The position numbers and the translations under genes are program-made. A stretch of 64,000 nucleotides of DNA from NCBI RefSeq assembly GCF_025995175.1, contig NZ_BAPV01000060.1, positions 124,001 to 188,000 of the forward strand, written 5' to 3'. Origin of the DNA: Asaia krungthepensis NRIC 0535. Its GTDB lineage: Bacteria; Pseudomonadota; Alphaproteobacteria; Acetobacterales; Acetobacteraceae. Below the pieces are notes generated by a model, which was not told where the DNA came from, made no database searches, and worked only from the letters and a program-made list of their open reading frames with translations. This document shows, in pieces, positions 1 to 64,000 of the stretch; position 1 is the first letter of the stretch, and each line of letters opens with the position of its first letter.

Positions 1-777
1 ATCTCGCCTGAGAGCCCTATGCTCTTCGCGGATGTGAGCTACGGATTTTATCCGGTCTATTGCGGCCTGTTCGATCAGCCCTATCAGGAGATCCCGCTCA
101 ATGCCCGGTTCGAGATCGATGTCGAGGATTATGCAATACCGTGCGGAGGGATTGCGATAGCGAACCCCAATGCCAATACAGGTCATGCGATTCCCCTCGA
201 GGCCATCTCGCGTCTCGCCTCGATGCAGCCAGACAGAACCATCATCATCGATGAGGCCTATGTCGATTTTGGCGCGCAATCCGCCATTCGGCTGACGGAG
301 GAACACGACAACCTTCTGGTCGTACAGACCCTCTCCAAATCGCGCGCCCTCGCGGGGCTGCGTGTCGGTTACGCCATCGGCCATCCCGACCTTATTGAGG
401 GGCTGGTGCGCGTCAAGGACAGCTTCAACTCCTATCCGCTCAGCCGACTGGCCCAGACCGGAGCCGCCGCCGCCATTGCGGATGATAAATGGCTGACTCA
501 GACGACCCGGCAGGTCATGGCGACCAGAGAGCGATTTGTGCAGAACCTTGCAGGGTTGGGCTTTGACATTCTTCCATCCTGTGCCAATTTTGTTCTCGTG
601 CATCACCCCGCACATCAGGCTGGCGATCTGCTGGCAGGCTTGCGTGAACGTCATATCATCGTGCGACAACTCAGTGCGCCCCGCATACGCGACTGGCTGC
701 GCATCACGATCGGCACGGATGCGGAGATGAGCCGTCTGATCGGGGCCCTTGCCTCCATGGGTCTGACGACGCGCTGA
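1..777 (+). CDS. hisC: Histidinol-phosphate aminotransferase-type enzyme, 5' end missing
   Basis: The frame is open from the first base, so the N-terminus lies outside the window; about 258 residues remain. It is a fold-type I PLP aminotransferase of the HisC branch, which transaminates imidazole-acetol phosphate with glutamate in histidine biosynthesis. Visible family signatures are NPNANTG, IIDEAYVDF (the aspartate that contacts the PLP ring nitrogen) and TLSKSRALAGLRVGY, whose lysine is the expected Schiff-base residue. The C-terminal RQLSAPRIRDWLRITIGT matches the substrate arginine region of HisC. Related enzymes act on other phosphorylated or aromatic substrates (CobD, aromatic aminotransferases). 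No his genes are visible beside it, so the exact substrate is an inference. Confidence 0.85.
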   Translation: MSPESPMLFADVSYGFYPVYCGLFDQPYQEIPLNARFEIDVEDYAIPCGGIAIANPNANTGHAIPLEAISRLASMQPDRTIIIDEAYVDFGAQSAIRLTEEHDNLLVVQTLSKSRALAGLRVGYAIGHPDLIEGLVRVKDSFNSYPLSRLAQTGAAAAIADDKWLTQTTRQVMATRERFVQNLAGLGFDILPSCANFVLVHHPAHQAGDLLAGLRERHIIVRQLSAPRIRDWLRITIGTDAEMSRLIGALASMGLTTR

Positions 778-906
778 TATACGGCGCCCGCCCGCCCCTC
801 CGACAAAAACCGGATGAGGGCCTGTCCGGATGCTTGCGCGCGTCCGGCAGAGTCCATGCAATGAAGAATCCCGGCTACAGCCGGACAGGAAAAGAAAGAG
901 TCGACC

Positions 907-1191
907 ATGCGCACCTATACGGGACAGCTTTCCGACAACCAGCCGATCCGTCGCAACCTGGCGGAGAAACAGAAGCAGTTGCGCGACCTGAAGGAAACCT
1001 TGGCCACAATGAAGCCGCATACCTCCCCTTCCCTCAGGGAGAGCGTGCAGCGTCGTATCCGCGAACTCGAAGTCGAGATCCGCGCAGCTTCCCGCGAGGA
1101 CAAGCCCGCAACATCGGAAAGGCCCCAGCGGCAGGAACGCCCGCGTCGTGCGCCGCGCCGCGCTCACCACGCCGAAACATTCGGCGAGTAA
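907..1191 (+). CDS. Small charged coiled-coil protein, unknown function
   Basis: A 94-residue protein rich in Arg, Lys, Glu and Gln. Residues 14-60 look like one continuous helix that could form a coiled coil (NLAEKQKQLRDLKETL followed by SVQRRIRELEVEIR). The last 30 residues are Arg/Pro-rich and basic, probably disordered. There is no signal peptide or membrane segment. A purine-rich stretch about 8 bases before the ATG can act as ribosome binding site. I do not recognise a family. It lies between the HisC-type gene and the aminopeptidase on the same strand, with gaps of 129 and 88 bases, so co-transcription is possible. Confidence 0.65.
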   Translation: MRTYTGQLSDNQPIRRNLAEKQKQLRDLKETLATMKPHTSPSLRESVQRRIRELEVEIRAASREDKPATSERPQRQERPRRAPRRAHHAETFGE

Positions 1192-1279
1192 ATTGCGTCG
1201 GTTCCAGACCGGGATCAGGGCCGTCCCCTGAGGGCAGCTACCGGGCCGGAACGCGCTCAGTTCTTGAGGAGATATCGTG

Positions 1280-2521
1280 ATGTCTGAAGCCACCCTCCCC
1301 TTCGCAGATCGTCTGGACAGGCTTGGCGAAGTTGCCGTCAGGATCGGGCTCAATCTCCAGCCCGGTCAGGAACTGGTCGTCTCGGCGCCGCTGGAGGCCG
1401 TTGCACTCGTCAGGCGCATCACCGAACATGCCTACCGGGCGGGCGCCAGCCTCGTCACGACGCAGTACAGCGATGACGAAGCCACACTGGCCCGTTATCG
1501 CTTTGCCTCTGATGATGCGCTCGACCACTCCGCCCAGTGGATGGCCGATGGTATTGCCCGCGCGTATCGCGAGGGGGCGGCGCGACTGGCGATTACGGGC
1601 AGCAACCCGACCCTGCTCAACGGCCAGGATCCCGCGCGCGTCTCCCGGGCGAGCCGTGCTGCATCGCGCGCCAGTCGCGAAGCCATGGAAATTATCACCC
1701 GCTTCGATACGAACTGGACCATTGTCGCTTTTGCCACCTCTGCCTGGTCACAGCAGGTATTCCCCGGACTGCCGGCTGAAGAGGCCCAGGCACGGCTGTG
1801 GGACGCAATCTTTGCCTCCTCACGACTCGACGCCCCCGACCCGGTGATCGCGTGGCAGCAGCATAACGCAGCCCTGCATGCCAAGGCGGCGATGCTGAAC
1901 GACCGTCGCTTCCACACCTTGCATTTCACCGGCCCCGGCACAGATCTGCGCGTCGGGTTGGCGGATGGCCATGCCTGGGCAGGCGGCTCCGAGCGCACGA
2001 CAAACGGTATCGACTGCAACCCGAATATCCCCACCGAGGAGGTATTCACCACCCCTCACAGTCATCGCGTCAGCGGTCATGTTTCGAGCACGAAGCCGCT
2101 CTTTCATCAGGGTACGCTTATTGACGATATCCGCGTGACATTCGAGGACGGTCGGATCATCGAGTCCCATGCAGGCAAGGGCGAAGACGCGCTGCGCCGT
2201 ATTCTGGAGACCGATGATGGCGCCGCTCGTCTGGGCGAGGTCGCTCTCGTGCCGCACGCATCGCCGATTTCCGATACGGGCATCCTCTTTCGCAATACGC
2301 TGTTCGATGAGAACGCATCCAGCCATATCGCACTCGGGCAGGCCTACACGAAATGCCTGTTCGATACCGAGGGCGCGAGCCCGGACGAACTGGCATCACG
2401 CGGGGCTAATATGAGCATGATCCATATCGACTGGATGATCGGCTCGGACAAGATCGATCTCGATGGCCTCTACGAGGACGGCACGGCCACGCCGCTGATG
2501 CGCAAAGGAGAATGGGTATGA
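1280..2521 (+). CDS. M29-family metalloaminopeptidase
   Basis: A cytoplasmic aminopeptidase of MEROPS family M29 (aminopeptidase T/AmpS/PepS type), which removes N-terminal residues using a two-metal centre. The 413-residue length is normal. Expected metal-ligand regions are present in order: NIPTEEVFTTPH (Glu), GEVALVPHASP, SSHIALGQAYTKC (His and Tyr) and MSMIHIDWMIG (His and Asp). GTG (1277) and ATG (1280) are adjacent in frame; I choose the ATG because AGGAGA at 1267-1272 then has a 7-base spacer. The stop codon overlaps the start of the next gene, so the two are probably translationally coupled. Confidence 0.9.
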   Translation: MSEATLPFADRLDRLGEVAVRIGLNLQPGQELVVSAPLEAVALVRRITEHAYRAGASLVTTQYSDDEATLARYRFASDDALDHSAQWMADGIARAYREGAARLAITGSNPTLLNGQDPARVSRASRAASRASREAMEIITRFDTNWTIVAFATSAWSQQVFPGLPAEEAQARLWDAIFASSRLDAPDPVIAWQQHNAALHAKAAMLNDRRFHTLHFTGPGTDLRVGLADGHAWAGGSERTTNGIDCNPNIPTEEVFTTPHSHRVSGHVSSTKPLFHQGTLIDDIRVTFEDGRIIESHAGKGEDALRRILETDDGAARLGEVALVPHASPISDTGILFRNTLFDENASSHIALGQAYTKCLFDTEGASPDELASRGANMSMIHIDWMIGSDKIDLDGLYEDGTATPLMRKGEWV

Positions 2522-3069
2522 TCTTACGTCTTAAAACAGCCTCACGGTGCGCAGCCCTCCTTCCGGCGCTAGGCCTGACGACGCCGTCCCTCACGACCGC
2601 GGAAGCCCAAACAATGCAAACGCAAGGAATGCCGCCCCAGGCCATGCCGGGACAATCAGCCCCGGCACAATCGGGCAGCATTTCTCCTGAAATGCGCCAG
2701 GATATCGAAACCGGATTGCGCTATCCCCTCCCCGCAGATTTCATGTCCCGCGCAGCCCAGACACTTCAGGCGCTGCAGGCGGCCAATATCCGCCCGCCGA
2801 ATTCAACCCAACTTTCTCTCCGGGCCACCATAGCGCAGATTGCCTCGATTCCTGGCGTCCCCGAGATCCTGAATGCCCATGGATTCACGCCTGAGACTTT
2901 TCTAATGGGTATGACGGCTTTCGGTATGACGCTGGCCGCAACAAACGGTCAGGCTTTGCCAGCAGGGCTCCCAGCACCGAACCCCGCGAATGTGACACTT
3001 TTTCACGCTCATCCGGATCAGGTGACAACACTCATGCAGGCCATGGGCGCACCTCCAGGTCAGAACTGA
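2518..3069 (+). CDS. Secreted protein of unknown function
   Basis: About 183 residues. Residues 1-32 form a signal peptide, with basic residues then a hydrophobic run ending near TTAEAQ. After it comes a Met/Gln/Pro-rich linker (PPQAMPGQSAPAQ) and a helical domain of about 130 residues (FMSRAAQTLQALQAANI, then FLMGMTAFGMTLAA). Two in-frame ATGs exist at 2512 and 2518. The second is preferred because AAAGGAG at 2504-2510 sits 7 bases before it, and it gives an ATGA overlap with the aminopeptidase stop. I do not recognise the domain. Periplasmic location is inferred from the signal peptide alone. Confidence 0.75.
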   Translation: MILRLKTASRCAALLPALGLTTPSLTTAEAQTMQTQGMPPQAMPGQSAPAQSGSISPEMRQDIETGLRYPLPADFMSRAAQTLQALQAANIRPPNSTQLSLRATIAQIASIPGVPEILNAHGFTPETFLMGMTAFGMTLAATNGQALPAGLPAPNPANVTLFHAHPDQVTTLMQAMGAPPGQN

Positions 3070-3157
3070 TTACGCGCAGACCCTGCGCCCGACAGCAACG
3101 CAGTTGAGCGCGCAGGCATGAGACATCGATCTGACTGACACCCCTGAGGAAAATTCC

Positions 3158-3589
3158 GTGACGAAAGAGTTCAGGCTGGACCCGACCACGCTCCCTGCCG
3201 CCCCCATGCTGGAACTGGCACAATCGGGGTTCCTCGTGAGAGCAGAAAGGGAAACACCCGAGAACGGTGTTCCTGCCTTTATGCTTTCTGAGGATTGGAA
3301 GACACTCGAACACCGTTTTGCATCAAATAACGCGGAGCATGCCAAGACGGGAAGCGGCTTGCTGTCTGCTGTCGAGAACGCGACGAGACGTCTGATGGGG
3401 CATGCTGCGGAGGCCCTGGCAAATAGTGCTCCGGGCGAAATCGGATCGACATTGAGCCTGCGGACAGACCTGTTCGCGGAGAATGCAGAAACCTTTCTCT
3501 CCTTCCTGCGGGACCAGACCTATGAAGTGGCCTGTCTGGTCATCGGGCCGCGTCCCTGGGCATCGGTAGCCCTACCTGACCAAGTCTAG
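3158..3589 (+). CDS. Hypothetical protein, 143 aa
   Basis: Starts with GTG, preceded by CTGAGGA at 3144-3150 with a 7-base spacer. The protein is soluble and mixed in composition, with no signal peptide, membrane segment or recognisable motif. The middle (residues 55-95) looks helical and the end (AENAETFLSFLRDQTYEVACLVIGPRPWASVAL) looks like alternating helix and strand. It is convergent with the FliJ-like gene at 3612-3989, leaving 22 bases between their ends. Good codon use and a clear ribosome binding site argue that it is real. No function is assigned. Confidence 0.6.
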   Translation: MTKEFRLDPTTLPAAPMLELAQSGFLVRAERETPENGVPAFMLSEDWKTLEHRFASNNAEHAKTGSGLLSAVENATRRLMGHAAEALANSAPGEIGSTLSLRTDLFAENAETFLSFLRDQTYEVACLVIGPRPWASVALPDQV

Positions 3590-3611
3590 CGACGCAGAAA
3601 AAGGAGATGGC

Positions 3612-3989
3612 TCAGGGTACTACAGAAGGCCTGGGACCATTCTCTGAGCTGACCGGACTGGGATCACTGTTGCCTTTACGGCGCGCTGCAGCACGCGCCT
3701 GGATGAAGGCCTGATAGGCAACCGCGACATCAATCGCGACCTCGCGCTCCGCAACGCGGGCGCGCTCTATGGCGGCTCGGGCTTCGGGCAGCCAATTGAC
3801 GAAGCCCTCCACAGCACAATCCTCATCATCCGACGCCAGGACGGAGCGCTCCGCAGTAACGATATCTGCCTCCGCGTTACGCCTCGCCCGGCGTACCCCC
3901 GTCTCCCGGCGGAGTATGGCTGTAAGAGCCTGCGCCCTGTCCATCATCTCATGCCAACGCTGCAGCCTGCTGCTTTTCCTGATTCGCAC
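3612..3989 (-). CDS. Small helical protein, possibly FliJ-like
   Basis: A 125-residue, Arg/Ala/Glu-rich protein that appears helical almost throughout: RLQRWHEMMDRAQALTAILRR, then a break with a Trp (FVNWLPEARAAIERARVAE), then a second helix and a short Pro/Ser tail. FliJ, the coiled-coil chaperone and ATPase stalk of flagellar type III export, has this length, two-helix layout and a similar Trp-containing turn. As I recall, fliI/fliJ lie next to ctrA in several alphaproteobacteria, which fits the divergent ctrA at 4446. No flagellar ATPase gene is adjacent, so the FliJ label is tentative and rests on shape and neighbourhood, not on a specific motif. Confidence 0.4.
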   Translation of the reverse strand: MRIRKSSRLQRWHEMMDRAQALTAILRRETGVRRARRNAEADIVTAERSVLASDDEDCAVEGFVNWLPEARAAIERARVAEREVAIDVAVAYQAFIQARAAARRKGNSDPSPVSSENGPRPSVVP

Positions 3990-4445
3990 GGCACCTACTT
4001 CTCACTTCAACTCATCAGGCACACGGTAGGGAAAGAGCACCGCCCCCTGGGACGGCATCTAAACGGAGTGACACAGGCTCAACGATGCGAGCACCGTACC
4101 ACTCTCTCAGATCACGCCCTCACCCAGGTCTTCGTGATACAACCTGAGCGCGCATCAATTGATGCCGCGAAGTCTTCGCTTTCCCACCCGTAGCTGGGCC
4201 ACGTCAAAAGCCGTTAAACACAATGATGTTAGTGCTATACAAAACTCTCGGCCAGCGGACAAATCTACGTTTTTCGCTCTTTTTCAACGAAGGTATCAGT
4301 CGCTCATTACGAAGAAATCGTAAGGTTTATACGTTAAAGACTCGTTACTTATCGGAAGAAATGTTTTTGCTCCAAGCAAGTATTTTTCTTGCGGGCAGCA
4401 ACCTCAGGTAGTAACAAGCGATCATCAACCCCGGAGATTGATGAG
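3990..4445. promoter_or_regulatory. AT-rich divergent intergenic region upstream of ctrA
   Basis: A 456-base gap between the FliJ-like gene and ctrA. The ctrA-proximal half (about 4200-4400) is clearly more AT-rich than the flanking genes, as expected for a regulated promoter. I see no convincing gene in it: the short open frames lack ribosome binding sites and protein-like composition. It contains the CtrA-box-like site listed separately at 4334-4348. GGAG about 8 bases before the ATG at 4446 is the ctrA ribosome binding site. Confidence 0.55.
4334..4348. promoter_or_regulatory. CtrA-box-like site containing a GAnTC motif
   Basis: TTAA at 4334-4337 is followed after exactly seven bases by TTAC, one mismatch from the CtrA consensus TTAA-N7-TTAA. 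The spacer contains GACTC (4339-4343), a GAnTC site of the CcrM methyltransferase of alphaproteobacteria. It lies about 100 bases upstream of ctrA. In Caulobacter, ctrA transcription depends on both CtrA itself and GAnTC methylation, so autoregulation is plausible but unproven here. Confidence 0.4.
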
Positions 4446-5189
4446 ATGCGCCTCCTCCTCGTGGAAAGCGATCAAGCTACAGCCCAAGCGCTGATCAAGA
4501 CACTCAAACAGGGCGGCATTACTGTTGACCATGCGCAGACCGGGCATGAAGCAATCGATATGCTGCGCCATTACGACTATGATCTCGCACTGACTGAACT
4601 GACTCTGGAAGATCTCGAGGGCTTTGAGGTCATCCGTCGCGTGCGGAAAACGCAAATACACACGCCCATTATTGTGCTGAGCGGCATGAACCGCCCCCAG
4701 GCAAAAATAAAGGCTTTCCACGCAGGGGCGGATGACTACATCACGAAGCCTTTCGATACTGACGAGCTCCTGGCGAGACTTCAGGCCGTCTTGCGCCGTT
4801 CCCGCGGATTCAGCACCACAGTCATGACCGTCGGTCCCCTCTCGCTCGATCTGAATGCGAAAAGTGCTTCCGTCAACGGTAACCACGTGCAGCTGACTGG
4901 CAAGGAATACGCCATTCTCGAGCTTCTCGTCCTGAGGCGTGGAAATGTGCTGACGAAGGACGCCTTTCTGAATCACCTTTATGGTGGGATCGACGAGCCG
5001 GAGATGAAAATCATCGACGTCTTCATCTGCAAGCTACGTCGTAAATTACAGCAATTCGGCGCAGGACATCTTATCGGTACAGTATGGGGCCGCGGCTATG
5101 TGCTGCGCGAGGAGGCCAAACCGGTCGGCCCGGTGCCGGCCCCGGATGGTACACAAGTCGAAACGAAAGCTCTGCAACCTTCGCTCTAA
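4446..5189 (+). CDS. ctrA: CtrA-family cell-cycle response regulator with Glu at the phospho-acceptor position
   Basis: An OmpR-type regulator of 247 residues: receiver (1-118) plus winged helix (about 125-225). The winged-helix part carries CtrA hallmarks: LTGKEYAILELLVLRRG, FLNHLYGGIDEPEMKIIDVF and WGRGYVLR. In Caulobacter, CtrA binds TTAA-N7-TTAA sites, silences the origin and switches on division and flagellar genes after phosphorylation at Asp51. Here residue 51 is Glu (codon GAA at 4596-4598, in LALTELTLED), and Asp8 of the acidic pocket is Ser (VESDQ). Asp9, Ser79 and Lys101 are kept. The C-terminus is a longer Pro-rich tail ending QPSL rather than the Ala-Ala tag used for ClpXP turnover. 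The start is set by homology (MRLLL); an in-frame ATG at 4389 is judged too early. Confidence 0.92.
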   Translation: MRLLLVESDQATAQALIKTLKQGGITVDHAQTGHEAIDMLRHYDYDLALTELTLEDLEGFEVIRRVRKTQIHTPIIVLSGMNRPQAKIKAFHAGADDYITKPFDTDELLARLQAVLRRSRGFSTTVMTVGPLSLDLNAKSASVNGNHVQLTGKEYAILELLVLRRGNVLTKDAFLNHLYGGIDEPEMKIIDVFICKLRRKLQQFGAGHLIGTVWGRGYVLREEAKPVGPVPAPDGTQVETKALQPSL

Positions 5190-5986
5190 GAGGGCGATTT
5201 CATGTTCGGGGCATGATTCATGGGGCGAGCAGAGCCTTTTCCCCAGGGGGGCGCCTGAAGGATTGCCTGACGCACGAAGAGACGCGCCTGTGCGACGGCT
5301 TTCCTGACGCTCGCTCCCTGGGCCAGACCGACGGCTATGGCGCTCGCGAGGGTACACCCGGTGCCATGAGTATGAAGGGTTTCGATCCTGGGGTCCTGGT
5401 ACCGCAGGCTTCCTTCGAGACCCGTGAGAATATCCACGACTAGATCCCCGGGGAGATGGCCCCCTTTAGCGAGCACCCATTCTATCTGATGTTCTGCTCG
5501 AAGGAAGGTCGCTGCATGTTCCATCTCGCCCTCGGTTTCTACACCCTGGCCGCTCAGGGCCGTGAGTTCGGGCAGGTTCGGTGTCAGCATGAAAGCATGA
5601 CGATAGAGTCGCGCGAATGCAGCCTCGCCGTCATCGGTCATCAGACGCGCACCGCTCGTAGCGACCATGACCGGATCGATGACGCAACGGATGCCAGGAT
5701 AGCGCGCAAGCGTATCGCCCACGGCCTCCATGATCGCTGCGTTACCAAGCATGCCCAGCTTGATGATGTTCGCTCCCAGATCGTCCAACACGACACGTAT
5801 CTGGTCCGCAACCAGGCCCGGTGAGAGATACTCTATGCCGATGACGCCCTGCGTGTTCTGCGCTGTAACCGCCGTGATGGCAGTCATCGCGAAACCGCCG
5901 AATGCGCTGATCGTCTTGATGTCGGCCTGTATGCCCGCACCGCCCCCCGAATCACTCCCCGCGATGACGAGCACGCGCCCCTTCAT
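5186..5986 (-). CDS. thiD: Hydroxymethylpyrimidine/phosphomethylpyrimidine kinase
   Basis: A 266-residue ribokinase-fold enzyme that phosphorylates HMP and HMP-P to HMP-PP, the pyrimidine half of thiamine. Visible motifs are VLVIAGSDSGGGAGIQADIKT at the N-terminus (substrate loop), VIDPVMVATSGARL in the middle and HGTGCTLASAIA near the C-terminus; the GTGC turn holds the anion hole and catalytic base region. Its ATG shares the A of the glmM stop (TGATG), so it is translated with glmM. Its 3' end overlaps the convergent ctrA by 4 bases, leaving no room for a terminator between them. Confidence 0.93.
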   Translation of the reverse strand: MKGRVLVIAGSDSGGGAGIQADIKTISAFGGFAMTAITAVTAQNTQGVIGIEYLSPGLVADQIRVVLDDLGANIIKLGMLGNAAIMEAVGDTLARYPGIRCVIDPVMVATSGARLMTDDGEAAFARLYRHAFMLTPNLPELTALSGQGVETEGEMEHAATFLRAEHQIEWVLAKGGHLPGDLVVDILTGLEGSLRYQDPRIETLHTHGTGCTLASAIAVGLAQGASVRKAVAQARLFVRQAILQAPPWGKGSARPMNHAPNMKSPS

Positions 5987-7353
5987 CAGGCGGCGACCGC
6001 TTCCTGTACGGCCGTACAGATCGAGGTGACGATTTCCTCGACGAGGGCTGGGTCTTCCGCTTCGACCATGACGCGGATCAGCGGCTCGGTGCCGCTCTTG
6101 CGCAGTACGAGCCGTCCTTTACCGGCCAGTTTAGCTTCCGCTGCCGCACGAGAGCGGGCCAACGTGTCGCTTCCCAGCGGATCACCACCCTGATAGCGCA
6201 CATTGCGCAGCATTTGTGGAAAAGGCTGGAAGACGCGCAGCACCTCACTGGCGGGACGCCCTTCCTCGACGAGCACCGCGAGGACCTGGAGAGCAGCAAT
6301 AAGCCCATCTCCGGTAGTCGCGAAGTCGGAGAGGATCATATGCCCTGACTGCTCGCCACCCAGCCGCAGGCCGTGCTCGCGCATTTTCTCCACGACATAA
6401 CGATCACCGACCGCTGTGCGATGAAGGGTAATGCCGTTTTCAGCCAGAGTCTTTTCGAGCCCCAGATTAGACATGATCGTTGCAACAGCATCATTGCTAC
6501 CGAGCCGCTCATTGCGTTGCAGGAACAGCGTGATCAGACCGAGTATCTGATCTCCGTCGACGATGACGCCCTTCTCATCCACGATGATAACACGATCCGC
6601 ATCTCCATCCAGCGCGATACCCAGATGCGCCTTATGCGCCAGAACCGCCTCCTGAAGGGCCTCGGGATGGGTAGAGCCGCAAGACGCGTTGATGTTCACG
6701 CCATTCGGCTCGCACCCGATCTTGATCACATCTGCCCCTAATTCCCACAAGGCCGTGGGGGCGACCCGATACGCCGCGCCGTTTGCACAATCCAGCACGA
6801 TACGCAGGCCATCCAGCCGCGAGCCCTTGGGGAAGGAAGCCTTTGCTGCCTCGATGTAGCGACCCGCTGCATCATTGAGCCGGGAGGCGCGGCCGACTTC
6901 TTCCGGCGGGGCCATCTGCGCTGTCAGATCCTGATCGATGAGCGACTCGATTTCTGCCTCGACCTCGTCAGAGAGCTTGTACCCATCCGGACCGAAGAGC
7001 TTGATGCCGTTATCGTAGAACGGGTTGTGCGATGCGGAGATCATGACACCCAGATCTGCACGCAGAGAACGCGTGAGCATGGCAATGGCCGGGGTGGGCA
7101 GAGGACCAACCAGAATGACGTCCATGCCGGCCGAGAGAAAACCGGAGACGAGGGCGCTCTCGATCATGTAGCCTGAGAGTCTGGTGTCCTTGCCAAGCAC
7201 AACACTGTGTCGGTGGGCGCCGCGGCGAAAATACAGCCCGGCAGCCTGACCAAGGCTCAGCGCAACATCGACCGTCATGGGAAAGCTGTTCGCCTTGCCG
7301 CGTATCCCATCGGTGCCGAACAGCTTGCGGCCTGACTTCAGTTCTTTGCTCAT
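5986..7353 (-). CDS. glmM: Phosphoglucosamine mutase
   Basis: Interconverts glucosamine-6-phosphate and glucosamine-1-phosphate on the way to UDP-GlcNAc for peptidoglycan and lipopolysaccharide. The 455-residue length is normal. Motifs in order: FGTDGIRG near residue 12, ISASHNP with the phospho-accepting Ser108, the metal-binding LDGDADR loop, GGEQSGH for sugar recognition, and [14 protein letters not shown] near the C-terminus. AGGAAGG precedes the ATG. It follows ftsH on the same strand after a strong terminator-like hairpin and is coupled to thiD. The ftsH-glmM order is common among bacteria. Confidence 0.96.
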
Positions 7354-7422
7354 ACTGGCCCTTCCTGACGCGTCTCGCTGCGCGAGATATCCAGGAGTTC
7401 AAGCACACTAACCCCCATGAAA

Positions 7423-7444
7423 AAAGGGGGCTTGCGCCCCCTTT
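7423..7444 (-). terminator. Rho-independent terminator after ftsH
   Basis: A 9-bp stem (AAAGGGGGC / GCCCCCTTT on the given strand) with a 4-base loop. On the minus strand it is followed by a run of T residues (the A run from 7419). It lies 20 bases after the ftsH stop and would separate ftsH from glmM, at least partly. Confidence 0.8.
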
Positions 7445-7464
7445 ATTTCACATATTCTGACAGA

Positions 7465-9387
7465 TCAGCCGGCTTGGGGCGACGGGTTCAGCCCCTCTGT
7501 ACCGGAGGAAGGTTCAGGCTTCACGGTCGGCACCGACGAGCGCCGGTTTTCGGGAGCCGCGTCGTCGCGTTCGATACGCTCGAATGTCTCGCCCCGCAGG
7601 ACCTTGCGTACCTCGTCGCCCGTGAGGGTTTCATATTCGAGCAGCGACTTCGCGATACGATGAAGGGCATCGATGTTCTCGAGCAGCAACGCATGAGCCT
7701 GCGCATACGCTGTATCGATCAAAGCCCGGATTTCTCGGTCAATCTCCATGGCGGTCTGCTCGGAGACGTTCTTGTTCTGCGTGACCGAGTGGCCGAGGAA
7801 CACCTCCTGCCCATTATCGCCATAGGCCACCATCCCAAGCTTGTCGCTCATGCCCCATTCCGTCACCATGCGGCGCGCGTAATTGGTGGCCATCTTGATG
7901 TCGCCAGAAGCGCCCGTCTCGACGTTTTCCGCGCCGAAAATGATTTCTTCCGCCGCGCGACCGCCCATCGCCAGAACAAGCTGCGCCTTGAGCTGCGTAC
8001 GGCTCATGTTGAGGCGATCACCCTCAGGCAGGATCTGGACCATACCCAGAGCTCGCCCACGGGGGATAATTGTTGCCTTGTGGATCGGGTCGGAACCCGC
8101 GGTCAGCAAAGCGCAGATAGCATGGCCGGATTCGTGATAAGCGGTCTTGCGCTTCTCGTCTTCGGTCATTGCCAAAGAACGACGCTCGGCCCCCATGAGA
8201 ACCTTGTCCTTGGCATTGTCGAACTCGAGCATCGCTACGGTACGCTTGCCCAGACGGGCGGCGAGCAATGCGGCTTCGTTCACGAGATTGGCCAGATCCG
8301 CACCGGAGAAGCCGGGCGTCCCGCGAGCAATGACACGCGGATCAACGTCGGAAGCCAGAGGCACCTTGCGCATATGGACGCGCAGGATTTTTTCACGTCC
8401 GGCAACATCCGGATTGGGAACAACAACCTGGCGGTCAAAGCGACCGGGGCGAAGAAGGGCCGGATCGAGGACGTCAGGACGGTTGGTCGCCGCAATCAGG
8501 ATGACACCCTCGTTGCTTTCAAACCCGTCCATCTCGACCAGCATCTGGTTGAGTGTCTGCTCACGCTCGTCATTGCCGCCACCGAGCCCGGCACCGCGGT
8601 GACGTCCCACCGCATCGATTTCATCGATGAAGATGATACAGGGAGCGGACTTCTTGCCCTGCTCGAACATGTCGCGCACACGGGACGCACCGACACCGAC
8701 GAACATCTCCACGAAATCCGAACCGGAGATCGTGAAGAACGGGACATTGGCCTCGCCTGCAATTGCTCTGGCGAGCAGCGTCTTGCCTGTACCCGGAGGC
8801 CCGACAAGCAGCGCACCCTTCGGGATCTTACCGCCAAGACGCGTGAATTTCTGTGGGTCCTTCAGGAACTCAACGATTTCCTCGAGTTCGCATTTGGCCT
8901 CATCGATACCAGCGACGTCGTCAAATGTGACGCGTCCCTGCTTTTCGGTCAGAAGCCGCGCGCGTGATTTGCCGAACCCCATGGCACGACCGCTGCCGGA
9001 CTGCATCTGACGGAAGAAGAGTATACCAATCCCAAGCAGAAAGATCATCGGCAGCCAGCTCGTGACAGCACGGAGGATGGGACTTCCATCCGCCTCAAGC
9101 GGCTTGGCCACAACCTCGACACCCTTGCTGGTCATACGCGGTACGAGGCCGGGATCGACGGGTGCGTAGGTCTCGAACGACGTGCCATCCTTGAGGGTGC
9201 CTGTGATGTTCTGGTTCTGCACCACGACAGACCGCACTTTGCCTTCATCGATATCGGTGACGAAATCCGAATAGGCGAGTTGCTGCGCCGCGTGTTGGCT
9301 TCCCGTCGGCTGGAACGCCAGGAAGAGCAACAGCGCCAAAACGATGATGATCACCCAGAGTGCCAGGTTGCGGCCAAAATTGTTCAT
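7465..9387 (-). CDS. ftsH: ATP-dependent zinc metalloprotease FtsH
   Basis: A membrane-anchored AAA+ protease (640 residues) that degrades misfolded membrane proteins and short-lived regulators. Layout: first membrane helix at residues 8-25, a periplasmic segment, second helix at about 111-126, Walker A GPPGTGKT at 196-203, Walker [14 protein letters not shown] at about 253, the SRH region [17 protein letters not shown], and the zinc site HESGH at 418-422. The start at 9387 (MNNFGRN) fits the family; an upstream in-frame ATG at 9471 would add 28 unlikely residues. tilS lies upstream on the same strand, 153 bases away. Confidence 0.97.
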
Positions 9388-9540
9388 CACGGTCTCTATT
9401 GTTTCCAAATACCAGGTCAGGAATCGGCCAGTTGTAAAGTGGCTGGTCCCCCCGCCTGCCGGGGCAGACATCGATCATAGTTGAGGTCTAACATAAGCAT
9501 TCGGCAGGACGTTCCCAGCCCCTTGCGATCAAGTTTTCAC

Positions 9541-10740
9541 TTATTGCGCGTATTCCGGCCAGAATGAGGCCTCTGTCAGGCTGAGCGACGGTGAAAACGT
9601 CACGCGAAAGCCAACTTCGCCCGGGCAGGCTGCTGCTTCCAGCGACGGCACGTCGGCAAGATGTTCCCCCCGCCATAAGGCAGGAAGGGACGCCAGCACG
9701 CGCGATGGAAGGCCGCTCGAGCGAAAATCGCGGGAAGCAGTTCCCAGAGCCGCGATGGTAAGCCCGGGACCGGGTGGCGGACCGGACGCGCGGAACCGGT
9801 TATCCCAGAGTGTACCCTCGGCCACAGGAATGCGTGACCGTGCCGCCGCAGGTTCCCGAAGGAGGAGCCATCCCGGACCCAGCTTCCCGGCGCGGCAGAG
9901 CATGGCGCCCCCCAATGTCATCGGCTCGGGTCTGGCAATCAGCGCGGCAAGGATATGCGGCGCGGGTGGATAGGCTGCGCCCGACACGATCTGCCAGAGC
10001 CTGCCCAGAAGAGCGACATCTCGCGGAAGCGTTTCCATCACCGCAAAGCCCAGCCGATCCATCCTGATCCCGACCGTCAATGCGGCAGTTCTGAATTGAG
10101 CTTGGTTGCGCCGCCCGGCGTGCACCCCGATCTCCTGCAGCGAGGTCGCACTGCGCACTGTGGAGAGAGACTGCCTGATACGCACCCGTTCGAAAGCAGG
10201 ATTGCGGTTGCTGGGATCTTCCACCCATCCAAGCGAAGCTGCCCTGAGGGTGGCACGAAGGCGATCGGGGGGGATCCGAAGCAGAGGACGAAGATAACGC
10301 AGAGCGGGAGTTTCCCGGGAGAGCGCCATTCCCGCGAGACCGTGGGACGTGCTGCCATGATTCTGTCGTATCAGAAACGTTTCGATCTGGTCGCGCTGGT
10401 GATGACCCAACGCAAGATCGAGGATGCCATGCGCGGCGCAGGCTTTGGCGAGACTTCGATATCGTGCATCACGCGCATTCGCCTGCACGCGCCGGGTTCC
10501 ATCGAGATCATCGAGACGTAACACCTCGACAGGAATGTCCATCTCAGTCAGGCGCCGTGCGGTGTCCCTCGCCTCGATGGCGGAATCGGAACGCAAACCA
10601 TGATCGACCACGAAGGCGAAGACGGCGCGGCGCCAACGCCGCATGAGCCATGCCAGACAAAGACTATCGGCCCCGCCAGACACAGCGATGCCGATCGGAA
10701 ACTCAGGTCGGTCAATCGGGAAAGGACCGAAAACCGCCAT
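9541..10740 (-). CDS. tilS: tRNA(Ile)-lysidine synthase
   Basis: Converts C34 of the tRNA-Ile CAU anticodon to lysidine so that it reads AUA. The PP-loop ATP site SGGADS is at residues 21-26, within IAVSGGADSLCLAW. Other family features are ALGHHQRDQIETFLIR and the RPLLRIPPDRLRATL segment. The 399-residue length suits the alphaproteobacterial form. The ATG at 10740 is usable, but the same frame stays open upstream (LTGVPGIGAQEFADL), so the native start may be a non-ATG codon nearer the cpoB stop at 10782. It sits between cpoB and ftsH, as in many relatives. Confidence 0.9.
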   Translation of the reverse strand: MAVFGPFPIDRPEFPIGIAVSGGADSLCLAWLMRRWRRAVFAFVVDHGLRSDSAIEARDTARRLTEMDIPVEVLRLDDLDGTRRVQANARDARYRSLAKACAAHGILDLALGHHQRDQIETFLIRQNHGSTSHGLAGMALSRETPALRYLRPLLRIPPDRLRATLRAASLGWVEDPSNRNPAFERVRIRQSLSTVRSATSLQEIGVHAGRRNQAQFRTAALTVGIRMDRLGFAVMETLPRDVALLGRLWQIVSGAAYPPAPHILAALIARPEPMTLGGAMLCRAGKLGPGWLLLREPAAARSRIPVAEGTLWDNRFRASGPPPGPGLTIAALGTASRDFRSSGLPSRVLASLPALWRGEHLADVPSLEAAACPGEVGFRVTFSPSLSLTEASFWPEYAQ

Positions 10741-10781
10741 GAGATCGGCGAATTCCTGTGCGCCGATCCCCGGAACGCCTG

Positions 10782-11648
10782 TCAGTGGCAGCTCGCTCGC
10801 CCCTTGAAGCTCGTGAGGGCTGTCTTCACGCGCGGCGCGGGGCTGGGAAATTCGGCTTCAAGCTTTTGCAGTGCCTGACAGGCTGAATTCTTGTCCCCCA
10901 TTGCGAGCATCGATGCCGAAACTCCCAAGAGAGCCTCCTGGGCACGGGGCGATTTGGGTGAGCGATTATAGGCGTCATAATAGGCGACTGCAGAATCGCG
11001 ATACTGCTTTTGTCCGGCGAGCGACTGTGCCAGCAGGAACTGCGATTCCAGCTTGCCATTGGCTGTCTTGGCCAGCTTGAGCGCTTGGGTTGCATCACTC
11101 TGAGCGGTCGCATAGTCACGGCTTTTGAGTGCGGCCTGACCGGTCTTGAGCAGTTCCAGCGCCGTCGCGGGCTTGTCCGCCGGTGCGGCAGGGGAAGCAG
11201 GCATCTGGGAGCCCGCATCGACGGCACTAGGCGCCGCTGCAGCTGGGTTGCCACCGCCACCGCCACCGCCATTCTGGGCGGCAAACTGCATGTCGCCGAT
11301 CTGCTTGGACAATGTGGCATTCTGGGTCTGAACCTGATTGCTCAGCTGATCGAGCTCACCACGCATCTCCCGATTCTCGTTTTCGAGGGTCGAGACACGC
11401 TGCAGGAGCTGCGACACCAGATCACCGTTTCCGGCGCTTACCGCAGGAGCCGGGGCACTCCCGGACGGGGCCGCCGCCCCTGCATTGGCCTGAACCTGCT
11501 GTAGTTGCTGGCTGAGTTGCTGGATCTGGTTCTGAAGGGCAATCCCCTCACGGCTTGTCACCTGGGCCTGGGCTACGCTTGGGCCAAATCCGGTGACGAG
11601 GGCTGCGGAGGAGAGAATGAAGAAGCGGGAAACTCGGGCACCGCGCAT
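10782..11648 (-). CDS. cpoB: Tol-Pal accessory protein CpoB (YbgF)
   Basis: A periplasmic protein of 288 residues that links the Tol-Pal system to peptidoglycan synthesis at division. It has a signal peptide (residues 1-28, ending SVAQAQ), then a coiled-coil trimerisation region (about 30-120) with repeated Gln/Leu heptads such as LQNQIQQLSQQLQQVQ. An Ala/Pro/Gly linker follows, then a TPR domain from about residue 175 (ALELLKTGQAALKSRDYATA, FLLAQSLAGQKQYRDSAVAYYDAY, ALLGVSASMLAMGDKNSACQAL). The start at 11648 has AAGGA 7 bases upstream; an earlier ATG at 11732 would add 28 residues ahead of the signal peptide. Confidence 0.9.
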   Translation of the reverse strand: MRGARVSRFFILSSAALVTGFGPSVAQAQVTSREGIALQNQIQQLSQQLQQVQANAGAAAPSGSAPAPAVSAGNGDLVSQLLQRVSTLENENREMRGELDQLSNQVQTQNATLSKQIGDMQFAAQNGGGGGGGNPAAAAPSAVDAGSQMPASPAAPADKPATALELLKTGQAALKSRDYATAQSDATQALKLAKTANGKLESQFLLAQSLAGQKQYRDSAVAYYDAYNRSPKSPRAQEALLGVSASMLAMGDKNSACQALQKLEAEFPSPAPRVKTALTSFKGRASCH

Positions 11649-11717
11649 GGCGCATCCTTCAGTCAGATCATGGGTGCGGGCACCATGCCACGCAGTTTGA
11701 TTGCTACCATAAAGCAA

Positions 11718-11747
11718 AACCGGCTGACGCATAAGCGCCAGCCGGTT
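11718..11747 (-). terminator. Hairpin between pal and cpoB
   Basis: Arms AACCGGCTG (11718-11726) and CAGCCGGTT (11739-11747), with an extra inner CGC/GCG pairing and a 4-base loop. On the minus strand it is followed by a T-rich stretch, so it can end or attenuate the message after pal, before cpoB. Confidence 0.7.
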
Positions 11748-11852
11748 CCAAAAGCCTGTATCGCTGCCTGATCACTGCAAGACTACAATGACCTAAGGAA
11801 AGCGTGCACGCGACCGAAGCCGTGTCACGCCTGCCGCAGCGTCAAGAACCGA

Positions 11853-12329
11853 TTACTTGACCGAGGTGATCGCGTTACGGTTCTGGGCCCATGCCTGCTC
11901 GTCATCACCATCGGCCGTCGGACGATCCTTACCATAGGAGATCGTCGTGATGCGCGAAGGAGCAACGCCCTTGGCGACCAGATAGTCGCGAGCGGCGTTT
12001 GCACGACGCTGGCCAAGAGCAATGTTGTATTCTTCCGTGCCGCGGTCATCGCAGTTACCGGCGATTTCAACGCTGACCTGCGGGTAGCGGGCGAGCCATG
12101 CTGCCTGCTTGTCGAGGGTTGCCTGCGCATCGCTGGAAAGCGTGTTGCGGTTCAGGTCGAAGAAGACGCGGTCGCCGACATTGGCGACCAGATCGGCTTC
12201 GCTGCCGGGCGCAGCGCCGGTTTCCTGAGCCGTTGCGCCTGCACCGGTCGATGCACCCTTGTTAGATTCATCCGAGCATGCAGCCAGAACGACTGCGAGG
12301 CCAAGCGCACCGAGAAGCTTGAAATTCAT
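11853..12329 (-). CDS. pal: Peptidoglycan-associated lipoprotein Pal
   Basis: An outer-membrane lipoprotein (158 residues) that grips diaminopimelate of peptidoglycan and binds TolB. The lipobox LAVVLAAC ends at the cysteine near residue 17. A Ser/Gly/Ala linker leads to an OmpA-C domain: VFFDLNRNTLSSDAQATLDKQAAWL, the VSVEIAGNCDDRGTEEYN peptidoglycan-binding segment, and LGQRRANAARDYLVAKGV. The start at 12329 is set by the lipoprotein signal; the frame continues upstream without making sense. tolB lies 265 bases upstream. Confidence 0.96.
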   Translation of the reverse strand: MNFKLLGALGLAVVLAACSDESNKGASTGAGATAQETGAAPGSEADLVANVGDRVFFDLNRNTLSSDAQATLDKQAAWLARYPQVSVEIAGNCDDRGTEEYNIALGQRRANAARDYLVAKGVAPSRITTISYGKDRPTADGDDEQAWAQNRNAITSVK

Positions 12330-12594
12330 TTTTGCCAACCCTGAATATAGTCCCCATCCGGGACCAGGAAGCGTGACGACAACTAAAGACGAAGGTCGGA
12401 GTTCCCGTTTTGCTTGCTGGTTACCAGAACCATTGGGCCTTACCGATCCCGACGACCAAGATCGGCCATACTCATTCCCGCGAAGCGCGGTCAAGCGGCA
12501 TGACTACCATCGCGCGCCAAGTCGCGTGGATTTCATTAGAAATTCAGAATTAGTGTCTCCAACGCCACAAAACGCGGCGCCAGAGACACGGTGT

Positions 12595-14001
12595 TCAGCC
12601 CTGAAGCGGCGACCAGGCCGGATCAGAGGCGCCCGTATCGGTGCGGATGGGACGCTCATGGAATCCGGTGATATCGATCGTCCCGATTCCGCTCGAGAAT
12701 CCGGCACCGCCCGCCCCGGCTGCCGACTGGCGGCAGAAGGCAATGACGCGGCCATTGGGGCAGAAGGTGGGGCTTTCGACGGTGAAGCCTTCGGTGAGGA
12801 TACGTTCACCCGTTCCATCGGGGCCCATTACGCCCAGGGAGAAACGTCCATTGGCGATCCGCGTGAAGGCAATCAGGTCGCCGCGCGGCGACCAGACTGG
12901 CGAGCCATACGTCCCGTGGCCATAGGAAATACGACGGGCACCGCCGCCCGAGGCGCTCATGATGTAAAGCTGCGGCGAACCGCCACGATCGGAGTTGAAC
13001 ACGATCTGGCTGCCGTCAGGGCTGAAGCACGGGCTGGTATCGATCGCACCCGAGTTGGTGATCTGGCGCTTCGAGCCGGAGCCGAGATCGACAACATAGA
13101 TGTCGGACCCACCACCGCGCGTGGCGGAGAGCACCACCTGACTGCCATTGGGCGCGAAACGCGGTGCGAAGGAGATACCCTCGAATTCGCCGAGCATGCG
13201 CTGGCTGCCCGAACCGAGATCGAACGTGTAAACGCGCGGCCGGTTATTGGCATAGGACATGAACGCAATCTGGTCGCGCACCGGGTTGAAGCGCGGCGTC
13301 AGAGTCAGCCACTGGCCCGACGTCAGCATATGGCCATTGGCGCCGTCCTGATCCATCACGGCCAGACGGGTGATCTGGTGATGGCGCGGGCCGGTACGGG
13401 CGATATAGGCGATACGGGTATCGAAATAGCCCTTCTCGCCCAGCATGCGCTCATAGATTACGTCAGCGATCGTGTGGGCGATGCGGCGCCAGTTCCCCGC
13501 AGAGGCCGTGTAGGCCGTGCCCTGGATCTGCTCACCTGTCAGCACGTTCCACAGGCGCATTTCAACGCGCGTGCTGCTCGACCCGGCAGCGCTGCCAGTC
13601 ACGGCCGCACGGGCGCCTTGCGCCTTGAGCGCGGCGAAGTCCGGTGTTCCGCCCGAACCCGGCAGCACGGTGAAAAGACCCGTGCTGTCCAGATCGGAAG
13701 AGATCACACCCGTGATCTGCTCACCGAGCCCGGGACCGAAAGATGGGATCGAAATGGGGATCGGCGCGGTCCGGGCCTGGTCGACCGTGATCTCCGCTTC
13801 ACCCGGCGCGCTTGCCGCCTGAGCGAAAGCGCCGATCGGGGTTGCCAGCAAACCGCCTGCGGCAATCGATGCTCCCAGCACAGTGCGACGCGAGAACAGG
13901 GTGGAGAGGCTCTGGGCCTGCTCATCGGTCAGCAGGGGCATATCGGTACGGGACGTATCGCGTGACATGAATTCGAGTCTCTTGCGCTCTGGAAGGAACA
14001 T
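12595..14001 (-). CDS. tolB: Tol-Pal translocation protein TolB with a Tat-like signal
   Basis: A periplasmic beta-propeller protein that binds Pal and TolA. The TolB N-terminal domain covers about residues 70-200 and six WD/PD40-like blades follow, each with a signature such as SPCFSPDGSQIVFNSDRGG or GSPVWSPRGDLIAF. The leader is unusual: SRRTVLGASIAAGGLLATP (residues 37-55) resembles a twin-arginine signal, and it follows a 36-residue N-region if the ATG at 14001 is used. A second ATG at 13968 would shorten that region; neither start has a strong ribosome binding site. Located between tolA and pal, as usual. Confidence 0.93.
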   Translation of the reverse strand: MFLPERKRLEFMSRDTSRTDMPLLTDEQAQSLSTLFSRRTVLGASIAAGGLLATPIGAFAQAASAPGEAEITVDQARTAPIPISIPSFGPGLGEQITGVISSDLDSTGLFTVLPGSGGTPDFAALKAQGARAAVTGSAAGSSSTRVEMRLWNVLTGEQIQGTAYTASAGNWRRIAHTIADVIYERMLGEKGYFDTRIAYIARTGPRHHQITRLAVMDQDGANGHMLTSGQWLTLTPRFNPVRDQIAFMSYANNRPRVYTFDLGSGSQRMLGEFEGISFAPRFAPNGSQVVLSATRGGGSDIYVVDLGSGSKRQITNSGAIDTSPCFSPDGSQIVFNSDRGGSPQLYIMSASGGGARRISYGHGTYGSPVWSPRGDLIAFTRIANGRFSLGVMGPDGTGERILTEGFTVESPTFCPNGRVIAFCRQSAAGAGGAGFSSGIGTIDITGFHERPIRTDTGASDPAWSPLQG

Positions 14002-14014
14002 GATCGGAAAAACC

Positions 14015-15010
14015 TCAGGGTCGGAACACGAATTTCAGTTCGTGTGTCTTGCCCAAAAGGTTCGACGGTATAGGGAGTTTCGAGCAGGTCGGGCTCAACA
14101 CGGCATCGCGCGCGCGCTCCGCCAACGCCCGATAAGACGGGTCGGCTGCTGCCTTCGCCTGGGTATCGGGTGCAAAACGGGCCATCCTTGCCTCTCCGGT
14201 CGCATCGATCGTGACAATCAGATGCGCGCTAAATGAGGCATAATTACGCGCTTCGGTATCCTCCGAGTAGCAACGCCGCACGGAACCCCCGATCGCCTTC
14301 TGCTCGGCCGAGCTGAGCGCGTTGGTGATATCGCCATTGGGCGCCCCTCCCCCATTTGGCGCGCCACCCTGCTGCGGGTTCGCGCGGGCTTTCGGCGGAT
14401 GGGTCTGCTTCTGGTCGGCGCGCATAGCGTCGAGCGTCGCCAGCAGCGAATGCGAGTCGGCCTGTGTCTTCTTCGCCGCATTGGGTTGCGTGATATGCGA
14501 GAAGGTCGGAGTCTCCGGCAGCTTGTCGACAGGCTGCGTCTGCGGCGACGGCGGCGCTACCTGCTTGGACGCGGACGGCGGTGACGGCTTGGGCGGCGAG
14601 GCCTTGATGGGCTCTGCCGAGTCGTCGACCATTTTCTCCGGCGTCTTCACGTCAGGCAGAGGCGGCGTCTTGCTCTCCGCTGGCGGCGGAATAGGCGGCG
14701 GCGGCGGCGCAGGCGGCGGCGGTTCTTCCACGGGTTGAGGCGTGGGCGGCGTCGGGGCGGGCGGCGCATCGGTAGGGGTCGGGGCGGGCGCAGGCGCGGG
14801 CTTTGGCGCAGGCGTATCCGCCTTGTGCGGGGTTGCCGGCGGACCGGAATCCTCGAACGCCATTTCGACGGGCGGGGGTTCGGGGGGCTCGGGCGGCTTG
14901 CTCATGGGCAGGCGCACAAGCAGGAAGCCGATAAACAGCGCATGCGCTGCAACCGACGCTCCCAACGCATAGCGGAAGCGCCGGACATCGGACCGACGGG
15001 GACGCAGCAA
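14015..15010 (-). CDS. tolA: Cell envelope integrity protein TolA
   Basis: An inner-membrane protein (331 residues) that spans the periplasm and carries the TolQR proton-motive force to Pal/TolB. It has a cytoplasmic basic N-end, one membrane helix at about residues 13-33 (ALGASVAAHALFIGFLLVRL), a long Pro/Ala-rich rod (residues 38-175), and a C-terminal TolA/TonB-like domain after about residue 230 with paired cysteines (VRRCYSEDTEARNY and SPTCSKLPIPSNL). The Pro-rich rod resembles TonB more than the enterobacterial helical TolA, which is common in alphaproteobacteria. Position in the cluster decides the name. Confidence 0.9.
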   Translation of the reverse strand: MLRPRRSDVRRFRYALGASVAAHALFIGFLLVRLPMSKPPEPPEPPPVEMAFEDSGPPATPHKADTPAPKPAPAPAPTPTDAPPAPTPPTPQPVEEPPPPAPPPPPIPPPAESKTPPLPDVKTPEKMVDDSAEPIKASPPKPSPPSASKQVAPPSPQTQPVDKLPETPTFSHITQPNAAKKTQADSHSLLATLDAMRADQKQTHPPKARANPQQGGAPNGGGAPNGDITNALSSAEQKAIGGSVRRCYSEDTEARNYASFSAHLIVTIDATGEARMARFAPDTQAKAAADPSYRALAERARDAVLSPTCSKLPIPSNLLGKTHELKFVFRP

Positions 15011-15027
15011 GGCTGCTTCTCCTCTGG

Positions 15028-15462
15028 TTACTGGCCCGCGGCGGGCTGCTGGGCCAGCAGCGCCACGTGCGTGAAGCCACCCGAGGTAATCTTCCCCATG
15101 ATGTCCATCACCTGTCCGTAATTGATATGAGCATCAGCGCGGACGAAAATGCGATGCTCCTTGTCGTTCTGGGCGGCCTGCTGCAACTGGGCGACAAGCT
15201 GATCGGCCGAGACCGGGTCCTCACCCAGATAGATACCGCCATCGGCCTTGATCGACACCGTGATCGGCTTCGTATCGGCATTGAGCGGGCTGGCATCGGT
15301 TTTGGGAAGATCGACATTGACGCCGCTCGTCATCATGGGTGCCGTCACCATGAAGATGATCAGCAGCACGAGCATGACGTCCACCAGCGGCGTCACGTTG
15401 ATCTCCGACGCCGGGCGTCGCCTGCGGCCGCGTGCGGGGCCGCCCCCTGCAGACATGCCCAT
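15028..15462 (-). CDS. tolR: Protein TolR
   Basis: An ExbD/TolR-family subunit (144 residues) of the proton-driven TolQR motor in the inner membrane. It has a short cytoplasmic N-end ending RRRRPASEINVTPLVD, then the membrane helix VDVMLVLLIIFMVTAPMM containing the conserved proton-carrying Asp (PLVDV), and a periplasmic domain with the LPKT motif. It starts 5 bases after the tolQ stop and ends 17 bases before tolA, so the three genes form a tight operon. Confidence 0.96.
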   Translation of the reverse strand: MGMSAGGGPARGRRRRPASEINVTPLVDVMLVLLIIFMVTAPMMTSGVNVDLPKTDASPLNADTKPITVSIKADGGIYLGEDPVSADQLVAQLQQAAQNDKEHRIFVRADAHINYGQVMDIMGKITSGGFTHVALLAQQPAAGQ

Positions 15463-15467
15463 GGCGC

Positions 15468-16184
15468 TTAGCTCCGTTCTTCCGACTGGCGCGACAGAAT
15501 CGCGGCAAATTCAGTGCCGAAAGCATCCATCCGCTCGGCGAAATGATCGAGCGCAGAGCTGGTCACGTTATAGGCCACATAGGCCGGAATCGCGGTAACA
15601 AGACCAATGGCCGTCGCAAAAAGGGCCTCGGAAATACCCGGCGCCACGACAGCGAGATTGGTGTTGTGCATGGCCGCGATCGACCCGAAGGCGTGCATGA
15701 TACCCCAGACCGTCCCGAACAACCCAACAAAGGGTGCAACGGGACCAATGGTCGCAAGGGCCACGACGCGGCGGCTCAGGCGATCCATTTCACGCGCAAC
15801 GGTGATGTTGATGGCACGATCCACACGGTCGCGCACACCACCGCGCGCAAGATCGATGCCGGTGATGCGCGCCGAGCGGCGCCATTCGCCCATGGCTGCG
15901 CCGAAAACGGCCGCCATCGGGTGGAGGGGTTTGGCACCATCGGAATCGTACAGATCCTCAAGGCTCCCACCGGACCAGAAACGATCCTCGAATTCTGTCG
16001 CCTCGCGATTGACGCGACGGATCAGGATGATCTTCTCGATGATCACGGCCCAGACGAAGGCGCTGCACAAGATCAGCCCCACCATGACCAGCTGCACCAC
16101 GATGGATGCATGCAGGAACAAGTCCAACGGTGACAACCCTGAAGCGGCGGCCCCTAGGTCAGCCGCATTTACCGCTCGATCCAA
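15468..16184 (-). CDS. tolQ: Protein TolQ
   Basis: An ExbB/TolQ-family membrane protein (238 residues) that forms the pentameric channel around TolR. There are three membrane helices: about residues 24-46 (VVQLVMVGLILCSAFVWAVI), about 140-160 (LATIGPVAPFVGLFGTVWGIM) and about 175-200 (GISEALFATAIGLVTAIPAYVAYN). The GLFGTVWGI and AIGLVTAIPA motifs are diagnostic. It heads the tolQRAB group; ybgC lies 99 bases upstream. Confidence 0.96.
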   Translation of the reverse strand: MDRAVNAADLGAAASGLSPLDLFLHASIVVQLVMVGLILCSAFVWAVIIEKIILIRRVNREATEFEDRFWSGGSLEDLYDSDGAKPLHPMAAVFGAAMGEWRRSARITGIDLARGGVRDRVDRAINITVAREMDRLSRRVVALATIGPVAPFVGLFGTVWGIMHAFGSIAAMHNTNLAVVAPGISEALFATAIGLVTAIPAYVAYNVTSSALDHFAERMDAFGTEFAAILSRQSEERS

Positions 16185-16283
16185 AAAAACCTCCTGAGGC
16201 TTCGTTCTGCGACACGCCTATACAGTGCATGCGTCATACGCGCCTATCCCGAATCGTCACGCATCATCACATGCCGCCTGTCC

Positions 16284-16697
16284 TCAGGTCGGGCTCGACA
16301 ATGCCTCCAAGGATGCACGCCATCGCGGCGGAATTCGGGCAGGTCGCCCGGAATTCTGCATGATGCATGCCAGCTCGACTGTCAGCGTGGCGGCATGCAT
16401 GTCGCCACACGTCACGATCTGGCGCAACTGGCAACGTGCGGAACCCATCGAATCGATCGTGGTCGTGATCTCGGCCCAGTCATCCAGACGCAGGGGACGA
16501 TGATACTCAATGGCAAGTTTCGTTACGACGAAGACCAGCCCGGTTTCTTCCTGCAGCACCGAAACGGGGGTTCCTGCCATGCGCAGGGCCTCGGTACGCG
16601 CGCGCTCGGCAAGCGCCAGATAGCGGGCATGATAGACAATACCGCCTGCATCCGTATCTTCGTAATAGATACGGTAGCCGATCTTATGGGCTTTCAT
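16284..16697 (-). CDS. ybgC: Tol-Pal-associated acyl-CoA thioesterase
   Basis: A hot-dog-fold thioesterase (137 residues) that hydrolyses acyl-CoA or acyl-ACP thioesters and is usually encoded with tol-pal. The catalytic aspartate lies in [17 protein letters not shown] near residue 16, and the rest follows the family pattern ([22 protein letters not shown]). It overlaps the 3' end of ruvB by 14 bases, so it is probably made from the ruv transcript. The physiological substrate is not known from sequence. Confidence 0.92.
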
Positions 16698-17742
16698 CGT
16701 TCTCTCTCAACAGGTCGAACTGGTTGGAACGGGCCGAGTCAGGAGCGCTCAGCCCCAGATGCGTCCAGCCGCGCTCTCCCAGCATCCGCCCGCGCGACGT
16801 GCGAAGCACCAGACCTTCTTGGATCAGATAGGGCTCGATCACATCTTCGAGCGTATCCCGCGCTTCGGCCAGCGCTGCGGCAAGCGTCTCGACGCCCACG
16901 GGGCCACCATGATGATGCTCGGCAATACGCTTGAGGTAACGCCTGTCCATCGCATCCAACCCAACCGAGTCGACCTCCAGTCGGTTTAAGGCCGCATCGG
17001 CCATCACCCGGGTGATGGCACGGTCACGCGGCGCGCCAACGGCAGCAAAATCACGCACACGACGCAGGAGACGACCGGCGATACGCGGCGTGCCGCGCGA
17101 CCGACGCGCAATTTCTTCAGCCCCATCTTCGGTCAGGTTCATGCCGAGCTTGGCCGCGCCGCGCGAGACGATCAACCGCAATTCCTCGGCGGTATAGAAA
17201 ACAAGGCGTAACGGTATGCCGAAGCGATCCCGAAGGGGTGTAGCGAGCAACCCGGCGCGCGTCGTGGCGGCGACCAGGGTGAACGGGGCGAGGTCGATAC
17301 GCACCGAGCGCGCTGCTGGCCCCTCACCGATGATCAGGTCGAGCTGGAAATCCTCCATCGCGGGATAGAGCACCTCCTCGATGGCAGGCTGCAGGCGATG
17401 AATCTCGTCGATGAACAGGACATCGTTGGGCTGCAGATTGGTGAGGATGGCTGCGAGGTCACCCGCACGCTGGATGACAGGCCCCGATGTCGCGCGAAAC
17501 CCGACACCGAGCTCACGCGCCACGATCTGGGCGAGGGTCGTCTTGCCCAGACCCGGCGGCCCATGGAGCAGGACATGATCCAGCGCCTCGCCGCGGCTGC
17601 GCGCCGCCTGGATGAACACGGAGAGGTTCTCGCAACTCGCACGCTGCCCCGTGAAATCATCCAGTGTCTGGGGACGCAACCCGTGGTCGTTATCCTCCAT
17701 GCGACGCTCGGGCGTCAGCGGGCCTCTGTCAGTCTCGCTCAT
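16684..17742 (-). CDS. ruvB: Holliday junction branch migration helicase RuvB
   Basis: The AAA+ motor (352 residues) that drives branch migration with RuvA. Motifs in order: [12 protein letters not shown], Walker [16 protein letters not shown], Walker [11 protein letters not shown], sensor 1 [11 protein letters not shown], the arginine-finger region PLRDRFGI, and the C-terminal winged helix ([19 protein letters not shown]). Length and motifs are normal. It is downstream of ruvA by 97 bases and overlaps ybgC. Confidence 0.97.
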
Positions 17743-17839
17743 GATCGCATTCCACCTTCGCTGCTATCCAGCTCTCTATCCTGACCTCTGCCTCGCTCTC
17801 TGGCCTGCCGCCGGACGTGACACCCATGTTCCGACGGGA

Positions 17840-18445
17840 TCATCGCGCCAGATCCCGCAGGGCAAGGCGGATGATCTTGTCGAGCGTCGCGCCTTCATGC
17901 TCGGCCAGTATACGACTGAGCACGGGAAATGCCTCGACACGACGAAAGCCGAGCCCGGCCAGCGCCTGCAGGGCATCCGCCTCGACAGAGCCTATAGCGG
18001 CGCTGGCACTGCGCCCGATCGGCGTGGCACCGCTGGTCGGCATCTTGCCCACTTTGCTCTTGAGCTCGGTCACGATGCGCTCGGCCAGACGTGCGCCGAC
18101 ACCCGCCGCACGCGTCAAGGCCGCCTTGTCTCCCGCGCTGATCGAGAGCACGAGATCGCCCGGTGTTGCCACGGAGAGTATGGCGAGCGCCACTTTTGCG
18201 CCGACACCCTGCACGGTGGTCAGGAGGCGAAACCACTCCTGCTCGTCTGCGGTCAGAAAACCGAAAAGCTGTATTGCGTCCTCGCGCACCACGGTCTCGA
18301 TCAGCAGCCGGGTCTTCTCGGGAGCGGCCGGAAGATTGGCGAGAGTGCGTGTCGAGGCGGAAACGAGATAACCGACACCATTCACGTCCAGAATGCAGCG
18401 ATCCGTTTCCGTGCTCACCACAATGCCCGTCAGCAATCCGATCAT
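17840..18445 (-). CDS. ruvA: Holliday junction protein RuvA
   Basis: Recognises four-way junctions as a tetramer and loads RuvB. 201 residues: OB domain (MIGLLTGIVVSTETDRCILDVNGVGYLV), helix-hairpin-helix region (FRLLTTVQGVGAKVALAILS and LTRAAGVGARLAERIVTELKSKVG), and a C-terminal UBA-like RuvB-binding domain (DALQALAGLGFRRVEAFPVL). All parts are present. It lies 94 bases downstream of ruvC. Confidence 0.97.
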   Translation of the reverse strand: MIGLLTGIVVSTETDRCILDVNGVGYLVSASTRTLANLPAAPEKTRLLIETVVREDAIQLFGFLTADEQEWFRLLTTVQGVGAKVALAILSVATPGDLVLSISAGDKAALTRAAGVGARLAERIVTELKSKVGKMPTSGATPIGRSASAAIGSVEADALQALAGLGFRRVEAFPVLSRILAEHEGATLDKIIRLALRDLAR

Positions 18446-18539
18446 GATTTGTTCCCCTCACCCGTTTCACGGGCCCCTGAAATCACTCTGCCAGACATAC
18501 GGCCTCCCGTCACTCAGGGGGATGACGCCGGCGTCCCTG

Positions 18540-19046
18540 TCAGGCCATACGCCTGCCGGAAGAGACCTGCCGTGCCGTTTCACGATGATGGGCATGACAG
18601 ATCGCTACCGCCAGAGCATCTGACGCATCGGCCTTGTGAATGATCGCTCCGGGTAGAAGGCGCTTGACCATCATGGTGACCTGCTCCTTCGTAGCGGATC
18701 CAGTACCGACCACCGATTTCTTGACCATCATGGCCCCGTACTCAGCCACGGGCAGGCCTTCATAGGCGGGCGTCAGCAGGGCCACGCCGCGCGCATAGCC
18801 CAGCTTCAGCGTCGAGGCGCCGTTGCGGTTGACATAGGTCTCTTCCACGGCGGCTTCGGCGGGCTGGTAATCGCGTATCAGCTTTTGCAGCGCCCCGTGC
18901 AGCTCGCACAGACGCAGGGGGACGGATTCCGCCCCATCGGTCGCGATCACGCCGGAGGCAACATGCTGGAGCCTGTTGCCCTCCACATCGATCAGACCCC
19001 AGCCCATGAAGCGCAGACCGGGGTCAATCCCGAGAAGTCGGATCAA
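18540..19046 (-). CDS. ruvC: Crossover junction endodeoxyribonuclease RuvC
   Basis: The Holliday junction resolvase (168 residues, RNase H fold). The acidic metal-binding residues are visible: Asp7 in [14 protein letters not shown], Glu in [10 protein letters not shown], and the C-terminal [17 protein letters not shown]. Its ATG overlaps the stop of the YebC gene (ATGA), indicating coupled translation. Confidence 0.97.
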
Positions 19047-19792
19047 GCAGCCAGTGCCTGGGCAACATCGTCGGGGATATCGAAATTGGCATAGACGGCC
19101 TGAATGTCGTCATTGTCTTCCAGAACGTCGATCAGCTTGAGCACCGAGCGCGCTTTTTCCTCATCCAGCGTCACCGTGTTCTCGGGGCGCCAGTCCAGCT
19201 TGGCCGAGCTCGGCTCACCGAAACGCGCCTCAAGGGCGTCACGCACCGCGAAGAGGTTCTCCATCGCGCAGGTGATCTCATGCGCGTCCTGGGTGAGCTC
19301 GGCATTGTCGGCGCCGGCCTCGATCGCCGCATCGAGCATATCGTCTTCCGATGCTGCAGCCACCGGATAAGTGACCACGCCCAGACGCTGGAACATGAAC
19401 GAGACCGAGTTGCTCTCACCCATCGAGCCGCCATGCTTCGAGAAAGCCGCGCGGACTTCGCTGGCCGTACGATTGCGGTTATCGGTCAACCCCTCGACGA
19501 TGACGGCGACGCCAGCCGGACCGTAGCCCTCGTAGCGGACCTCGACGTAATCCTCGCCACCACCAGCGCCGCTGGCCTTCTTGATGGCGCGCTCGACATT
19601 GTCCTTGGGCATGTTCGCCTCACGCGCTGCGATCATGGCGGCACGCAGGCGAGGATTGGAGGATGGGTCAGGCAGGCCGGAACGCGCCGCGACCGTGATT
19701 TCACGCAGGATCTTCGCAAACTGCTTGGCACGCTTGGCGTCCTGCGCACCTTTGCGGTGCATGATATTCTTGAATTGCGAATGACCGGCCAT
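19043..19792 (-). CDS. YebC/PmpR family DNA-binding or translation factor
   Basis: A 249-residue YebC-family protein. The family has been described as transcriptional regulators and, more recently, as translation factors acting on difficult proline stretches; sequence does not separate the roles. The start [21 protein letters not shown] at 19792 is the family N-terminus and follows GAGGAGG; 44 upstream in-frame codons are not part of it. Other signatures are [24 protein letters not shown] and [18 protein letters not shown]. The yebC-ruvCAB linkage is widely conserved. Confidence 0.93.
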
Positions 19793-19817
19793 CAGAGCCT
19801 CCTCAACCTTGGGTGTC

Positions 19818-22541
19818 TCAGGCCAGACGGCCGTGACAATGTTTGAATTTCTTGCCCGATCCACAGGGGCACGGGGCGTTGCGCGGTGTCTCCTGCGCGT
19901 AACCGCCCTCGATTTCCGGCGCATTCATGCCAGCGCCCGGTGACTGGAAGAGTGCCGAAGGCTGCATGCCCACCTGACGGGGCTCGAGTCCTGCCGCGGA
20001 ACCCGCGTCATTCGGCGCAAAAACCTGCTGCCCCTCGGTCCCCGGGAAAGGATCGGCCTGCTGCACCACCTCGATACGGGACATGGTGGTCGTCACGCGC
20101 AGTCGCATGTCGTCAAGCATCGCAGTGAAAAGCTGGAAAGCCTCATGCTTGTATTCGTTCAGCGGATCGCGCTGGCCATAGGCGCGCAGACCGATTCCCT
20201 GACGGAGCTGGTCGAGCGCATGAAGGTGCTCCTTCCAGACGGCGTCGAACGAGGTGAGAAGAACCTGCTTCTCGATATGGCGCATGATGGTCGGACCGAT
20301 ATTGGCGGAACGCGCAGCCTGCGCCTGAGCCGCAGCCTCCTCCACACGCTGGATCACGAGGGCGGCGTCCATGCCGTCTTCCTTCGCCCAGTCGCTGATC
20401 GGCAGGTCGAGATTCAGGAGAGAGAGCAGATCGGCCTGGAGCGCCTCGCTCTCCCACTGCTCGGCAAAGGCCTTCTCGGGGATACGCGCATGAACGGCTT
20501 CCTCGATGCCCTGCTCGCGCAGCTCCTGGATAATACCCGACACATCTTCCATCGCCATGTATTCCCGGCGCTGGGCGTAAACCTCCTTGCGCTGGTCATT
20601 CATGACGTCGTCATATTTGAGGACATTCTTGCGCATGTCGAAATTGCGCGCCTCGACCTTCTTCTGCGCACGCTCGAGCGCCTTGTTCAGCCAGGGATGA
20701 ACGATGGCCTCGCCTTCCTTCATTCCGAGCTTGGTCCAGAACGCGCCCATACGCTCGCCGCCATAGATGCGCATCAGATCGTCTTCAAGCGACAGGAAGA
20801 AGCGCGAGGCACCCGGGTCGCCCTGTCGGCCCGAACGGCCACGCAGCTGATTATCGATGCGGCGGCTCTCATGGCGCTCCGTACCGATCACATACAGGCC
20901 ACCGAGCTCCTTGACCGTGCCATGATTGACCGCAATCTCCTCGCGCAGGCGCAGGATCTCGGCCTCATGCGCGGCCTCGTCCTCGATCTTCTCCAGGCTC
21001 TGGCGGATCAGCATGTCCAGATTGCCGCCCAGCTTGATGTCCGTTCCACGGCCCGCCATGTTGGTGGCAATGGTGATCGCCCCCGGGGCACCGGCCTGCG
21101 CCACGATCTGGGATTCCATTTCATGAAAACGCGCATTCAGCACGGAATGCGGAATGCTCTTCGAGCTGAGCAGGTTGGACAGATGCTCACTCTTCTCGAT
21201 TGAGGTCGTCCCGACCAGAACCGGCTGGCCCGACTTGGAGACTTCCTGAATCAGATTGGCGACGGCTTCGAATTTTTCGCGTGCCGTGATGTACACCTCG
21301 TCATCCGTATCCTTGCGCGCGACAGGGAGATTCGTGGGAATCTCGACGACTTCGAGCTTGTAGATCTCGGCAAACTCGTCCGCCTCGGTCATGGCGGTAC
21401 CGGTCATGCCCGAGAGCTTGGGATAGAGACGGAAATAGTTCTGGAAGGTGATCGAGGCAAGAGTCTGGTTTTCCGGCTGGATCTCGACGCGTTCTTTCGC
21501 TTCGAGGGCCTGATGCAGGCCGTCGGAGTAGCGACGCCCATCCATCATGCGCCCGGTGAACTCGTCGATGATGATCACCTTGCCGCCGCGCACGATATAT
21601 TCGACATCGCGAGCGAAAAGCGTGTGGGCGCGCAAGGATTGCTGCACATGATGCATGACGGCGATGTTGTGCACGTCATAGAGTCCGCCTTCATGAAGGA
21701 CACCTGCCTCACGCAGCATCTCCTCCACCAGATCTGAACCCTGCTCGGTCAGGATGACCGAACGCAGCTTCTCGTCCTTTTCGAAAGCCTCGGGGTGCTT
21801 GACGAGTTGGACCACGACATCATCGACGCCGCGATAGAGTTCCGAGCTGTCATCTGCGGGACCGGAGATGATCAGAGGCGTGCGTGCCTCGTCGATCAGG
21901 ATCGAATCCACCTCGTCCACGATGGCATGATAGAATGGACGCTGGACCATTTCCTCCAGCGTGTACTTCATGTTGTCGCGCAGATAATCGAAGCCGAATT
22001 CGTTATTAGTGCCGTAGGTAATGTCGGAGCCATAGGCAGCACGCCGCTCGTCATCGGACAGGTTGGGCACGATCACGCCGGTGGTCAGGCCGAGAAAGCT
22101 GTAGAGCTTGCTCATCTCCTCGGCATCGCGCCGGGCGAGGTAGTCATTGACCGTCACCACATGCACGCCCTTGCCGGCCAGCGCGCTAAGATAAACGGCG
22201 AGTGTGGCGACGAGGGTCTTGCCCTCACCCGTTCGCATTTCAGCGATGCGACCGGAATGGAGCACCATGCCGCCCACGAGCTGAACATCGAAGTGGCGCA
22301 TGCCCAGAACGCGACGCGAGGCTTCGCGACACACGGCAAAGGCCTCGGGCATGATCTTGTCGAGACTTTCCCCCGCAGCGATACGGCCCTGGAATTCTGC
22401 GGTCTTGGCACGCAGCGCCTCGTCGTCGAGCGCCTTCACGGCAGGCTCGAGCGCGTTGATTTCCGGCAGGCGCTTCTGATAGCCCTTCAGCGAGCGATCA
22501 TTGGCGGTGCCGAATACGGCGCGGGCGATACGAGCGAACAT
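19818..22541 (-). CDS. secA: Preprotein translocase ATPase SecA
   Basis: The motor (907 residues) of Sec protein export. It contains [17 protein letters not shown] (Walker A), [20 protein letters not shown] (Walker B and DEAD-like region), the preprotein-crosslinking domain, the [14 protein letters not shown] helicase motif, and the [30 protein letters not shown] motif VI region. The C-terminal zinc-binding SecB/lipid tail is intact ([14 protein letters not shown]). The start at 22541 ([11 protein letters not shown]) matches the family; the frame extends 34 codons upstream without support. Confidence 0.97.
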
Positions 22542-22904
22542 GACTGTCCTTCTGGCGAACTGGCCCGTCTTGGACGGACCGCGAACTTGAGAGGCGGATG
22601 ATCCCTTCCCGCCGGGACCGGAAGAGGCCGGTGCACAGGGCACTGACCGTCAGACTGGGCGGGGGCGCAGCGCGCCCGCCGGGGCAGGTTCGGGATCGTC
22701 CACGCGGGAAAGGAGATAAGGCGCGCCCTTGCCTTGGTCAACCGAGCAGCGCAACGATCCCGGGCGGTAGACCCGGCCCCGTGCACGATTTCTTCATGAA
22801 GAGTGCCATCAAAACCGGGATTAGCGTACCCGGCGGCCTTGCCGTGCCGTCAAGCCTGCGCCATGCTGACCGAAGTTCCACGAGTTTTTCGAGGTTGTTT
22901 CTCC
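22542..22904. promoter_or_regulatory. Divergent intergenic region between secA and the prolyl isomerase
   Basis: A 363-base gap that must hold promoters for both directions. It includes a very GC-rich inverted repeat at 22658-22680 (GGCGGG and CCCGCC arms with further inner pairing), about 120 bases upstream of secA on its message strand; this could be a leader hairpin. No conserved small reading frame like SecM stands out. Confidence 0.4.
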
Positions 22905-23822
22905 ATGCGGCTTACCCGCCCGGCTCTTTTCTGCGCCGCCCTCATTTCCGGCACGACTCTGGTGGCTCCGGCCTTCGCCGCGCCTGCCCCTGCCGCCCCG
23001 GCAAATGCGGCCCCGGCCGCTGCCGCTGCCCCTGCCGACGCCAACCCGCTGATCGCCTCGGTCAACGGCCAGAAGATCTATCTGGATGACGTCAAGAAGG
23101 CTGCTGCCGGCCTGCCGCCGCAGGCGCGCCAGCTTCCGCCCAACACGCTGGTCAATATTCTGCTGAACCAGATCGTCAGCCAGAAGGCCATCCAGATCGA
23201 TGCGCTGAAGGAAGGCCTCGAAAAGAAGCCCGACGTGAAGGCCCAGATGCAGGATGCCGCCGATAATGCGCTGCAGAATGCCTATCTGCAGGAAAAGGTC
23301 GCTCCGATGGTGACGGAAGACGCCATCAAGCAGGCCTATCAGGCAAATTATGCTTCCAAGAAGGGCGAGCAGGAAATCCATGCCCGTCACATTCTGGTTG
23401 CCGATGAAGCGACCGCGAAGGACGTGATCAAGCAGCTCGACAAGGGGGCGAAGTTCGAGGACCTCGCCAAGAAGCTCTCGACCGACAAGGGTTCGGGCGC
23501 GAGCGGCGGCGATCTGGGCTGGTTCAAGAAGGACGACATGCTGCCGGAATTCTCGAAGGCCGCTTTCGCCATGAAGCCCGGCACCATCAGCCAGACCCCG
23601 GTCAAGACCCAGTATGGCTGGCACGTGATTCAGGTTCTCGCCACGCGTGAAGCGCCCGTTCCGCCGCTCGACCAGGTGCATGACGAAATTCGCCAGCAGC
23701 TGATCCGCGACAACGTGCGCAAGATCGTTGAGGAGGCCCAGTCCAAGGTCAAGATCGTGCGCTATGACGCTCAGGGCAAGCCCATCAGCGATGCCCCTGC
23801 CGCTGCACCTGCGAAGAAGTAA
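22905..23822 (+). CDS. Parvulin-type peptidyl-prolyl cis-trans isomerase, periplasmic
   Basis: A 305-residue SurA/PpiC-type foldase. A signal peptide (residues 1-26, ending APAFAAPA) is followed by an Ala/Pro-rich linker, an N-terminal chaperone segment (VNGQKIYLDDVKKAA to about 150), then a single parvulin domain: EIHARHILVADEATAKDVIKQL, GGDLGWFKKDDMLPEFSKAAF and VKTQYGWHVIQVL. The start at 22905 is set by the signal peptide, with GAGG upstream; an earlier ATG at 22803 would bury it. argJ follows after a terminator. Neighbouring secA fits a role in handling exported proteins. Confidence 0.92.
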   Translation: MRLTRPALFCAALISGTTLVAPAFAAPAPAAPANAAPAAAAAPADANPLIASVNGQKIYLDDVKKAAAGLPPQARQLPPNTLVNILLNQIVSQKAIQIDALKEGLEKKPDVKAQMQDAADNALQNAYLQEKVAPMVTEDAIKQAYQANYASKKGEQEIHARHILVADEATAKDVIKQLDKGAKFEDLAKKLSTDKGSGASGGDLGWFKKDDMLPEFSKAAFAMKPGTISQTPVKTQYGWHVIQVLATREAPVPPLDQVHDEIRQQLIRDNVRKIVEEAQSKVKIVRYDAQGKPISDAPAAAPAKK

Positions 23823-23832
23823 TGCCTGTTGG

Positions 23833-23857
23833 AAGGTGAGGTATTCCCCCTCACTTT
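23833..23857 (+). terminator. Rho-independent terminator after the prolyl isomerase gene
   Basis: GTGAGG (23836-23841) pairs with CCTCAC (23849-23854), extended by A/T pairs, and is followed by TTTT. It lies just after the stop at 23822. Confidence 0.75.
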
Positions 23858-23961
23858 TCACTCATTGTTCCAGTCTTTTCACCTGAATTCAGGGTGAAGG
23901 GCTGGACCTGAGGCGCGAGCCGTGCATCCTCCTTCCGACGTTTACCGTTCGGAGACAGATC

Positions 23962-25197
23962 ATGGCCAAAGCCCTCCCCCTCTCCCCCCTCGCCCAGGCT
24001 CTGCCGCGTCTTGAACCGGTGGCCGGTGTACGCCTTGGCGCTGTCGCTGCGCAGATCCGCTACAAGGATCGCCCCGATCTCATGATGATGGAATTCGTGC
24101 CCGGCACGACGGCGGCTGGTGTGTTCACGCGCAGTAAATGCCCCGGTGCGCCCATCGACTGGAGCCGCGCCGCCCTGGCTCAGGGCAAGGCGCGCGCGCT
24201 CGTCGTGAATTCCGGCAACGCCAATGTTTTCACAGGCCGCGCAGGCATCATCGCCACGCAGATTTCGGCGGCGGCTGCGGCACGCGTCGTTCACTGCCCG
24301 GCGACGGAAGTCTTTCTTGCCTCGACAGGCGTGATCGGTGAGCCGCTCGACGCAGAGCGTATCAGCGACGCCATGCCGGGTCTTTATGAGGGCCTCTCTC
24401 CCGAGGGATGGGAGGATGCGGCGCGCGCCATCATGACAACCGATACCTTCCCCAAGGCGGCCATACGCAAGGTCGAAATCGGGGGGAGCACGGTGACTAT
24501 CCAGGGTATCGCCAAGGGCAGCGGCATGATTGCCCCCGACATGGCCACGATGCTGGGCTTCGTTGTGACGGATGCAGCCATATCACACGACATTCTGCAG
24601 GCCCTGCTGGTAGAAGGCACCGAACGCAGCTTCAATGCGATCACGGTCGACTCCGATACCTCGACCTCGGACATGGTGCTGGTTTTTGCAACGGGTGAAG
24701 CCGGAAACGAGATCGTAACCTCCCTCGCCGATCCAACTCTGGTCGCGTTCCGCGAGGCGCTGAACTCTCTGCTGCTCGAGCTTGCCCTGATGGTCGTACG
24801 CGACGGCGAGGGCGCCACGAAACTCTTCACTGTTCGGGTCAGCGGCGCCGTCTCCGATGACTCAGCCAAGAAGATTGCCCTTGCCATTGGCAACTCGCCT
24901 CTCGTCAAGACCGCCATCGCGGGCGAAGACGCCAATTGGGGACGAATCGTGATGGCCGTGGGCAAGAGCGGGGAGCCCGCCAATCGCGATACACTCTCGG
25001 TCGCTATCGGAGGCACCTGGATTGCACGCCAGGGGACGGTTGTCGAAGGTTATGACGAGACCCCGGTGGTGGATCACATGAAGGGACAGGATATCGACAT
25101 CCAGATCGATCTCGGGCTCGCCAACGGCCATGCCCAGATCTGGAGTTGCGATCTGACCCATGGATACATCGACATCAACGGCTCCTACAGAAGCTGA
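23962..25197 (+). CDS. argJ: Bifunctional ornithine acetyltransferase/N-acetylglutamate synthase
   Basis: Recycles the acetyl group from N-acetylornithine to glutamate in arginine biosynthesis and may also make N-acetylglutamate from acetyl-CoA. The 411-residue precursor contains IAPDMATMLGFVVTDA, where self-cleavage before the Thr of ATMLGF gives alpha and beta subunits. It also has the typical FTRSKCPGAPIDWSR and NSGNANVFTGRAG near the N-terminus and IDINGSYRS at the C-terminus. Whether it is bi- or monofunctional cannot be told from sequence. Confidence 0.96.
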   Translation: MAKALPLSPLAQALPRLEPVAGVRLGAVAAQIRYKDRPDLMMMEFVPGTTAAGVFTRSKCPGAPIDWSRAALAQGKARALVVNSGNANVFTGRAGIIATQISAAAAARVVHCPATEVFLASTGVIGEPLDAERISDAMPGLYEGLSPEGWEDAARAIMTTDTFPKAAIRKVEIGGSTVTIQGIAKGSGMIAPDMATMLGFVVTDAAISHDILQALLVEGTERSFNAITVDSDTSTSDMVLVFATGEAGNEIVTSLADPTLVAFREALNSLLLELALMVVRDGEGATKLFTVRVSGAVSDDSAKKIALAIGNSPLVKTAIAGEDANWGRIVMAVGKSGEPANRDTLSVAIGGTWIARQGTVVEGYDETPVVDHMKGQDIDIQIDLGLANGHAQIWSCDLTHGYIDINGSYRS

Positions 25198-25211
25198 ATT
25201 TCGTTTCCCTC

Positions 25212-25233
25212 GACCGGCCCTCATGGGCCGGTC
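25212..25233 (+). terminator. Terminator-like hairpin after argJ
   Basis: Perfect arms GACCGGCCC (25212-25220) and GGGCCGGTC (25225-25233) around a 4-base loop, followed by a C-rich then T-rich stretch. The T run is weak. Confidence 0.6.
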
Positions 25234-25483
25234 GTCCCCCCCTTTTCCTCCCTTCCCATCCGACAATTTTTCGGACAGACCTCATCGGAAGTTGCGATTG
25301 CACCGCATTTTCATTTGATTTAGTACTTCCGCTGTCCCTTTTTGTTCAGGAGAGGGCATCCCGTGTCTGGACGGACGCGTTGATTGCACCCACATTATGG
25401 GTCATGAGCCAGCACAGCTCACGGTAAACGCAATCATATCAGCGTCGTACTCCATGCCCGGGCGACGCCGAGGAGGAACAGGC

Positions 25484-26719
25484 ATGGCAAATGGATTTCG
25501 CGTGGTCATCATCGGCGGCGGTGTTGCCGGGATGGAAACAGCGATGACGCTGGGTCGCGGTCGTCACCGCGACATCGAAACCACGCTGATCGACAAGGGC
25601 GCCGTGCATTACTGGAAGCCGATGCTGCATGAATTTGCAGCTGGCACGGGCGAAGAGTCGCGCGATTGCACGACCTTCATCGAGGCAAGCCGTCGCTTCG
25701 GCTTTCGCTTCATCCAGAGTTCATTGAGTAGTGTGGACCGCGAGAAGCATGAGATCCGTCTCGCGAATGACGAGATCATCCCTTACGACATGCTGATCGT
25801 CTCGCTCGGCTCACGTTCGAATGATTTCGGGATCGAAGGGGTGATGGCCAATTGCACCTTCATCGACTCCCTGCCGGATGCCAGCAGCTTTCACGAAAAA
25901 TTCCGGGCGGCCTTCCGCGACGCTGCCGCGCGTAACACGACGCTCGAGGTGGGTATCGTCGGGGGTGGTGCAACGGGCACGCAGCTTGCGGCCGAGCTCT
26001 GCAGCGCCATCGATCTGGCGCCCGGATATGGCAAGGAAGCACGTCGTACCCTCCTGCGCCTCTCCCTGATCGAGACAGGCAAGCGCATTCTCCCGGCCTT
26101 TCCCGAGCGTGTGTCGAATGATGCGCGCAAGCAGCTTGAAGCCCTCGGGGTCAGCGTTCTGACCGAGGCGATGGTCACCTCGGTGGACGAGGCAGGCTTC
26201 CACCTCAAGGATGGCCGCGTCGTACCGGCCTCGCTGCGTGTATGGGCGGCCGGCGTCCGCGCCAGTGCCGCGACCGAGCTTTTCGAGGGCCTGGACATCG
26301 CGCGCGGCGGACAGATTGTGGTGAACCACCATATGCAGTCGACTCGCGACACTTCGATTTTCGCCCTCGGCGATTGCGCACGAATCAATGACTCGCCCCT
26401 CCCGGCAACAGCCCAGGTAGCGCGCCAGCAGGGAATCTATCTCGGTCGCGCGATCCCGATCATCGCGCAGGGTCGCGAGCCCTCCACTTTTGTTTACCGC
26501 GACCGTGGTGCCGTTGTATCGCTGGGTGACTATAATGGGTGGGGTATGGTCGGCTCCTCGACAAGCTTCGGAGGCGGTCTCCTACGCGGACTGGCACCAA
26601 GATGGCTGCACGATCTGATTTTCCGTCAGCATCAGATCGGCGTTATGGGCCTTGCGCGCGGGACGGCAGCTTTCCTGAAAGCCCATCTGAACCCGACCCG
26701 GCCTCGTCTGGACAAATAA
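25484..26719 (+). CDS. ndh: Type II NADH dehydrogenase (NDH-2-like)
   Basis: A membrane-associated FAD enzyme (411 residues) that passes electrons from NADH to quinone without pumping protons. It has two dinucleotide folds: VVIIGGGVAGMETAMTL at the N-terminus for FAD and VGIVGGGATGTQLAAEL near residue 165 for NADH. FALGDCARI is the second FAD contact, followed by the quinone-side AQVARQQGIYLG region. The C-terminal helices (LRGLAPRWLHDLIFRQHQIGVMGLARG) probably attach it to the membrane. The start at 25484 follows GAGGAGG; the frame reaches 25397. It is probably co-transcribed with the dioxygenase 26 bases downstream. Confidence 0.88.
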   Translation: MANGFRVVIIGGGVAGMETAMTLGRGRHRDIETTLIDKGAVHYWKPMLHEFAAGTGEESRDCTTFIEASRRFGFRFIQSSLSSVDREKHEIRLANDEIIPYDMLIVSLGSRSNDFGIEGVMANCTFIDSLPDASSFHEKFRAAFRDAAARNTTLEVGIVGGGATGTQLAAELCSAIDLAPGYGKEARRTLLRLSLIETGKRILPAFPERVSNDARKQLEALGVSVLTEAMVTSVDEAGFHLKDGRVVPASLRVWAAGVRASAATELFEGLDIARGGQIVVNHHMQSTRDTSIFALGDCARINDSPLPATAQVARQQGIYLGRAIPIIAQGREPSTFVYRDRGAVVSLGDYNGWGMVGSSTSFGGGLLRGLAPRWLHDLIFRQHQIGVMGLARGTAAFLKAHLNPTRPRLDK

Positions 26720-26745
26720 CATCCGATCAACGGTAGTCTCGATCC

Positions 26746-27504
26746 ATGCCTCTTCAGCGTTCACAATCCCTCCCCCCGGCCGAGGCCGAACGTCTCGATG
26801 CTCTGGTGCAGGCGCTTCAGGCGCAAGGTTATGCCTTCGAACGGGGCCCGGAGATGCGCTCCTTCCTCCAGACATTCGGCTTCGAGGACTGGGAACGTTT
26901 CGCAGAGAGCTGGAACAGGCTTGGGCTTGATCGCTACATGGCCGATGGCGGTCGCTACCGTAAGCGGCGCTACGCCACCTATGCCCTGGCCGGAGGGCGT
27001 ATCGACCGCAAGCGTCACCAGCCGCACTATCAGAGCCGCGACTATAATCTGCTGAATGGTGGGATAGAGCGCTGGTTCGGGCCGATCGAGGATGCCATTG
27101 CATCCCATCCGGTCATGCTGTCCATTCTCAATGCTGCCCATCTTTTGGCCCTACGTATGACCCCGGCCTCGACCCAGCCAGATAGCTGGCACGCTGAGGT
27201 GCATCAGTTCCGGATCGAGGCCCAGTCGGGCAATCTGGGCCGCCCTACCCCAGAGGGCATGCATCGCGACGGGGTGGACTGGGTGTTCGTCCTGATGGTC
27301 AGCCGCGAGAATGTCGCATCGGGGGTGACGACAATCCATGATGACCACAGGCAGGAAATAGGCTCGTTCACGCTTGCCTCGCCTCTCGATACCGCTCTGG
27401 TGGACGACCACCGCGTTTATCATGGGGTTACCCCGGTGGAGCCCATCGACCCGGCCCGGCCGGCTTATCGCGACGTACTGGTCGTGACCCTGCGTCACGC
27501 GTAA
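26746..27504 (+). CDS. 2-oxoglutarate/Fe(II) dioxygenase (free amino acid hydroxylase type)
   Basis: A 252-residue protein of the 2OG-Fe dioxygenase family that includes Bacillus isoleucine hydroxylase and BsmA. The iron-binding HxD is in PEGMHRDGVDWVFVLMV, the distal His and the Arg in DDHRVYHGVTPVE. The first 60 residues form the family helical cap (FLQTFGFEDWERFAESW). Known members hydroxylate free aliphatic amino acids using 2-oxoglutarate and oxygen; the substrate here is unknown. It starts 26 bases after ndh, so the two are probably one transcript. Confidence 0.85.
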   Translation: MPLQRSQSLPPAEAERLDALVQALQAQGYAFERGPEMRSFLQTFGFEDWERFAESWNRLGLDRYMADGGRYRKRRYATYALAGGRIDRKRHQPHYQSRDYNLLNGGIERWFGPIEDAIASHPVMLSILNAAHLLALRMTPASTQPDSWHAEVHQFRIEAQSGNLGRPTPEGMHRDGVDWVFVLMVSRENVASGVTTIHDDHRQEIGSFTLASPLDTALVDDHRVYHGVTPVEPIDPARPAYRDVLVVTLRHA

Positions 27505-27544
27505 GAGCTTCGGTCACAAATCGATCTTTGCGAGTCGGCGCGAG

Positions 27545-28129
27545 ATGAACATGAAAGACAAGTCGATGCGTTATTCCACGGCTCTGGCGCGGATTGCTGT
27601 GCTGAGCACGGCCTTGTGGTGTCTTGGTGCCCCACTTACCTCGGCCAAGACACGCCACGCCGCTTCGTCGAATAATCCCGACCCGCACCCGGTCATCCTT
27701 TCCTCCCTGCCAGGGACCAATCTCGACCATGAGGCCCGCCAACTGAACGCGGCCGATCTGGCAGATGCCGCCAAGCACGACGACCAGCCGGTCGTTCTTG
27801 TGGCTTCGGCGCCTCTTTCGTCTGACAAGACGGATATGGCCCTGTTTGTGCAGTTGCAGTCAGCGCGACTTTGCGGCTCGGCAGGCTGCTCGACCTCGGT
27901 CTACCTGCGCCACAAGGGAGGATGGAAACTCGTGCTGGACTCAGTCAGCGGTGCCATCTCAGTGCTGTCGAGTCGCCATAATGGCATGAATGACCTGCTG
28001 ATCGACAAGAACGATCGTTGGACCTGGAACGGCACGATTTATCAGGATGGAGCTCCCGCCGCTGCACCGCAAAAAGCTGCGCCGAAAAAGACGGAGGACG
28101 CTCCAAAAAAGAAGCTTCTGCGCGGCTGA
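27545..28129 (+). CDS. Secreted protein of unknown function
   Basis: About 194 residues from the first ATG; in-frame ATGs at 27551 and 27566 are alternatives and none has a strong ribosome binding site. A signal peptide ends near residue 34 (APLTSAKT). The domain that follows has a CGSAGCSTSVYLRHKGGWKLVLDSVSGAISVL segment with a close Cys pair, probably a periplasmic disulfide. The tail is Lys/Pro/Ala-rich (KKTEDAPKKKLLRG). I do not recognise the family. It follows the dioxygenase after 40 bases and is the last gene before tRNA-Gly. Confidence 0.7.
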   Translation: MNMKDKSMRYSTALARIAVLSTALWCLGAPLTSAKTRHAASSNNPDPHPVILSSLPGTNLDHEARQLNAADLADAAKHDDQPVVLVASAPLSSDKTDMALFVQLQSARLCGSAGCSTSVYLRHKGGWKLVLDSVSGAISVLSSRHNGMNDLLIDKNDRWTWNGTIYQDGAPAAAPQKAAPKKTEDAPKKKLLRG

Positions 28130-28153
28130 AACAATCAGTCGGATTTCGGAGGC

Positions 28154-28227
28154 TGGAGCGGGTGAAGGGAATCGAACCCTCGTATGCAGCTTGGGAAGCT
28201 GCCGTTCTACCATTGAACTACACCCGC
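28154..28227 (-). tRNA. tRNA-Gly, anticodon CCC, CCA encoded
   Basis: On the minus strand the acceptor GCGGGTG pairs with CACCCGC and is followed by discriminator T and encoded CCA. The D arm, T arm (AGGGTTCGATTCCCT) and a 5-bp anticodon stem GCAGC/GCTGC enclose the loop TTCCCAA, giving anticodon CCC, which reads GGG. The cloverleaf has no defects. Confidence 0.96.
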
Positions 28228-28343
28228 GTGATGCGTCTCTTAGCGCAGCCCGACTGCCGATGCAATCGCCCCTGCCCCCGTTGACGAAGCCAGACAGCTT
28301 TGCGCATAGTCAGGCCCGTTGCCCGCTCGGACGAGCAGACGAC

Positions 28344-28400
28344 CCTCGCGATTTGAAAGGCCGGATTGCGGCGAGGTTAAACAACAGCGCTAAAGAGGCC
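28344..28400 (+). promoter_or_regulatory. SAM-II riboswitch (metA-motif aptamer) upstream of metZ
   Basis: P1 is CCTCGC (28344-28349) with GCGAGG (28371-28376). The conserved GATTTG follows the first arm (28350-28355). The 3' part carries TTAAAC, then GCTAAAGAGG (28389-28398), the conserved core of SAM-II. Pseudoknot pairing is available: GGCC (28359-28362) with GGCC (28397-28400), and TTG (28366-28368) with CAA (28382-28384). SAM-II sits upstream of methionine genes in alphaproteobacteria, and metZ starts 78 bases downstream. SAM binding would be expected to lower metZ expression. Family assignment is from recalled consensus, without a covariance search. Confidence 0.8.
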
Positions 28401-28477
28401 CGGGATCGTCCGCGTCCCAGGTTTTCCACGGCCAGAATCGCACCCTATCCCTCGGTGCATTTTGGAGTGTCTTTTCC

Positions 28478-29665
28478 ATGACAGATCAAACATATGGCCC
28501 GTCCACGCGCCTGCTTCACCAGGATGTCAGCCGCACGGAACATGGCGAAACCAGTGAATCCATCTTTCTGACCTCGGGCTTTGTCTATGACAGTGCCGAA
28601 CAGGCCGCTGCCACCTTCACCGGTGAGGTGACCCATTATCAGTATTCGCGCTTTGGCAACCCGACCACCGATGCACTTCAGGCGCGTCTGGCCCTGCTGG
28701 AAGGGGCCGAAGCCTGCATCGTCACCTCGAGCGGCATGGGAGCTGTTTCCTCCGCCTTATTGTCGCATCTGAAGCAGGGTGATCGCGTTGTCGCCTCACG
28801 TGCGCTGTTCGGCTCCTGCTACTGGATCGTGACGACGCTTCTGCCGCGTTATGGCATAGAGACGGTACTGGTCGATGGAGATGACTGGGCGGGCTGGGAG
28901 GCGGCGCTTTCTACCCCGGCGGGCGCCGTTCTCATCGAGAGTCCCTCTAACCCTATGCTGGACGTGCTCGACATCGAGCGCATCGCCACACTGGCGCACC
29001 AGGCCGGCGCTCTTCTGATGGTCGATAATGTCTTTGCCTCCCCCGTGGGACAGAAGCCCCTCGAACTTGGCGCGGACGTGGTGCTGTATTCCTGTACCAA
29101 GCATATTGACGGCCAGGGCCGTGTGCTCGGTGGAGCTGTTCTCGGGCGCAAGCAGTGGATCGAGGAAGTTCTTCAGCCGTTCACACGTAATACGGGGAAC
29201 GCGCTTTCTCCGTTCAATGCCTGGGTACTCCTCAAGGGGCTCGAGACCCTGCCGCTACGTGTCAACGCCATGGCGTCCAATGCGAGCGCCGTCGCGCATT
29301 TCCTGGAGAATCAACCGGGAATCAAGCGTGTATCCTATCCCGGTCTTGCCTCTCACCCGCAGCGCGCGCTGGTGGAGAAGCAGATGAGCAATGGGGGCTC
29401 TCTCGTTGCTTTCGAGGTCGAAGGCGGGAAGGATGCGGCATTCCGCTTCATGAACGCGTTCAGGCTGATCGCGATCTCGAACAATCTCGGTGATGCGCGG
29501 TCACTCGCCACCCATCCTGCCACGACCACCCATTCCAAGGTCGCCGCAGAGGAACGAGCCCGTCTTGGAATTACAGACGGGGCAATTCGTCTCTCGGTCG
29601 GGCTGGAGGATAGTGTCGATCTGATTGCCGATCTTAAACGAAGCCTTGCTGCGCTGAATGGCTGA
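28478..29665 (+). CDS. metZ: O-succinylhomoserine sulfhydrylase
   Basis: A gamma-family PLP enzyme (395 residues) that makes homocysteine from an acylated homoserine and sulfide, bypassing cystathionine. Signatures: YQYSRFGNPTTDALQARLALLEGAEA, the PLP phosphate site SSGMGAVSSALL, VDNVFASPVGQKPLELGAD, and YSCTKHIDGQGRVLGG with the Schiff-base lysine. The N-terminal SESIFLTSGFVYDSAEQAA is MetZ-like rather than MetB- or MetY-like. GGAG at 28464-28467 is the ribosome binding site. The SAM-II aptamer upstream supports a methionine role. Confidence 0.93.
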   Translation: MTDQTYGPSTRLLHQDVSRTEHGETSESIFLTSGFVYDSAEQAAATFTGEVTHYQYSRFGNPTTDALQARLALLEGAEACIVTSSGMGAVSSALLSHLKQGDRVVASRALFGSCYWIVTTLLPRYGIETVLVDGDDWAGWEAALSTPAGAVLIESPSNPMLDVLDIERIATLAHQAGALLMVDNVFASPVGQKPLELGADVVLYSCTKHIDGQGRVLGGAVLGRKQWIEEVLQPFTRNTGNALSPFNAWVLLKGLETLPLRVNAMASNASAVAHFLENQPGIKRVSYPGLASHPQRALVEKQMSNGGSLVAFEVEGGKDAAFRFMNAFRLIAISNNLGDARSLATHPATTTHSKVAAEERARLGITDGAIRLSVGLEDSVDLIADLKRSLAALNG

Positions 29666-29701
29666 TTGCCTTTGACGCAACCCTGAGCCTACAAGGCGGG
29701 C

Positions 29702-30178
29702 ATGTCGTCGCACAAGCCCGCCCCCTCCCGCCTCGCAGCCGATCCGGAAACGAGCATCATCGAAGCCATTGAAGCTGCACCGCGCTATGAAGCGACGACC
29801 GGCGATGTGACCGTGTCAGTGCGCAGCTTCTGGCTGGAGGACCAGTCACAACCTGAAGACCACCATTACGCCTGGGCCTATCATATCCGTATCGAGAATG
29901 GCGGTGATGAGACGATCCAGCTCCTGGGACGCTTCTGGGAGATCACCGATGGACGGGGCAAGACAGATCACGTCCATGGTGAGGGCGTCGTTGGCGAACA
30001 GCCGATCCTGATTGCGCAGGAAATTTTCGAATACACATCGGGCGTTGCACTCCCCACGCCCTGCGGCTTCATGCGCGGGGTCTATTCGATGATCATCCCC
30101 GCCACTGCCGAACGTTTCGACGTCGTCATCCCGGCTTTCAGCCTGGATAGTCCCCATCGTCTCGGTCTCGTTCACTGA
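29702..30178 (+). CDS. apaG: ApaG protein
   Basis: A 158-residue protein with the immunoglobulin-like DUF525/ApaG domain: HYAWAYHIRIENGGDETIQLLGRFWEITDGRG, VVGEQPILIAQEIFEYTSGVALPTPCGFMRGVYSM. ApaG was linked to Co/Mg resistance and Ap4A levels in enterics, but its biochemical role is unclear. A 35-residue N-terminal extension precedes the domain. The 3' end overlaps the convergent diguanylate cyclase gene by 41 bases. Confidence 0.93.
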   Translation: MSSHKPAPSRLAADPETSIIEAIEAAPRYEATTGDVTVSVRSFWLEDQSQPEDHHYAWAYHIRIENGGDETIQLLGRFWEITDGRGKTDHVHGEGVVGEQPILIAQEIFEYTSGVALPTPCGFMRGVYSMIIPATAERFDVVIPAFSLDSPHRLGLVH

Positions 30179-33098
30179 CAATCATGCGGCCACGTCCCTC
30201 AAGCTTGGCCTGATAAAGAGCCTGATCGGCCCTCTCCAGCGTATCTGCCCAGCTTTCCTCGGGAGAGGTACGCGCTATGCCCGCACTGCATCCGATTGTC
30301 AGCGCGCCCACCTTCGTCTCGAAGGGAGTCTCACTCAACGCGGCCAGTAGAAGGGCAACGCGTGCATGCGAGGCGTGGGCATCACCGTGGATGACAATCA
30401 GGAATTCCTCGCCGCCGTAGCGACCGATGATTTCATCGGGCTTCTTGTCTCTGAGCAGGCGTGACCCGATACCGGCGAGAATCTCGTCGCCAATCATGTG
30501 CCCGAACGTGTCATTGATCGCCTTGAAGTAGTCGACGTCGAAAAGCGCCAGTGTCGCCGAGCGATATTCACCGTCGTAATCAGGACGGGCGAGCTTTTCC
30601 AGCAGACGCTTCGCACTTGCCTCTGCCGTCCTACGATTCATCAGGCGGGTCAGACCATCCTGACGGGCCTGTTGCTCGAGAGCATCCTGCGCGGCGCGCA
30701 TCTCCCTGGTGCGCTCATCAACGAGAGCTTCGAGCCGTCTCTGGCGCTTGACCAGATAGCGGAACCTGAACCGCGTGAGAGCGTAAGGAACCGCCACGAC
30801 GGAAATGACGTAAACGGCGATAAGTGGCCATGTGGCCCACCAGGGGCGCTGCATCCTGATTTCAAGGATGATCGGCCTGGATATCAGATTGCGATTATCG
30901 TTGATGGCCTGCACCACAAGCCGTGAATGACCGGGCGGGACGAAATTGTAGCGTATCTCACCGGTTGTCGTCTTGATCCAGCTCTGATCGACACCCTCCA
31001 GCCGGTAACGAAAATAGGTTGTCGGTGCCAGAGCTGTATTGAGCGACCCTAGCGTCACCATCAGCGGATCGCGCGAAAAAGGGACGGCCTTTTCTGGCAG
31101 CAGATGATCGCCGAGCCGGACCTGCACGAAAACGGGATTTAATGCGGTTTTTTCGAAAAAATGCTCCGGATGCATCAGGTGTGAGACACCTCGAGTGGTG
31201 GTCACCCAGATCGTGCCGTCATGGTCCTCAGTCAGTCCCTGCTGATTGATGTTGGCTGAAATCAGCCCGTCATCCTTCGTCAGGCGGACCCATTGTTGGC
31301 CGTCATAAGCCGCAAGCCCGTTCTCGGTCCCAACCCACAGACGCCTGTGGGAGTCTGCGAGCAGGCTGAAGACGATAGGGGATCCCGTGCGCCCCGGATC
31401 GATCTGCTCGATATGTGCGACGCGTGCCCCTTCAAGGGTGAGATGGAGCAATCCTGCGCGCGCGCGCAGACCTCCGACCCACAGATCATCGTGAGAGGAA
31501 AATGCCATGGTCATCGGCGAAAAATCGCGTGAGTTCGGCCAGTGCGTGACGGCTTTCACCCAGTGCCCGTCGCTCCCCCGTCTGTAGAGAGCCCCGCCAA
31601 TGGCCGCCCATGGCGTACCGTCGTCACGCATGGCAAGGGCGCCCGAAGGTTTGTCCAGAGCTTTGCCTTTATCATCCGTCGCAAGCACCGGCGAGGAACC
31701 ATCACTCTCCATAAGCTCGAAGAGACCGTCATCGGAGACGATCCACAGCCTCGAGCCGTCAGCCGATTGCCCTAGCCCCATGACGCGGCTCATGGGCAGT
31801 TTGCGATCGCACACAAATCCCTGCGGGCGATCCTGACAATGGAGCAGGAACTGATCGTCTACGGGGGCCCAGTAACCCGAACTTCCGTCCTTCAATCCGA
31901 AGAAGAAATTCCCTTCGCGCAGACGCTCGCCGACCTCGTTATGATGCAGCGGATAGACCCCGTGGTCGGTGAACAGCAATTGCCGTCCGTTATCGGGCAG
32001 CACTGACCAGACCGATCGTATGCTCTGAGGCTCCAGATTTTCCCAGACGCCCCAGCCAATAAGTTTGGTCAGTTCGACAGCATCCTGAACGGTCCAGAGC
32101 TGTCTATCCTTGTCGACAAAGCCGAAATAGATATCTTGTTCACGAGATAATTCGTGGTTGAGCGAACTCCAGTAATCACCGTCATAGGACAGGAGGTGAC
32201 TTCCATCAAAGAACACCGTTGCGTCAGACGATCGGGCTGTGAAGAGCGGACGATCAATGATCGTTCCCCTGTCGAAATCCCAGCCCAACGGCAAAATCGT
32301 GACACGACCGCCGAGCTCCGGGATCAGGAGTTCTCCGCGACGGTAGGCGAAAAGAGATCGGTTTCCGCGTTCGTACATCTGCTTGGGTACCGCAGCATCC
32401 TGCGGCAATACGAACCGGTGAATACCCGTGACGTCGCTGAACTGATTTGTCGCAACATCCCGCAGAACAAGATGGCCGTCGAGTTGCTGGGCTTGCTTCC
32501 CGCCCATCGGCAGTGACGCTTCGCAAGCGAGCACGGGACCTGAGGCAAGACTGCAAGAATGCACTCCCCTCGAATCAAGGGCGAAAATGACGCTCCCTTC
32601 GACGTAAAGGTTCTGGATCCGTCGTACATTAGCGGTCCTGACCGTACGGAATTTGAAAGCCGCCGGGGACGTACGTGCACTGGTTGGCTGATCAGAAAGG
32701 TAGAGAGACCCATCACGTACGGCCAGCAAGCGGCCATCAGGCAGAAAACTCAGCGTGTCAGCATGGGAAACCGCCCCGCCTCCTCCAATCAGCGGAACCT
32801 CGTAAAATCGCTGACCTGAGAAAAAATAAAGGGCGCGTAGCGTGAGAGCATACAGGTACCCTTGCCGATCCTGCGCCATTCCGAAAATATACGAGCTGTC
32901 GATCCCATCGCGCTGGGAAAACAATCTCATTGGCAGATCAGCATCCGGGGCCGAACGAGCCTGGCCCTGCATCAACAGGGTGAACATCAGCGTGGCCAAA
33001 AGCCACGATTTCAAATGCGGGCGGCGCACGGCGGCTGCTGTTTCCCCGCAGGGCACAGCAGCCGTTTCAGGTTGGAAAGATGCACTTGAAGCTATCAC
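30138..33098 (-). CDS. Membrane diguanylate cyclase with periplasmic propeller sensor
   Basis: A 986-residue protein: signal/anchor helix (about 30-48); a large periplasmic two-component-regulator propeller (about 50-690), with repeats such as LWVGGLRARAGLLHL and LWVGTENGLAAYDG; a Y_Y_Y-type domain (YFRYRLEGVDQSW to about 760); a membrane helix (WPLIAVYVISVVAVPYAL); a coiled coil; and GGDEF (about 825-980) with RYGGEEFLIVI. It should make c-di-GMP from GTP in response to a periplasmic ligand. The inhibitory RxxD site is degenerate (KPDE at the expected spacing). GTG start with AGGAG four bases upstream. Propeller sensors of this kind are better known from Bacteroidetes polysaccharide regulators. 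Confidence 0.9.
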   Translation of the reverse strand: MIASSASFQPETAAVPCGETAAAVRRPHLKSWLLATLMFTLLMQGQARSAPDADLPMRLFSQRDGIDSSYIFGMAQDRQGYLYALTLRALYFFSGQRFYEVPLIGGGGAVSHADTLSFLPDGRLLAVRDGSLYLSDQPTSARTSPAAFKFRTVRTANVRRIQNLYVEGSVIFALDSRGVHSCSLASGPVLACEASLPMGGKQAQQLDGHLVLRDVATNQFSDVTGIHRFVLPQDAAVPKQMYERGNRSLFAYRRGELLIPELGGRVTILPLGWDFDRGTIIDRPLFTARSSDATVFFDGSHLLSYDGDYWSSLNHELSREQDIYFGFVDKDRQLWTVQDAVELTKLIGWGVWENLEPQSIRSVWSVLPDNGRQLLFTDHGVYPLHHNEVGERLREGNFFFGLKDGSSGYWAPVDDQFLLHCQDRPQGFVCDRKLPMSRVMGLGQSADGSRLWIVSDDGLFELMESDGSSPVLATDDKGKALDKPSGALAMRDDGTPWAAIGGALYRRGSDGHWVKAVTHWPNSRDFSPMTMAFSSHDDLWVGGLRARAGLLHLTLEGARVAHIEQIDPGRTGSPIVFSLLADSHRRLWVGTENGLAAYDGQQWVRLTKDDGLISANINQQGLTEDHDGTIWVTTTRGVSHLMHPEHFFEKTALNPVFVQVRLGDHLLPEKAVPFSRDPLMVTLGSLNTALAPTTYFRYRLEGVDQSWIKTTTGEIRYNFVPPGHSRLVVQAINDNRNLISRPIILEIRMQRPWWATWPLIAVYVISVVAVPYALTRFRFRYLVKRQRRLEALVDERTREMRAAQDALEQQARQDGLTRLMNRRTAEASAKRLLEKLARPDYDGEYRSATLALFDVDYFKAINDTFGHMIGDEILAGIGSRLLRDKKPDEIIGRYGGEEFLIVIHGDAHASHARVALLLAALSETPFETKVGALTIGCSAGIARTSPEESWADTLERADQALYQAKLEGRGRMIVSERDRDDGDYPG

Positions 33099-33213
33099 TC
33101 GACTCCTGAAATCCCCGCCTATTTTATCGTCTACGAAGTCTAGGTCATGCGGAAGGGCTAGTCGTTAAAAAGCCGCAATATCAGCTCAGCCCAACCCTGT
33201 CGTCATCTGGAGC

Positions 33214-33759
33214 TCAAACGAGCCTGTACACCCCAACTGCGACCGAGCGATAGGCCGCAAGAGCGATGCTCTCAGACGTACCGACCACGCAGTTACCGTA
33301 CAGCGCGCAGGGATCGGCATGCCCACCGGCAGGCGGACGCGGTCCGGCAAGAGCGATGCTCTCAGACGTACCGACCACGCAATTGCCGTAAAGCGCGCAG
33401 GGATCGGCATGCCCACCGGCAGGCGGACGCGGTCCGGCAAGGGCGATGCTCTCAAACGTGCCGACCACGCAATTGCCATACAGCGCGCAGGGATCGGCAT
33501 GCCCACCAGCAGGCGGACGCGGACCGGCAAGGGCGATGCTCTCAGACGTGCCGACCACGCAATTGCCATACAGCGCGCAGGGATCGGCATGCCCACCAGC
33601 CGGGGGACGCGGACCGGCAAGGGCAATATGCGCCTCTGATGAGGAAGCCCCATGCCCGACGCTGCCGGTGGATGCAGCAGCCAATGAGCCAAGCGAGGTA
33701 ATCGTTCCGGTTACGATAAGTACGGAGAGTGACTTCGAAACAAGAGAGCGAATAGACAT
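33214..33759 (-). CDS. Exported protein of four 30-residue repeats with CALYGNC cysteine pairs, unknown function
   Basis: A 181-residue protein. Residues 1-30 are a good signal peptide (MSIRSLVSKSLSVLIVTGT, cleavage near LAAAS). After a Ser/Gly spacer come four head-to-tail units of 30 residues (45-74, 75-104, 105-134, 135-164). Each contains GPRPPAGGHADPCALYGNC followed by VVGTSES and IALA. The only residue change is Ser102 to Phe. Cys pairs (61/67, 91/97, 121/127, 151/157) enclose five residues and could form small disulfide loops in the periplasm. The last 17 residues are unrelated. The minus frame is chosen because of the signal peptide and because DNA differences between copies are mostly silent in it. 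The ribosome binding site is weak. No known family recognised; it could be a peptide precursor, a structural repeat or a ligand-binding array. Confidence 0.75.
   Translation of the reverse strand: MSIRSLVSKSLSVLIVTGTITSLGSLAAASTGSVGHGASSSEAHIALAGPRPPAGGHADPCALYGNCVVGTSESIALAGPRPPAGGHADPCALYGNCVVGTFESIALAGPRPPAGGHADPCALYGNCVVGTSESIALAGPRPPAGGHADPCALYGNCVVGTSESIALAAYRSVAVGVYRLV
33257..33616. repeat. Four tandem 90-bp direct repeats
   Basis: Units at 33257-33346, 33347-33436, 33437-33526 and 33527-33616, directly contiguous, with a partial fifth after 33617. The period of 90 keeps the reading frame. Copies differ at a handful of positions. Two units carry AGAGC-GAT-GCTCT, a short inverted repeat; the other two have GGGC in the first arm. 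There are no unique spacers, so this is not a CRISPR array. Confidence 0.97.
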
Positions 33760-34242
33760 GGGGCAGATCCATTTTCAAACGCGAGCGTTATTGCTTGCCC
33801 AATTAATGGATCGATATACCCAGCAAGTCTCGCGTCGATATGGAATGCCCCAACGGCAGAGTTATAAAAGAACAGAATAATCTGTATTGGTTCTTGTTTT
33901 TTGTTGATGATGTTTCCTGCCTTATTTACGTTTTTCTTGCCCCACAATCTGGGCTCCAATCCTCTGTTTCCGGTTATATTCCCATCAATACCCGTTACTC
34001 TCTTTTTTGATGATAAATTAACCGAATATTAGTCTCGCGACTGGGAGAGCTGGAGGCAGGCCAACAGACACTCAAGCGGCGTTCAGATCACACTCTGAAC
34101 CCAACATGTGGATCACAACGAATTTGGTTTGAATTAACGTGACAAAAGCTTAAAGATCACACTGACTTTGGGATTTCTCGTGTGATAACGGCGATCCCAC
34201 GGCTGGCCCTGCCATAGACTGCTACGACTAAGGTCTTCCCAT
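33760..34242. promoter_or_regulatory. AT-rich divergent region with repeated GATCACA motifs
   Basis: A 483-base gap between the repeat-protein gene and the sugar symporter, AT-rich compared with the genes. GATCACAC occurs at 34086-34093 and 34155-34162, GATCACA at 34111-34117, and the inverted GTGTGAT at 34180-34186. The first lies inside an inverted repeat TTCAG/CTGAA. These could be operators for the symporter; no regulator gene is adjacent. No convincing reading frame is present. Confidence 0.45.
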
Positions 34243-35646
34243 ATGAGTAACGTTACAGCCTCTTCTCCAATAGAAACCAAGCTTCCACTGGTAGGGAAAA
34301 TGATGCTCGCTGCCATTCTGGCAGCAGTCGCCGGGCTGATGTTCGGTCTCGACATCGGTGTGATTTCCGGCGCGCTCGGCTTCATTGCCAAGGAATTTCA
34401 GGCGAGCGACACCGCCCAGGAATGGATTGTGTCGTCCATGATGTTCGGTGCGGCTGTCGGCGCGCTGGCCGCCGGTCGTCTTTCCTATGGCCTGGGCCGC
34501 AAGAAGGCTCTGGTGTTCAGTGCTGCCCTGTTTGTTCTGGGCGCGATCTGCTGCGTCATTGCTCACTCGATCACGCTGCTGATCGTCGCGCGCGCGATCC
34601 TTGGCCTTGCTATCGGCATCGCCAGCTTTGTAGCGCCTCTCTACATTTCCGAAGTTGCTGACGAGCAGCGTCGCGGCAGCCTGATCTCGGTCTATCAGCT
34701 GATGATCACCATTGGCATTCTGCTCGCATTCATCTCCGATGCGCTTTTCGCCTATTCCGGTGCATGGCGCTGGATGCTCGGCATCGTGGCCGTGCCGGGT
34801 GCTGTTTTTCTCGTAGGGTCCCTGTTCCTTCCCGACAGCCCGCGCTGGCTCATGCTGCGTGGTCGTCATGACGAGGCGCTGGAAACACTTGCTTCGCTCC
34901 GCACCACCCGTGAAGAGGCCGAAAGCGAGATTCGTGACATCGCTGCAGGATTGCAGCAGAAGCAGCGTGGCTTCTCGCTCTTCCTTGAGAACCCGAATTT
35001 CCGTCGCTCGGTCATGCTGGGTATCGGCCTACAGATCGTGCAGCAGCTCACGGGCATCAACATCGTGATGTATTATGCACCGCGCATCTTCGAAGTCGCT
35101 GGTTTCGGTCAGGACGGTCAGATGTGGGGCACGGCCATCGTGGGCCTGGTAAACATGCTGGCTACCTTTATCGCCATCGGCTTCGTCGATCGTTGGGGCC
35201 GTCGTCCGATGCTTATCGCGGGCTTCATCATCATGGCTGTCGGCATGGGCGCTCTGGCGATCCTGCTTTCGCTCGGCCAGGATTCGGGCACCATGATGCA
35301 CTACCTCTCGGTCGGTGTGCTCCTCCTGTTCATCACAGGTTTCGCCTTCTCGGCCGGTCCGCTCATCTGGGTGCTCTGCGCGGAGGTTCAGCCTCTTCAG
35401 GGTCGTGATTTCGGCATCGCTTGCTCAACCTTCACCAACTGGATCGCCAACATGATCGTTGGCGCGACCTTCCTGACGCTGCTGGGCACGCTTGGCGCCT
35501 CGCACACCTTCTGGCTGTATGCAGCACTCAATGCTGTGTTCATCCTCGTGACGCTTGCCTTCGTGCCTGAAACGCGCGGCGTTTCGCTCGAATCTCTCGA
35601 GCGCAAACTGAACCAGGGTGTCCGTCTGCGCGATATCGGTCGCTGA
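34243..35646 (+). CDS. Sugar/H+ symporter of the MFS sugar-porter family
   Basis: A 467-residue, 12-helix inner-membrane transporter most like GalP/XylE/AraE. Sugar-porter signatures are all present: GLMFGLDIGVISGAL in helix 1, GRKKALV in loop 2-3, RAILGLAIGIASFVAPLYISE with R-x3-G-x3-G, PDSPRWLMLRGR before the central loop, QQLTGINIVMYYAP in helix 7 and PETRGVSLE at the C-end. It probably imports galactose, xylose, arabinose or glucose with protons; the exact sugar is not readable. AAGG about 10 bases upstream serves as ribosome binding site. It appears monocistronic, ending at a strong terminator. Confidence 0.92.
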   Translation: MSNVTASSPIETKLPLVGKMMLAAILAAVAGLMFGLDIGVISGALGFIAKEFQASDTAQEWIVSSMMFGAAVGALAAGRLSYGLGRKKALVFSAALFVLGAICCVIAHSITLLIVARAILGLAIGIASFVAPLYISEVADEQRRGSLISVYQLMITIGILLAFISDALFAYSGAWRWMLGIVAVPGAVFLVGSLFLPDSPRWLMLRGRHDEALETLASLRTTREEAESEIRDIAAGLQQKQRGFSLFLENPNFRRSVMLGIGLQIVQQLTGINIVMYYAPRIFEVAGFGQDGQMWGTAIVGLVNMLATFIAIGFVDRWGRRPMLIAGFIIMAVGMGALAILLSLGQDSGTMMHYLSVGVLLLFITGFAFSAGPLIWVLCAEVQPLQGRDFGIACSTFTNWIANMIVGATFLTLLGTLGASHTFWLYAALNAVFILVTLAFVPETRGVSLESLERKLNQGVRLRDIGR

Positions 35647-35702
35647 TCGCCCGGCTCCGGTATTGCCTGCAGCAATGCCGGGCAGGATCTGAATGAGGGA
35701 GA

Positions 35703-35733
35703 GGGCCTTGCGGCGTGCTGCAAGGCCCTTTTT
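35703..35733 (+). terminator. Rho-independent terminator after the sugar symporter
   Basis: Perfect 9-bp stem GGGCCTTGC (35703-35711) and GCAAGGCCC (35720-35728), an 8-base loop and five T residues. Confidence 0.92.
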
Positions 35734-35777
35734 CTTGGCTTGACGACGTTAAAACAAAGCAGCATTCCCTGAACATC

Positions 35778-36941
35778 ATGCGTATTGCTGCCATCCTCCT
35801 CGCCGCCGGTTCCGGTCGTCGCTTCGCTGATGCCAGCGTTGCCCCCGCGACTGGCCTCGCCGCCATGCCGAAGCAGTACATGCTGCTCGGTGGCAAAACC
35901 GTCATTCGTCATGCTGCCGAGGCGCTTCGTGATCATGTGACGCTCATCCAGCCTGTAGGAGACGACCCGCTGCTCGCACAGGCGCTGGAGGGGATAGAAA
36001 CCCTTTCACCTGTACCGGGCGGTCGTGAGCGTCAGGATAGCGTGCGCGCAGGACTGGAAGCCCTGGCCCTGTTGCCCGAGCCTCCCGATCTGGTGTTGGT
36101 CCATGACGGTGCGCGCCCCTATGTTCCGGCCGAGGTCGTGACCAGCGTGATTGATGCGCTGGCGCAGCATCCGGGGGCTATTCCTGCGGTGGCAGTGGCC
36201 GACACCCTCAAACGTGGCAAGGATGGCCTGGTCGATACGACAATTTGCCGCGAGTCCCTCTGGCGCGCCCAGACACCGCAGGGCTTCCATTTCCCATTGC
36301 TTCTCGACCTGCATCGCCGCCACCAGGGTCCCGTGACCGATGACGCCTCACTGCTCGAGGCCTCCGGACATCCGGTGGCTCTTGTTCAGGGTGCAGAAGA
36401 CAACATCAAACTGACACTCCCGGAGGACCTCGTGCGCCTGGAAAGACTGCTCGGCTCTACCCCTCTCCCGCGCACCGGGCTTGGTTACGATGTCCATGCC
36501 TTCGAGGCAGGGCGTCCACTTATTCTCTGTGGCATCACGATTCCCCATGATCGAGGCCTCGCCGGCCATTCAGATGCCGATGTCGGCATTCACACTCTGT
36601 GCGACGCCATCTATGGCGCTTTGGCGGAAGGGGATATCGGACGCCATTTCCCGCCAACTGACAATGAGTGGAAAGACATGGACTCGGCGCGCTTCCTGAT
36701 CCATGCGGGTGAGCGTATCCGTCAGCGCGGCGGCATGCTCATCAATGCCGATGTGACCCTGATCTGCGAACGCCCCAAGATCGGTCCGCACGCGCAGGCC
36801 ATGCGTGAACGTCTTGCCTCCCTGCTTCAGGTCGATGTCGATCGTATCTCGGTCAAGGCGACCACATCGGAGCGTCTCGGGTTCACCGGACGTGAGGAAG
36901 GCATTGCCGCAACGGCTGTCGCCACGGTTCTGGTCCCGTGA
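35778..36941 (+). CDS. ispDF: Bifunctional IspD/IspF isoprenoid enzyme
   Basis: Two non-consecutive steps of the MEP isoprenoid pathway fused in one chain of 387 residues, as is usual in alphaproteobacteria. The N-terminal IspD part (1-230) makes CDP-methylerythritol and shows [29 protein letters not shown] and [11 protein letters not shown]. The C-terminal IspF part (from about 235) cyclises CDP-ME-2P and shows [20 protein letters not shown] and [19 protein letters not shown] with zinc ligands Asp, His and His. The start at 35778 ([11 protein letters not shown]) is set by homology; an earlier ATG at 35715 lies inside the terminator. Confidence 0.96.
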
Positions 36942-36966
36942 GCAACGGCTTTCCGGAATGAAAAAA

Positions 36967-36986
36967 GCCCGGCTGAAACGCCGGGC
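36967..36986 (+). terminator. Rho-independent terminator after ispDF
   Basis: GCCCGGC (36967-36973) and GCCGGGC (36980-36986) around a 6-base loop, with A run before and T run after, so it can work in both directions. Confidence 0.92.
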
Positions 36987-37126
36987 TTTTTTGTGGTCAG
37001 CTTCCGGAATACCGGAAAGTGGATCGCATCAGAGCATGTTGTCCGCCCACGGCAGTACGCGCTGGACGATGACGGCACTCCGCTGCCTTCCGAAGGGCGT
37101 AGGCCGCGATCCGTTCGGAAAAATAA

Positions 37127-37300
37127 TCAGCCCTTGATCGCACAGATCACGACAATAACGGGCGTCGCCGCAAGAAGGAGCCAGACATTCTGCACACAGC
37201 GCGCAACGAAATGAGCTGATCTGACTTTGAATGGAATACGGCGAATGAGATTTTCAGCGACGACTTTCTCATCCAGAAAGGCCTGAATACGAGAAGACAT
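37127..37300 (-). CDS. Small membrane protein, 57 aa, unknown
   Basis: Starts ATG with AGGA 7 bases upstream. The N-terminal half is charged and helical (MSSRIQAFLDEKVVAENLIRR, here cut at 21 residues minus the last: the segment ends at the Arg pair near residue 20). The C-terminal half is one hydrophobic stretch, VQNVWLLLAATPVIVVICAI, ending IKG: a single membrane helix. Codon use resembles the neighbours. It lies alone between the ispDF terminator and the ATP12 gene. No family recognised. Confidence 0.6.
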   Translation of the reverse strand: MSSRIQAFLDEKVVAENLIRRIPFKVRSAHFVARCVQNVWLLLAATPVIVVICAIKG

Positions 37301-37434
37301 ATCTGATCCTTGCCTGAGTTCATATGGATAACCCGATACTGCTTAGGATCCCCTGTCCCAGCAGTCGAGTAACCAATGATCACCGAATGTGATGACCTCT
37401 TAGGCGAGTGAATTAGGCAGCAAACATGGCGAAA

Positions 37435-38166
37435 TCATGCCTGTTTCGTCTCGGATTGGTGCGAAAGCGCATGAAAACGCAGAGCCGCCGCCAGATCCAT
37501 ACCGTTACGCTCGATCTCACCGATCAACGCATCGTCCTCGCCCCATTGCGCCATCTGATGACGCTCTTCCACACTGGCCATCGCCAAGGCTTGCTCGGCA
37601 AGGAGCCAGCCTTGCACGAGTCCAATAGCGATGATGAGACTTCCGGTCGCAGGAGCACAGACCGCCGCACAGGCAAGTCCGGGATCGTCCATCGCCTTTA
37701 GAGCGCAACCATAGGCTTGCTGTAGAGCAGGTTCTATCGTCACTGGCATGAGGCTGCGCGTGACCGGCGGCCTGACACCATGGCGACGGCTGAACTCGTC
37801 CAGAACCGGATCGAAGAGCGCGTCCTGCTCCCGTCCCAACGAACCACTGGCGCGATAACATAGCAGGTCATTATCGCCATAGGCCGCAAGGCCGCCGATG
37901 ATCTGCGTGCGGTCCGGCGCAATCCGCTCGATCTGCGTGCCCGCCATCTGGGTCATAGGCAGATCGCTCGTCCGGAACGTGGCACCCGCAGGGATAGCAC
38001 GCCACTCTTCCGCAATAGCCTCCGCCAACGCCCGGGATGAGACGGTGAGCGTGGTGCCGCCAGGAAGACGAAAAGCACGTCCGTCGAGACGCACGGTAAA
38101 GGCAAGCTGTTCCGCCTCCTGCGCGACCGCGACGTCATTCCAGAAACGTTTGAGGGACTGGCTCAA
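37435..38166 (-). CDS. ATP12-family F1-ATPase assembly chaperone
   Basis: A 243-residue ATP12 homologue. In mitochondria ATP12 protects the F1 alpha subunit during assembly; alphaproteobacteria carry the same family with a presumed similar role. Signatures: VRLDGRAFRLPGGTTLTV, LAEAIAEEWRAIPA, LPMTQMAGTQIERI, YGDNDLLCYRASGS and LSHQSETKQA near the end. Its ATG overlaps the stop of the AsmA-type gene (ATGA), the last of a chain of coupled genes from rarA. Confidence 0.92.
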   Translation of the reverse strand: MSQSLKRFWNDVAVAQEAEQLAFTVRLDGRAFRLPGGTTLTVSSRALAEAIAEEWRAIPAGATFRTSDLPMTQMAGTQIERIAPDRTQIIGGLAAYGDNDLLCYRASGSLGREQDALFDPVLDEFSRRHGVRPPVTRSLMPVTIEPALQQAYGCALKAMDDPGLACAAVCAPATGSLIIAIGLVQGWLLAEQALAMASVEERHQMAQWGEDDALIGEIERNGMDLAAALRFHALSHQSETKQA

Positions 38167-40679
38167 TGCAATATCCCCAACCCGTGAAGCAGTTCGGATG
38201 CCTGGGAGTGCTTCTTCGGCGCTGGAGCGGCTTCACCGACAAAGGATTCCCGGGACGCACTCAGGATGTCCGGGCAGTTGTCTGGAACAGCACCTCCGAT
38301 CGTAAGCTGAAACCGTCCTCCTGCCCCTGCTTCCTGACGCGCCTGCGGTGAGGCCAGCGTTCCCGTGACCAGCACCGGTGTAGACGCGCCCGTTCCACCA
38401 AAACCGATCCGAGGCAGAAGATGCAGGTCGAGCGTCCCTGCTCCCAGACCATAGACTCCATGACCGGAAAGGCTGAGGGCGCCGGCCTCCATCCCGATCG
38501 TGTCGAGCTGGGCGTTGCCATTCTCGAAACGGGCGTGCAGCCCGAGACAGCGGACATCGAGATCACGATGAGACAGGAGAGACCGGGCAGCATCTCCAAG
38601 ATAAGGCCCGAGTTGTGACGCATCGATGGTCCCACCGACCATGGACAGCCCAAGATGACCGTTCATGCTGTCGATCAGTGCAGTCTTGCTGTCACCCTGC
38701 GCGTCGATCTGCCCCACGAGCATCAGTGGGCCTCGAAACAGGTCCGGAAGGCCCAGCAGGTTCTGGCCCAGCGTCGCAGGAAAAAGCAGCGGCGAGAACG
38801 TGACACTGACATGTGCAGGGTGCGTCGCCATGTCATAGACGGCCTGACCCGACAGGGTCATCCCGTTACCCTCTCCCTTGATCCTGTCGAGCGTCAGCTT
38901 TCCGCGATCAAGACCGAGATGGGTCGTGACCCCCGAATATTCAGCCTTGTTGAAGCGAATCGTATCGGCGGAGATATCGACGGAAGCCTGCCCCTGCCTC
39001 AGGACAGACGCAGCATCCGGAACGGTCTCTTCGATGGTCGCTCCCCCGGGAAGAGGTCGCAGAGGAGCCGCACCTGCGCCGGTTGCGCTACTGTCCTGCG
39101 TGCTGGCTGATCGAGTGAGGGCGGTGATCGGCGATGATACAGCAGAAGGAGTTTGCACGCTGCCCGGCTTGCTGCCGTTTGCAGCATCCTTGCGCCCCAA
39201 CCAGAGGCCGCTGAGCGCATCGAGATCGAGATGCGTGAAATGCAGCTTGCCCTCCAATGACGATAGAAGAGGCATTCTAGCTGTCGCTTCGAGCGTGCCC
39301 TCTGCCTCGTGGCTTGTCAGGGAAAGCTGCCTGATCTGAACCACACCCGACGCATCGCGCAGAATATTCCCCTTGAGGGCAACGTCGTGAAGTGCAGTCT
39401 GCATGACGTCAAGGCTCTGCGCCTGCCCATCAAGCGCAAGGGCAGTGTCATTGACCCCTACCTGACCGTTCACATGGGCCGTCAGGCCCGAGGCCGATCC
39501 CAGTCGTGAGGCATCACGCATATCGAGTGAAACGGGTAATGGGGTGGCCAGCCCTGACTGCCATGCCGTTCCGGCCTGGGCCAGCGTGCCAAACCGCCCC
39601 TGCAGCGCGATTTCGGGCTTCACGCCCTGGACCACGCCACTGATCGTCAGCGCGGAAGAAAGAGTATCGGCATCGGCATGGACGGTGGATATCGAAACGC
39701 CATGCCAACTCGGCGAAGCATTAAGATGGAAATGCAGATGGTTGATGCCGAGCCGTGCAATATCGAACCCGGCAGACCCATTCTGCGGATCAGCATCGAA
39801 AAAGCCGATCTCACCGCCAATACCCCGATAATCTGGCAGTCCTGCATTCGGAAACAGCGCCTCAAGGTCCCTGAGCGATGCGATCTCACCCCGTGCAACA
39901 CCCGAGAAACCGCGCAACTGGCGCGTATTCGTGATCTGGCCATCAAGATTGAGCCAGTCCTGCTGCTTGCCGTCCTGCCCCAGCGTGGCACCCAGACTCA
40001 CCGCCCAAGGCGGGTTGTCGCCCTGGAATACGGATAACGGTCCGACATGACCGTTGAGGCGGAACGGCGTTGTGCCCTTCAGGCCGTGAATATCGAGATA
40101 GGGGGCCGTCGAAGCGAGTCCGTCGAACTCCGCATGGTCGATCATGACCTCGCCGCTGCGATGTGCCCTCGTATCATTGAGCGCAAGCGTCATCCTGTTG
40201 AGCTTGGCTGACCCGATCCTGAGCTTCCAGTTCGCCTCCGGATGCGGCGCGCCCTGAGCTGCCGCTCCCGGTTCCCTGTCCGATGTTCCGGAAGGCCGCT
40301 CGAACTCCCAGCTTGCCCTCCCCTCAGGATCACGCACAAAGAAAACGCTTCCCTGGTTCAGGGTCAGGGTTTCCAGCCGTATCTCTCGCCACATGAGCGG
40401 GATGAGGGCAATCGATGCGCGTATGTCCCGTGCACGAAGGGTAGGCTCGTCCGTTGCGCCGTTACGCCCGTTGAGAACGACGTCACGGGCGCTGAAGCCC
40501 GGCCAGGGAAGAACCCCGACGGAGAAACGCGCCATTGTGAGATCGCGTCCCGTCTGTCGCTTGACTGCGGCAATCACGTCCTGTCTGAGATTCGACCGGT
40601 CGATCAGGACCTGCGCCGTGACGGCCAGACCGGTTGCGAGCACCAGAACGACGATCAATGCTGCAATCAGGCGTTTCAT
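38163..40679 (-). CDS. AsmA-family envelope protein
   Basis: An 838-residue protein anchored by an N-terminal helix (LIAALIVVLVLATGLAVTAQ) with the rest in the periplasm. The AsmA N-terminal pattern is visible (RQTGRDLTMARFSVGVLPWPGFSARDVVL), and the C-terminal AsmA domain near residues 590-800 (LRQGQASVDISADTIRFNKAEYSGV, LLFPATLGQNLLGLPDL). AsmA-like proteins are now seen as bridge-type lipid carriers or outer-membrane biogenesis factors; the exact role here is not readable. It overlaps the pseudouridine synthase stop by 4 bases and the ATP12 start by 4 bases. Confidence 0.88.
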   Translation of the reverse strand: MKRLIAALIVVLVLATGLAVTAQVLIDRSNLRQDVIAAVKRQTGRDLTMARFSVGVLPWPGFSARDVVLNGRNGATDEPTLRARDIRASIALIPLMWREIRLETLTLNQGSVFFVRDPEGRASWEFERPSGTSDREPGAAAQGAPHPEANWKLRIGSAKLNRMTLALNDTRAHRSGEVMIDHAEFDGLASTAPYLDIHGLKGTTPFRLNGHVGPLSVFQGDNPPWAVSLGATLGQDGKQQDWLNLDGQITNTRQLRGFSGVARGEIASLRDLEALFPNAGLPDYRGIGGEIGFFDADPQNGSAGFDIARLGINHLHFHLNASPSWHGVSISTVHADADTLSSALTISGVVQGVKPEIALQGRFGTLAQAGTAWQSGLATPLPVSLDMRDASRLGSASGLTAHVNGQVGVNDTALALDGQAQSLDVMQTALHDVALKGNILRDASGVVQIRQLSLTSHEAEGTLEATARMPLLSSLEGKLHFTHLDLDALSGLWLGRKDAANGSKPGSVQTPSAVSSPITALTRSASTQDSSATGAGAAPLRPLPGGATIEETVPDAASVLRQGQASVDISADTIRFNKAEYSGVTTHLGLDRGKLTLDRIKGEGNGMTLSGQAVYDMATHPAHVSVTFSPLLFPATLGQNLLGLPDLFRGPLMLVGQIDAQGDSKTALIDSMNGHLGLSMVGGTIDASQLGPYLGDAARSLLSHRDLDVRCLGLHARFENGNAQLDTIGMEAGALSLSGHGVYGLGAGTLDLHLLPRIGFGGTGASTPVLVTGTLASPQARQEAGAGGRFQLTIGGAVPDNCPDILSASRESFVGEAAPAPKKHSQASELLHGLGILH

Positions 40680-41671
40680 TTCTTGCCTCCCCTGGCGCCG
40701 ATCCGTTCCGGTCTGGGTGTGTCACCCGCAGTAAAGCCGAGATCCTTGAACGTATCGCGCATATGGGACGGCAGAGGGGCCGCCACACGCAGCCTGCCAC
40801 CCGCCGGATGAGGGAAATCGAGCGCGCGCGCATGAAGATGCAGGCGGTCGATAAACCCCTCCATATGCGCGGCCTTGCCGCCATATTTAGGGTCGCCCAG
40901 AATTGGCGTACCGAGTGTCTCGCAATGAACGCGCAACTGATGAGTGCGCCCGGTCAGCGGCTTCAGCGCCAGCCAGGACAGGCGCTTGCCTGCGGCGTCC
41001 ACCACCTCATAATCGGTCTTGGCCACCACGGCATCTTCATCGTCACGTGTGGCGGCGATCATAAGCGCGCCATTACCGGCACCGAGTTTGGCCAGAGGCT
41101 GATCGATGACGCCGGTTCCTGGCATGGGACGCCCGACGACAATGGCCCAATAGGTCTTTTCGACATCGCGCCCGCGGAACGCGGCCGCCAGCTTGGCCGC
41201 GACACCAGGAGTACGCGCCAGAAGCAGAAGCCCGGACGTATCGCGGTCGATACGGTGCACGAGGCGCGGTCGGTCGGATAAATCGCCACGCAAACCGTCC
41301 AGCATCATGTCGATATGCTTGGTAATGCCCGGGCCACCCTGCGTGGGCAGACCCGAGGGCTTGTCGAGCACGATCACATGATCGTCGCGATAGACCACCA
41401 TGCGCTCGATCTCGCGGGCCAGCTGCGGGTCCAGCGGCGCAGGGCGATCGGGTTGGGCGGCCATGGGCGCGGGCAGAGGCGGAATACGCAGGCTCTGCCC
41501 GGGAGCCAGACGGCTTGCCCCGGTCACGCGCTTGCCATCGAGGCGCACCTGCCCCGTGCGGCACAGCTTTTGGAGCGCCCCCTGGGTGAGGTCGGGATAA
41601 TGGCGGCGAAACCAGCGGTCGAGGCGCATATCGGCCTCATCTTCACTGACAATACGGGTCGTAACACTCAT
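40676..41671 (-). CDS. RluA-family pseudouridine synthase (RluC/D-like)
   Basis: A 331-residue enzyme converting uridine to pseudouridine, probably in 23S rRNA. An S4 RNA-binding domain is at residues 13-65 (MRLDRWFRRHYPDLTQGALQKL), then the catalytic domain with PRLVHRIDRDTSGLLLLAR, where the Asp is the nucleophile. LKPLTGRTHQLRVHCETLGTPILGDPKYGG follows. Which rRNA site is modified is not decided by sequence. Coupled by 4-base overlaps to rarA upstream and the AsmA-type gene downstream. Confidence 0.92.
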   Translation of the reverse strand: MSVTTRIVSEDEADMRLDRWFRRHYPDLTQGALQKLCRTGQVRLDGKRVTGASRLAPGQSLRIPPLPAPMAAQPDRPAPLDPQLAREIERMVVYRDDHVIVLDKPSGLPTQGGPGITKHIDMMLDGLRGDLSDRPRLVHRIDRDTSGLLLLARTPGVAAKLAAAFRGRDVEKTYWAIVVGRPMPGTGVIDQPLAKLGAGNGALMIAATRDDEDAVVAKTDYEVVDAAGKRLSWLALKPLTGRTHQLRVHCETLGTPILGDPKYGGKAAHMEGFIDRLHLHARALDFPHPAGGRLRVAAPLPSHMRDTFKDLGFTAGDTPRPERIGARGGKK

Positions 41672-43125
41672 GGGCGACGGCTTGCCCGTATTGCGGCCTG
41701 CCTGTCCAGATTTTTTCTGATCTCACTTTCCCTGCCCCGGTCTGTGGGCTGGTAGAGCGCGACACGGTCCATTTCATCCGGGAAGTAATTCTGACCCGAG
41801 AACCCGTCTGCCGTGTCGTGATCGTATTCGTAGCCCTTCCCGTAGCCGATATCCTTCATCAGGCGGGTAGGCGCATTGCGTATGTGATGAGGCGGTCCGA
41901 GGCTGCCTGTTTCCCGGGCAAGTTTGCGTGCCTGGTTATAGGCCCGATAAACAGCGTTCGATTTCGGCGCCGTCGCCAGATGCACGACAAGCTGCGCTAG
42001 AGCCAGCTCGCCCTCGGGGCTGCCAAGTCGCTCATAGGTCTCCCAGGCAGCAATCGCGAGTGGCAGGGCAGAAGGATCGGCCATGCCGACATCCTCAGCC
42101 GCAAAACGGGTCAGACGACGCGCGATGTAACGCGGGTCCTCGCCTCCTTCGAGCATGCGGGCAAACCAGTAAAGCCCGGCATCGGGGTCGGAACCACGCA
42201 GGGATTTATGCAGCGCGGAAATCAGATTGTAATGCTCTTCGCGGTCCTTGTCATAAAGCGCGGCACGCCGGGCAACGACTGTAGCCAGACCGGCCGTATC
42301 GAGATGTGTTCCCTCAGGCAGGGCCTGCACCTGCTCGACCAGATTGAGCAGGTAGCGCCCGTCTCCATCGGCCATGGCCCTGAGCGCGGCCCGCGCCTCG
42401 ATTGTGAGAGGCAAGGACTGGCCGGACTCTGCCTCGGCGCGCTGCAGGAGCCTGTCGAGACCGTCATCGTCCAGACGGTTGAGCACCAGAACCTGACAGC
42501 GCGACAGCAGGGCTCCATTCAGCGCGAAGGAGGGATTTTCCGTCGTTGCCCCGATGAGAATGACCGTGCCACGCTCGACATAAGGCAGGAACCCATCCTG
42601 CTGGGCCCGATTGAAGCGATGGATCTCATCGACGAAGAGCAGGGTGCCGCGCCCGGTTTCCTGCTGGAAACGCGATGCCGTCTCAAAAGCCTTTTTCAGA
42701 TCCGCCACGCCGGAAAATACCGCTGAAATCTGCTCGAAACGCAGCTTCGCCTCACGCGCCAGCAGACGCGCGATCGTGGTCTTGCCGCAGCCCGGACCAC
42801 CCCAGAGGATAAGGCTTGGCAGCGTGTTGCGGCGCAACATCTGGCTCAGCAGCCCATCGGCGCCAAGCAGATGATCCTGCCCAACAACGTCCGCGAGCAC
42901 TCTCGGCCGAAGCCTGTCAGCGAGAGGCTGGGTCTGACGGGCTTGCGTGGTCATGGACGCAGATGCGGGTCCGCGCGCATCCGGGCCGGAAACAGCCGGG
43001 TCGCGCATGGTGCTATCGCCCCCGGTCCGGGACGCCTCATGATGCGAGGCGCGTCGCGAAGACCCCGGTCCGCCAGATGATCCCGAAGGGCCTCCAAACA
43101 GATCCGCATTCCCGTCGTCGCGCAT
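41668..43125 (-). CDS. rarA: Replication-associated recombination protein RarA (MgsA)
   Basis: An AAA+ ATPase of 485 residues that acts at stalled forks. It has an N-terminal MRDDGNADLFGG segment, a Ser/Gly-rich linker of about 50 residues, then PLADRLRPRVLADVVGQDHLLG, Walker A WGGPGCGKTTIARLL, Walker B LFVDEIHRFNRAQQDGFLP, sensor 1 LIGATTENPSFALN, and the MgsA C-terminal domain (DAGLYWFARMLEGGEDPRYIARRL). The start at 43125 follows AGGAGAG; an in-frame ATG at 43275 adds 50 unlikely residues. The linker is longer than in E. coli RarA. Confidence 0.94.
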   Translation of the reverse strand: MRDDGNADLFGGPSGSSGGPGSSRRASHHEASRTGGDSTMRDPAVSGPDARGPASASMTTQARQTQPLADRLRPRVLADVVGQDHLLGADGLLSQMLRRNTLPSLILWGGPGCGKTTIARLLAREAKLRFEQISAVFSGVADLKKAFETASRFQQETGRGTLLFVDEIHRFNRAQQDGFLPYVERGTVILIGATTENPSFALNGALLSRCQVLVLNRLDDDGLDRLLQRAEAESGQSLPLTIEARAALRAMADGDGRYLLNLVEQVQALPEGTHLDTAGLATVVARRAALYDKDREEHYNLISALHKSLRGSDPDAGLYWFARMLEGGEDPRYIARRLTRFAAEDVGMADPSALPLAIAAWETYERLGSPEGELALAQLVVHLATAPKSNAVYRAYNQARKLARETGSLGPPHHIRNAPTRLMKDIGYGKGYEYDHDTADGFSGQNYFPDEMDRVALYQPTDRGRESEIRKNLDRQAAIRASRRP

Positions 43126-43321
43126 GACCGCTCTCCTGCACTGTCGCCACTTCAGATCCCGCGTCCGAACCCGGGGCATCCCTTGCGGCGTTCGCTGCTT
43201 CTGCGCCGCGACCAGATTGGGCGGTTCAGGAGAGTAACGAATGCCCGTCAGGAGCCAGACCGCATATCCAGACATAAGACCCCTGGCGGGGTAGTAAACC
43301 TGACTTATGCGCCTGCCGACC

Positions 43322-46300
43322 TTATTTCGCCAGTTCGCGCATCACGCCGGGTAACAGCATGGCGAAAGGATTGACCGAGAGATCGGGATTATTTGCCGTA
43401 CCTTTGACGGTGAACGTCGCGGCAAGCACACCGCCGCCCTTCTCGGGTGAGAAGAGCTTGCCGACATTGGGCAAACGCCCCGGTGCCGCATTGATGCCGA
43501 AAACCGGAACAACTGTGCCTCTGAGATCCAGGACACCGCTATCGAGACCGATATTGCCCTCAAGCGTGGCACCGAGTGCCGGGTTGCCCAGATGCCCCTC
43601 ATGAATGGTCATCACATCATCATGGAGCCTGACCGGCAGGTGCAGATGCTGCACCTCGAACCGGTCATGGCTCGCCTGGGACCAGTTGAAGACCGAAAGA
43701 TGCGTGGCTGCCGTGAGCGCCGCAGGGGGCTGCCTGAACGTGAAAGGCGAAACCGATATCACACCCTGGAACGGCGGCAGCGTACCGGTGGCACTGTCTC
43801 CCACATGGCCTGTTACCCGGGCCGTCCCCCCATCGAGACGTTCGGTCATGCCGGTCTCGGTCAGGAGGAGGCCGAGATTATCGACCCGCAGATCGAAATG
43901 GCGCCCGTCTTGCCTGGGAAACAGATCGACGAGAAGACCCACGGGCCTTTTCGCTGTGAACCGCGCCCGCTCGAGCCGATCGTTGCGATGTTCGAGATGC
44001 GCCGTGACCTGCCCGAAGAATTTGTGAGGTCCGTAGAAAAGCCGTTCGGTCGCCAGATCGACAGTCCAGTTCAACCCGCCCGTCTTCTTCCCGGTTGAGG
44101 CATCGGCTTCCGGAGCCGAGGGCAGTGTGGCCTTCTTCCCCTTTCCGAGGACGTTTCCATCGCCCGCAGGTTTTCCTGCATGCAGAAGGCTGGACATATC
44201 GAGGTCCTGCGCATGAACATGCACATTGACCGCGGCCCCTTCCTCACCCGGGAGTTCGATGACGGCGTCGCCGTTCGAGCGCCCAACCGTGAAACCGTCG
44301 AGAACGATGGCGCTCACACGTCCTTCACTCACGCGCCCACTGCCAGCCACATGCAGGTCCGGGCCTTCTGCCAGCACCCGGTCGAGCGCGACAATGTGCC
44401 CGTCTTTCAGTCCGATATGGGCTGAGGCGCTCGCCTCGGTCCCTGCGCTCTTGCGCCAGACGGGAATGGACAGGTCGGCGTCCTGCAGATCGAGAGCAAG
44501 ATCGACATCGGCCCGGCCATCGAAACGGGCATGATAATCCGAGACAAGCTCTGCCCTCCCATGGAACAAACCATTATTCGTGATGGAGGCCCGTCGGAGC
44601 GCGGCCTCGTCGAGCTCGGAGACTGCGTGAACGGACTCGCGTAATCCTCCTTCGCGACTCAGGAAATTCTCCTCCATGCTCGCCTCGGTCGGGACACCGT
44701 CCAGCAGGCCATACCCCTTCAGGGTGAGCCTCTTCTCCGTGGCGTCGAGAACACCGCTGGCCTCGGCCAGATCGCGCCCGAGAACCACATTGCCGAGGCT
44801 GACATGCGAAAAACGCGCTGTTGCCGTGAGATGGATCTGATCGTTTTCAATGTGGGATGAGAGAGGCAGGGTGATGACCTCCCTGACCGTCACCGCGCCG
44901 TCAGGGTGAGTAAAGGGAAGCGGGTGTCGTGAAAGAAGGTGCAACCGTGGATGGGCGAGCAACCCAAGACAGGCGGAAAGATTGCAGGAGAGATCGAGAG
45001 CGACTTTCCCCAACTGATCGCGAGCGAACAGATCGCTGATCAACATCGAACCGCCATCCATATGGATCACGGGCGCGCCTTGCCGTTCAGAACTGGGCTG
45101 CACACCACCGAGAAAATCGATCCTGAGCGTATCAGGTGTCTCGAAGCTGAAGCGTGCAGCCACGTCCTGCGCAGGGGGTACCGGGCGGAGCCAGTGGACC
45201 GTGGCGTGATCGACAGAGAGGGATGCGGCGGTACGGACAGGACGCAGACCACCCCAGCCCGTTGCGCTTCCGAGCGTCGACTCGATTGCTACTCCGCTTC
45301 CTGCCCCGGCAGTGAGGTTGCGGGTGACCCATTTGCGCGCGCCTTTCATCAGGATGCGCGGCCAGATGGCGCTCAGATGCGGAACATCCAGCGCCGTGGA
45401 AGACGCTGAGAGCCGGGCCGTAATCTTTTGCGGCGAAAGCAGGGAATCCGCCTCGACCGCTCCTTGCGCGCCGAACCGGGTGACATGGCCCAGATCATCC
45501 ACCAGCCCGATACCGGCGTGGAACTCAGGAACGGACAGCCTCCCCCCGGCAAGATGGACCTCACCACGGATTTCTCCGCTTTCGATCGAAAGAGGCGGGT
45601 TGTCGCGCTGGTCGATCGATCCCTTGCCGAGAGTAAGCGCCAGATGCGCTTTACCCGGAGTTGGCAGGACCGATCGATTGTTCCCGGTTGCGTCGGAATT
45701 CAGAGGAAAGTGAAAAGAGAAGCTCGCGCTCACTGGCACGTGCCAGTTGGAGGCCAGAGGGAGCAGCCCGCCAAACAATTGTGGCTCGAATGGAGCGATA
45801 TCGAGACGGCAGTCCACCGCATCGAGCCCCGTGGAAGCGGTCGATCTAAGCCTGATGGAATGGTCTGGATCGGGCCCAACCCATCCGGCGAGCGTGCCGT
45901 TCCAGCCGAATAGCGCATGCACGGGAGCGCGCCGGAACGATGCCGTCTCAAGCTGGGCGGTCAGATCGCTCCCGCGTACCACATGCTGGTCCTGTCCGGT
46001 TCCGATAGCGTGACGCAGCACGACTCTGATCGCTCTGAGATCGACACTGACCAGATGAATCGGAGAAAACTGGTCGGGGCGCGATCGACCATGCCGGGCA
46101 TTCGGCCAGTCGAGATCGATCGAACCATCCGGATGGCGGTCGAGGATAACCGAACCAGTGTCGGCGCTGATACGGGTAGGAACGATCCTGCCATGCGATA
46201 ACGGCCCCATACGCAGATCGATGCTCGCATGGGCGATAGCCAGTGTCGCTGTTCCGTCCTGACGCAGCACACGCAGGTCCTGAGCCATGATCCCAAGCTC

Positions 46301-46567
46301 GGGATGAAGGTGACGCAGGCCGGGATGCCAGCTCAGCGATATCCTGCGCGCCGTCAGCCGACCCGCGGGGCGCCCGGGTTGGCCACTCGCCTGGACGGCC
46401 AACGGCATGAAGCGCGCGGCGAGCGGCGTGATATCGAGCGGCCCTGAAGACAGCCGCCACAACAGCGAAACGGCCGCTGCCGAAAAGACAGCGACCGGAA
46501 GAAAAACGACAAGCGCTCCGAGACGGACCGCCCGCCAGAGCGCATGATGAGGGAAATCACGCGGCAC
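43322..46567 (-). CDS. Large AsmA-like/DUF3971 envelope protein
   Basis: A 1081-residue protein with an N-terminal membrane helix (ALVVFLPVAVFSAAAVSLLW) and a long periplasmic beta-rich body. The order matches DUF3971 plus AsmA-like C-terminal proteins (YhdP/TamB-like group): RISLSWHPGLRHLHPELGIMA early, VDHATVHWLRPVPPAQDVAARF in the middle, and VVPVFGINAAPGRLPNVGKLFSP near the end, typical of the C-terminal lid. These proteins are proposed to move phospholipids to the outer membrane. GTG start without a clear ribosome binding site, 15 bases after the bcp stop. Confidence 0.85.
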   Translation of the reverse strand: MPRDFPHHALWRAVRLGALVVFLPVAVFSAAAVSLLWRLSSGPLDITPLAARFMPLAVQASGQPGRPAGRLTARRISLSWHPGLRHLHPELGIMAQDLRVLRQDGTATLAIAHASIDLRMGPLSHGRIVPTRISADTGSVILDRHPDGSIDLDWPNARHGRSRPDQFSPIHLVSVDLRAIRVVLRHAIGTGQDQHVVRGSDLTAQLETASFRRAPVHALFGWNGTLAGWVGPDPDHSIRLRSTASTGLDAVDCRLDIAPFEPQLFGGLLPLASNWHVPVSASFSFHFPLNSDATGNNRSVLPTPGKAHLALTLGKGSIDQRDNPPLSIESGEIRGEVHLAGGRLSVPEFHAGIGLVDDLGHVTRFGAQGAVEADSLLSPQKITARLSASSTALDVPHLSAIWPRILMKGARKWVTRNLTAGAGSGVAIESTLGSATGWGGLRPVRTAASLSVDHATVHWLRPVPPAQDVAARFSFETPDTLRIDFLGGVQPSSERQGAPVIHMDGGSMLISDLFARDQLGKVALDLSCNLSACLGLLAHPRLHLLSRHPLPFTHPDGAVTVREVITLPLSSHIENDQIHLTATARFSHVSLGNVVLGRDLAEASGVLDATEKRLTLKGYGLLDGVPTEASMEENFLSREGGLRESVHAVSELDEAALRRASITNNGLFHGRAELVSDYHARFDGRADVDLALDLQDADLSIPVWRKSAGTEASASAHIGLKDGHIVALDRVLAEGPDLHVAGSGRVSEGRVSAIVLDGFTVGRSNGDAVIELPGEEGAAVNVHVHAQDLDMSSLLHAGKPAGDGNVLGKGKKATLPSAPEADASTGKKTGGLNWTVDLATERLFYGPHKFFGQVTAHLEHRNDRLERARFTAKRPVGLLVDLFPRQDGRHFDLRVDNLGLLLTETGMTERLDGGTARVTGHVGDSATGTLPPFQGVISVSPFTFRQPPAALTAATHLSVFNWSQASHDRFEVQHLHLPVRLHDDVMTIHEGHLGNPALGATLEGNIGLDSGVLDLRGTVVPVFGINAAPGRLPNVGKLFSPEKGGGVLAATFTVKGTANNPDLSVNPFAMLLPGVMRELAK

Positions 46568-46582
46568 TCTTGCAGCTGGAGC

Positions 46583-47044
46583 CTAGAGTTCGGATGCAGC
46601 TTCGGTCACGAGAGCCACATGGTCCGCAGGCTTAACCTTGCGCCAGATCGCCCGGATCACGCCCTCAGCGTCGACAAGGAACGAACTACGCTCCATGCCG
46701 AAATAGGTCTTGCCGTACATGCTCTTCTCGACCCAGGTGCCATAAAGGTCGGCGAGTTCATGCTCGGCGTCGCTGACAAGGGTGAAGTCGAGCCCGTATT
46801 TTTTCGCGAACCGGTCAAGTTTGTCGACAGGGTCCGGGCTTACCCCGATGACCCTGAGACCAAGCGTGCCCAGTGTCTGCTTCTGGTCGCGCAGGTCGCA
46901 AGCCTGCGTTGTGCAGCCAGGCGTATCGGCCTTGGGATAGAAATAAAGGAGATAGGGCTGCCCACCTAGCGCCTCGCTCTCGACAGTCTGGCCATTCGAG
47001 GCCGGCAAGGAGAAAGCGGGCGCCCTGTCGCCAATTGCTACCAT
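46583..47044 (-). CDS. bcp: Thioredoxin-dependent peroxiredoxin, Bcp/PrxQ type
   Basis: A 153-residue thiol peroxidase that reduces hydrogen peroxide and organic peroxides. The peroxidatic Cys is in YPKADTPGCTTQACDLRD, with the resolving Cys five residues later (C-x4-C), as in alpha-type PrxQ. VIGVSPDPVDKLDRFAKKYGLDFTL follows. The start at 47044 (MVAIGDRAPAFSLPA) is the family N-terminus; the upstream extension to 47230 belongs to the wrong frame of the Gly-rich gene. It sits 22 bases after that gene and 15 before the AsmA-like gene. Confidence 0.95.
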   Translation of the reverse strand: MVAIGDRAPAFSLPASNGQTVESEALGGQPYLLYFYPKADTPGCTTQACDLRDQKQTLGTLGLRVIGVSPDPVDKLDRFAKKYGLDFTLVSDAEHELADLYGTWVEKSMYGKTYFGMERSSFLVDAEGVIRAIWRKVKPADHVALVTEAASEL

Positions 47045-47066
47045 GATCAGACCAAGACCTCTGTTC

Positions 47067-47456
47067 TCAATATGCGGGATAAGCGGGGTAAGAGGGATAG
47101 ACTGCAACCGGCGGCGGGTAAACCACGCGCGGCGGGGGCTGATAGACGACAGGCGGCGGGGGCGCATAGACGACCGGTGGCGGTGGGGGGGCCACATAGG
47201 GCCGTGCAATGGCACCGATGACGGCACCACCTACAAGGCCGCCAACAAGACCGCCGACGAAGGCGTTACCGCCGCCACGATGCCAGCCACGATCACCGCG
47301 CCAGCCGCCACCGCCATGCCAGCCAGGACCGCCCCAACCGGGGCCGCCGTAACCGGGGCCGCCGTAACCGTAGGGGTGAGCCTGAGCGAGCGGAGCGCCT
47401 CCCAGAAGGCCTGCAAGGGGCAGAGCCGCGAGGCCAATTTTCAGGATATGACGCAT
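47067..47456 (-). CDS. Secreted glycine/proline-rich protein with glycine zipper
   Basis: A 129-residue protein. A signal peptide ends near residue 26 (APLAQAHP). Next comes a Gly/Trp/His-rich run with GGPGWGGPGW repeats, a glycine zipper (VGGLVGGLVGGAVIGAIARP) that could insert in or cross a membrane, and a Pro/Tyr-rich tail of PPPPVVY repeats. Similar small proteins are common in Acetobacteraceae and other Rhodospirillales without a known role. It is the first gene of an apparent operon with bcp and the AsmA-like gene. Confidence 0.75.
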   Translation of the reverse strand: MRHILKIGLAALPLAGLLGGAPLAQAHPYGYGGPGYGGPGWGGPGWHGGGGWRGDRGWHRGGGNAFVGGLVGGLVGGAVIGAIARPYVAPPPPPVVYAPPPPVVYQPPPRVVYPPPVAVYPSYPAYPAY

Positions 47457-47658
47457 GAAGAAACCTCCTCGTCAGATCGACCTGGACAGATCGGCCAATC
47501 CGATATCCAGCTTATACAGTCCATATGGTGTCGATTTTGGGACGGAACAGGACAAAATCCGGGCCAGATTGTAACATAATCGCTCAGGCACCGTCGGAGA
47601 TCCCTGCCGGGGGTCCCTTTTGACGGCGTCCCCAGGTGGCACCCCCACGATCTGCAGA

Positions 47659-48276
47659 TCAGTGATCCAGTCTGACCGGGCTGGTTTCGTGAAAGCCGCT
47701 CGGCTCGACGAAAACATCAGGCCCTTGGGCAGCCGGGACGTAGCTCACCGCCCTGATGATCTCTGTGCCATCATGCGCGGCAGAGAGCAGGACGCCATCG
47801 TCGCTGTAACAGAAATCACCGGCTTGTCCGTCGGTGTCGGTAGTGGACCAATGCGTGCAACCCTGACCGGCCACAATGTCCGGCGCGCCGCGCTGCCATG
47901 AACCGGCGGCACGTGTGCCGGGCGGCGCAAACTGCGCATCGGGCGACCCTGACACGCTGTAGCTTTTTGTCCGTGTATCGACCACCGAAAGGCGATGGGC
48001 GCGGTAATCGGTCAGCATGATCAGACCGGTCGCTTCGATGTCGATACGCTGCTGCCAGTGGGCCGCATTCCAGCGCATGCGCTGACGATAATGCTGGCCG
48101 TCAGGGCCTGTCGCGTCATATGTCACGTCAACATCCACACGCGGTGTGACATAGGGCGTGACAGCTGCCTCCGCCTCGGCCTGTGCCGGGCTCAGGGGCT
48201 GGGCTTCGGACTGACTAGACGCGAGAAGACCAAGACCAGCGGTCATGACGCTGGCCATCAGGATCGACGTCTTCAT
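47659..48276 (-). CDS. Secreted DUF4412-like protein, downstream paralogue
   Basis: A 205-residue periplasmic protein. The signal peptide runs from MKTSILMASVMTAGLGLLAS to about residue 26. The C-terminal half (GQGCTHWSTTDTDGQAG, FCYSDDGVLLSA, IIRAVSYVPA) matches the domain of the gene just upstream: a Cys-containing strand, a Cys before DDGV, then a V-[ST]-Y strand. The start overlaps the preceding stop as ATGA. The longer frame to 48525 is rejected because it would bury the signal peptide. Function unknown. Confidence 0.75.
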   Translation of the reverse strand: MKTSILMASVMTAGLGLLASSQSEAQPLSPAQAEAEAAVTPYVTPRVDVDVTYDATGPDGQHYRQRMRWNAAHWQQRIDIEATGLIMLTDYRAHRLSVVDTRTKSYSVSGSPDAQFAPPGTRAAGSWQRGAPDIVAGQGCTHWSTTDTDGQAGDFCYSDDGVLLSAAHDGTEIIRAVSYVPAAQGPDVFVEPSGFHETSPVRLDH

Positions 48277-48938
48277 TTCGGAGCCGCTGAACTCATGGCG
48301 CCGCCGCCATGCACACCGCCTCCATGGGGAATGGGCATCTGGGCCGTGATCTGCTGATAATCGGCGGGAGCCTGGAACTGTGCTTCCGCAACAGGACCGT
48401 AGGTCACGGTCTGCGCCTCGAGCTTGCCGTGCAACCCATCGGCATCGACTCCCTCCTCGCTCAGAATGACCCCGTCTTCTGTCACGCAGGCCGTCGCCTT
48501 GCCATGCGACGAGGTGATCGTCCATTTGTTACAGGCCAGGCCCGCCACGCTGCCGGTACCATCGGGGGCGTATTGCATGGCCATGTCCAGCATGAATGGA
48601 TTGCGCAACCCGTGCTTGGGGGAGAAGCTCGTATAGACCCGCTGCTTGTGCATGATGAGCGTCACGCGCTGCGCCGGACGATCGAGAATGGTCGAACCTG
48701 CGTGGTCCGGCGAATCGATGCGCAGCTTGTCGCCTTCCGCCTTGAACTGGACGATGGCCTGAACCGGCTTCGGCATTTTCTCCGGCTGCACCGCGTAGAC
48801 CACAGTCACGTCGCGTGCGGGGGAGAGGCGTGGATGCGATTGGCTGGTGGCGTCCTGCGCCTGTGCCACGACACTTCCTGCGGACATCGCAACGGCCAGC
48901 GACAAGAGAGTCGCGCCTTTTACCTGGAACATCGACAT
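48273..48938 (-). CDS. Secreted DUF4412-like protein, upstream paralogue
   Basis: A 221-residue periplasmic protein with a signal peptide (LLSLAVAMSAGSVVAQAQ, ending near residue 27). The body has the DUF4412-type pattern: VTLIMHKQRVYTSF, GLACNKWTITSSHGKATACVTEDGVILSE, and VTYGPVAEAQFQAPADYQQI. The tail is Gly/His-rich (HGGGVHGGG). AGGAG lies before the ATG. Its stop is coupled to the paralogue at 47659-48276. It starts 2 bases after the aat stop. Role unknown; family proteins are often envelope-located. Confidence 0.78.
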   Translation of the reverse strand: MSMFQVKGATLLSLAVAMSAGSVVAQAQDATSQSHPRLSPARDVTVVYAVQPEKMPKPVQAIVQFKAEGDKLRIDSPDHAGSTILDRPAQRVTLIMHKQRVYTSFSPKHGLRNPFMLDMAMQYAPDGTGSVAGLACNKWTITSSHGKATACVTEDGVILSEEGVDADGLHGKLEAQTVTYGPVAEAQFQAPADYQQITAQMPIPHGGGVHGGGAMSSAAPK

Positions 48939-48940
48939 GG

Positions 48941-49621
48941 TTATTTCTCCTCTGTGCCGCGCCGGACCATAATGCCTTCGCGCAGACGGGTTATTTCTTC
49001 CCTCAGCCTGCCGAGCGACACATCCTGGTGCCACGATGCCTCAATTGCGAGGGCGCGGTCCAGCATCAACCGGTAAGCACCATCCGGAACGGTGAGGCAG
49101 CCAAATGTTTCCAGATGCGCTGTCGGGAACTGGGCATCGAGCAGCGTGAACCCTGCCTGTCTGAGGGCCGCCACCAGATGAAGAAGGGCGATTTTCGAGG
49201 CATCGGTACAGAGCGAAAACATGCTTTCACCGAAAAATGCTCCGCCCATCATGACGCCATAGAGCCCGCCGACCAGTTCGTTCCCGCGCCACGTCTCGAT
49301 TGAATGAGCGTGGCCAAGGTCATGCAGCAGGGTGTAGCGCTTCTGGATACGATCGCTGATCCAGGTTTCTTCCCGGCCCGGAGTTTCAGCGCAGAGACGG
49401 ATCACGTCGTTGAAGCAGCGATCGCTCGTGACCGCAAAACGTCCCTGCAGGGCGGTCCGCGCAAGACGGCGCGGACAATGGAATTGTGCGTCCAGGGGGA
49501 TCACGCCACGCAACAGGGGCCGATGCCAGCTGATTTCACTGGCCTCACGCCCATCGGACATAGGGAAGATCCCCATTCGATACGCACTCAACAGATGTCC
49601 GGGTGTGATCGGGTCGGTCAT
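48941..49621 (-). CDS. aat: Leucyl/phenylalanyl-tRNA-protein transferase
   Basis: Adds Leu or Phe to the N-terminus of proteins starting with Lys or Arg, making them N-degrons for ClpS/ClpAP. 226 residues. Family signatures: GHLLSAYRMGIFPMSDG, SWHRPLLRGVIPLD, GHAHSIETWRGNELVGGLYGV, GGAFFGESMFSLCTDASKIAL and DAQFPTAHLETFGC. The start at 49621 has GGGAG upstream. An ATGA overlap links it to a possible 47-residue frame upstream. Confidence 0.95.
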   Translation of the reverse strand: MTDPITPGHLLSAYRMGIFPMSDGREASEISWHRPLLRGVIPLDAQFHCPRRLARTALQGRFAVTSDRCFNDVIRLCAETPGREETWISDRIQKRYTLLHDLGHAHSIETWRGNELVGGLYGVMMGGAFFGESMFSLCTDASKIALLHLVAALRQAGFTLLDAQFPTAHLETFGCLTVPDGAYRLMLDRALAIEASWHQDVSLGRLREEITRLREGIMVRRGTEEK

Positions 49622-49761
49622 GACGTGGCTCCCAAAAAGGGGAAGGTCAGGATGGTTCCACAATCCCGGGCGTAAGGGCAGCGTGGTAGAGCCGGGCATC
49701 CCCACGTTTTCTCATGGTCGTCACGCACCAGGGCGTGATAATCGAAGCGTACGACTTTCAT
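49618..49761 (-). CDS. Possible small Cys-containing protein, 47 aa, coupled to aat
   Basis: A frame beginning MKVVRFDYHALVRDDHEK and continuing with three cysteines in WGCPALPRCPYARDC, then a hydrophobic end (TILTFPFLGATS). Its stop overlaps the aat start as ATGA, which is how coupled genes in this genome are joined. The start overlaps no other gene, but the ribosome binding site is weak and the frame is short. It could be chance. Confidence 0.35.
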   Translation of the reverse strand: MKVVRFDYHALVRDDHEKTWGCPALPRCPYARDCGTILTFPFLGATS

Positions 49762-49774
49762 GCGAGGATCTCTC

Positions 49775-49942
49775 ATGCCGCTCACATTCGTTTATCTCAT
49801 CGGGATTGCATTGAGTGCCATTCTGGCTTTCTTCGCCCCGCATTACCGGGTGCTCTCCTTCGTCATGACAGCGATATTCTCGATACAGCTCATTCCGGTA
49901 GGCCTGCTCGAAGCCCTTGGCGGAGCCCGCTCGAGATCCTGA
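49775..49942 (+). CDS. Small two-helix membrane protein, 55 aa
   Basis: Start ATG at 49775 is preferred over 49760 because CGAGGA at 49763-49768 then sits 6-7 bases upstream. Two hydrophobic helices: LTFVYLIGIALSAILAFF and VLSFVMTAIFSIQLIPVGLL, with a short polar turn between and a basic tail (GGARSRS). It is divergent from aat and convergent with the EcsC gene. No family recognised. Confidence 0.6.
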   Translation: MPLTFVYLIGIALSAILAFFAPHYRVLSFVMTAIFSIQLIPVGLLEALGGARSRS

Positions 49943-50007
49943 TCGCCTGCCCCCGGCATCGGACGGGACAAGCCTGAAAGGTTTCTCCATCCCAGATGCC
50001 CGACAGG

Positions 50008-50036
50008 ATGCGGCCCTTTCAGGGAGAGGGCCGCAT
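50008..50036. terminator. Shared terminator-like hairpin between convergent genes
   Basis: Arms ATGCGGCCC (50008-50016) and GGGCCGCAT (50028-50036) with an 11-base loop. It lies between the convergent small membrane protein and EcsC genes. The T runs on both sides are short. Confidence 0.55.
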
Positions 50037-50046
50037 TTAGGCAAGC

Positions 50047-50886
50047 TCAGGGGGTAGCGTCGACCGGTCCCTGATGCTGCTGCATATGCTGCGCCGTGTC
50101 GCGCACGATCGGCCCATGCTGCCGTTCGAGACGACGTATGGTGAACTGGGCGCGCGCCAGAGCCCGGTAATGGGAGAGGAAGGCCGCATTCAGCGACGCT
50201 CCGCACAAAGCTCCCGCGACAGGGACCATCTGCAGGGCGAATTTGCGCGACAGGCCGATACCATAATGCGAGGCGACCTCGGCAATCAGCAGGACAATCG
50301 GCTTGCCCCGCATGAGCGCCCGCGCCGAAAAGAAGCCGAGTTCGCTCTCATCGGCATTCTGGCCGGACATGAAGCCTCTCAGGGCGAAGACCTCGAGGCA
50401 GGCGCGACGCGTATCGTCGTCGCTCAGATCTTCCCCTTCTTCGCGGGCAATGCGTGCAATCTCACGCATGATCGTGAGCGTCGTGAACCCGATATCGGGC
50501 ATCAGCCCTACGATACCGCCGAAACCACCAAGCGCGCCTGACATGGCGACCGCCGCCTGAGCAGCCGGATCGCGCCATTTGGGCGCGCGCGCACCCGATT
50601 CCTGTGCCATGCCAAGCACCGCGATATCGAAGGCGCGAGCGATAGAGGCTTCCGCGAGTCCCTGAAGTTTCGCTTGGATATTGGGAGCCATCCCCAGCCC
50701 CTGCATACCGATACGCGTCGCCTGTCCGACAGCCCCTCCCATCAGATCGGCAAGACGAACGAGGACACCCCGGCCATGCTCGACTTTCGCCAGCGCCGCC
50801 TGCAGCTGGGCGAGCGAGTCGCTATCGAGGGCGAGAGGGGCAATCTCACCGGTCATGGTGCCTGTCGAGCCTGAAGCTTTGGCCAT
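50047..50886 (-). CDS. EcsC family protein
   Basis: About 279 residues with the EcsC domain: LVRLADLMGGAVGQATRIGMQGLG, ALGGFGGIVGLMPDIGFTTLTIMREIARIA, EVFALRGFMSGQNADESELG, and MVPVAGALCGASLNAAFLSHY near the end. EcsC is encoded with an ABC transporter in Bacillus but its activity is unknown; here it stands alone. Hydrophobic Gly-rich stretches suggest membrane contact. The start at 50886 follows GGGAG at slightly long spacing; the ATG at 50943 lacks a ribosome binding site. Confidence 0.85.
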   Translation of the reverse strand: MAKASGSTGTMTGEIAPLALDSDSLAQLQAALAKVEHGRGVLVRLADLMGGAVGQATRIGMQGLGMAPNIQAKLQGLAEASIARAFDIAVLGMAQESGARAPKWRDPAAQAAVAMSGALGGFGGIVGLMPDIGFTTLTIMREIARIAREEGEDLSDDDTRRACLEVFALRGFMSGQNADESELGFFSARALMRGKPIVLLIAEVASHYGIGLSRKFALQMVPVAGALCGASLNAAFLSHYRALARAQFTIRRLERQHGPIVRDTAQHMQQHQGPVDATP

Positions 50887-51100
50887 GGGTTTTCGTCTCC
50901 CTGCTGAGCGGGCGCTCGCTATAGGCGGTCGCCGCTTTTTCATGTCATGGTGGGCAACGCCCGACCGCAGCGCCTGTCACCAAATATTGTGACAAAGCCT
51001 GTTTTTTTTCATTCTACAGCGCCACGGGAAAACGAAACAGTCGCGCCCCAGTTAGGGTCGCACACATCACAGCGAAGCCCGATCCGACAGGAGCACCGGT

Positions 51101-51595
51101 ATGCCCGACAAGCGCTTTCTTACGTTCCCGGCCCCCAACGCGGGTATGGCCCTGATCGCTTCGCTGGCTGTCCTGCCAGCTCTCGGCGCTTCGGCGAAGG
51201 CAGACCCTGCCAGTCAGCTCCGTTCCATGGAGCATCCTCTCACCCCGGTTGAAAAAGTGGCCCTGCCCGATGGCGGGGCTCCGCCACCGCCCCACGGTTA
51301 TGAGGTCACGGAGGATTTCGACACCTCGCTGCGCAATTACTCCTATAAGGTGCGTGCGCATCCTGCGCTGGGCCTGCCAAATTCGGAAGCCCATCAGAGC
51401 ACCCAGATCCCCAATGATGCGCCGTCGCATTTTTCCTTCCTGGGATGGCCCGTCAAGTTCAATGCGCCGGTCAGGCCGCCCTACGAGAACTCGGCCTATC
51501 ACAATTATGCAGGCTCACCAGGGAACGGGCAAACCGATGTCGTGGCACAGTCTGATGCGGCTGGCACGGCGCTATGGACCAACAATCAGAGGTAA
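51101..51595 (+). CDS. Secreted protein of unknown function
   Basis: A 164-residue protein with a signal peptide (ALIASLAVLPALGASAKADP, ending near residue 35). The mature part is Pro/His/Tyr-rich, with GYEVTEDFDTSLRNYSYKVRAHP and HFSFLGWPVKFNAPVRPPYENSAYH cut by loops. It has no Cys and no membrane segment. Its stop is 5 bases before the aldehyde dehydrogenase start, so the two may be co-transcribed although one is exported and the other cytoplasmic. Not recognised. Confidence 0.65.
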   Translation: MPDKRFLTFPAPNAGMALIASLAVLPALGASAKADPASQLRSMEHPLTPVEKVALPDGGAPPPPHGYEVTEDFDTSLRNYSYKVRAHPALGLPNSEAHQSTQIPNDAPSHFSFLGWPVKFNAPVRPPYENSAYHNYAGSPGNGQTDVVAQSDAAGTALWTNNQR

Positions 51596-51600
51596 AGACA

Positions 51601-52983
51601 ATGAGCGAGCCCTCTTCAGGCAATGGCGTCTCCACAGTCAATCCGGCAACAGGAGAGACGCTGGAGCACTATCCTTTCCTGAGCGATACCGCGCTTGACG
51701 CCCTGCTCAATCGCGCCGAGCGCGGCTTCCACTCATGGCGTGCCAAATCGCTCGGGGCCCGGCTCGACCTTCTGCATCGTTTCGCGGCCCAGTTGCGGGC
51801 GCGTAAGGAAGATCTCGCGCGTCTGGCAGTACTGGAAATGGGTAAGACCATCACGGCGGCCCGCGCCGAGATCGACAAATGCGCGTCCGTCATAGACTGG
51901 TATGGCCAGCACGCCCCTGCCCTGCTCCGCGACCGCCCGATGGAGGTTCCCGCTGGCAAGGCGCATCTCAGCTATGCCCCCACGGGAATTGTTCTTGCCG
52001 TCATGCCGTGGAATTTCCCCTACTGGCAGATCATCAGAGCGGCCATACCGATCATGGCAGGGGGAAACGGATTTATCGTCAAGCCTGCGGAAAACACGCT
52101 TGGCTGCGGTCTTCTGCTCAACGACATCGCCCGTGAATGCGATCTGGATGACGTGTTCATCAGCGCCAATCTCGCGCGCGAGCAGACGGCACGCGTGATC
52201 GCCGACTCCCGTATCTCGGGTGTCACTGTCACTGGCAGCGTGAGGGTGGGACGCATTCTGGCAGGTCTGGCCGGACAGAACGGCAAGAAGACCGTGCTCG
52301 AGTTGGGCGGATCCGACCCGTTCATCGTGCTGGCCGATGCCGATCTGGACAAGGCCGTCGACGCGGCCATTGCAGCCCGGTTTGCGAATTGCGGACAGGT
52401 CTGCATCGCCGCCAAGCGAATCATCGTGGAAGCGACGGTCGCCGAGGCATTCACGGAGAGATTCCTTGAGAAAGTCAGGGCGCTCCGCCTCGAAGACCCG
52501 ATGGATGATGGTGCCTTCATCGGCCCGATGGCACGTCCTGATCTGCGCGACGGACTGCATGAGCAGGTCAGGCGGAGTATTGCCGAAGGTGCGCGCCTTG
52601 TCGTCGGGGGGGAGCCAGTGGATCGCCCCGGCGCGTGGTATGAGCCGACGGCGCTTCTGGATGTCACGCCAGGTATGACGGCGTTTCGGGAAGAACTTTT
52701 CGGCCCCGTGGCGTGCATCATCACGGCGCGCGATGTCGATCACGCAATCGAGCTCGCCAATCGCACAGAATACGGTCTCGGCGCCAGTTTGTGGACGCAG
52801 GACGACAGGCTTGCGCTCAGTCTTTCGAAGCGCATCGAATCGGGGGGCGTCTTCATCAACAAGGTCACCGCCTCTGACCCTGCCCTGCCGATCGGCGGTG
52901 TGAAATCGAGCGGTTATGGGCGTGAACTGACAGAACTCGGCCTCCATGAATTCATGAACATCAAGACTGTCTGGGCCGCCTGA
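51601..52983 (+). CDS. NAD(P)-dependent succinate-semialdehyde dehydrogenase-type enzyme
   Basis: An aldehyde dehydrogenase of 460 residues. Family marks are AVMPWNFPYWQIIRAAIP, the cofactor loop VTVTGSVRVGRIL, the general-base Glu in VLELGGSDPFIVL and the nucleophilic Cys in NCGQVCIAAKRI. The short N-terminus (STVNPATGETL) and the AKR sequence after the Cys point to the Sad/GabD branch, oxidising succinic semialdehyde to succinate; other small aldehydes are possible. The start at 51601 fits the family; an in-frame ATG at 51574 lies inside the previous gene. A terminator follows. Confidence 0.88.
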   Translation: MSEPSSGNGVSTVNPATGETLEHYPFLSDTALDALLNRAERGFHSWRAKSLGARLDLLHRFAAQLRARKEDLARLAVLEMGKTITAARAEIDKCASVIDWYGQHAPALLRDRPMEVPAGKAHLSYAPTGIVLAVMPWNFPYWQIIRAAIPIMAGGNGFIVKPAENTLGCGLLLNDIARECDLDDVFISANLAREQTARVIADSRISGVTVTGSVRVGRILAGLAGQNGKKTVLELGGSDPFIVLADADLDKAVDAAIAARFANCGQVCIAAKRIIVEATVAEAFTERFLEKVRALRLEDPMDDGAFIGPMARPDLRDGLHEQVRRSIAEGARLVVGGEPVDRPGAWYEPTALLDVTPGMTAFREELFGPVACIITARDVDHAIELANRTEYGLGASLWTQDDRLALSLSKRIESGGVFINKVTASDPALPIGGVKSSGYGRELTELGLHEFMNIKTVWAA

Positions 52984-52996
52984 ACCCTGAGGCTCC

Positions 52997-53028
52997 CCGC
53001 CTCGGCCCGGCTGAGCCGGGGCGGTTTT
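52997..53028 (+). terminator. Rho-independent terminator after the aldehyde dehydrogenase
   Basis: CCGCC (52997-53001) pairs with GGCGG (53020-53024), continued inward by TCGGC/GCCGG, and is followed by TTTT. Confidence 0.8.
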
Positions 53029-53094
53029 CGGCTGCGCTGCGCGGCAAGACCCCGCAATCATGCGCGCATAACACTGCAATCGGAAAACTCTTGC

Positions 53095-53130
53095 GTTATA
53101 TCTTAAGATAATACAGTCTTAAGATATAAC
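53095..53130. promoter_or_regulatory. Perfect 14-bp inverted repeat, probable PadR operator
   Basis: GTTATATCTTAAGA (53095-53108) and TCTTAAGATATAAC (53117-53130) are exact reverse complements separated by 8 bases; each arm also contains the palindrome TCTTAAGA. The right arm ends directly at the GGAGG of the padR-like gene (53131-53135). The AT-rich palindrome in GC-rich DNA is a strong candidate for autoregulation of the regulator-reductase pair. Confidence 0.8.
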
Positions 53131-53140
53131 GGAGGACATA

Positions 53141-53764
53141 ATGCATTTCAGACATCACCTGCGCCATGTTTTCAATCGTCACGACGGATTCGGTGGCGGC
53201 GGCCATCGCTTCGGCGGACGTTTCGGACGTCACCGGGGAAACGATATTCCGGGAGGGCGCAAACTCAGCGCCGAGGAGCTTCAGCTCATCATCCTGGCCC
53301 TTCTGTCCGAGGCGCCAGCCCATGGGTACGAGATCATCCGACGCCTCGAGGAACGCTCGAACGGCTTCTATAAACCGAGCCCGGGCATGGTTTATCCGGC
53401 CCTGACCTATCTGGAAGAGATCGGCCAGGCAGAGGTCACACAGGAGGGGACGCGCAAACTCTACACCCTGACCGAAGCTGGCCAGTCCCAACTTGCCACC
53501 AACAGGGAAGAGGCTGACCGCATCCTCGACATTCTCGCACGGATCGGCAGTCGCATGAGCGAAGTCCGGGAAGCCTTCGCCGGATTGCACGACATGGATC
53601 CTGAAGCGGCGGACGGTCTGCACAAGGCGCGGCACATGCTGAAATCGGCCCTTTATCAGCGGCGCGGCTGCAGCCCTGTCGAAGCCCGTCGCATCGCCGC
53701 GATCCTGCTCCGGGCTGCAACCGAGATCATCTCCGGTGACAGCGCGGCAAAGGATCCCTCATGA
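53141..53764 (+). CDS. PadR-family regulator with His-rich N-terminus (YqjI-like)
   Basis: A 207-residue regulator. The first 33 residues hold seven His plus many Gly and Arg (RHHLRHVFNRHDG, GGHRFGGRFGRHRG), a likely metal-binding tail. The PadR winged helix spans about 43-120: LQLIILALLSEAPAHGYEII, KPSPGMVYPALTYLEEIGQ, KLYTLTEAGQ. A C-terminal helical dimerisation part follows. E. coli YqjI has the same design: a His-rich, nickel-responsive repressor of the ferric reductase gene yqjH. Here too a ferric-reductase-type gene follows, overlapping by 4 bases. Metal response is inferred from this parallel. Confidence 0.88.
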   Translation: MHFRHHLRHVFNRHDGFGGGGHRFGGRFGRHRGNDIPGGRKLSAEELQLIILALLSEAPAHGYEIIRRLEERSNGFYKPSPGMVYPALTYLEEIGQAEVTQEGTRKLYTLTEAGQSQLATNREEADRILDILARIGSRMSEVREAFAGLHDMDPEAADGLHKARHMLKSALYQRRGCSPVEARRIAAILLRAATEIISGDSAAKDPS

Positions 53765-54576
53765 GCACTATCTCGCCCGGGAACGGCAGCGACCGGCTCC
53801 CCACCAAGATCCGTCATCCCTTGCGCCTTCGCCGCATCGCGGTCTCCCATGTCGTACCTCTCTCCCAAACGATGCGCCGCATCGTATTCAGTGGTGAGGA
53901 TCTGCATGATTTCGTGACGGCAGGCGTGGATGACCATGTGAAGCTGTTCTTCCCCCGCCCCGGCATGACGGAACCCGTCCTGCCCGATCTCAGCGCCGAT
54001 CGTTCCGCGCCACGCCATCCGGACGTGATCGCACGCGATTACACGCCGCGTCGCTTCGACCCGGAGAATCGCGAACTCACCATCGATTTTGTTCTGCATG
54101 AGATAGGGCCTGCGACTGAATGGGCGGCCCAGGCCCGACCGGGCCATGTGCTCGGCATGGGCGGTCCCAAAGCCTCCCATATCGCGCCGCGCGCTTTCAG
54201 AAATCATCTCTTGATCGGCGACGATACCGCCCTCCCGGCCGTAGCGCGCACCCTTGAGTCTCTCCCCCCGGATCACAGTGCCATCGTCGCTCTCGACACG
54301 GGTGAAACCGACAGGACCTATCCCCTGCCCAGCCATGCACGGGTGGATATTCATCGCTGCGATCGCGCCTCCGGCCAGAGCCTTGCCGGTCTGGTGCGGC
54401 TGATCGTTTTACCTCCGGCCGAGACGCTCAATGTGTGGATTGCAGCAGAGATCGAGCAGGTAAGGACCCTGCGGGACCATCTGGTCAATGAAGAGGCCAT
54501 ACCCCGCGCCCAGATAAGGGCCGCAGGATATTGGCGCCGGGACCATGCAGCCGGTGGAGCGCGGTTGGATGACTGA
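53761..54576 (+). CDS. Siderophore-interacting protein / ferric-chelate reductase (YqjH-like)
   Basis: A 271-residue flavoprotein of the siderophore-interacting (SIP) family, which uses NAD(P)H and FAD to reduce ferric siderophores in the cytoplasm. FAD-binding motif RDYTPRRFDPENRELTIDFVL is at about residues 97-117, then GPATEWAAQARPGHVLGMGGPKAS and the NAD(P)H domain LLIGDDTALPAVARTLESLP. The C-terminal AAGYWRRDHAAGG is typical. The ATGA overlap with the PadR-like gene indicates one transcript under the same operator. Confidence 0.9.
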   Translation: MSTISPGNGSDRLPTKIRHPLRLRRIAVSHVVPLSQTMRRIVFSGEDLHDFVTAGVDDHVKLFFPRPGMTEPVLPDLSADRSAPRHPDVIARDYTPRRFDPENRELTIDFVLHEIGPATEWAAQARPGHVLGMGGPKASHIAPRAFRNHLLIGDDTALPAVARTLESLPPDHSAIVALDTGETDRTYPLPSHARVDIHRCDRASGQSLAGLVRLIVLPPAETLNVWIAAEIEQVRTLRDHLVNEEAIPRAQIRAAGYWRRDHAAGGARLDD

Positions 54577-54776
54577 ACGCCGGGGTCATGGCTGATGTGC
54601 TCCTTTCGCAGATCAAGCCATGGCTCCACACCCGATAAGGGCTCTCTGCCACATGCGACATGCATCGGGAGACGGAGTGTGTTTCCGCCTCCGAAGAGGA
54701 AGCGCAACAAGGAACACTGTTTTCACCCCTGAGCGCGGTCCTCCATGGCCCCACCCCATGACTGCGGATCACGCGA

Positions 54777-55973
54777 TCAGGTCATGGTGCAGCGGACACG
54801 TTCGGAGAGCGCACTGCTGAAGCGCGCCTCGTCCCAGTCTTCCTGCAACGCCTGCGTGAAAAGTGCCTGCTGGCTCTGCGGCGCCAGCCCCCCTATCGGC
54901 GGATCACGGTCGAGATTCGTCGGGAAAGCGTATCCCTCGGCGCTGGCCGCGATGACATGACCGATCCCGTCATCACTAAGTCCCCGACTTGCCCTGAGCT
55001 TTGCGAGCACAGGATAGAGGGTCTGGGCCATGCGCGCCCTGTCCATGCTTTCCATCGCACGCCCGAACGCCGAAGATATCTGCAACAGATTGGCCATTCG
55101 TCTGATGGCCTGCGAGCGGTTGCTTCCTGCTGCGTGAAACAGGGCCGGATTGAAGAAGACGGCATCGCCCTTATGCAAAGGAAGCTGCACGTGGTGCTCC
55201 GTGAACCACGCCCTGATCGCGGGGCTTTGGGTCGCCAGATAACCCGGCCCGTATAGCTGGGTGAACGGCATGTAGAGTGTCGGTCCACTCTCCAGGGGCA
55301 TGTCACAATGCGCCACCGCCCCCTGAAGCGTCAGAAAAGGCGAAAGAGCATGGACATGGACCGGATAGCGGCTGACCTGCTCTGGAGACTGAAAGCCCAG
55401 ATGATAATCGCGATGCACGGTCTGCGCCTCTCCCCCTGGATTGACGACATTGACCTGCGACGTGATCTGATAGGCAGGCCCCAGCCACGCCTCGCTGACG
55501 AGGGCGAGCATGTCGTTCGCATAATAGCGGGCAAATCCTTCCGGGTCGAAAAGACAGAGCTTCTCGAGCGCGTTCCAGACCCGATCATTGGCCCCGGCCT
55601 TCGCGAAATGATCGCCGGATTCCATGCCGTTGCGCTTCTGGTTACCGATCAGCTTCTCGAACTGAATCGTCACATGATCGAGTGTTGTCAGGTCATCGAA
55701 GGCCTGTCTGAGCACGACGATCCCCGGACCATCCTTGAGAACCTCTATCCACTCGGCCGTGACGCTTTGGCGTCCTTCCGGCGTCTTAACCAGCTCCCTG
55801 AGCACGGCGCAGTCATAAATCGGCACCTGTTCCGCCCCGATCCCGGCTGCAAGCGGATAGTCGCGCAGGGAAATGCGCCTTTGCGAGAGAGCCTCGAGTT
55901 CGTCGAGCACGACATGGTCCGGCGCATACCAGTTCCGGCTGGCACGAAGAACGGAGAGATTGTCAGCTTTCAT
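54777..55973 (-). CDS. Phytanoyl-CoA dioxygenase (PhyH) family protein
   Basis: A 398-residue Fe(II)/2-oxoglutarate oxygenase. The iron ligands appear in QTVHRDYHLGF (H-x-D) and in NPALFHAAGSNRSQAIRRM, which provides the distal His and the 2OG-binding Arg. The 130-residue N-terminal part before the core (APDHVVLDELEALSQRRISLRDYPL) is longer than in classical PhyH. The substrate is unknown; bacterial members hydroxylate diverse small molecules. The start at 55973 follows AGGAG. It is divergent from a LacI-type regulator, which may control it. Confidence 0.85.
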   Translation of the reverse strand: MKADNLSVLRASRNWYAPDHVVLDELEALSQRRISLRDYPLAAGIGAEQVPIYDCAVLRELVKTPEGRQSVTAEWIEVLKDGPGIVVLRQAFDDLTTLDHVTIQFEKLIGNQKRNGMESGDHFAKAGANDRVWNALEKLCLFDPEGFARYYANDMLALVSEAWLGPAYQITSQVNVVNPGGEAQTVHRDYHLGFQSPEQVSRYPVHVHALSPFLTLQGAVAHCDMPLESGPTLYMPFTQLYGPGYLATQSPAIRAWFTEHHVQLPLHKGDAVFFNPALFHAAGSNRSQAIRRMANLLQISSAFGRAMESMDRARMAQTLYPVLAKLRASRGLSDDGIGHVIAASAEGYAFPTNLDRDPPIGGLAPQSQQALFTQALQEDWDEARFSSALSERVRCTMT

Positions 55974-55986
55974 GTGTCTGTCTCCT

Positions 55987-56045
55987 GAACATCTGTTGCC
56001 CATCGCCGCGGACCCCGTTCTGCGGCTTTGCGGGAAACGATGTTC
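55987..56045. promoter_or_regulatory. Separated inverted repeat between the PhyH and LacI genes
   Basis: GAACATC (55987-55993) and GATGTTC (56039-56045) are exact reverse complements 45 bases apart in the 142-base divergent region. They could be two half-sites for the LacI-type regulator, but the spacing is wide and chance is possible. Confidence 0.3.
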
Positions 56046-56115
56046 ACCGGATTACAATTTTGTCATGCACGCTCACAGGCGCTAGATACCTCAGAAACAC
56101 CTCAGGGAGACATGT

Positions 56116-57150
56116 GTGCCGCACCCCGCCCCCATGAAGGATATCGCCCGGCAGGCGGGAGTTGGCCTCGCCACCGTGGATCGCGTCCTGCACCGAAGGG
56201 GCGGCGTCAGTGCCGCGACGACACGGCGTGTCCACCAGGCGATCGGGGAACTGTCCCGGCAGACAGTCGAAGCGTCGCTTCACGGAAGCCGGATGGTGAT
56301 CGACCTCGTGATGGAGGCACCGAAACGTTTCTCGTCCGCAGTGCGCAACGCGCTGGAGGACCAGTTGCCGATGCATCAGCCTGTCGCGCTGCGCGTTCGC
56401 TCCCACCTTTGCGAGACGGCGACCGGCGAGGAAATTGCGGCGATCTTGGCGCGCATCCGAAAGCGTGGGTCCAACGGCATCCTGCTCAAGGCGCCGGACC
56501 ATTCGGGTATTCGTGAGGAGATCGCGGCGTGCCGGAGGGCGCATATCCCCGTTATCACGCTGGTGACGGATCTGCCCGGCTCAGACCGCCTTGCCTATGT
56601 CGGGATGGATAATCAGGCGGCAGGCGGGACCGCAGCCTGGCTGATGGCGGGCTGGATGCCTGCCCCACTCTATCAGGGCAAAGCCGTTCTTGCAGTCATT
56701 TCGAGCTATCGATTTCTTGGCGAGGAGGAGCGCGAGATCGGGTTTCGCGCCGTGCTCCGTGAACGCGCTCCCCATCTCGGGGTGGTCTCGCTTGGCGAGG
56801 GGGGCGGGCTCGACTGGCTGAGCCACGACCTTATCCGGTCAGCCCTTATGGCCCATCCGGAAATCGAGGCCGTTTACTCGATTGGAGGCGGCAATCGTGC
56901 CGTAGCCCGCGCCTTCGCTTCATGCGGGCGCAGACCGGTGATCTTTGTGGCGCATGACCTCGATCACGACAACCGCGCCCTCCTGCAGGACAGGACCCTG
57001 ACAGCGGTGCTGCATCACGATCTCGCCGCCGATATGCATCAGGCCTGCGCGCTGTTCATCCAGGCCAATCGCCTGCGTTCGGCTCCGGTTACGGCGCGAC
57101 CCAGTCCTGCGCACATCATCACGCCCATGAACATGCCGCCTTTCACCTGA
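56116..57150 (+). CDS. LacI-family transcriptional regulator
   Basis: A 344-residue regulator. The N-terminal HTH (MKDIARQAGVGLATVDRVLHR, with VSAATTRRVHQAI as hinge side) is followed by a periplasmic-binding-protein-like ligand domain (MVIDLVMEAPKRFSSAVRNAL, AYVGMDNQAAGGTAAWLM, YSIGGGNRAVARAF). The ligand domain resembles ribose/xylose-type sensors, so a sugar or polyol effector is likely. GTG start with AGGGAGA upstream. No transporter is adjacent; the divergent PhyH gene is the obvious candidate target. Confidence 0.9.
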   Translation: MPHPAPMKDIARQAGVGLATVDRVLHRRGGVSAATTRRVHQAIGELSRQTVEASLHGSRMVIDLVMEAPKRFSSAVRNALEDQLPMHQPVALRVRSHLCETATGEEIAAILARIRKRGSNGILLKAPDHSGIREEIAACRRAHIPVITLVTDLPGSDRLAYVGMDNQAAGGTAAWLMAGWMPAPLYQGKAVLAVISSYRFLGEEEREIGFRAVLRERAPHLGVVSLGEGGGLDWLSHDLIRSALMAHPEIEAVYSIGGGNRAVARAFASCGRRPVIFVAHDLDHDNRALLQDRTLTAVLHHDLAADMHQACALFIQANRLRSAPVTARPSPAHIITPMNMPPFT

Positions 57151-57200
57151 CGGCGCGGGTAAGTCCTGGGTACGGGGCGGGTCGGATATCGCTCCGCACC

Positions 57201-57839
57201 TCAGGCAATGAATTTCGCCTGGGCCTTGCGTATTGACGGGGGCGGCAAGGTTCCTTCAGGCGTATGGGCGTCCTGTATGCCGGTGCCGAGGGCGGTCACG
57301 ACCGGCACCACGCCCCCCCATAGGCTGGAAGGCAGATCATCCGCATCCTCGACCGGTGGGCCAGTGCGAATCTTGGCGCTGGCAGCGTTGATATCGAGAG
57401 CGATCACACCGGTTGCCTTGAGTTCCTGCGGGGTCATGGCACGCAGTTCCCCGCTGCGGCCTGGCAAGAGATGGTCGGTGATGGCATTCAGCGCCTTCTC
57501 GTGCTCGTCATCCGTGACCTTGCGTGCTGTACCGTGAACCACGGCACAGCGGTAATTGACCGAATGATGAAAAGACGAGCGTGCTGCCACGATTCCGGTC
57601 AACTGGGTGACCGTGACGCACATCTTCTGCCCATCGAGCCCCATCAGACGCGTCTTGGACGCGCCATGCAGATAGAGGGTGCTGCCGACACGGGCATAGG
57701 CCATGGGCATCACCATGGGCCGTTCCTGCGAGACGAAGCCGACATGCCCGACGAGACCCGTGTCGAGAATCGCGTGGATTGTCTCTTCGTCATAATGGGC
57801 ACGCTTGCCCTGGCGGGCCTTCGCATAGTCGGGAACCAT
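57201..57839 (-). CDS. Pyridoxamine 5'-phosphate oxidase-like flavoprotein
   Basis: A 212-residue split-barrel flavin-binding protein of the PNPOx-like group. Typical segments are TIHAILDTGLVGHVGFVSQERPMVMPMAYAR, LYLHGASKTRLMGLDGQKM and SSFHHSVNYRCAVVHGTARKV. It probably binds FMN; the reaction is not known. The start at 57839 follows AAGGA with an 8-base spacer; upstream ATGs at 57848 and 57860 are weaker. It is divergent from a MocR-type regulator, a recurrent pairing in which the regulator controls this gene. Confidence 0.85.
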   Translation of the reverse strand: MVPDYAKARQGKRAHYDEETIHAILDTGLVGHVGFVSQERPMVMPMAYARVGSTLYLHGASKTRLMGLDGQKMCVTVTQLTGIVAARSSFHHSVNYRCAVVHGTARKVTDDEHEKALNAITDHLLPGRSGELRAMTPQELKATGVIALDINAASAKIRTGPPVEDADDLPSSLWGGVVPVVTALGTGIQDAHTPEGTLPPPSIRKAQAKFIA

Positions 57840-57937
57840 GTTTCGCATCCTTCGAGGCAAGGGTTTTCGCTCTTGACGTCTCTGCTCCTAGCGGTCGAAC
57901 TGGCCTCAAACGAGTTCCGGTTTCGGGTTATTTTCTC

Positions 57938-59362
57938 ATGCCAGTTTACCTGCCTGCCTTTTGCCATCCTGACCCGCAAGCCCCTAACTCGCTTCCGGTG
58001 CAGGTATTCGGGGCTTTGAGCGCCGCCATCCGTTCGGGCAGAATCACCCAGGGGGAAACGCTCCCTTCTACGCGTCAGGCAGCCGAGATACTCGGCCTGT
58101 CGCGGAGCTCCGTTTCGACCGCCTATGACTTGCTGCGCGCTGAGGGTCTGATTGCGATGCGACCGGGTACTCGACCGGTCGCCTGCCTACCGGCAGCGCA
58201 CAGGACAGAGCGCAAAGGCGATACAGCGCCTGCGCTGTCACGGCGGGGTGAGGCGCTCGCACGCGATCCACGAGCCACGAATTACGCCACGCCAGAAGGC
58301 CGCCTCTCACCCGGTCTGCCCGACGAAACCCGTTTTCCTGCTGATCTCTGGGGACAGATCCTAAGACGGCATGCCCGCCACGCCCATGGCGAGGAAGCCT
58401 GTTACGGCGGCTATCACGGCGCGCGCGCCTTGCGTGAGGCCTTGTGCACGCGCCTCGCCAGTGACCGGGGGCTTGTGGTGTCGGCAGACCAGATTCTGAT
58501 CACACCCGGTACTCAGGCTTCACTCAGTCTGATTGCCCAGACAATGCTCGACCCCGGCATGACAGTGGCCATAGAGAACCCTGGCTATCTCGGTGCCCGC
58601 GCGGCATTCGAGGCGGCTCAGGCGGTCATCAAGCCTGTATCGGTCGATGAAGGCGGGCTGAACCCCGATCATGTTCCGGATGATGCGCGACTTATCTACA
58701 TCACCCCCTCCAACCAATATCCGCTCGGGGGACGCATGGAACTGGCAAGACGTCTCGCGCTGCTGGAGCGGGCACGCCAGCAGAAAGCCCTGATCCTCGA
58801 AGACGATTATGACAGCGAGTTCCTCTGGCACGGGCGCGAGATTGCGGCCCTTGCCGCGCATGGTGCAGGAACCGACACTGTCTATCTCGGCTCCGCGTCC
58901 AAGACCCTTTTGCCGGGCCTCAGACTTGGGTGGATGGTTGTTCCGGAACCCTATGTGGCGCCGCTTCGCGCCGCGCATCGTACACTAGGCTATGCCGCCA
59001 ATCTGCACAGCCAGCTTGCTCTGGCAGAGCTCATGAACTCGGGGCAGTACCGCATGCATCTGCGTCGTATCGCCCGGCTCTACCGCCAGCGCGGCCTCGC
59101 GCTCCATGAGGCGCTTTCCTCACTCGATTTCATCGACGCGCTCGCCCCGCGCGGCGGGGTACAGCTTGGTCTGCGCCTCACCCTGCCGGGGCGGGAGCAG
59201 GATTGTCTGAATGCGCTGGCAGCATCGGGGTATCGGGCGGGGCGCCTCTCGGCGCTCTGTCTGGGCCCCGTCATGGAAGGGCTTGTGATCGGATTTGCCA
59301 CATTGCGCCCCGATGACCCGGCGCGGATTGTCGCCATCCTGCGCCGCGCGATCAAGGGGTGA
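57938..59362 (+). CDS. MocR/PdxR-family regulator (GntR HTH fused to aminotransferase domain)
   Basis: A 474-residue fusion. A GntR winged helix is at about residues 20-85 (VFGALSAAIRSGRITQGETL, PSTRQAAEILGLSRSSVSTAYDLL), then a linker and a PLP-binding aminotransferase-like domain: ITPGTQASLSLIAQTMLDPG, ITPSNQYPLGGRM, LEDDYDSEF, and YLGSASKTLLPGLRLGWM with the PLP lysine. Such regulators usually sense PLP or an amino compound. The start at 57938 is chosen because the HTH begins soon after; the frame runs back to 57779 over the divergent gene. Confidence 0.9.
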   Translation: MPVYLPAFCHPDPQAPNSLPVQVFGALSAAIRSGRITQGETLPSTRQAAEILGLSRSSVSTAYDLLRAEGLIAMRPGTRPVACLPAAHRTERKGDTAPALSRRGEALARDPRATNYATPEGRLSPGLPDETRFPADLWGQILRRHARHAHGEEACYGGYHGARALREALCTRLASDRGLVVSADQILITPGTQASLSLIAQTMLDPGMTVAIENPGYLGARAAFEAAQAVIKPVSVDEGGLNPDHVPDDARLIYITPSNQYPLGGRMELARRLALLERARQQKALILEDDYDSEFLWHGREIAALAAHGAGTDTVYLGSASKTLLPGLRLGWMVVPEPYVAPLRAAHRTLGYAANLHSQLALAELMNSGQYRMHLRRIARLYRQRGLALHEALSSLDFIDALAPRGGVQLGLRLTLPGREQDCLNALAASGYRAGRLSALCLGPVMEGLVIGFATLRPDDPARIVAILRRAIKG

Positions 59363-59371
59363 GGTCGCCCG

Positions 59372-59788
59372 TCAGGGCTTGCGCCAATGCCCCATGGTGC
59401 AAAGATGCTCCCATTCCGGCGGTCGTACCGGTGCCACGGAGAGGCGCGACTGACGAAGCAGCGCCATTTCTGACAAGGCAGGATCAGCCTTGATCGTTGC
59501 AAGCGAGACAGGTGTGCCAAAAGCGCCGCGGGCTGCCACATCGACACACACCCATTGTCCCCCCTCGGCCGTCGGGTCGGGATAAGCCTCACGCACGACC
59601 TCGACCACGCCGACAATCTGCTTGTCCGAGACCGAATGATAGAAGAAGGCCAAATCTCCGCATCGCATGGCAGAGAGGTTGTTGCGTGCCTGGTAATTGC
59701 GCACGCCTGTCCATGGCTCGACGCCATTCGCCACCTGCTGCTGCCACGAGAAGGTCTCGGGCTCGGATTTGATCAACCAGTACTGCAT
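59372..59788 (-). CDS. EVE domain protein
   Basis: A 138-residue single-domain EVE protein (PUA-like fold). Family features are MQYWLIKSEPETFSW at the N-terminus, WTGVRNYQARNNLSAMRCGDLAFFYHS with the aromatic cage region, and ADPALSEMALLRQSRLSVAPV. EVE domains are thought to bind modified bases in DNA or RNA; stand-alone alphaproteobacterial members are near-universal with unclear role. The start at 59788 follows GGAAGG. Convergent with the MocR gene, 9 bases apart. Confidence 0.92.
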   Translation of the reverse strand: MQYWLIKSEPETFSWQQQVANGVEPWTGVRNYQARNNLSAMRCGDLAFFYHSVSDKQIVGVVEVVREAYPDPTAEGGQWVCVDVAARGAFGTPVSLATIKADPALSEMALLRQSRLSVAPVRPPEWEHLCTMGHWRKP

Positions 59789-59963
59789 CAACGACCTTCC
59801 GATATCGGCGAAATTTGTTACGCTTATCGAAACAAACTGCCCCTTGCCTTCTCCCCTCTCCGCGCGGTTTACCGTATCAGGACAGCTTTCGATCAAAAAC
59901 CTTCAGCGGACAGAACTTTTGCCGTCTATATCATGCCCGGATGTCGAGGGAGAGAGGACAAGA

Positions 59964-60749
59964 GTGACGAAAGCCACGCAGCAGATCACGGCGCAACGGG
60001 ATGTGCAGGGCTCTTTCCTGCATCGTTTTGCCAACCCTGGACGGTTCCTGCGCCTCTCGCGCTGGCTCCTGCCTATCCTCTCGGTGAGCGCCTGTGTCCT
60101 GCTTGCCGTGGGGCTGATCTGGGCTTTGTATGTCGCACCGGCTGACTGGCAGCAGGGCGATGCCGTACGGATCATGTACATCCACGTGCCCATGGCCATT
60201 CTGGCCTCGTCAGGATACGCGGCACTCGCTGTCTGCGGCGCGCTCTCCCTTGTCTGGAAACACCCTCTTGCCGATCTGGCCGCTGTCGAGATCGGCCCGG
60301 TCGGTGCCGTGATCACGGCGCTATGCCTGATCACAGGGTCGCTCTGGGGTAAACCGATGTGGGGCACATGGTGGGTCTGGGATGCACGCCTGACGTCGGT
60401 GCTGGTGCTGTTCTTTCTCTATCTCGGGCATATCGCCCTCATTCAGGCCTTTGACGATCCGCAGCGTGGCTATCGTGCGGCTGCCGTGCTTGCTCTTGCC
60501 GGTGCGATCGACCTGCCCATCATCAAGTTCAGTGTGACCTGGTGGAACACCCTGCATCAGCCTGACAGCATAACCCTGACCCATGCCCCTGCCATGGCGT
60601 TGTCTATGCTGCTGCCACTCGCGATCTGCATGGCCGGATTCACGCTCGGTTTTGCAGCACTCGTGGTTGGACGGGTCACGTCCGCCATTCTCGAGACAAG
60701 GGCGCAGCAGATGCTCACCCGCAGGCTTCGCCAGGGAGAAACGGCATGA
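59964..60749 (+). CDS. ccmC: Heme exporter CcmC
   Basis: A six-helix membrane protein (261 residues) that presents heme to CcmE in cytochrome c maturation. The tryptophan-rich heme-handling segment GKPMWGTWWVWDARLTS is present, with flanking conserved His residues (MYIHVPMAILAS and ITLTHAPAMA). I use a GTG start at 59964 with AGAGGAC upstream; the frame extends back over the EVE gene but that part is not CcmC-like. First visible gene of ccmCDEFG; ccmAB are not in the window. Confidence 0.93.
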   Translation: MTKATQQITAQRDVQGSFLHRFANPGRFLRLSRWLLPILSVSACVLLAVGLIWALYVAPADWQQGDAVRIMYIHVPMAILASSGYAALAVCGALSLVWKHPLADLAAVEIGPVGAVITALCLITGSLWGKPMWGTWWVWDARLTSVLVLFFLYLGHIALIQAFDDPQRGYRAAAVLALAGAIDLPIIKFSVTWWNTLHQPDSITLTHAPAMALSMLLPLAICMAGFTLGFAALVVGRVTSAILETRAQQMLTRRLRQGETA

Positions 60750-60898
60750 CCCACCTGCCCTATATTGCCGCCTCCTATGGGCTGACGCTCGCCGCAATCG
60801 CCGTTCTCGGCTCCCAACTCGTCTGGCGACTGCGTCGCGCCAGACAACGCCTCGCGCTGGTCGAGAAGCGCGCGGCTTCAGGAACCCGCCCTTCATGA
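60746..60898 (+). CDS. ccmD: Heme exporter CcmD
   Basis: A 50-residue single-span protein that helps release holo-CcmE from CcmC/ABC. MTHLPYIAASYGLTLAAIAV gives the typical start and membrane helix, followed by a basic tail (WRLRRARQRLALVEKR). It overlaps ccmC by ATGA at the start and ccmE by ATGA at the end. Too short for most gene finders but clear from position, length and pattern. Confidence 0.92.
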   Translation: MTHLPYIAASYGLTLAAIAVLGSQLVWRLRRARQRLALVEKRAASGTRPS

Positions 60899-61461
60899 CT
60901 GTGACGCGTACCGTCTCCCAACGCCGCATGACACGCAAAACCCGTCGCCTATGGCTGGTGCTGAGCTGTCTTGCCTGCTTTGCCGTGGCCACGGCTTTGG
61001 TCCTCAACGCGTTTTCTTCCAGCATCGTCTTTTTTATGGCGCCTTCACAGGTGCTGAAGACCCCACCCGCGCCTGATCGCGTGATCAGGCTGGGAGGCAT
61101 GGTGGTGGCCGGCTCACTTCGGCGCACCGTACAGGGACAGAGCCCGGTCAATCTGTTTCAGGTCACCGACGGGCAGGCCGCCATCGAAGTACGTTTTGAG
61201 GGTATCCTGCCCGATCTATTCCGGGAGGGCCAAAGTGTGGTGGCCCTGGGAACCTGGGTACCCGGCAAGGATTTTGCAGCGTCGGAAGTGCTCGCCAAGC
61301 ATGACGAGACCTACATGCCCAGGGAAGTTGCCGAGGCCCTGCAGCGCAGCGGCAAATGGGACCCGCGTTTCGGCAAACCGCCCTCGGCTGAAAGCTGGAA
61401 TACCATGACAAGGAACGAGGCACAGGCAAGTCGCGCGAACAGCGGCAGCCCCTTGCCATGA
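60895..61461 (+). CDS. ccmE: Cytochrome c-type biogenesis protein CcmE
   Basis: A periplasmic heme chaperone (188 residues) tethered by an N-terminal helix (LWLVLSCLACFAVATALVL). The OB fold follows (VIRLGGMVVAGSLRR, FQVTDGQAAIEVRFEGILPDLFREGQSVVALG), and the covalent heme ligand is the His of VLAKHDETYMP, with the nearby Tyr. The ATG is set by the ccmD overlap; the frame otherwise extends back without homology. It overlaps ccmF by ATGA. Confidence 0.96.
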   Translation: MTVTRTVSQRRMTRKTRRLWLVLSCLACFAVATALVLNAFSSSIVFFMAPSQVLKTPPAPDRVIRLGGMVVAGSLRRTVQGQSPVNLFQVTDGQAAIEVRFEGILPDLFREGQSVVALGTWVPGKDFAASEVLAKHDETYMPREVAEALQRSGKWDPRFGKPPSAESWNTMTRNEAQASRANSGSPLP

Positions 61462-63485
61462 TGACGGTTTTCGGTGCCGAGGAAGGGCATTATGCCCTTG
61501 CCCTCGCATGTGTGCTTGCCCTTGCACAGTTCGTTCTGCCGCTCTGGGGCGCGGCACGCCGTCGGCAGTTTCTGCTCGACCTTGCCCCTGCACTGGCCTG
61601 CGCCCAGCTCCTGGCCCTGGCCTATTCATTCCTGAGCCTGATCATCTGCGCCATTGAGGATGATTTCTCGGTGCAGAATGTTGCGGCCAACTCGGCGATC
61701 AGCAAACCGCTCTTGTACAAGATCACCGGAGTGTGGGGAAATCACGAGGGCTCCGTGCTACTCTGGGCACTTATCCTCGCGGTTTGCGGAGGTGCTGTCG
61801 CCTTGCTTGGGCGGGGCCTGCCTCTGGTGCTCAAGGCCCGTGTGCTGGCCATACTCGGTGGCGTTTCCACAGGATTCCAGCTTTTCTGCCTGCTGACATC
61901 TGATCCGTTCGCCCGCGTCTGGCCAGCTCCGCCCGACGGTCAGGGAATGAATCCGCTGCTTCAGGACCCTGGCCTCGCTTTCCATCCGCCGGTCCTCTAC
62001 ACTGGCTATGTCGGGTTCGCGGTGCCCTTCGCTTTTGCGGTTGCTGCGTTGATCGAGGGGCGTGTCGACGCCGCCTGGGGACGCTGGGTGCGCCCCTGGG
62101 CCGTTGCTGCATGGTGCTTTCTGACGCTTGGCATCGCCATGGGCTCGTGGTGGTCCTATTATGTCCTCGGCTGGGGCGGCTACTGGTTCTGGGACCCGGT
62201 CGAAAATGCTTCGCTGATCCCATGGCTGACCGGCACCGCGCTTGTGCACTCGGCCGTGGTGGTCGAAAAGCGCGATGCCCTGCGCATCTGGACGGTGCTG
62301 CTCGCCATTGCCTCCTTCTCCTTTTCGCTATCCGGCACGTTTCTCGTGCGCTCCGGCATTCTGAACTCCGTTCATGCCTTTGCGAATGATCCCGCGCGCG
62401 GCGTCTTCATTCTGGCGCTTCTTGGAATCGTGATCGGGGGATCGCTGGTGCTTTTTGCATGGCGGGCGCCCTCATTGAGCGCAGGCGGCCTGTTTGCCCC
62501 TGTCTCGCGCGAGGGCGGACTGGTGCTGAACAATATCCTGCTCTGTGCCCTGTGCGCCGTTGTGGTAACGGGCACCATGTACCCCCCGTTCATGCAGATC
62601 CTGACCGGGCGCACACTCTCGGTGGGGAAGCCCTTCTTCGATGCGACAACCATTCCCCTGGCCCTCCCCCTGCTGATTGTGATGGCGGCAGGGACCATGC
62701 TGCCCTGGAAGCGTGGACATCTCGCTCCCGTGCTACGCCGTCTGCGACTGGCGGCCTTCGTGACCGCCCTGTCTCTGCTGGTGGGGCTCATGATGCTGGA
62801 AGGTATCCTGCCAGCGCTCTGCGCGGCGGCAGCGCTCTGGGTCATCCTGTCCAGCCTGACCGATATGGCACTCCGGATTGCCCCACGTCTGGACCGGGCT
62901 TCGACCTGGCGCGCCAGACTGGGGGCTGCGGGCCAGAGGGCGCGTCATCTGCCTCGCGCCATCTGGGGAAGCAGCATTGCCCATATCGGTGTCGGCGTGA
63001 CGGTTCTCGGCCTGACGGGCATGTCACAGGCAAGACACGATGTCGTTGAGATCGGCATCGGTCAGACCCTGCATCAGGGCAATCTGGACTGGACGCTTCT
63101 GGCCGTGAGGCAGGAGAAAGGGCCGAATTATGAGGCGCTCGTGGCCGATCTCGCTGTCGCCCGCAACGGGCGGTCTGTGGCCATACTGCATCCCTCGCGG
63201 CGCGATTTCACGAGCCAGCATCAGGTCACAACCGATGTTGCCATACGCACCAATCTGATGCGCGATCTCTATGCCGCCCTTGGTGACGCTCATGGGGGCA
63301 CTCATGACGGCGGACGAGAGGCACGTTATGTGCTGCGTCTGCACAACAATCCGCTCGCACCCTGGATCTGGCTTGGCGGGATCATCATGGCACTGGGGGG
63401 CGGGCTCTCGCTCACCGATCGTCGCCATCGTTTTGGCGCGCCCATGAAACAGGGACGGACAAATGCAGCGATGGAGGGAGCCTGA
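61458..63485 (+). CDS. ccmF: Heme lyase CcmF
   Basis: A large polytopic membrane protein (675 residues) that attaches heme to apocytochrome c. Hallmarks: GVWGNHEGSVLLWALIL, the tryptophan-rich WWSYYVLGWGGYWFWDPVENA (only part of the motif quoted consecutively elsewhere), and the HPPVLYTGYVGF region with a conserved His. A periplasmic domain precedes the last helix (APWIWLGGIIMALGGGLSL). It starts with two consecutive ATGs; the first overlaps ccmE. Confidence 0.96.
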   Translation: MMTVFGAEEGHYALALACVLALAQFVLPLWGAARRRQFLLDLAPALACAQLLALAYSFLSLIICAIEDDFSVQNVAANSAISKPLLYKITGVWGNHEGSVLLWALILAVCGGAVALLGRGLPLVLKARVLAILGGVSTGFQLFCLLTSDPFARVWPAPPDGQGMNPLLQDPGLAFHPPVLYTGYVGFAVPFAFAVAALIEGRVDAAWGRWVRPWAVAAWCFLTLGIAMGSWWSYYVLGWGGYWFWDPVENASLIPWLTGTALVHSAVVVEKRDALRIWTVLLAIASFSFSLSGTFLVRSGILNSVHAFANDPARGVFILALLGIVIGGSLVLFAWRAPSLSAGGLFAPVSREGGLVLNNILLCALCAVVVTGTMYPPFMQILTGRTLSVGKPFFDATTIPLALPLLIVMAAGTMLPWKRGHLAPVLRRLRLAAFVTALSLLVGLMMLEGILPALCAAAALWVILSSLTDMALRIAPRLDRASTWRARLGAAGQRARHLPRAIWGSSIAHIGVGVTVLGLTGMSQARHDVVEIGIGQTLHQGNLDWTLLAVRQEKGPNYEALVADLAVARNGRSVAILHPSRRDFTSQHQVTTDVAIRTNLMRDLYAALGDAHGGTHDGGREARYVLRLHNNPLAPWIWLGGIIMALGGGLSLTDRRHRFGAPMKQGRTNAAMEGA

Positions 63486-63487
63486 TC

Positions 63488-64000
63488 ATGACCGCCTCGA
63501 CGCGACGTCGCCTGCTCATGGCCCTGCCTGTTGCGGGGGCTGGTCTGATTGGCGCTGGCTGCTGGAAGATGCTGTCCTCCATGCAGGCGGGCAGTTTCGA
63601 TCCCCGTGCAATACGTCTGGATGCTGCCTCACGTGACGTGCCTGATTTCACCCTGCCCGGCCTTTCCGGCGGAGAGAAAGGCTTCGACACGGCAGCCCTG
63701 CGCATGAGCCCCGTTCCGGTTCTGGTCAATTTCTTCGCTTCATGGTGCATCCCCTGTGTCGCCGAGATGGCCACGCTGCGCGCGATAGGGCAGCAGATTG
63801 CCTTGTGGGGCATCGCCTACAAGGACAAGCCTGAAGATGCCCAGCGTTTCGTGACACGCGATGGATCGCCCTATGCCCGCGTCGCGCTCGATCAGAGCGG
63901 CATGACTGCCATAGACTGGGGGGTGAGTGGCGTGCCTGAGAGTTTTCTGGTGCTGCCCGGCGGTCATATTGCCTGGCATGGCGCTGCTGCGCTCGACGAG
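63488..64000 (+). CDS. ccmG: Thiol-disulfide oxidoreductase CcmG/DsbE, 3' end missing
   Basis: The reading frame runs off the window; 171 residues are visible. An N-terminal anchor (LLMALPVAGAGLIGAG) is followed by a thioredoxin fold with FFASWCIPCVAEM (CxxC, reducing type) and GVSGVPESFLV with the cis-proline. DsbE/CcmG reduces apocytochrome c cysteines for heme attachment. It starts 2 bases after ccmF. A Cys inside the anchor (AGCWKM) could be a lipobox, though DsbE is usually helix-anchored. Confidence 0.94.
   Translation, partial: MTASTRRRLLMALPVAGAGLIGAGCWKMLSSMQAGSFDPRAIRLDAASRDVPDFTLPGLSGGEKGFDTAALRMSPVPVLVNFFASWCIPCVAEMATLRAIGQQIALWGIAYKDKPEDAQRFVTRDGSPYARVALDQSGMTAIDWGVSGVPESFLVLPGGHIAWHGAAALDE

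Follow-up and report, generated by a model that had tools for sequence, protein, structure and literature searches.

An exported tandem-repeat protein paired with propeller diguanylate cyclases suggests an undescribed peptide-sensing switch in Acetobacteraceae

Introduction

The yeast alpha-factor is made from a multi-copy pheromone precursor, while Phr/Rap and CSP/ComD are peptide-receptor gene pairs of Gram-positive bacteria. Genetically encoded peptide signals have seldom been described in Gram-negative bacteria, and the ligands of periplasmic sensors that govern cyclic di-GMP (c-di-GMP) are mostly unknown. One precedent for protein control of a diguanylate cyclase is the YfiBNR system, in which the periplasmic protein YfiR regulates the cyclase YfiN.

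Here we describe a locus in a 64-kb stretch of the Asaia krungthepensis NRIC 0535 genome (the window) that shares features with each of these systems. As in alpha-factor, Phr/Rap and CSP/ComD, a leader and a spacer precede identical cores separated by drifting spacers, the copy number varies, a sensor gene lies nearby, and peptide and sensor both diverge quickly. Unlike those systems, it has a Gram-negative host, a Sec-type leader and a beta-propeller diguanylate cyclase as the putative receptor; there is no sequence relationship to any of the three, and processing and release are here presumed. The linkage of a small exported-protein gene to a cyclase with a periplasmic sensor recalls YfiR-YfiN, but YfiR is a folded domain with no repeats, YfiN possesses no double propeller, and the precursor has no match to the YfiR Pfam family. 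The sensor itself, with two propellers and a Y_Y_Y domain, resembles the Bacteroides Reg_prop/Y_Y_Y hybrid two-component sensors such as BT4663 (PDB 4a2l). However, the output domain is GGDEF here and a kinase there, and BT4663 senses heparin and heparan sulphate rather than a peptide; we know of no exported repeat peptide alongside it. By analogy, the locus would work like a ligand-receptor peptide pair; Pfam, NCBIfam and PDB searches placed its peptide in no described family. The open-access literature, which leaves out most subscription papers and preprints, yielded no description of such a peptide-cyclase pairing.

Results and discussion

The precursor is a 181-residue open reading frame with an ATG start and a stop codon on the minus strand (33214-33759), in which a leader and a short spacer precede four 30-residue units, with a short tail at the end. 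The original prediction of a leader followed by four near-identical units with cysteine loops was confirmed by translation, by TRF and by listing of the units. The leader MSIRSLVSKSLSVLIVTGTITSLGSLAAAS (residues 1 to 30; 33670-33759, minus strand) is hydrophobic, holds its position in all nine homologues (see below) and resembles a Sec signal peptide according to a crude score of our own. The array occupies residues 49 to 168 (33256-33615, minus strand) and is the top-scoring tandem repeat of the window (TRF 33257-33624: 90-bp period, 4.1 copies, 95% matches, score 624). Each unit reads GPRPPAGGHADPCALYGNCVVGT[S/F]ESIALA, the four copies differing by the single S/F alternative alone, and all four contain a C-x5-C motif. 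The unit can be divided into a 19-residue core, GPRPPAGGHADPCALYGNC, and an 11-residue spacer, VVGTSESIALA. The Asaia core (GPRPPxG...DPCxxxGxC) is probably closed by the predicted disulfide. As in the original prediction, the precursor could be placed in no known family: neither Pfam nor NCBIfam gave a match, and no significant relative by sequence was found in these databases or in the PDB. A search for structural RNA in the locus found none. As an aside, the invariant GPRP of the core matches the synthetic fibrin-knob tetrapeptide, which would need a free N-terminus; the match is probably coincidental.

Homology searching and a comparison of copy number, both proposed with the original prediction, recovered a precursor at the same locus in all eight other Asaia genomes, including Asaia bogorensis GD-01 and Asaia lannensis NBRC 102526. 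The number of units varies from one to six: five of the nine genomes encode a single unit, located at the C-terminus of an exported protein of 69 to 71 residues, and the remaining four encode 3, 4, 5 and 6. Across the genus the core consensus is GPRPP..DPCxxxGxC, with GPRP, G, DPC, G and C invariant. The units of the window, compared in all pairs, differ by 38 synonymous and 3 nonsynonymous changes (pN/pS 0.03), such that amino-acid differences per site amount to about 3% of synonymous ones. The precursor is therefore a real gene with a genuine coding frame, given the eight homologues and the large excess of synonymous over amino-acid changes between units. Loss of the frame among homologues had been named as grounds against the prediction; the frame is kept in all nine genomes. 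When successive units of four Asaia arrays were pooled, the core showed 24 synonymous and no nonsynonymous changes versus 12 and 20, respectively, in the spacer (Fisher p 4e-7). On these substitution patterns the core is the apparent target of selection and the spacer a linker. Beyond Asaia, no convincing sequence homologue was found in about 300 Acetobacteraceae genomes. Weak matches on Bradyrhizobium plasmids (E 3e-4) look compositional.

The diguanylate cyclase lies 115 bp downstream on the same strand (30138-33098, minus strand), and no terminator-like site was found between the two genes. Its open reading frame spans 986 codons, although the true start may be internal. It was identified by Pfam matches to Reg_prop, Y_Y_Y and GGDEF domains, by a GGEEF active-site motif and by models of two related sensors, which indicate a periplasmic double-propeller sensor; a transmembrane segment is located near residues 757 to 780. 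The closest PDB structures to one modelled sensor were the Bacteroides double-propeller sensors BT4663 and BT3049. The genome that contains the window has three strong GGDEF matches in all. Separately, Asaia possesses a second propeller diguanylate cyclase (L194, 3810-6902, reverse complement; L192, 3812-6832) that has no exported repeat peptide upstream.

On its other side, the precursor faces a divergent sugar-transporter gene. No protease, exporter, peptide-modifying or immunity gene is directly adjacent. Pfam and a scan of the neighbours thus bore out the surroundings originally described, namely a diguanylate cyclase and a sugar transporter with no adjacent processing enzyme or exporter. 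The wider neighbours (ArgJ, a pyridine-nucleotide oxidoreductase, a 2OG-Fe dioxygenase some 6 kb away, a Cys/Met enzyme, ApaG, IspD/F, ATP12, AsmA, a pseudouridine synthase and MgsA) are mostly housekeeping genes. The order of precursor and cyclase is maintained in nine of nine Asaia genomes; we place little weight on this, because the whole 20-kb region is syntenic throughout the genus and synteny within it is weakly informative alone.

More informative is the comparison across genera, of which 14 carry this cyclase in our sample of the Acetobacteraceae family. The slot before the related cyclases is repeatedly filled either by an exported tandem-repeat frame of unrelated sequence or by a short, single-unit exported frame. 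The arrays include 12 x 14 residues (unit RVASLRQWPAPNAI), 4 x 13 (VAYRHGWPQEEIKL), 7 x 16 (VAEIDPNIFHHWPTTG), 8 x 18 (VAALDPAISHHWASAA), 7 x 20 (VIDPSSRHEWPTAVALADGP) and 3 x 25 (AIRVGNEHRNFRIGTAPVTAPVQLA), one of about 3.5 x 33, another of at least 7 x 20 whose 5' end runs beyond the contig and whose leader falls outside the sequence, and several three- to fourfold arrays with an HHWP motif. Every convincing match to the HHWP-type peptides is at a cyclase locus; two further matches, in g53 genomes, are the low-complexity repeats beside a hydrolase described below. Many single-unit proteins are only 44 to 82 residues in total. A hand tally of 46 cyclase loci, in which relatives are not independent, gave 18 with a tandem peptide, 11 with a single unit and 17 with no recognisable peptide. 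On the cyclase tree, most members without a peptide belong to two clades; L120, labelled there as having none, in fact has a two-unit peptide. Two loci counted as peptide-less (L119 and L151) have upstream exported proline-rich proteins that share PSERLxxxPNQVxxQVAPxPxAPVKPG. Looking for a wider origin of the pairing, we found no repeat peptide in G491, a genome from outside the Acetobacteraceae with similar sensors.

Several pairs may reside in one genome. Lichenicola cladoniae has four peptide-cyclase pairs with differing peptides, three of them on two plasmids; the one peptide gene that was checked is annotated as encoding a hypothetical protein. On the Kozakia baliensis plasmid pKB16680_2, an IS5 element separates the repeat peptide gene from a shortened cyclase, and the annotated hypothetical protein beyond the element is exported and built from an array of IRHPGGT units.

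The pairing was then set against controls. Among 3,341 open reading frames of 45 to 320 residues in 486 kb, drawn from regions picked around cyclases and of which the slot is a small part, exported tandem-repeat frames were confined to the cyclase slots, to frames overlapping or antisense to these, and to one poly-Ala frame elsewhere. Enrichment in the slot was significant at p of about 1e-19, a value that uses an approximate slot count and ignores relatedness. Around 19 other GGDEF genes, taken from four genomes, no exported tandem-repeat frame was found (p 0.002); the script failed to delimit 7 of these 19 genes, whose entire fetched stretches were nonetheless scanned. A counter-example is provided by two Acetobacteraceae genomes (L213 and L214) in which exported low-complexity repeats, TGNSDSDPNDRPGRGRPT, lie upstream of an alpha/beta hydrolase, so exported repeat proteins are not exclusive to the cyclase slot. 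The recurrent pairing of peptide and cyclase is well supported. The cyclase, which the original prediction treated as an uninformative neighbour, is probably the functional partner of the precursor.

The fastest-diverging part of the cyclase is its N-terminal propeller: residues 150 to 270 of propeller 1 retain 24 to 30% identity among Asaia, compared with 40 to 88% for other segments. Within a GGDEF identity band of 0.70 to 0.85, propeller-1 identity was 0.46 for peptide-bearing versus 0.73 for peptide-less cyclases, a comparison that comprises few independent pairs. A changing ligand would produce such divergence, which is consistent with this reading but is not proof of it. Structure prediction, also proposed at the outset, was run with AlphaFold on two chains from loci where peptide and sensor genes share one frame, with the stops read through. 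Both related sensors were modelled confidently over the sensor part; the peptide parts were of low confidence. A single unit scored a pLDDT of 31 to 42 with no confident docking, and an 8 x 18 array was helical at a pLDDT of 55 to 70, likewise with no confident docking, so the models lend binding no structural support.

We consider it fairly probable that the adjacent sensor has a peptide ligand, that this gene encodes its multi-copy precursor, and that c-di-GMP is controlled in this way. An exported precursor would carry several copies of one peptide, whose units would be cognate to the propeller sensor of the downstream cyclase, either as its ligand or as a modulator; the level of peptide would set c-di-GMP synthesis through that sensor, and tandem amplification would supply more copies per precursor. 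Each lineage would then have its own peptide, matched to the fast-diverging N-terminal propeller. Export, co-transcription, binding, the direction of control, peptide cleavage and release to other cells are steps that we infer. The likeness to alpha-factor drawn in the original prediction holds for the architecture, with its invariant cores, drifting spacers and one to six copies, and is partly supported as a whole interpretation. The peptide is not obligatory for the cyclase fold, since nothing recognisable as a peptide precedes 17 of the related cyclases.

The nearest rival is that the exported protein stays uncleaved in the periplasm and regulates the cyclase in the manner of YfiR, its repeats conferring avidity or clustering sensors. 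An exported product whose gene adjoins a cyclase with a periplasmic sensor, together with the YfiBNR precedent, would suit such a regulator. Yet the precursor has no YfiR-type or other Pfam domain, the unit that was modelled is predicted to be disordered, and the single-unit forms in five of nine Asaia genomes indicate that multivalency is not essential; we regard this account as unlikely, though deserving of some weight. The single-unit forms, along with the contrasting selection on core and spacer, lead us to favour units that act individually over a pure avidity scaffold. Less probable again is that the repeat protein belongs to the surface, matrix or envelope and shares its regulation with a biofilm-pathway cyclase by chance. 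Tandem repeats are common in exported surface proteins, and unrelated low-complexity examples are present elsewhere in the Acetobacteraceae, but many of the proteins considered here consist of one short unit, no anchor or sorting domain was found in the precursor, and from genus to genus the slot before the cyclase persists with occupants unrelated in sequence.

The original prediction also held a metal- or ligand-binding array to be equally open. The conserved cysteine pair of Asaia and the His-rich HHWP units of other genera would agree with a modified-peptide, antimicrobial or metal-binding precursor (a RiPP, bacteriocin or bufferin-like product), with the cyclase as bystander or regulator. 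This we judge very improbable: genes for modification, immunity and export are absent directly beside the precursor, and several units, such as those of L115 and L110, possess neither Cys nor His. Units from the slots of other genera share no common Cys/His pattern, which weakens the metal-array idea and led us to reject it as a general reading.

The peptide-ligand reading can be taken further, albeit tentatively and with the odds somewhat against it. Secreted and cut peptides, read by species-specific propeller cyclases, would make c-di-GMP dependent on density or kin, with co-diversification of ligand and receptor and several private channels per cell. If the peptides are indeed released signals read in this way, the system would be of a new kind. 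The peptide-ligand idea, if true, would also explain how biofilm formation is tuned in acetic-acid bacteria and their relatives. The hosts include Asaia, an acetic-acid bacterium and symbiont of mosquitoes, other insects and flowers, as well as Kozakia and Lichenicola. Candidate ligand and sensor lie side by side, are short and occur in culturable hosts, so the idea is open to tests with synthetic peptides.

Two short elements flank the precursor. Between its stop codon and the cyclase start is a conserved box, TTTTTAACGAC (33161-33171, minus strand), which is present at all nine Asaia loci with one or more mismatches in one or two of them, and which matches once in the window. In the gap that separates the precursor from the divergent transporter gene, most Asaia loci carry a TTAATTTATCATYAA-type element (window 34007-34022) resembling a CtrA site (TTAA-N7-TTAA).
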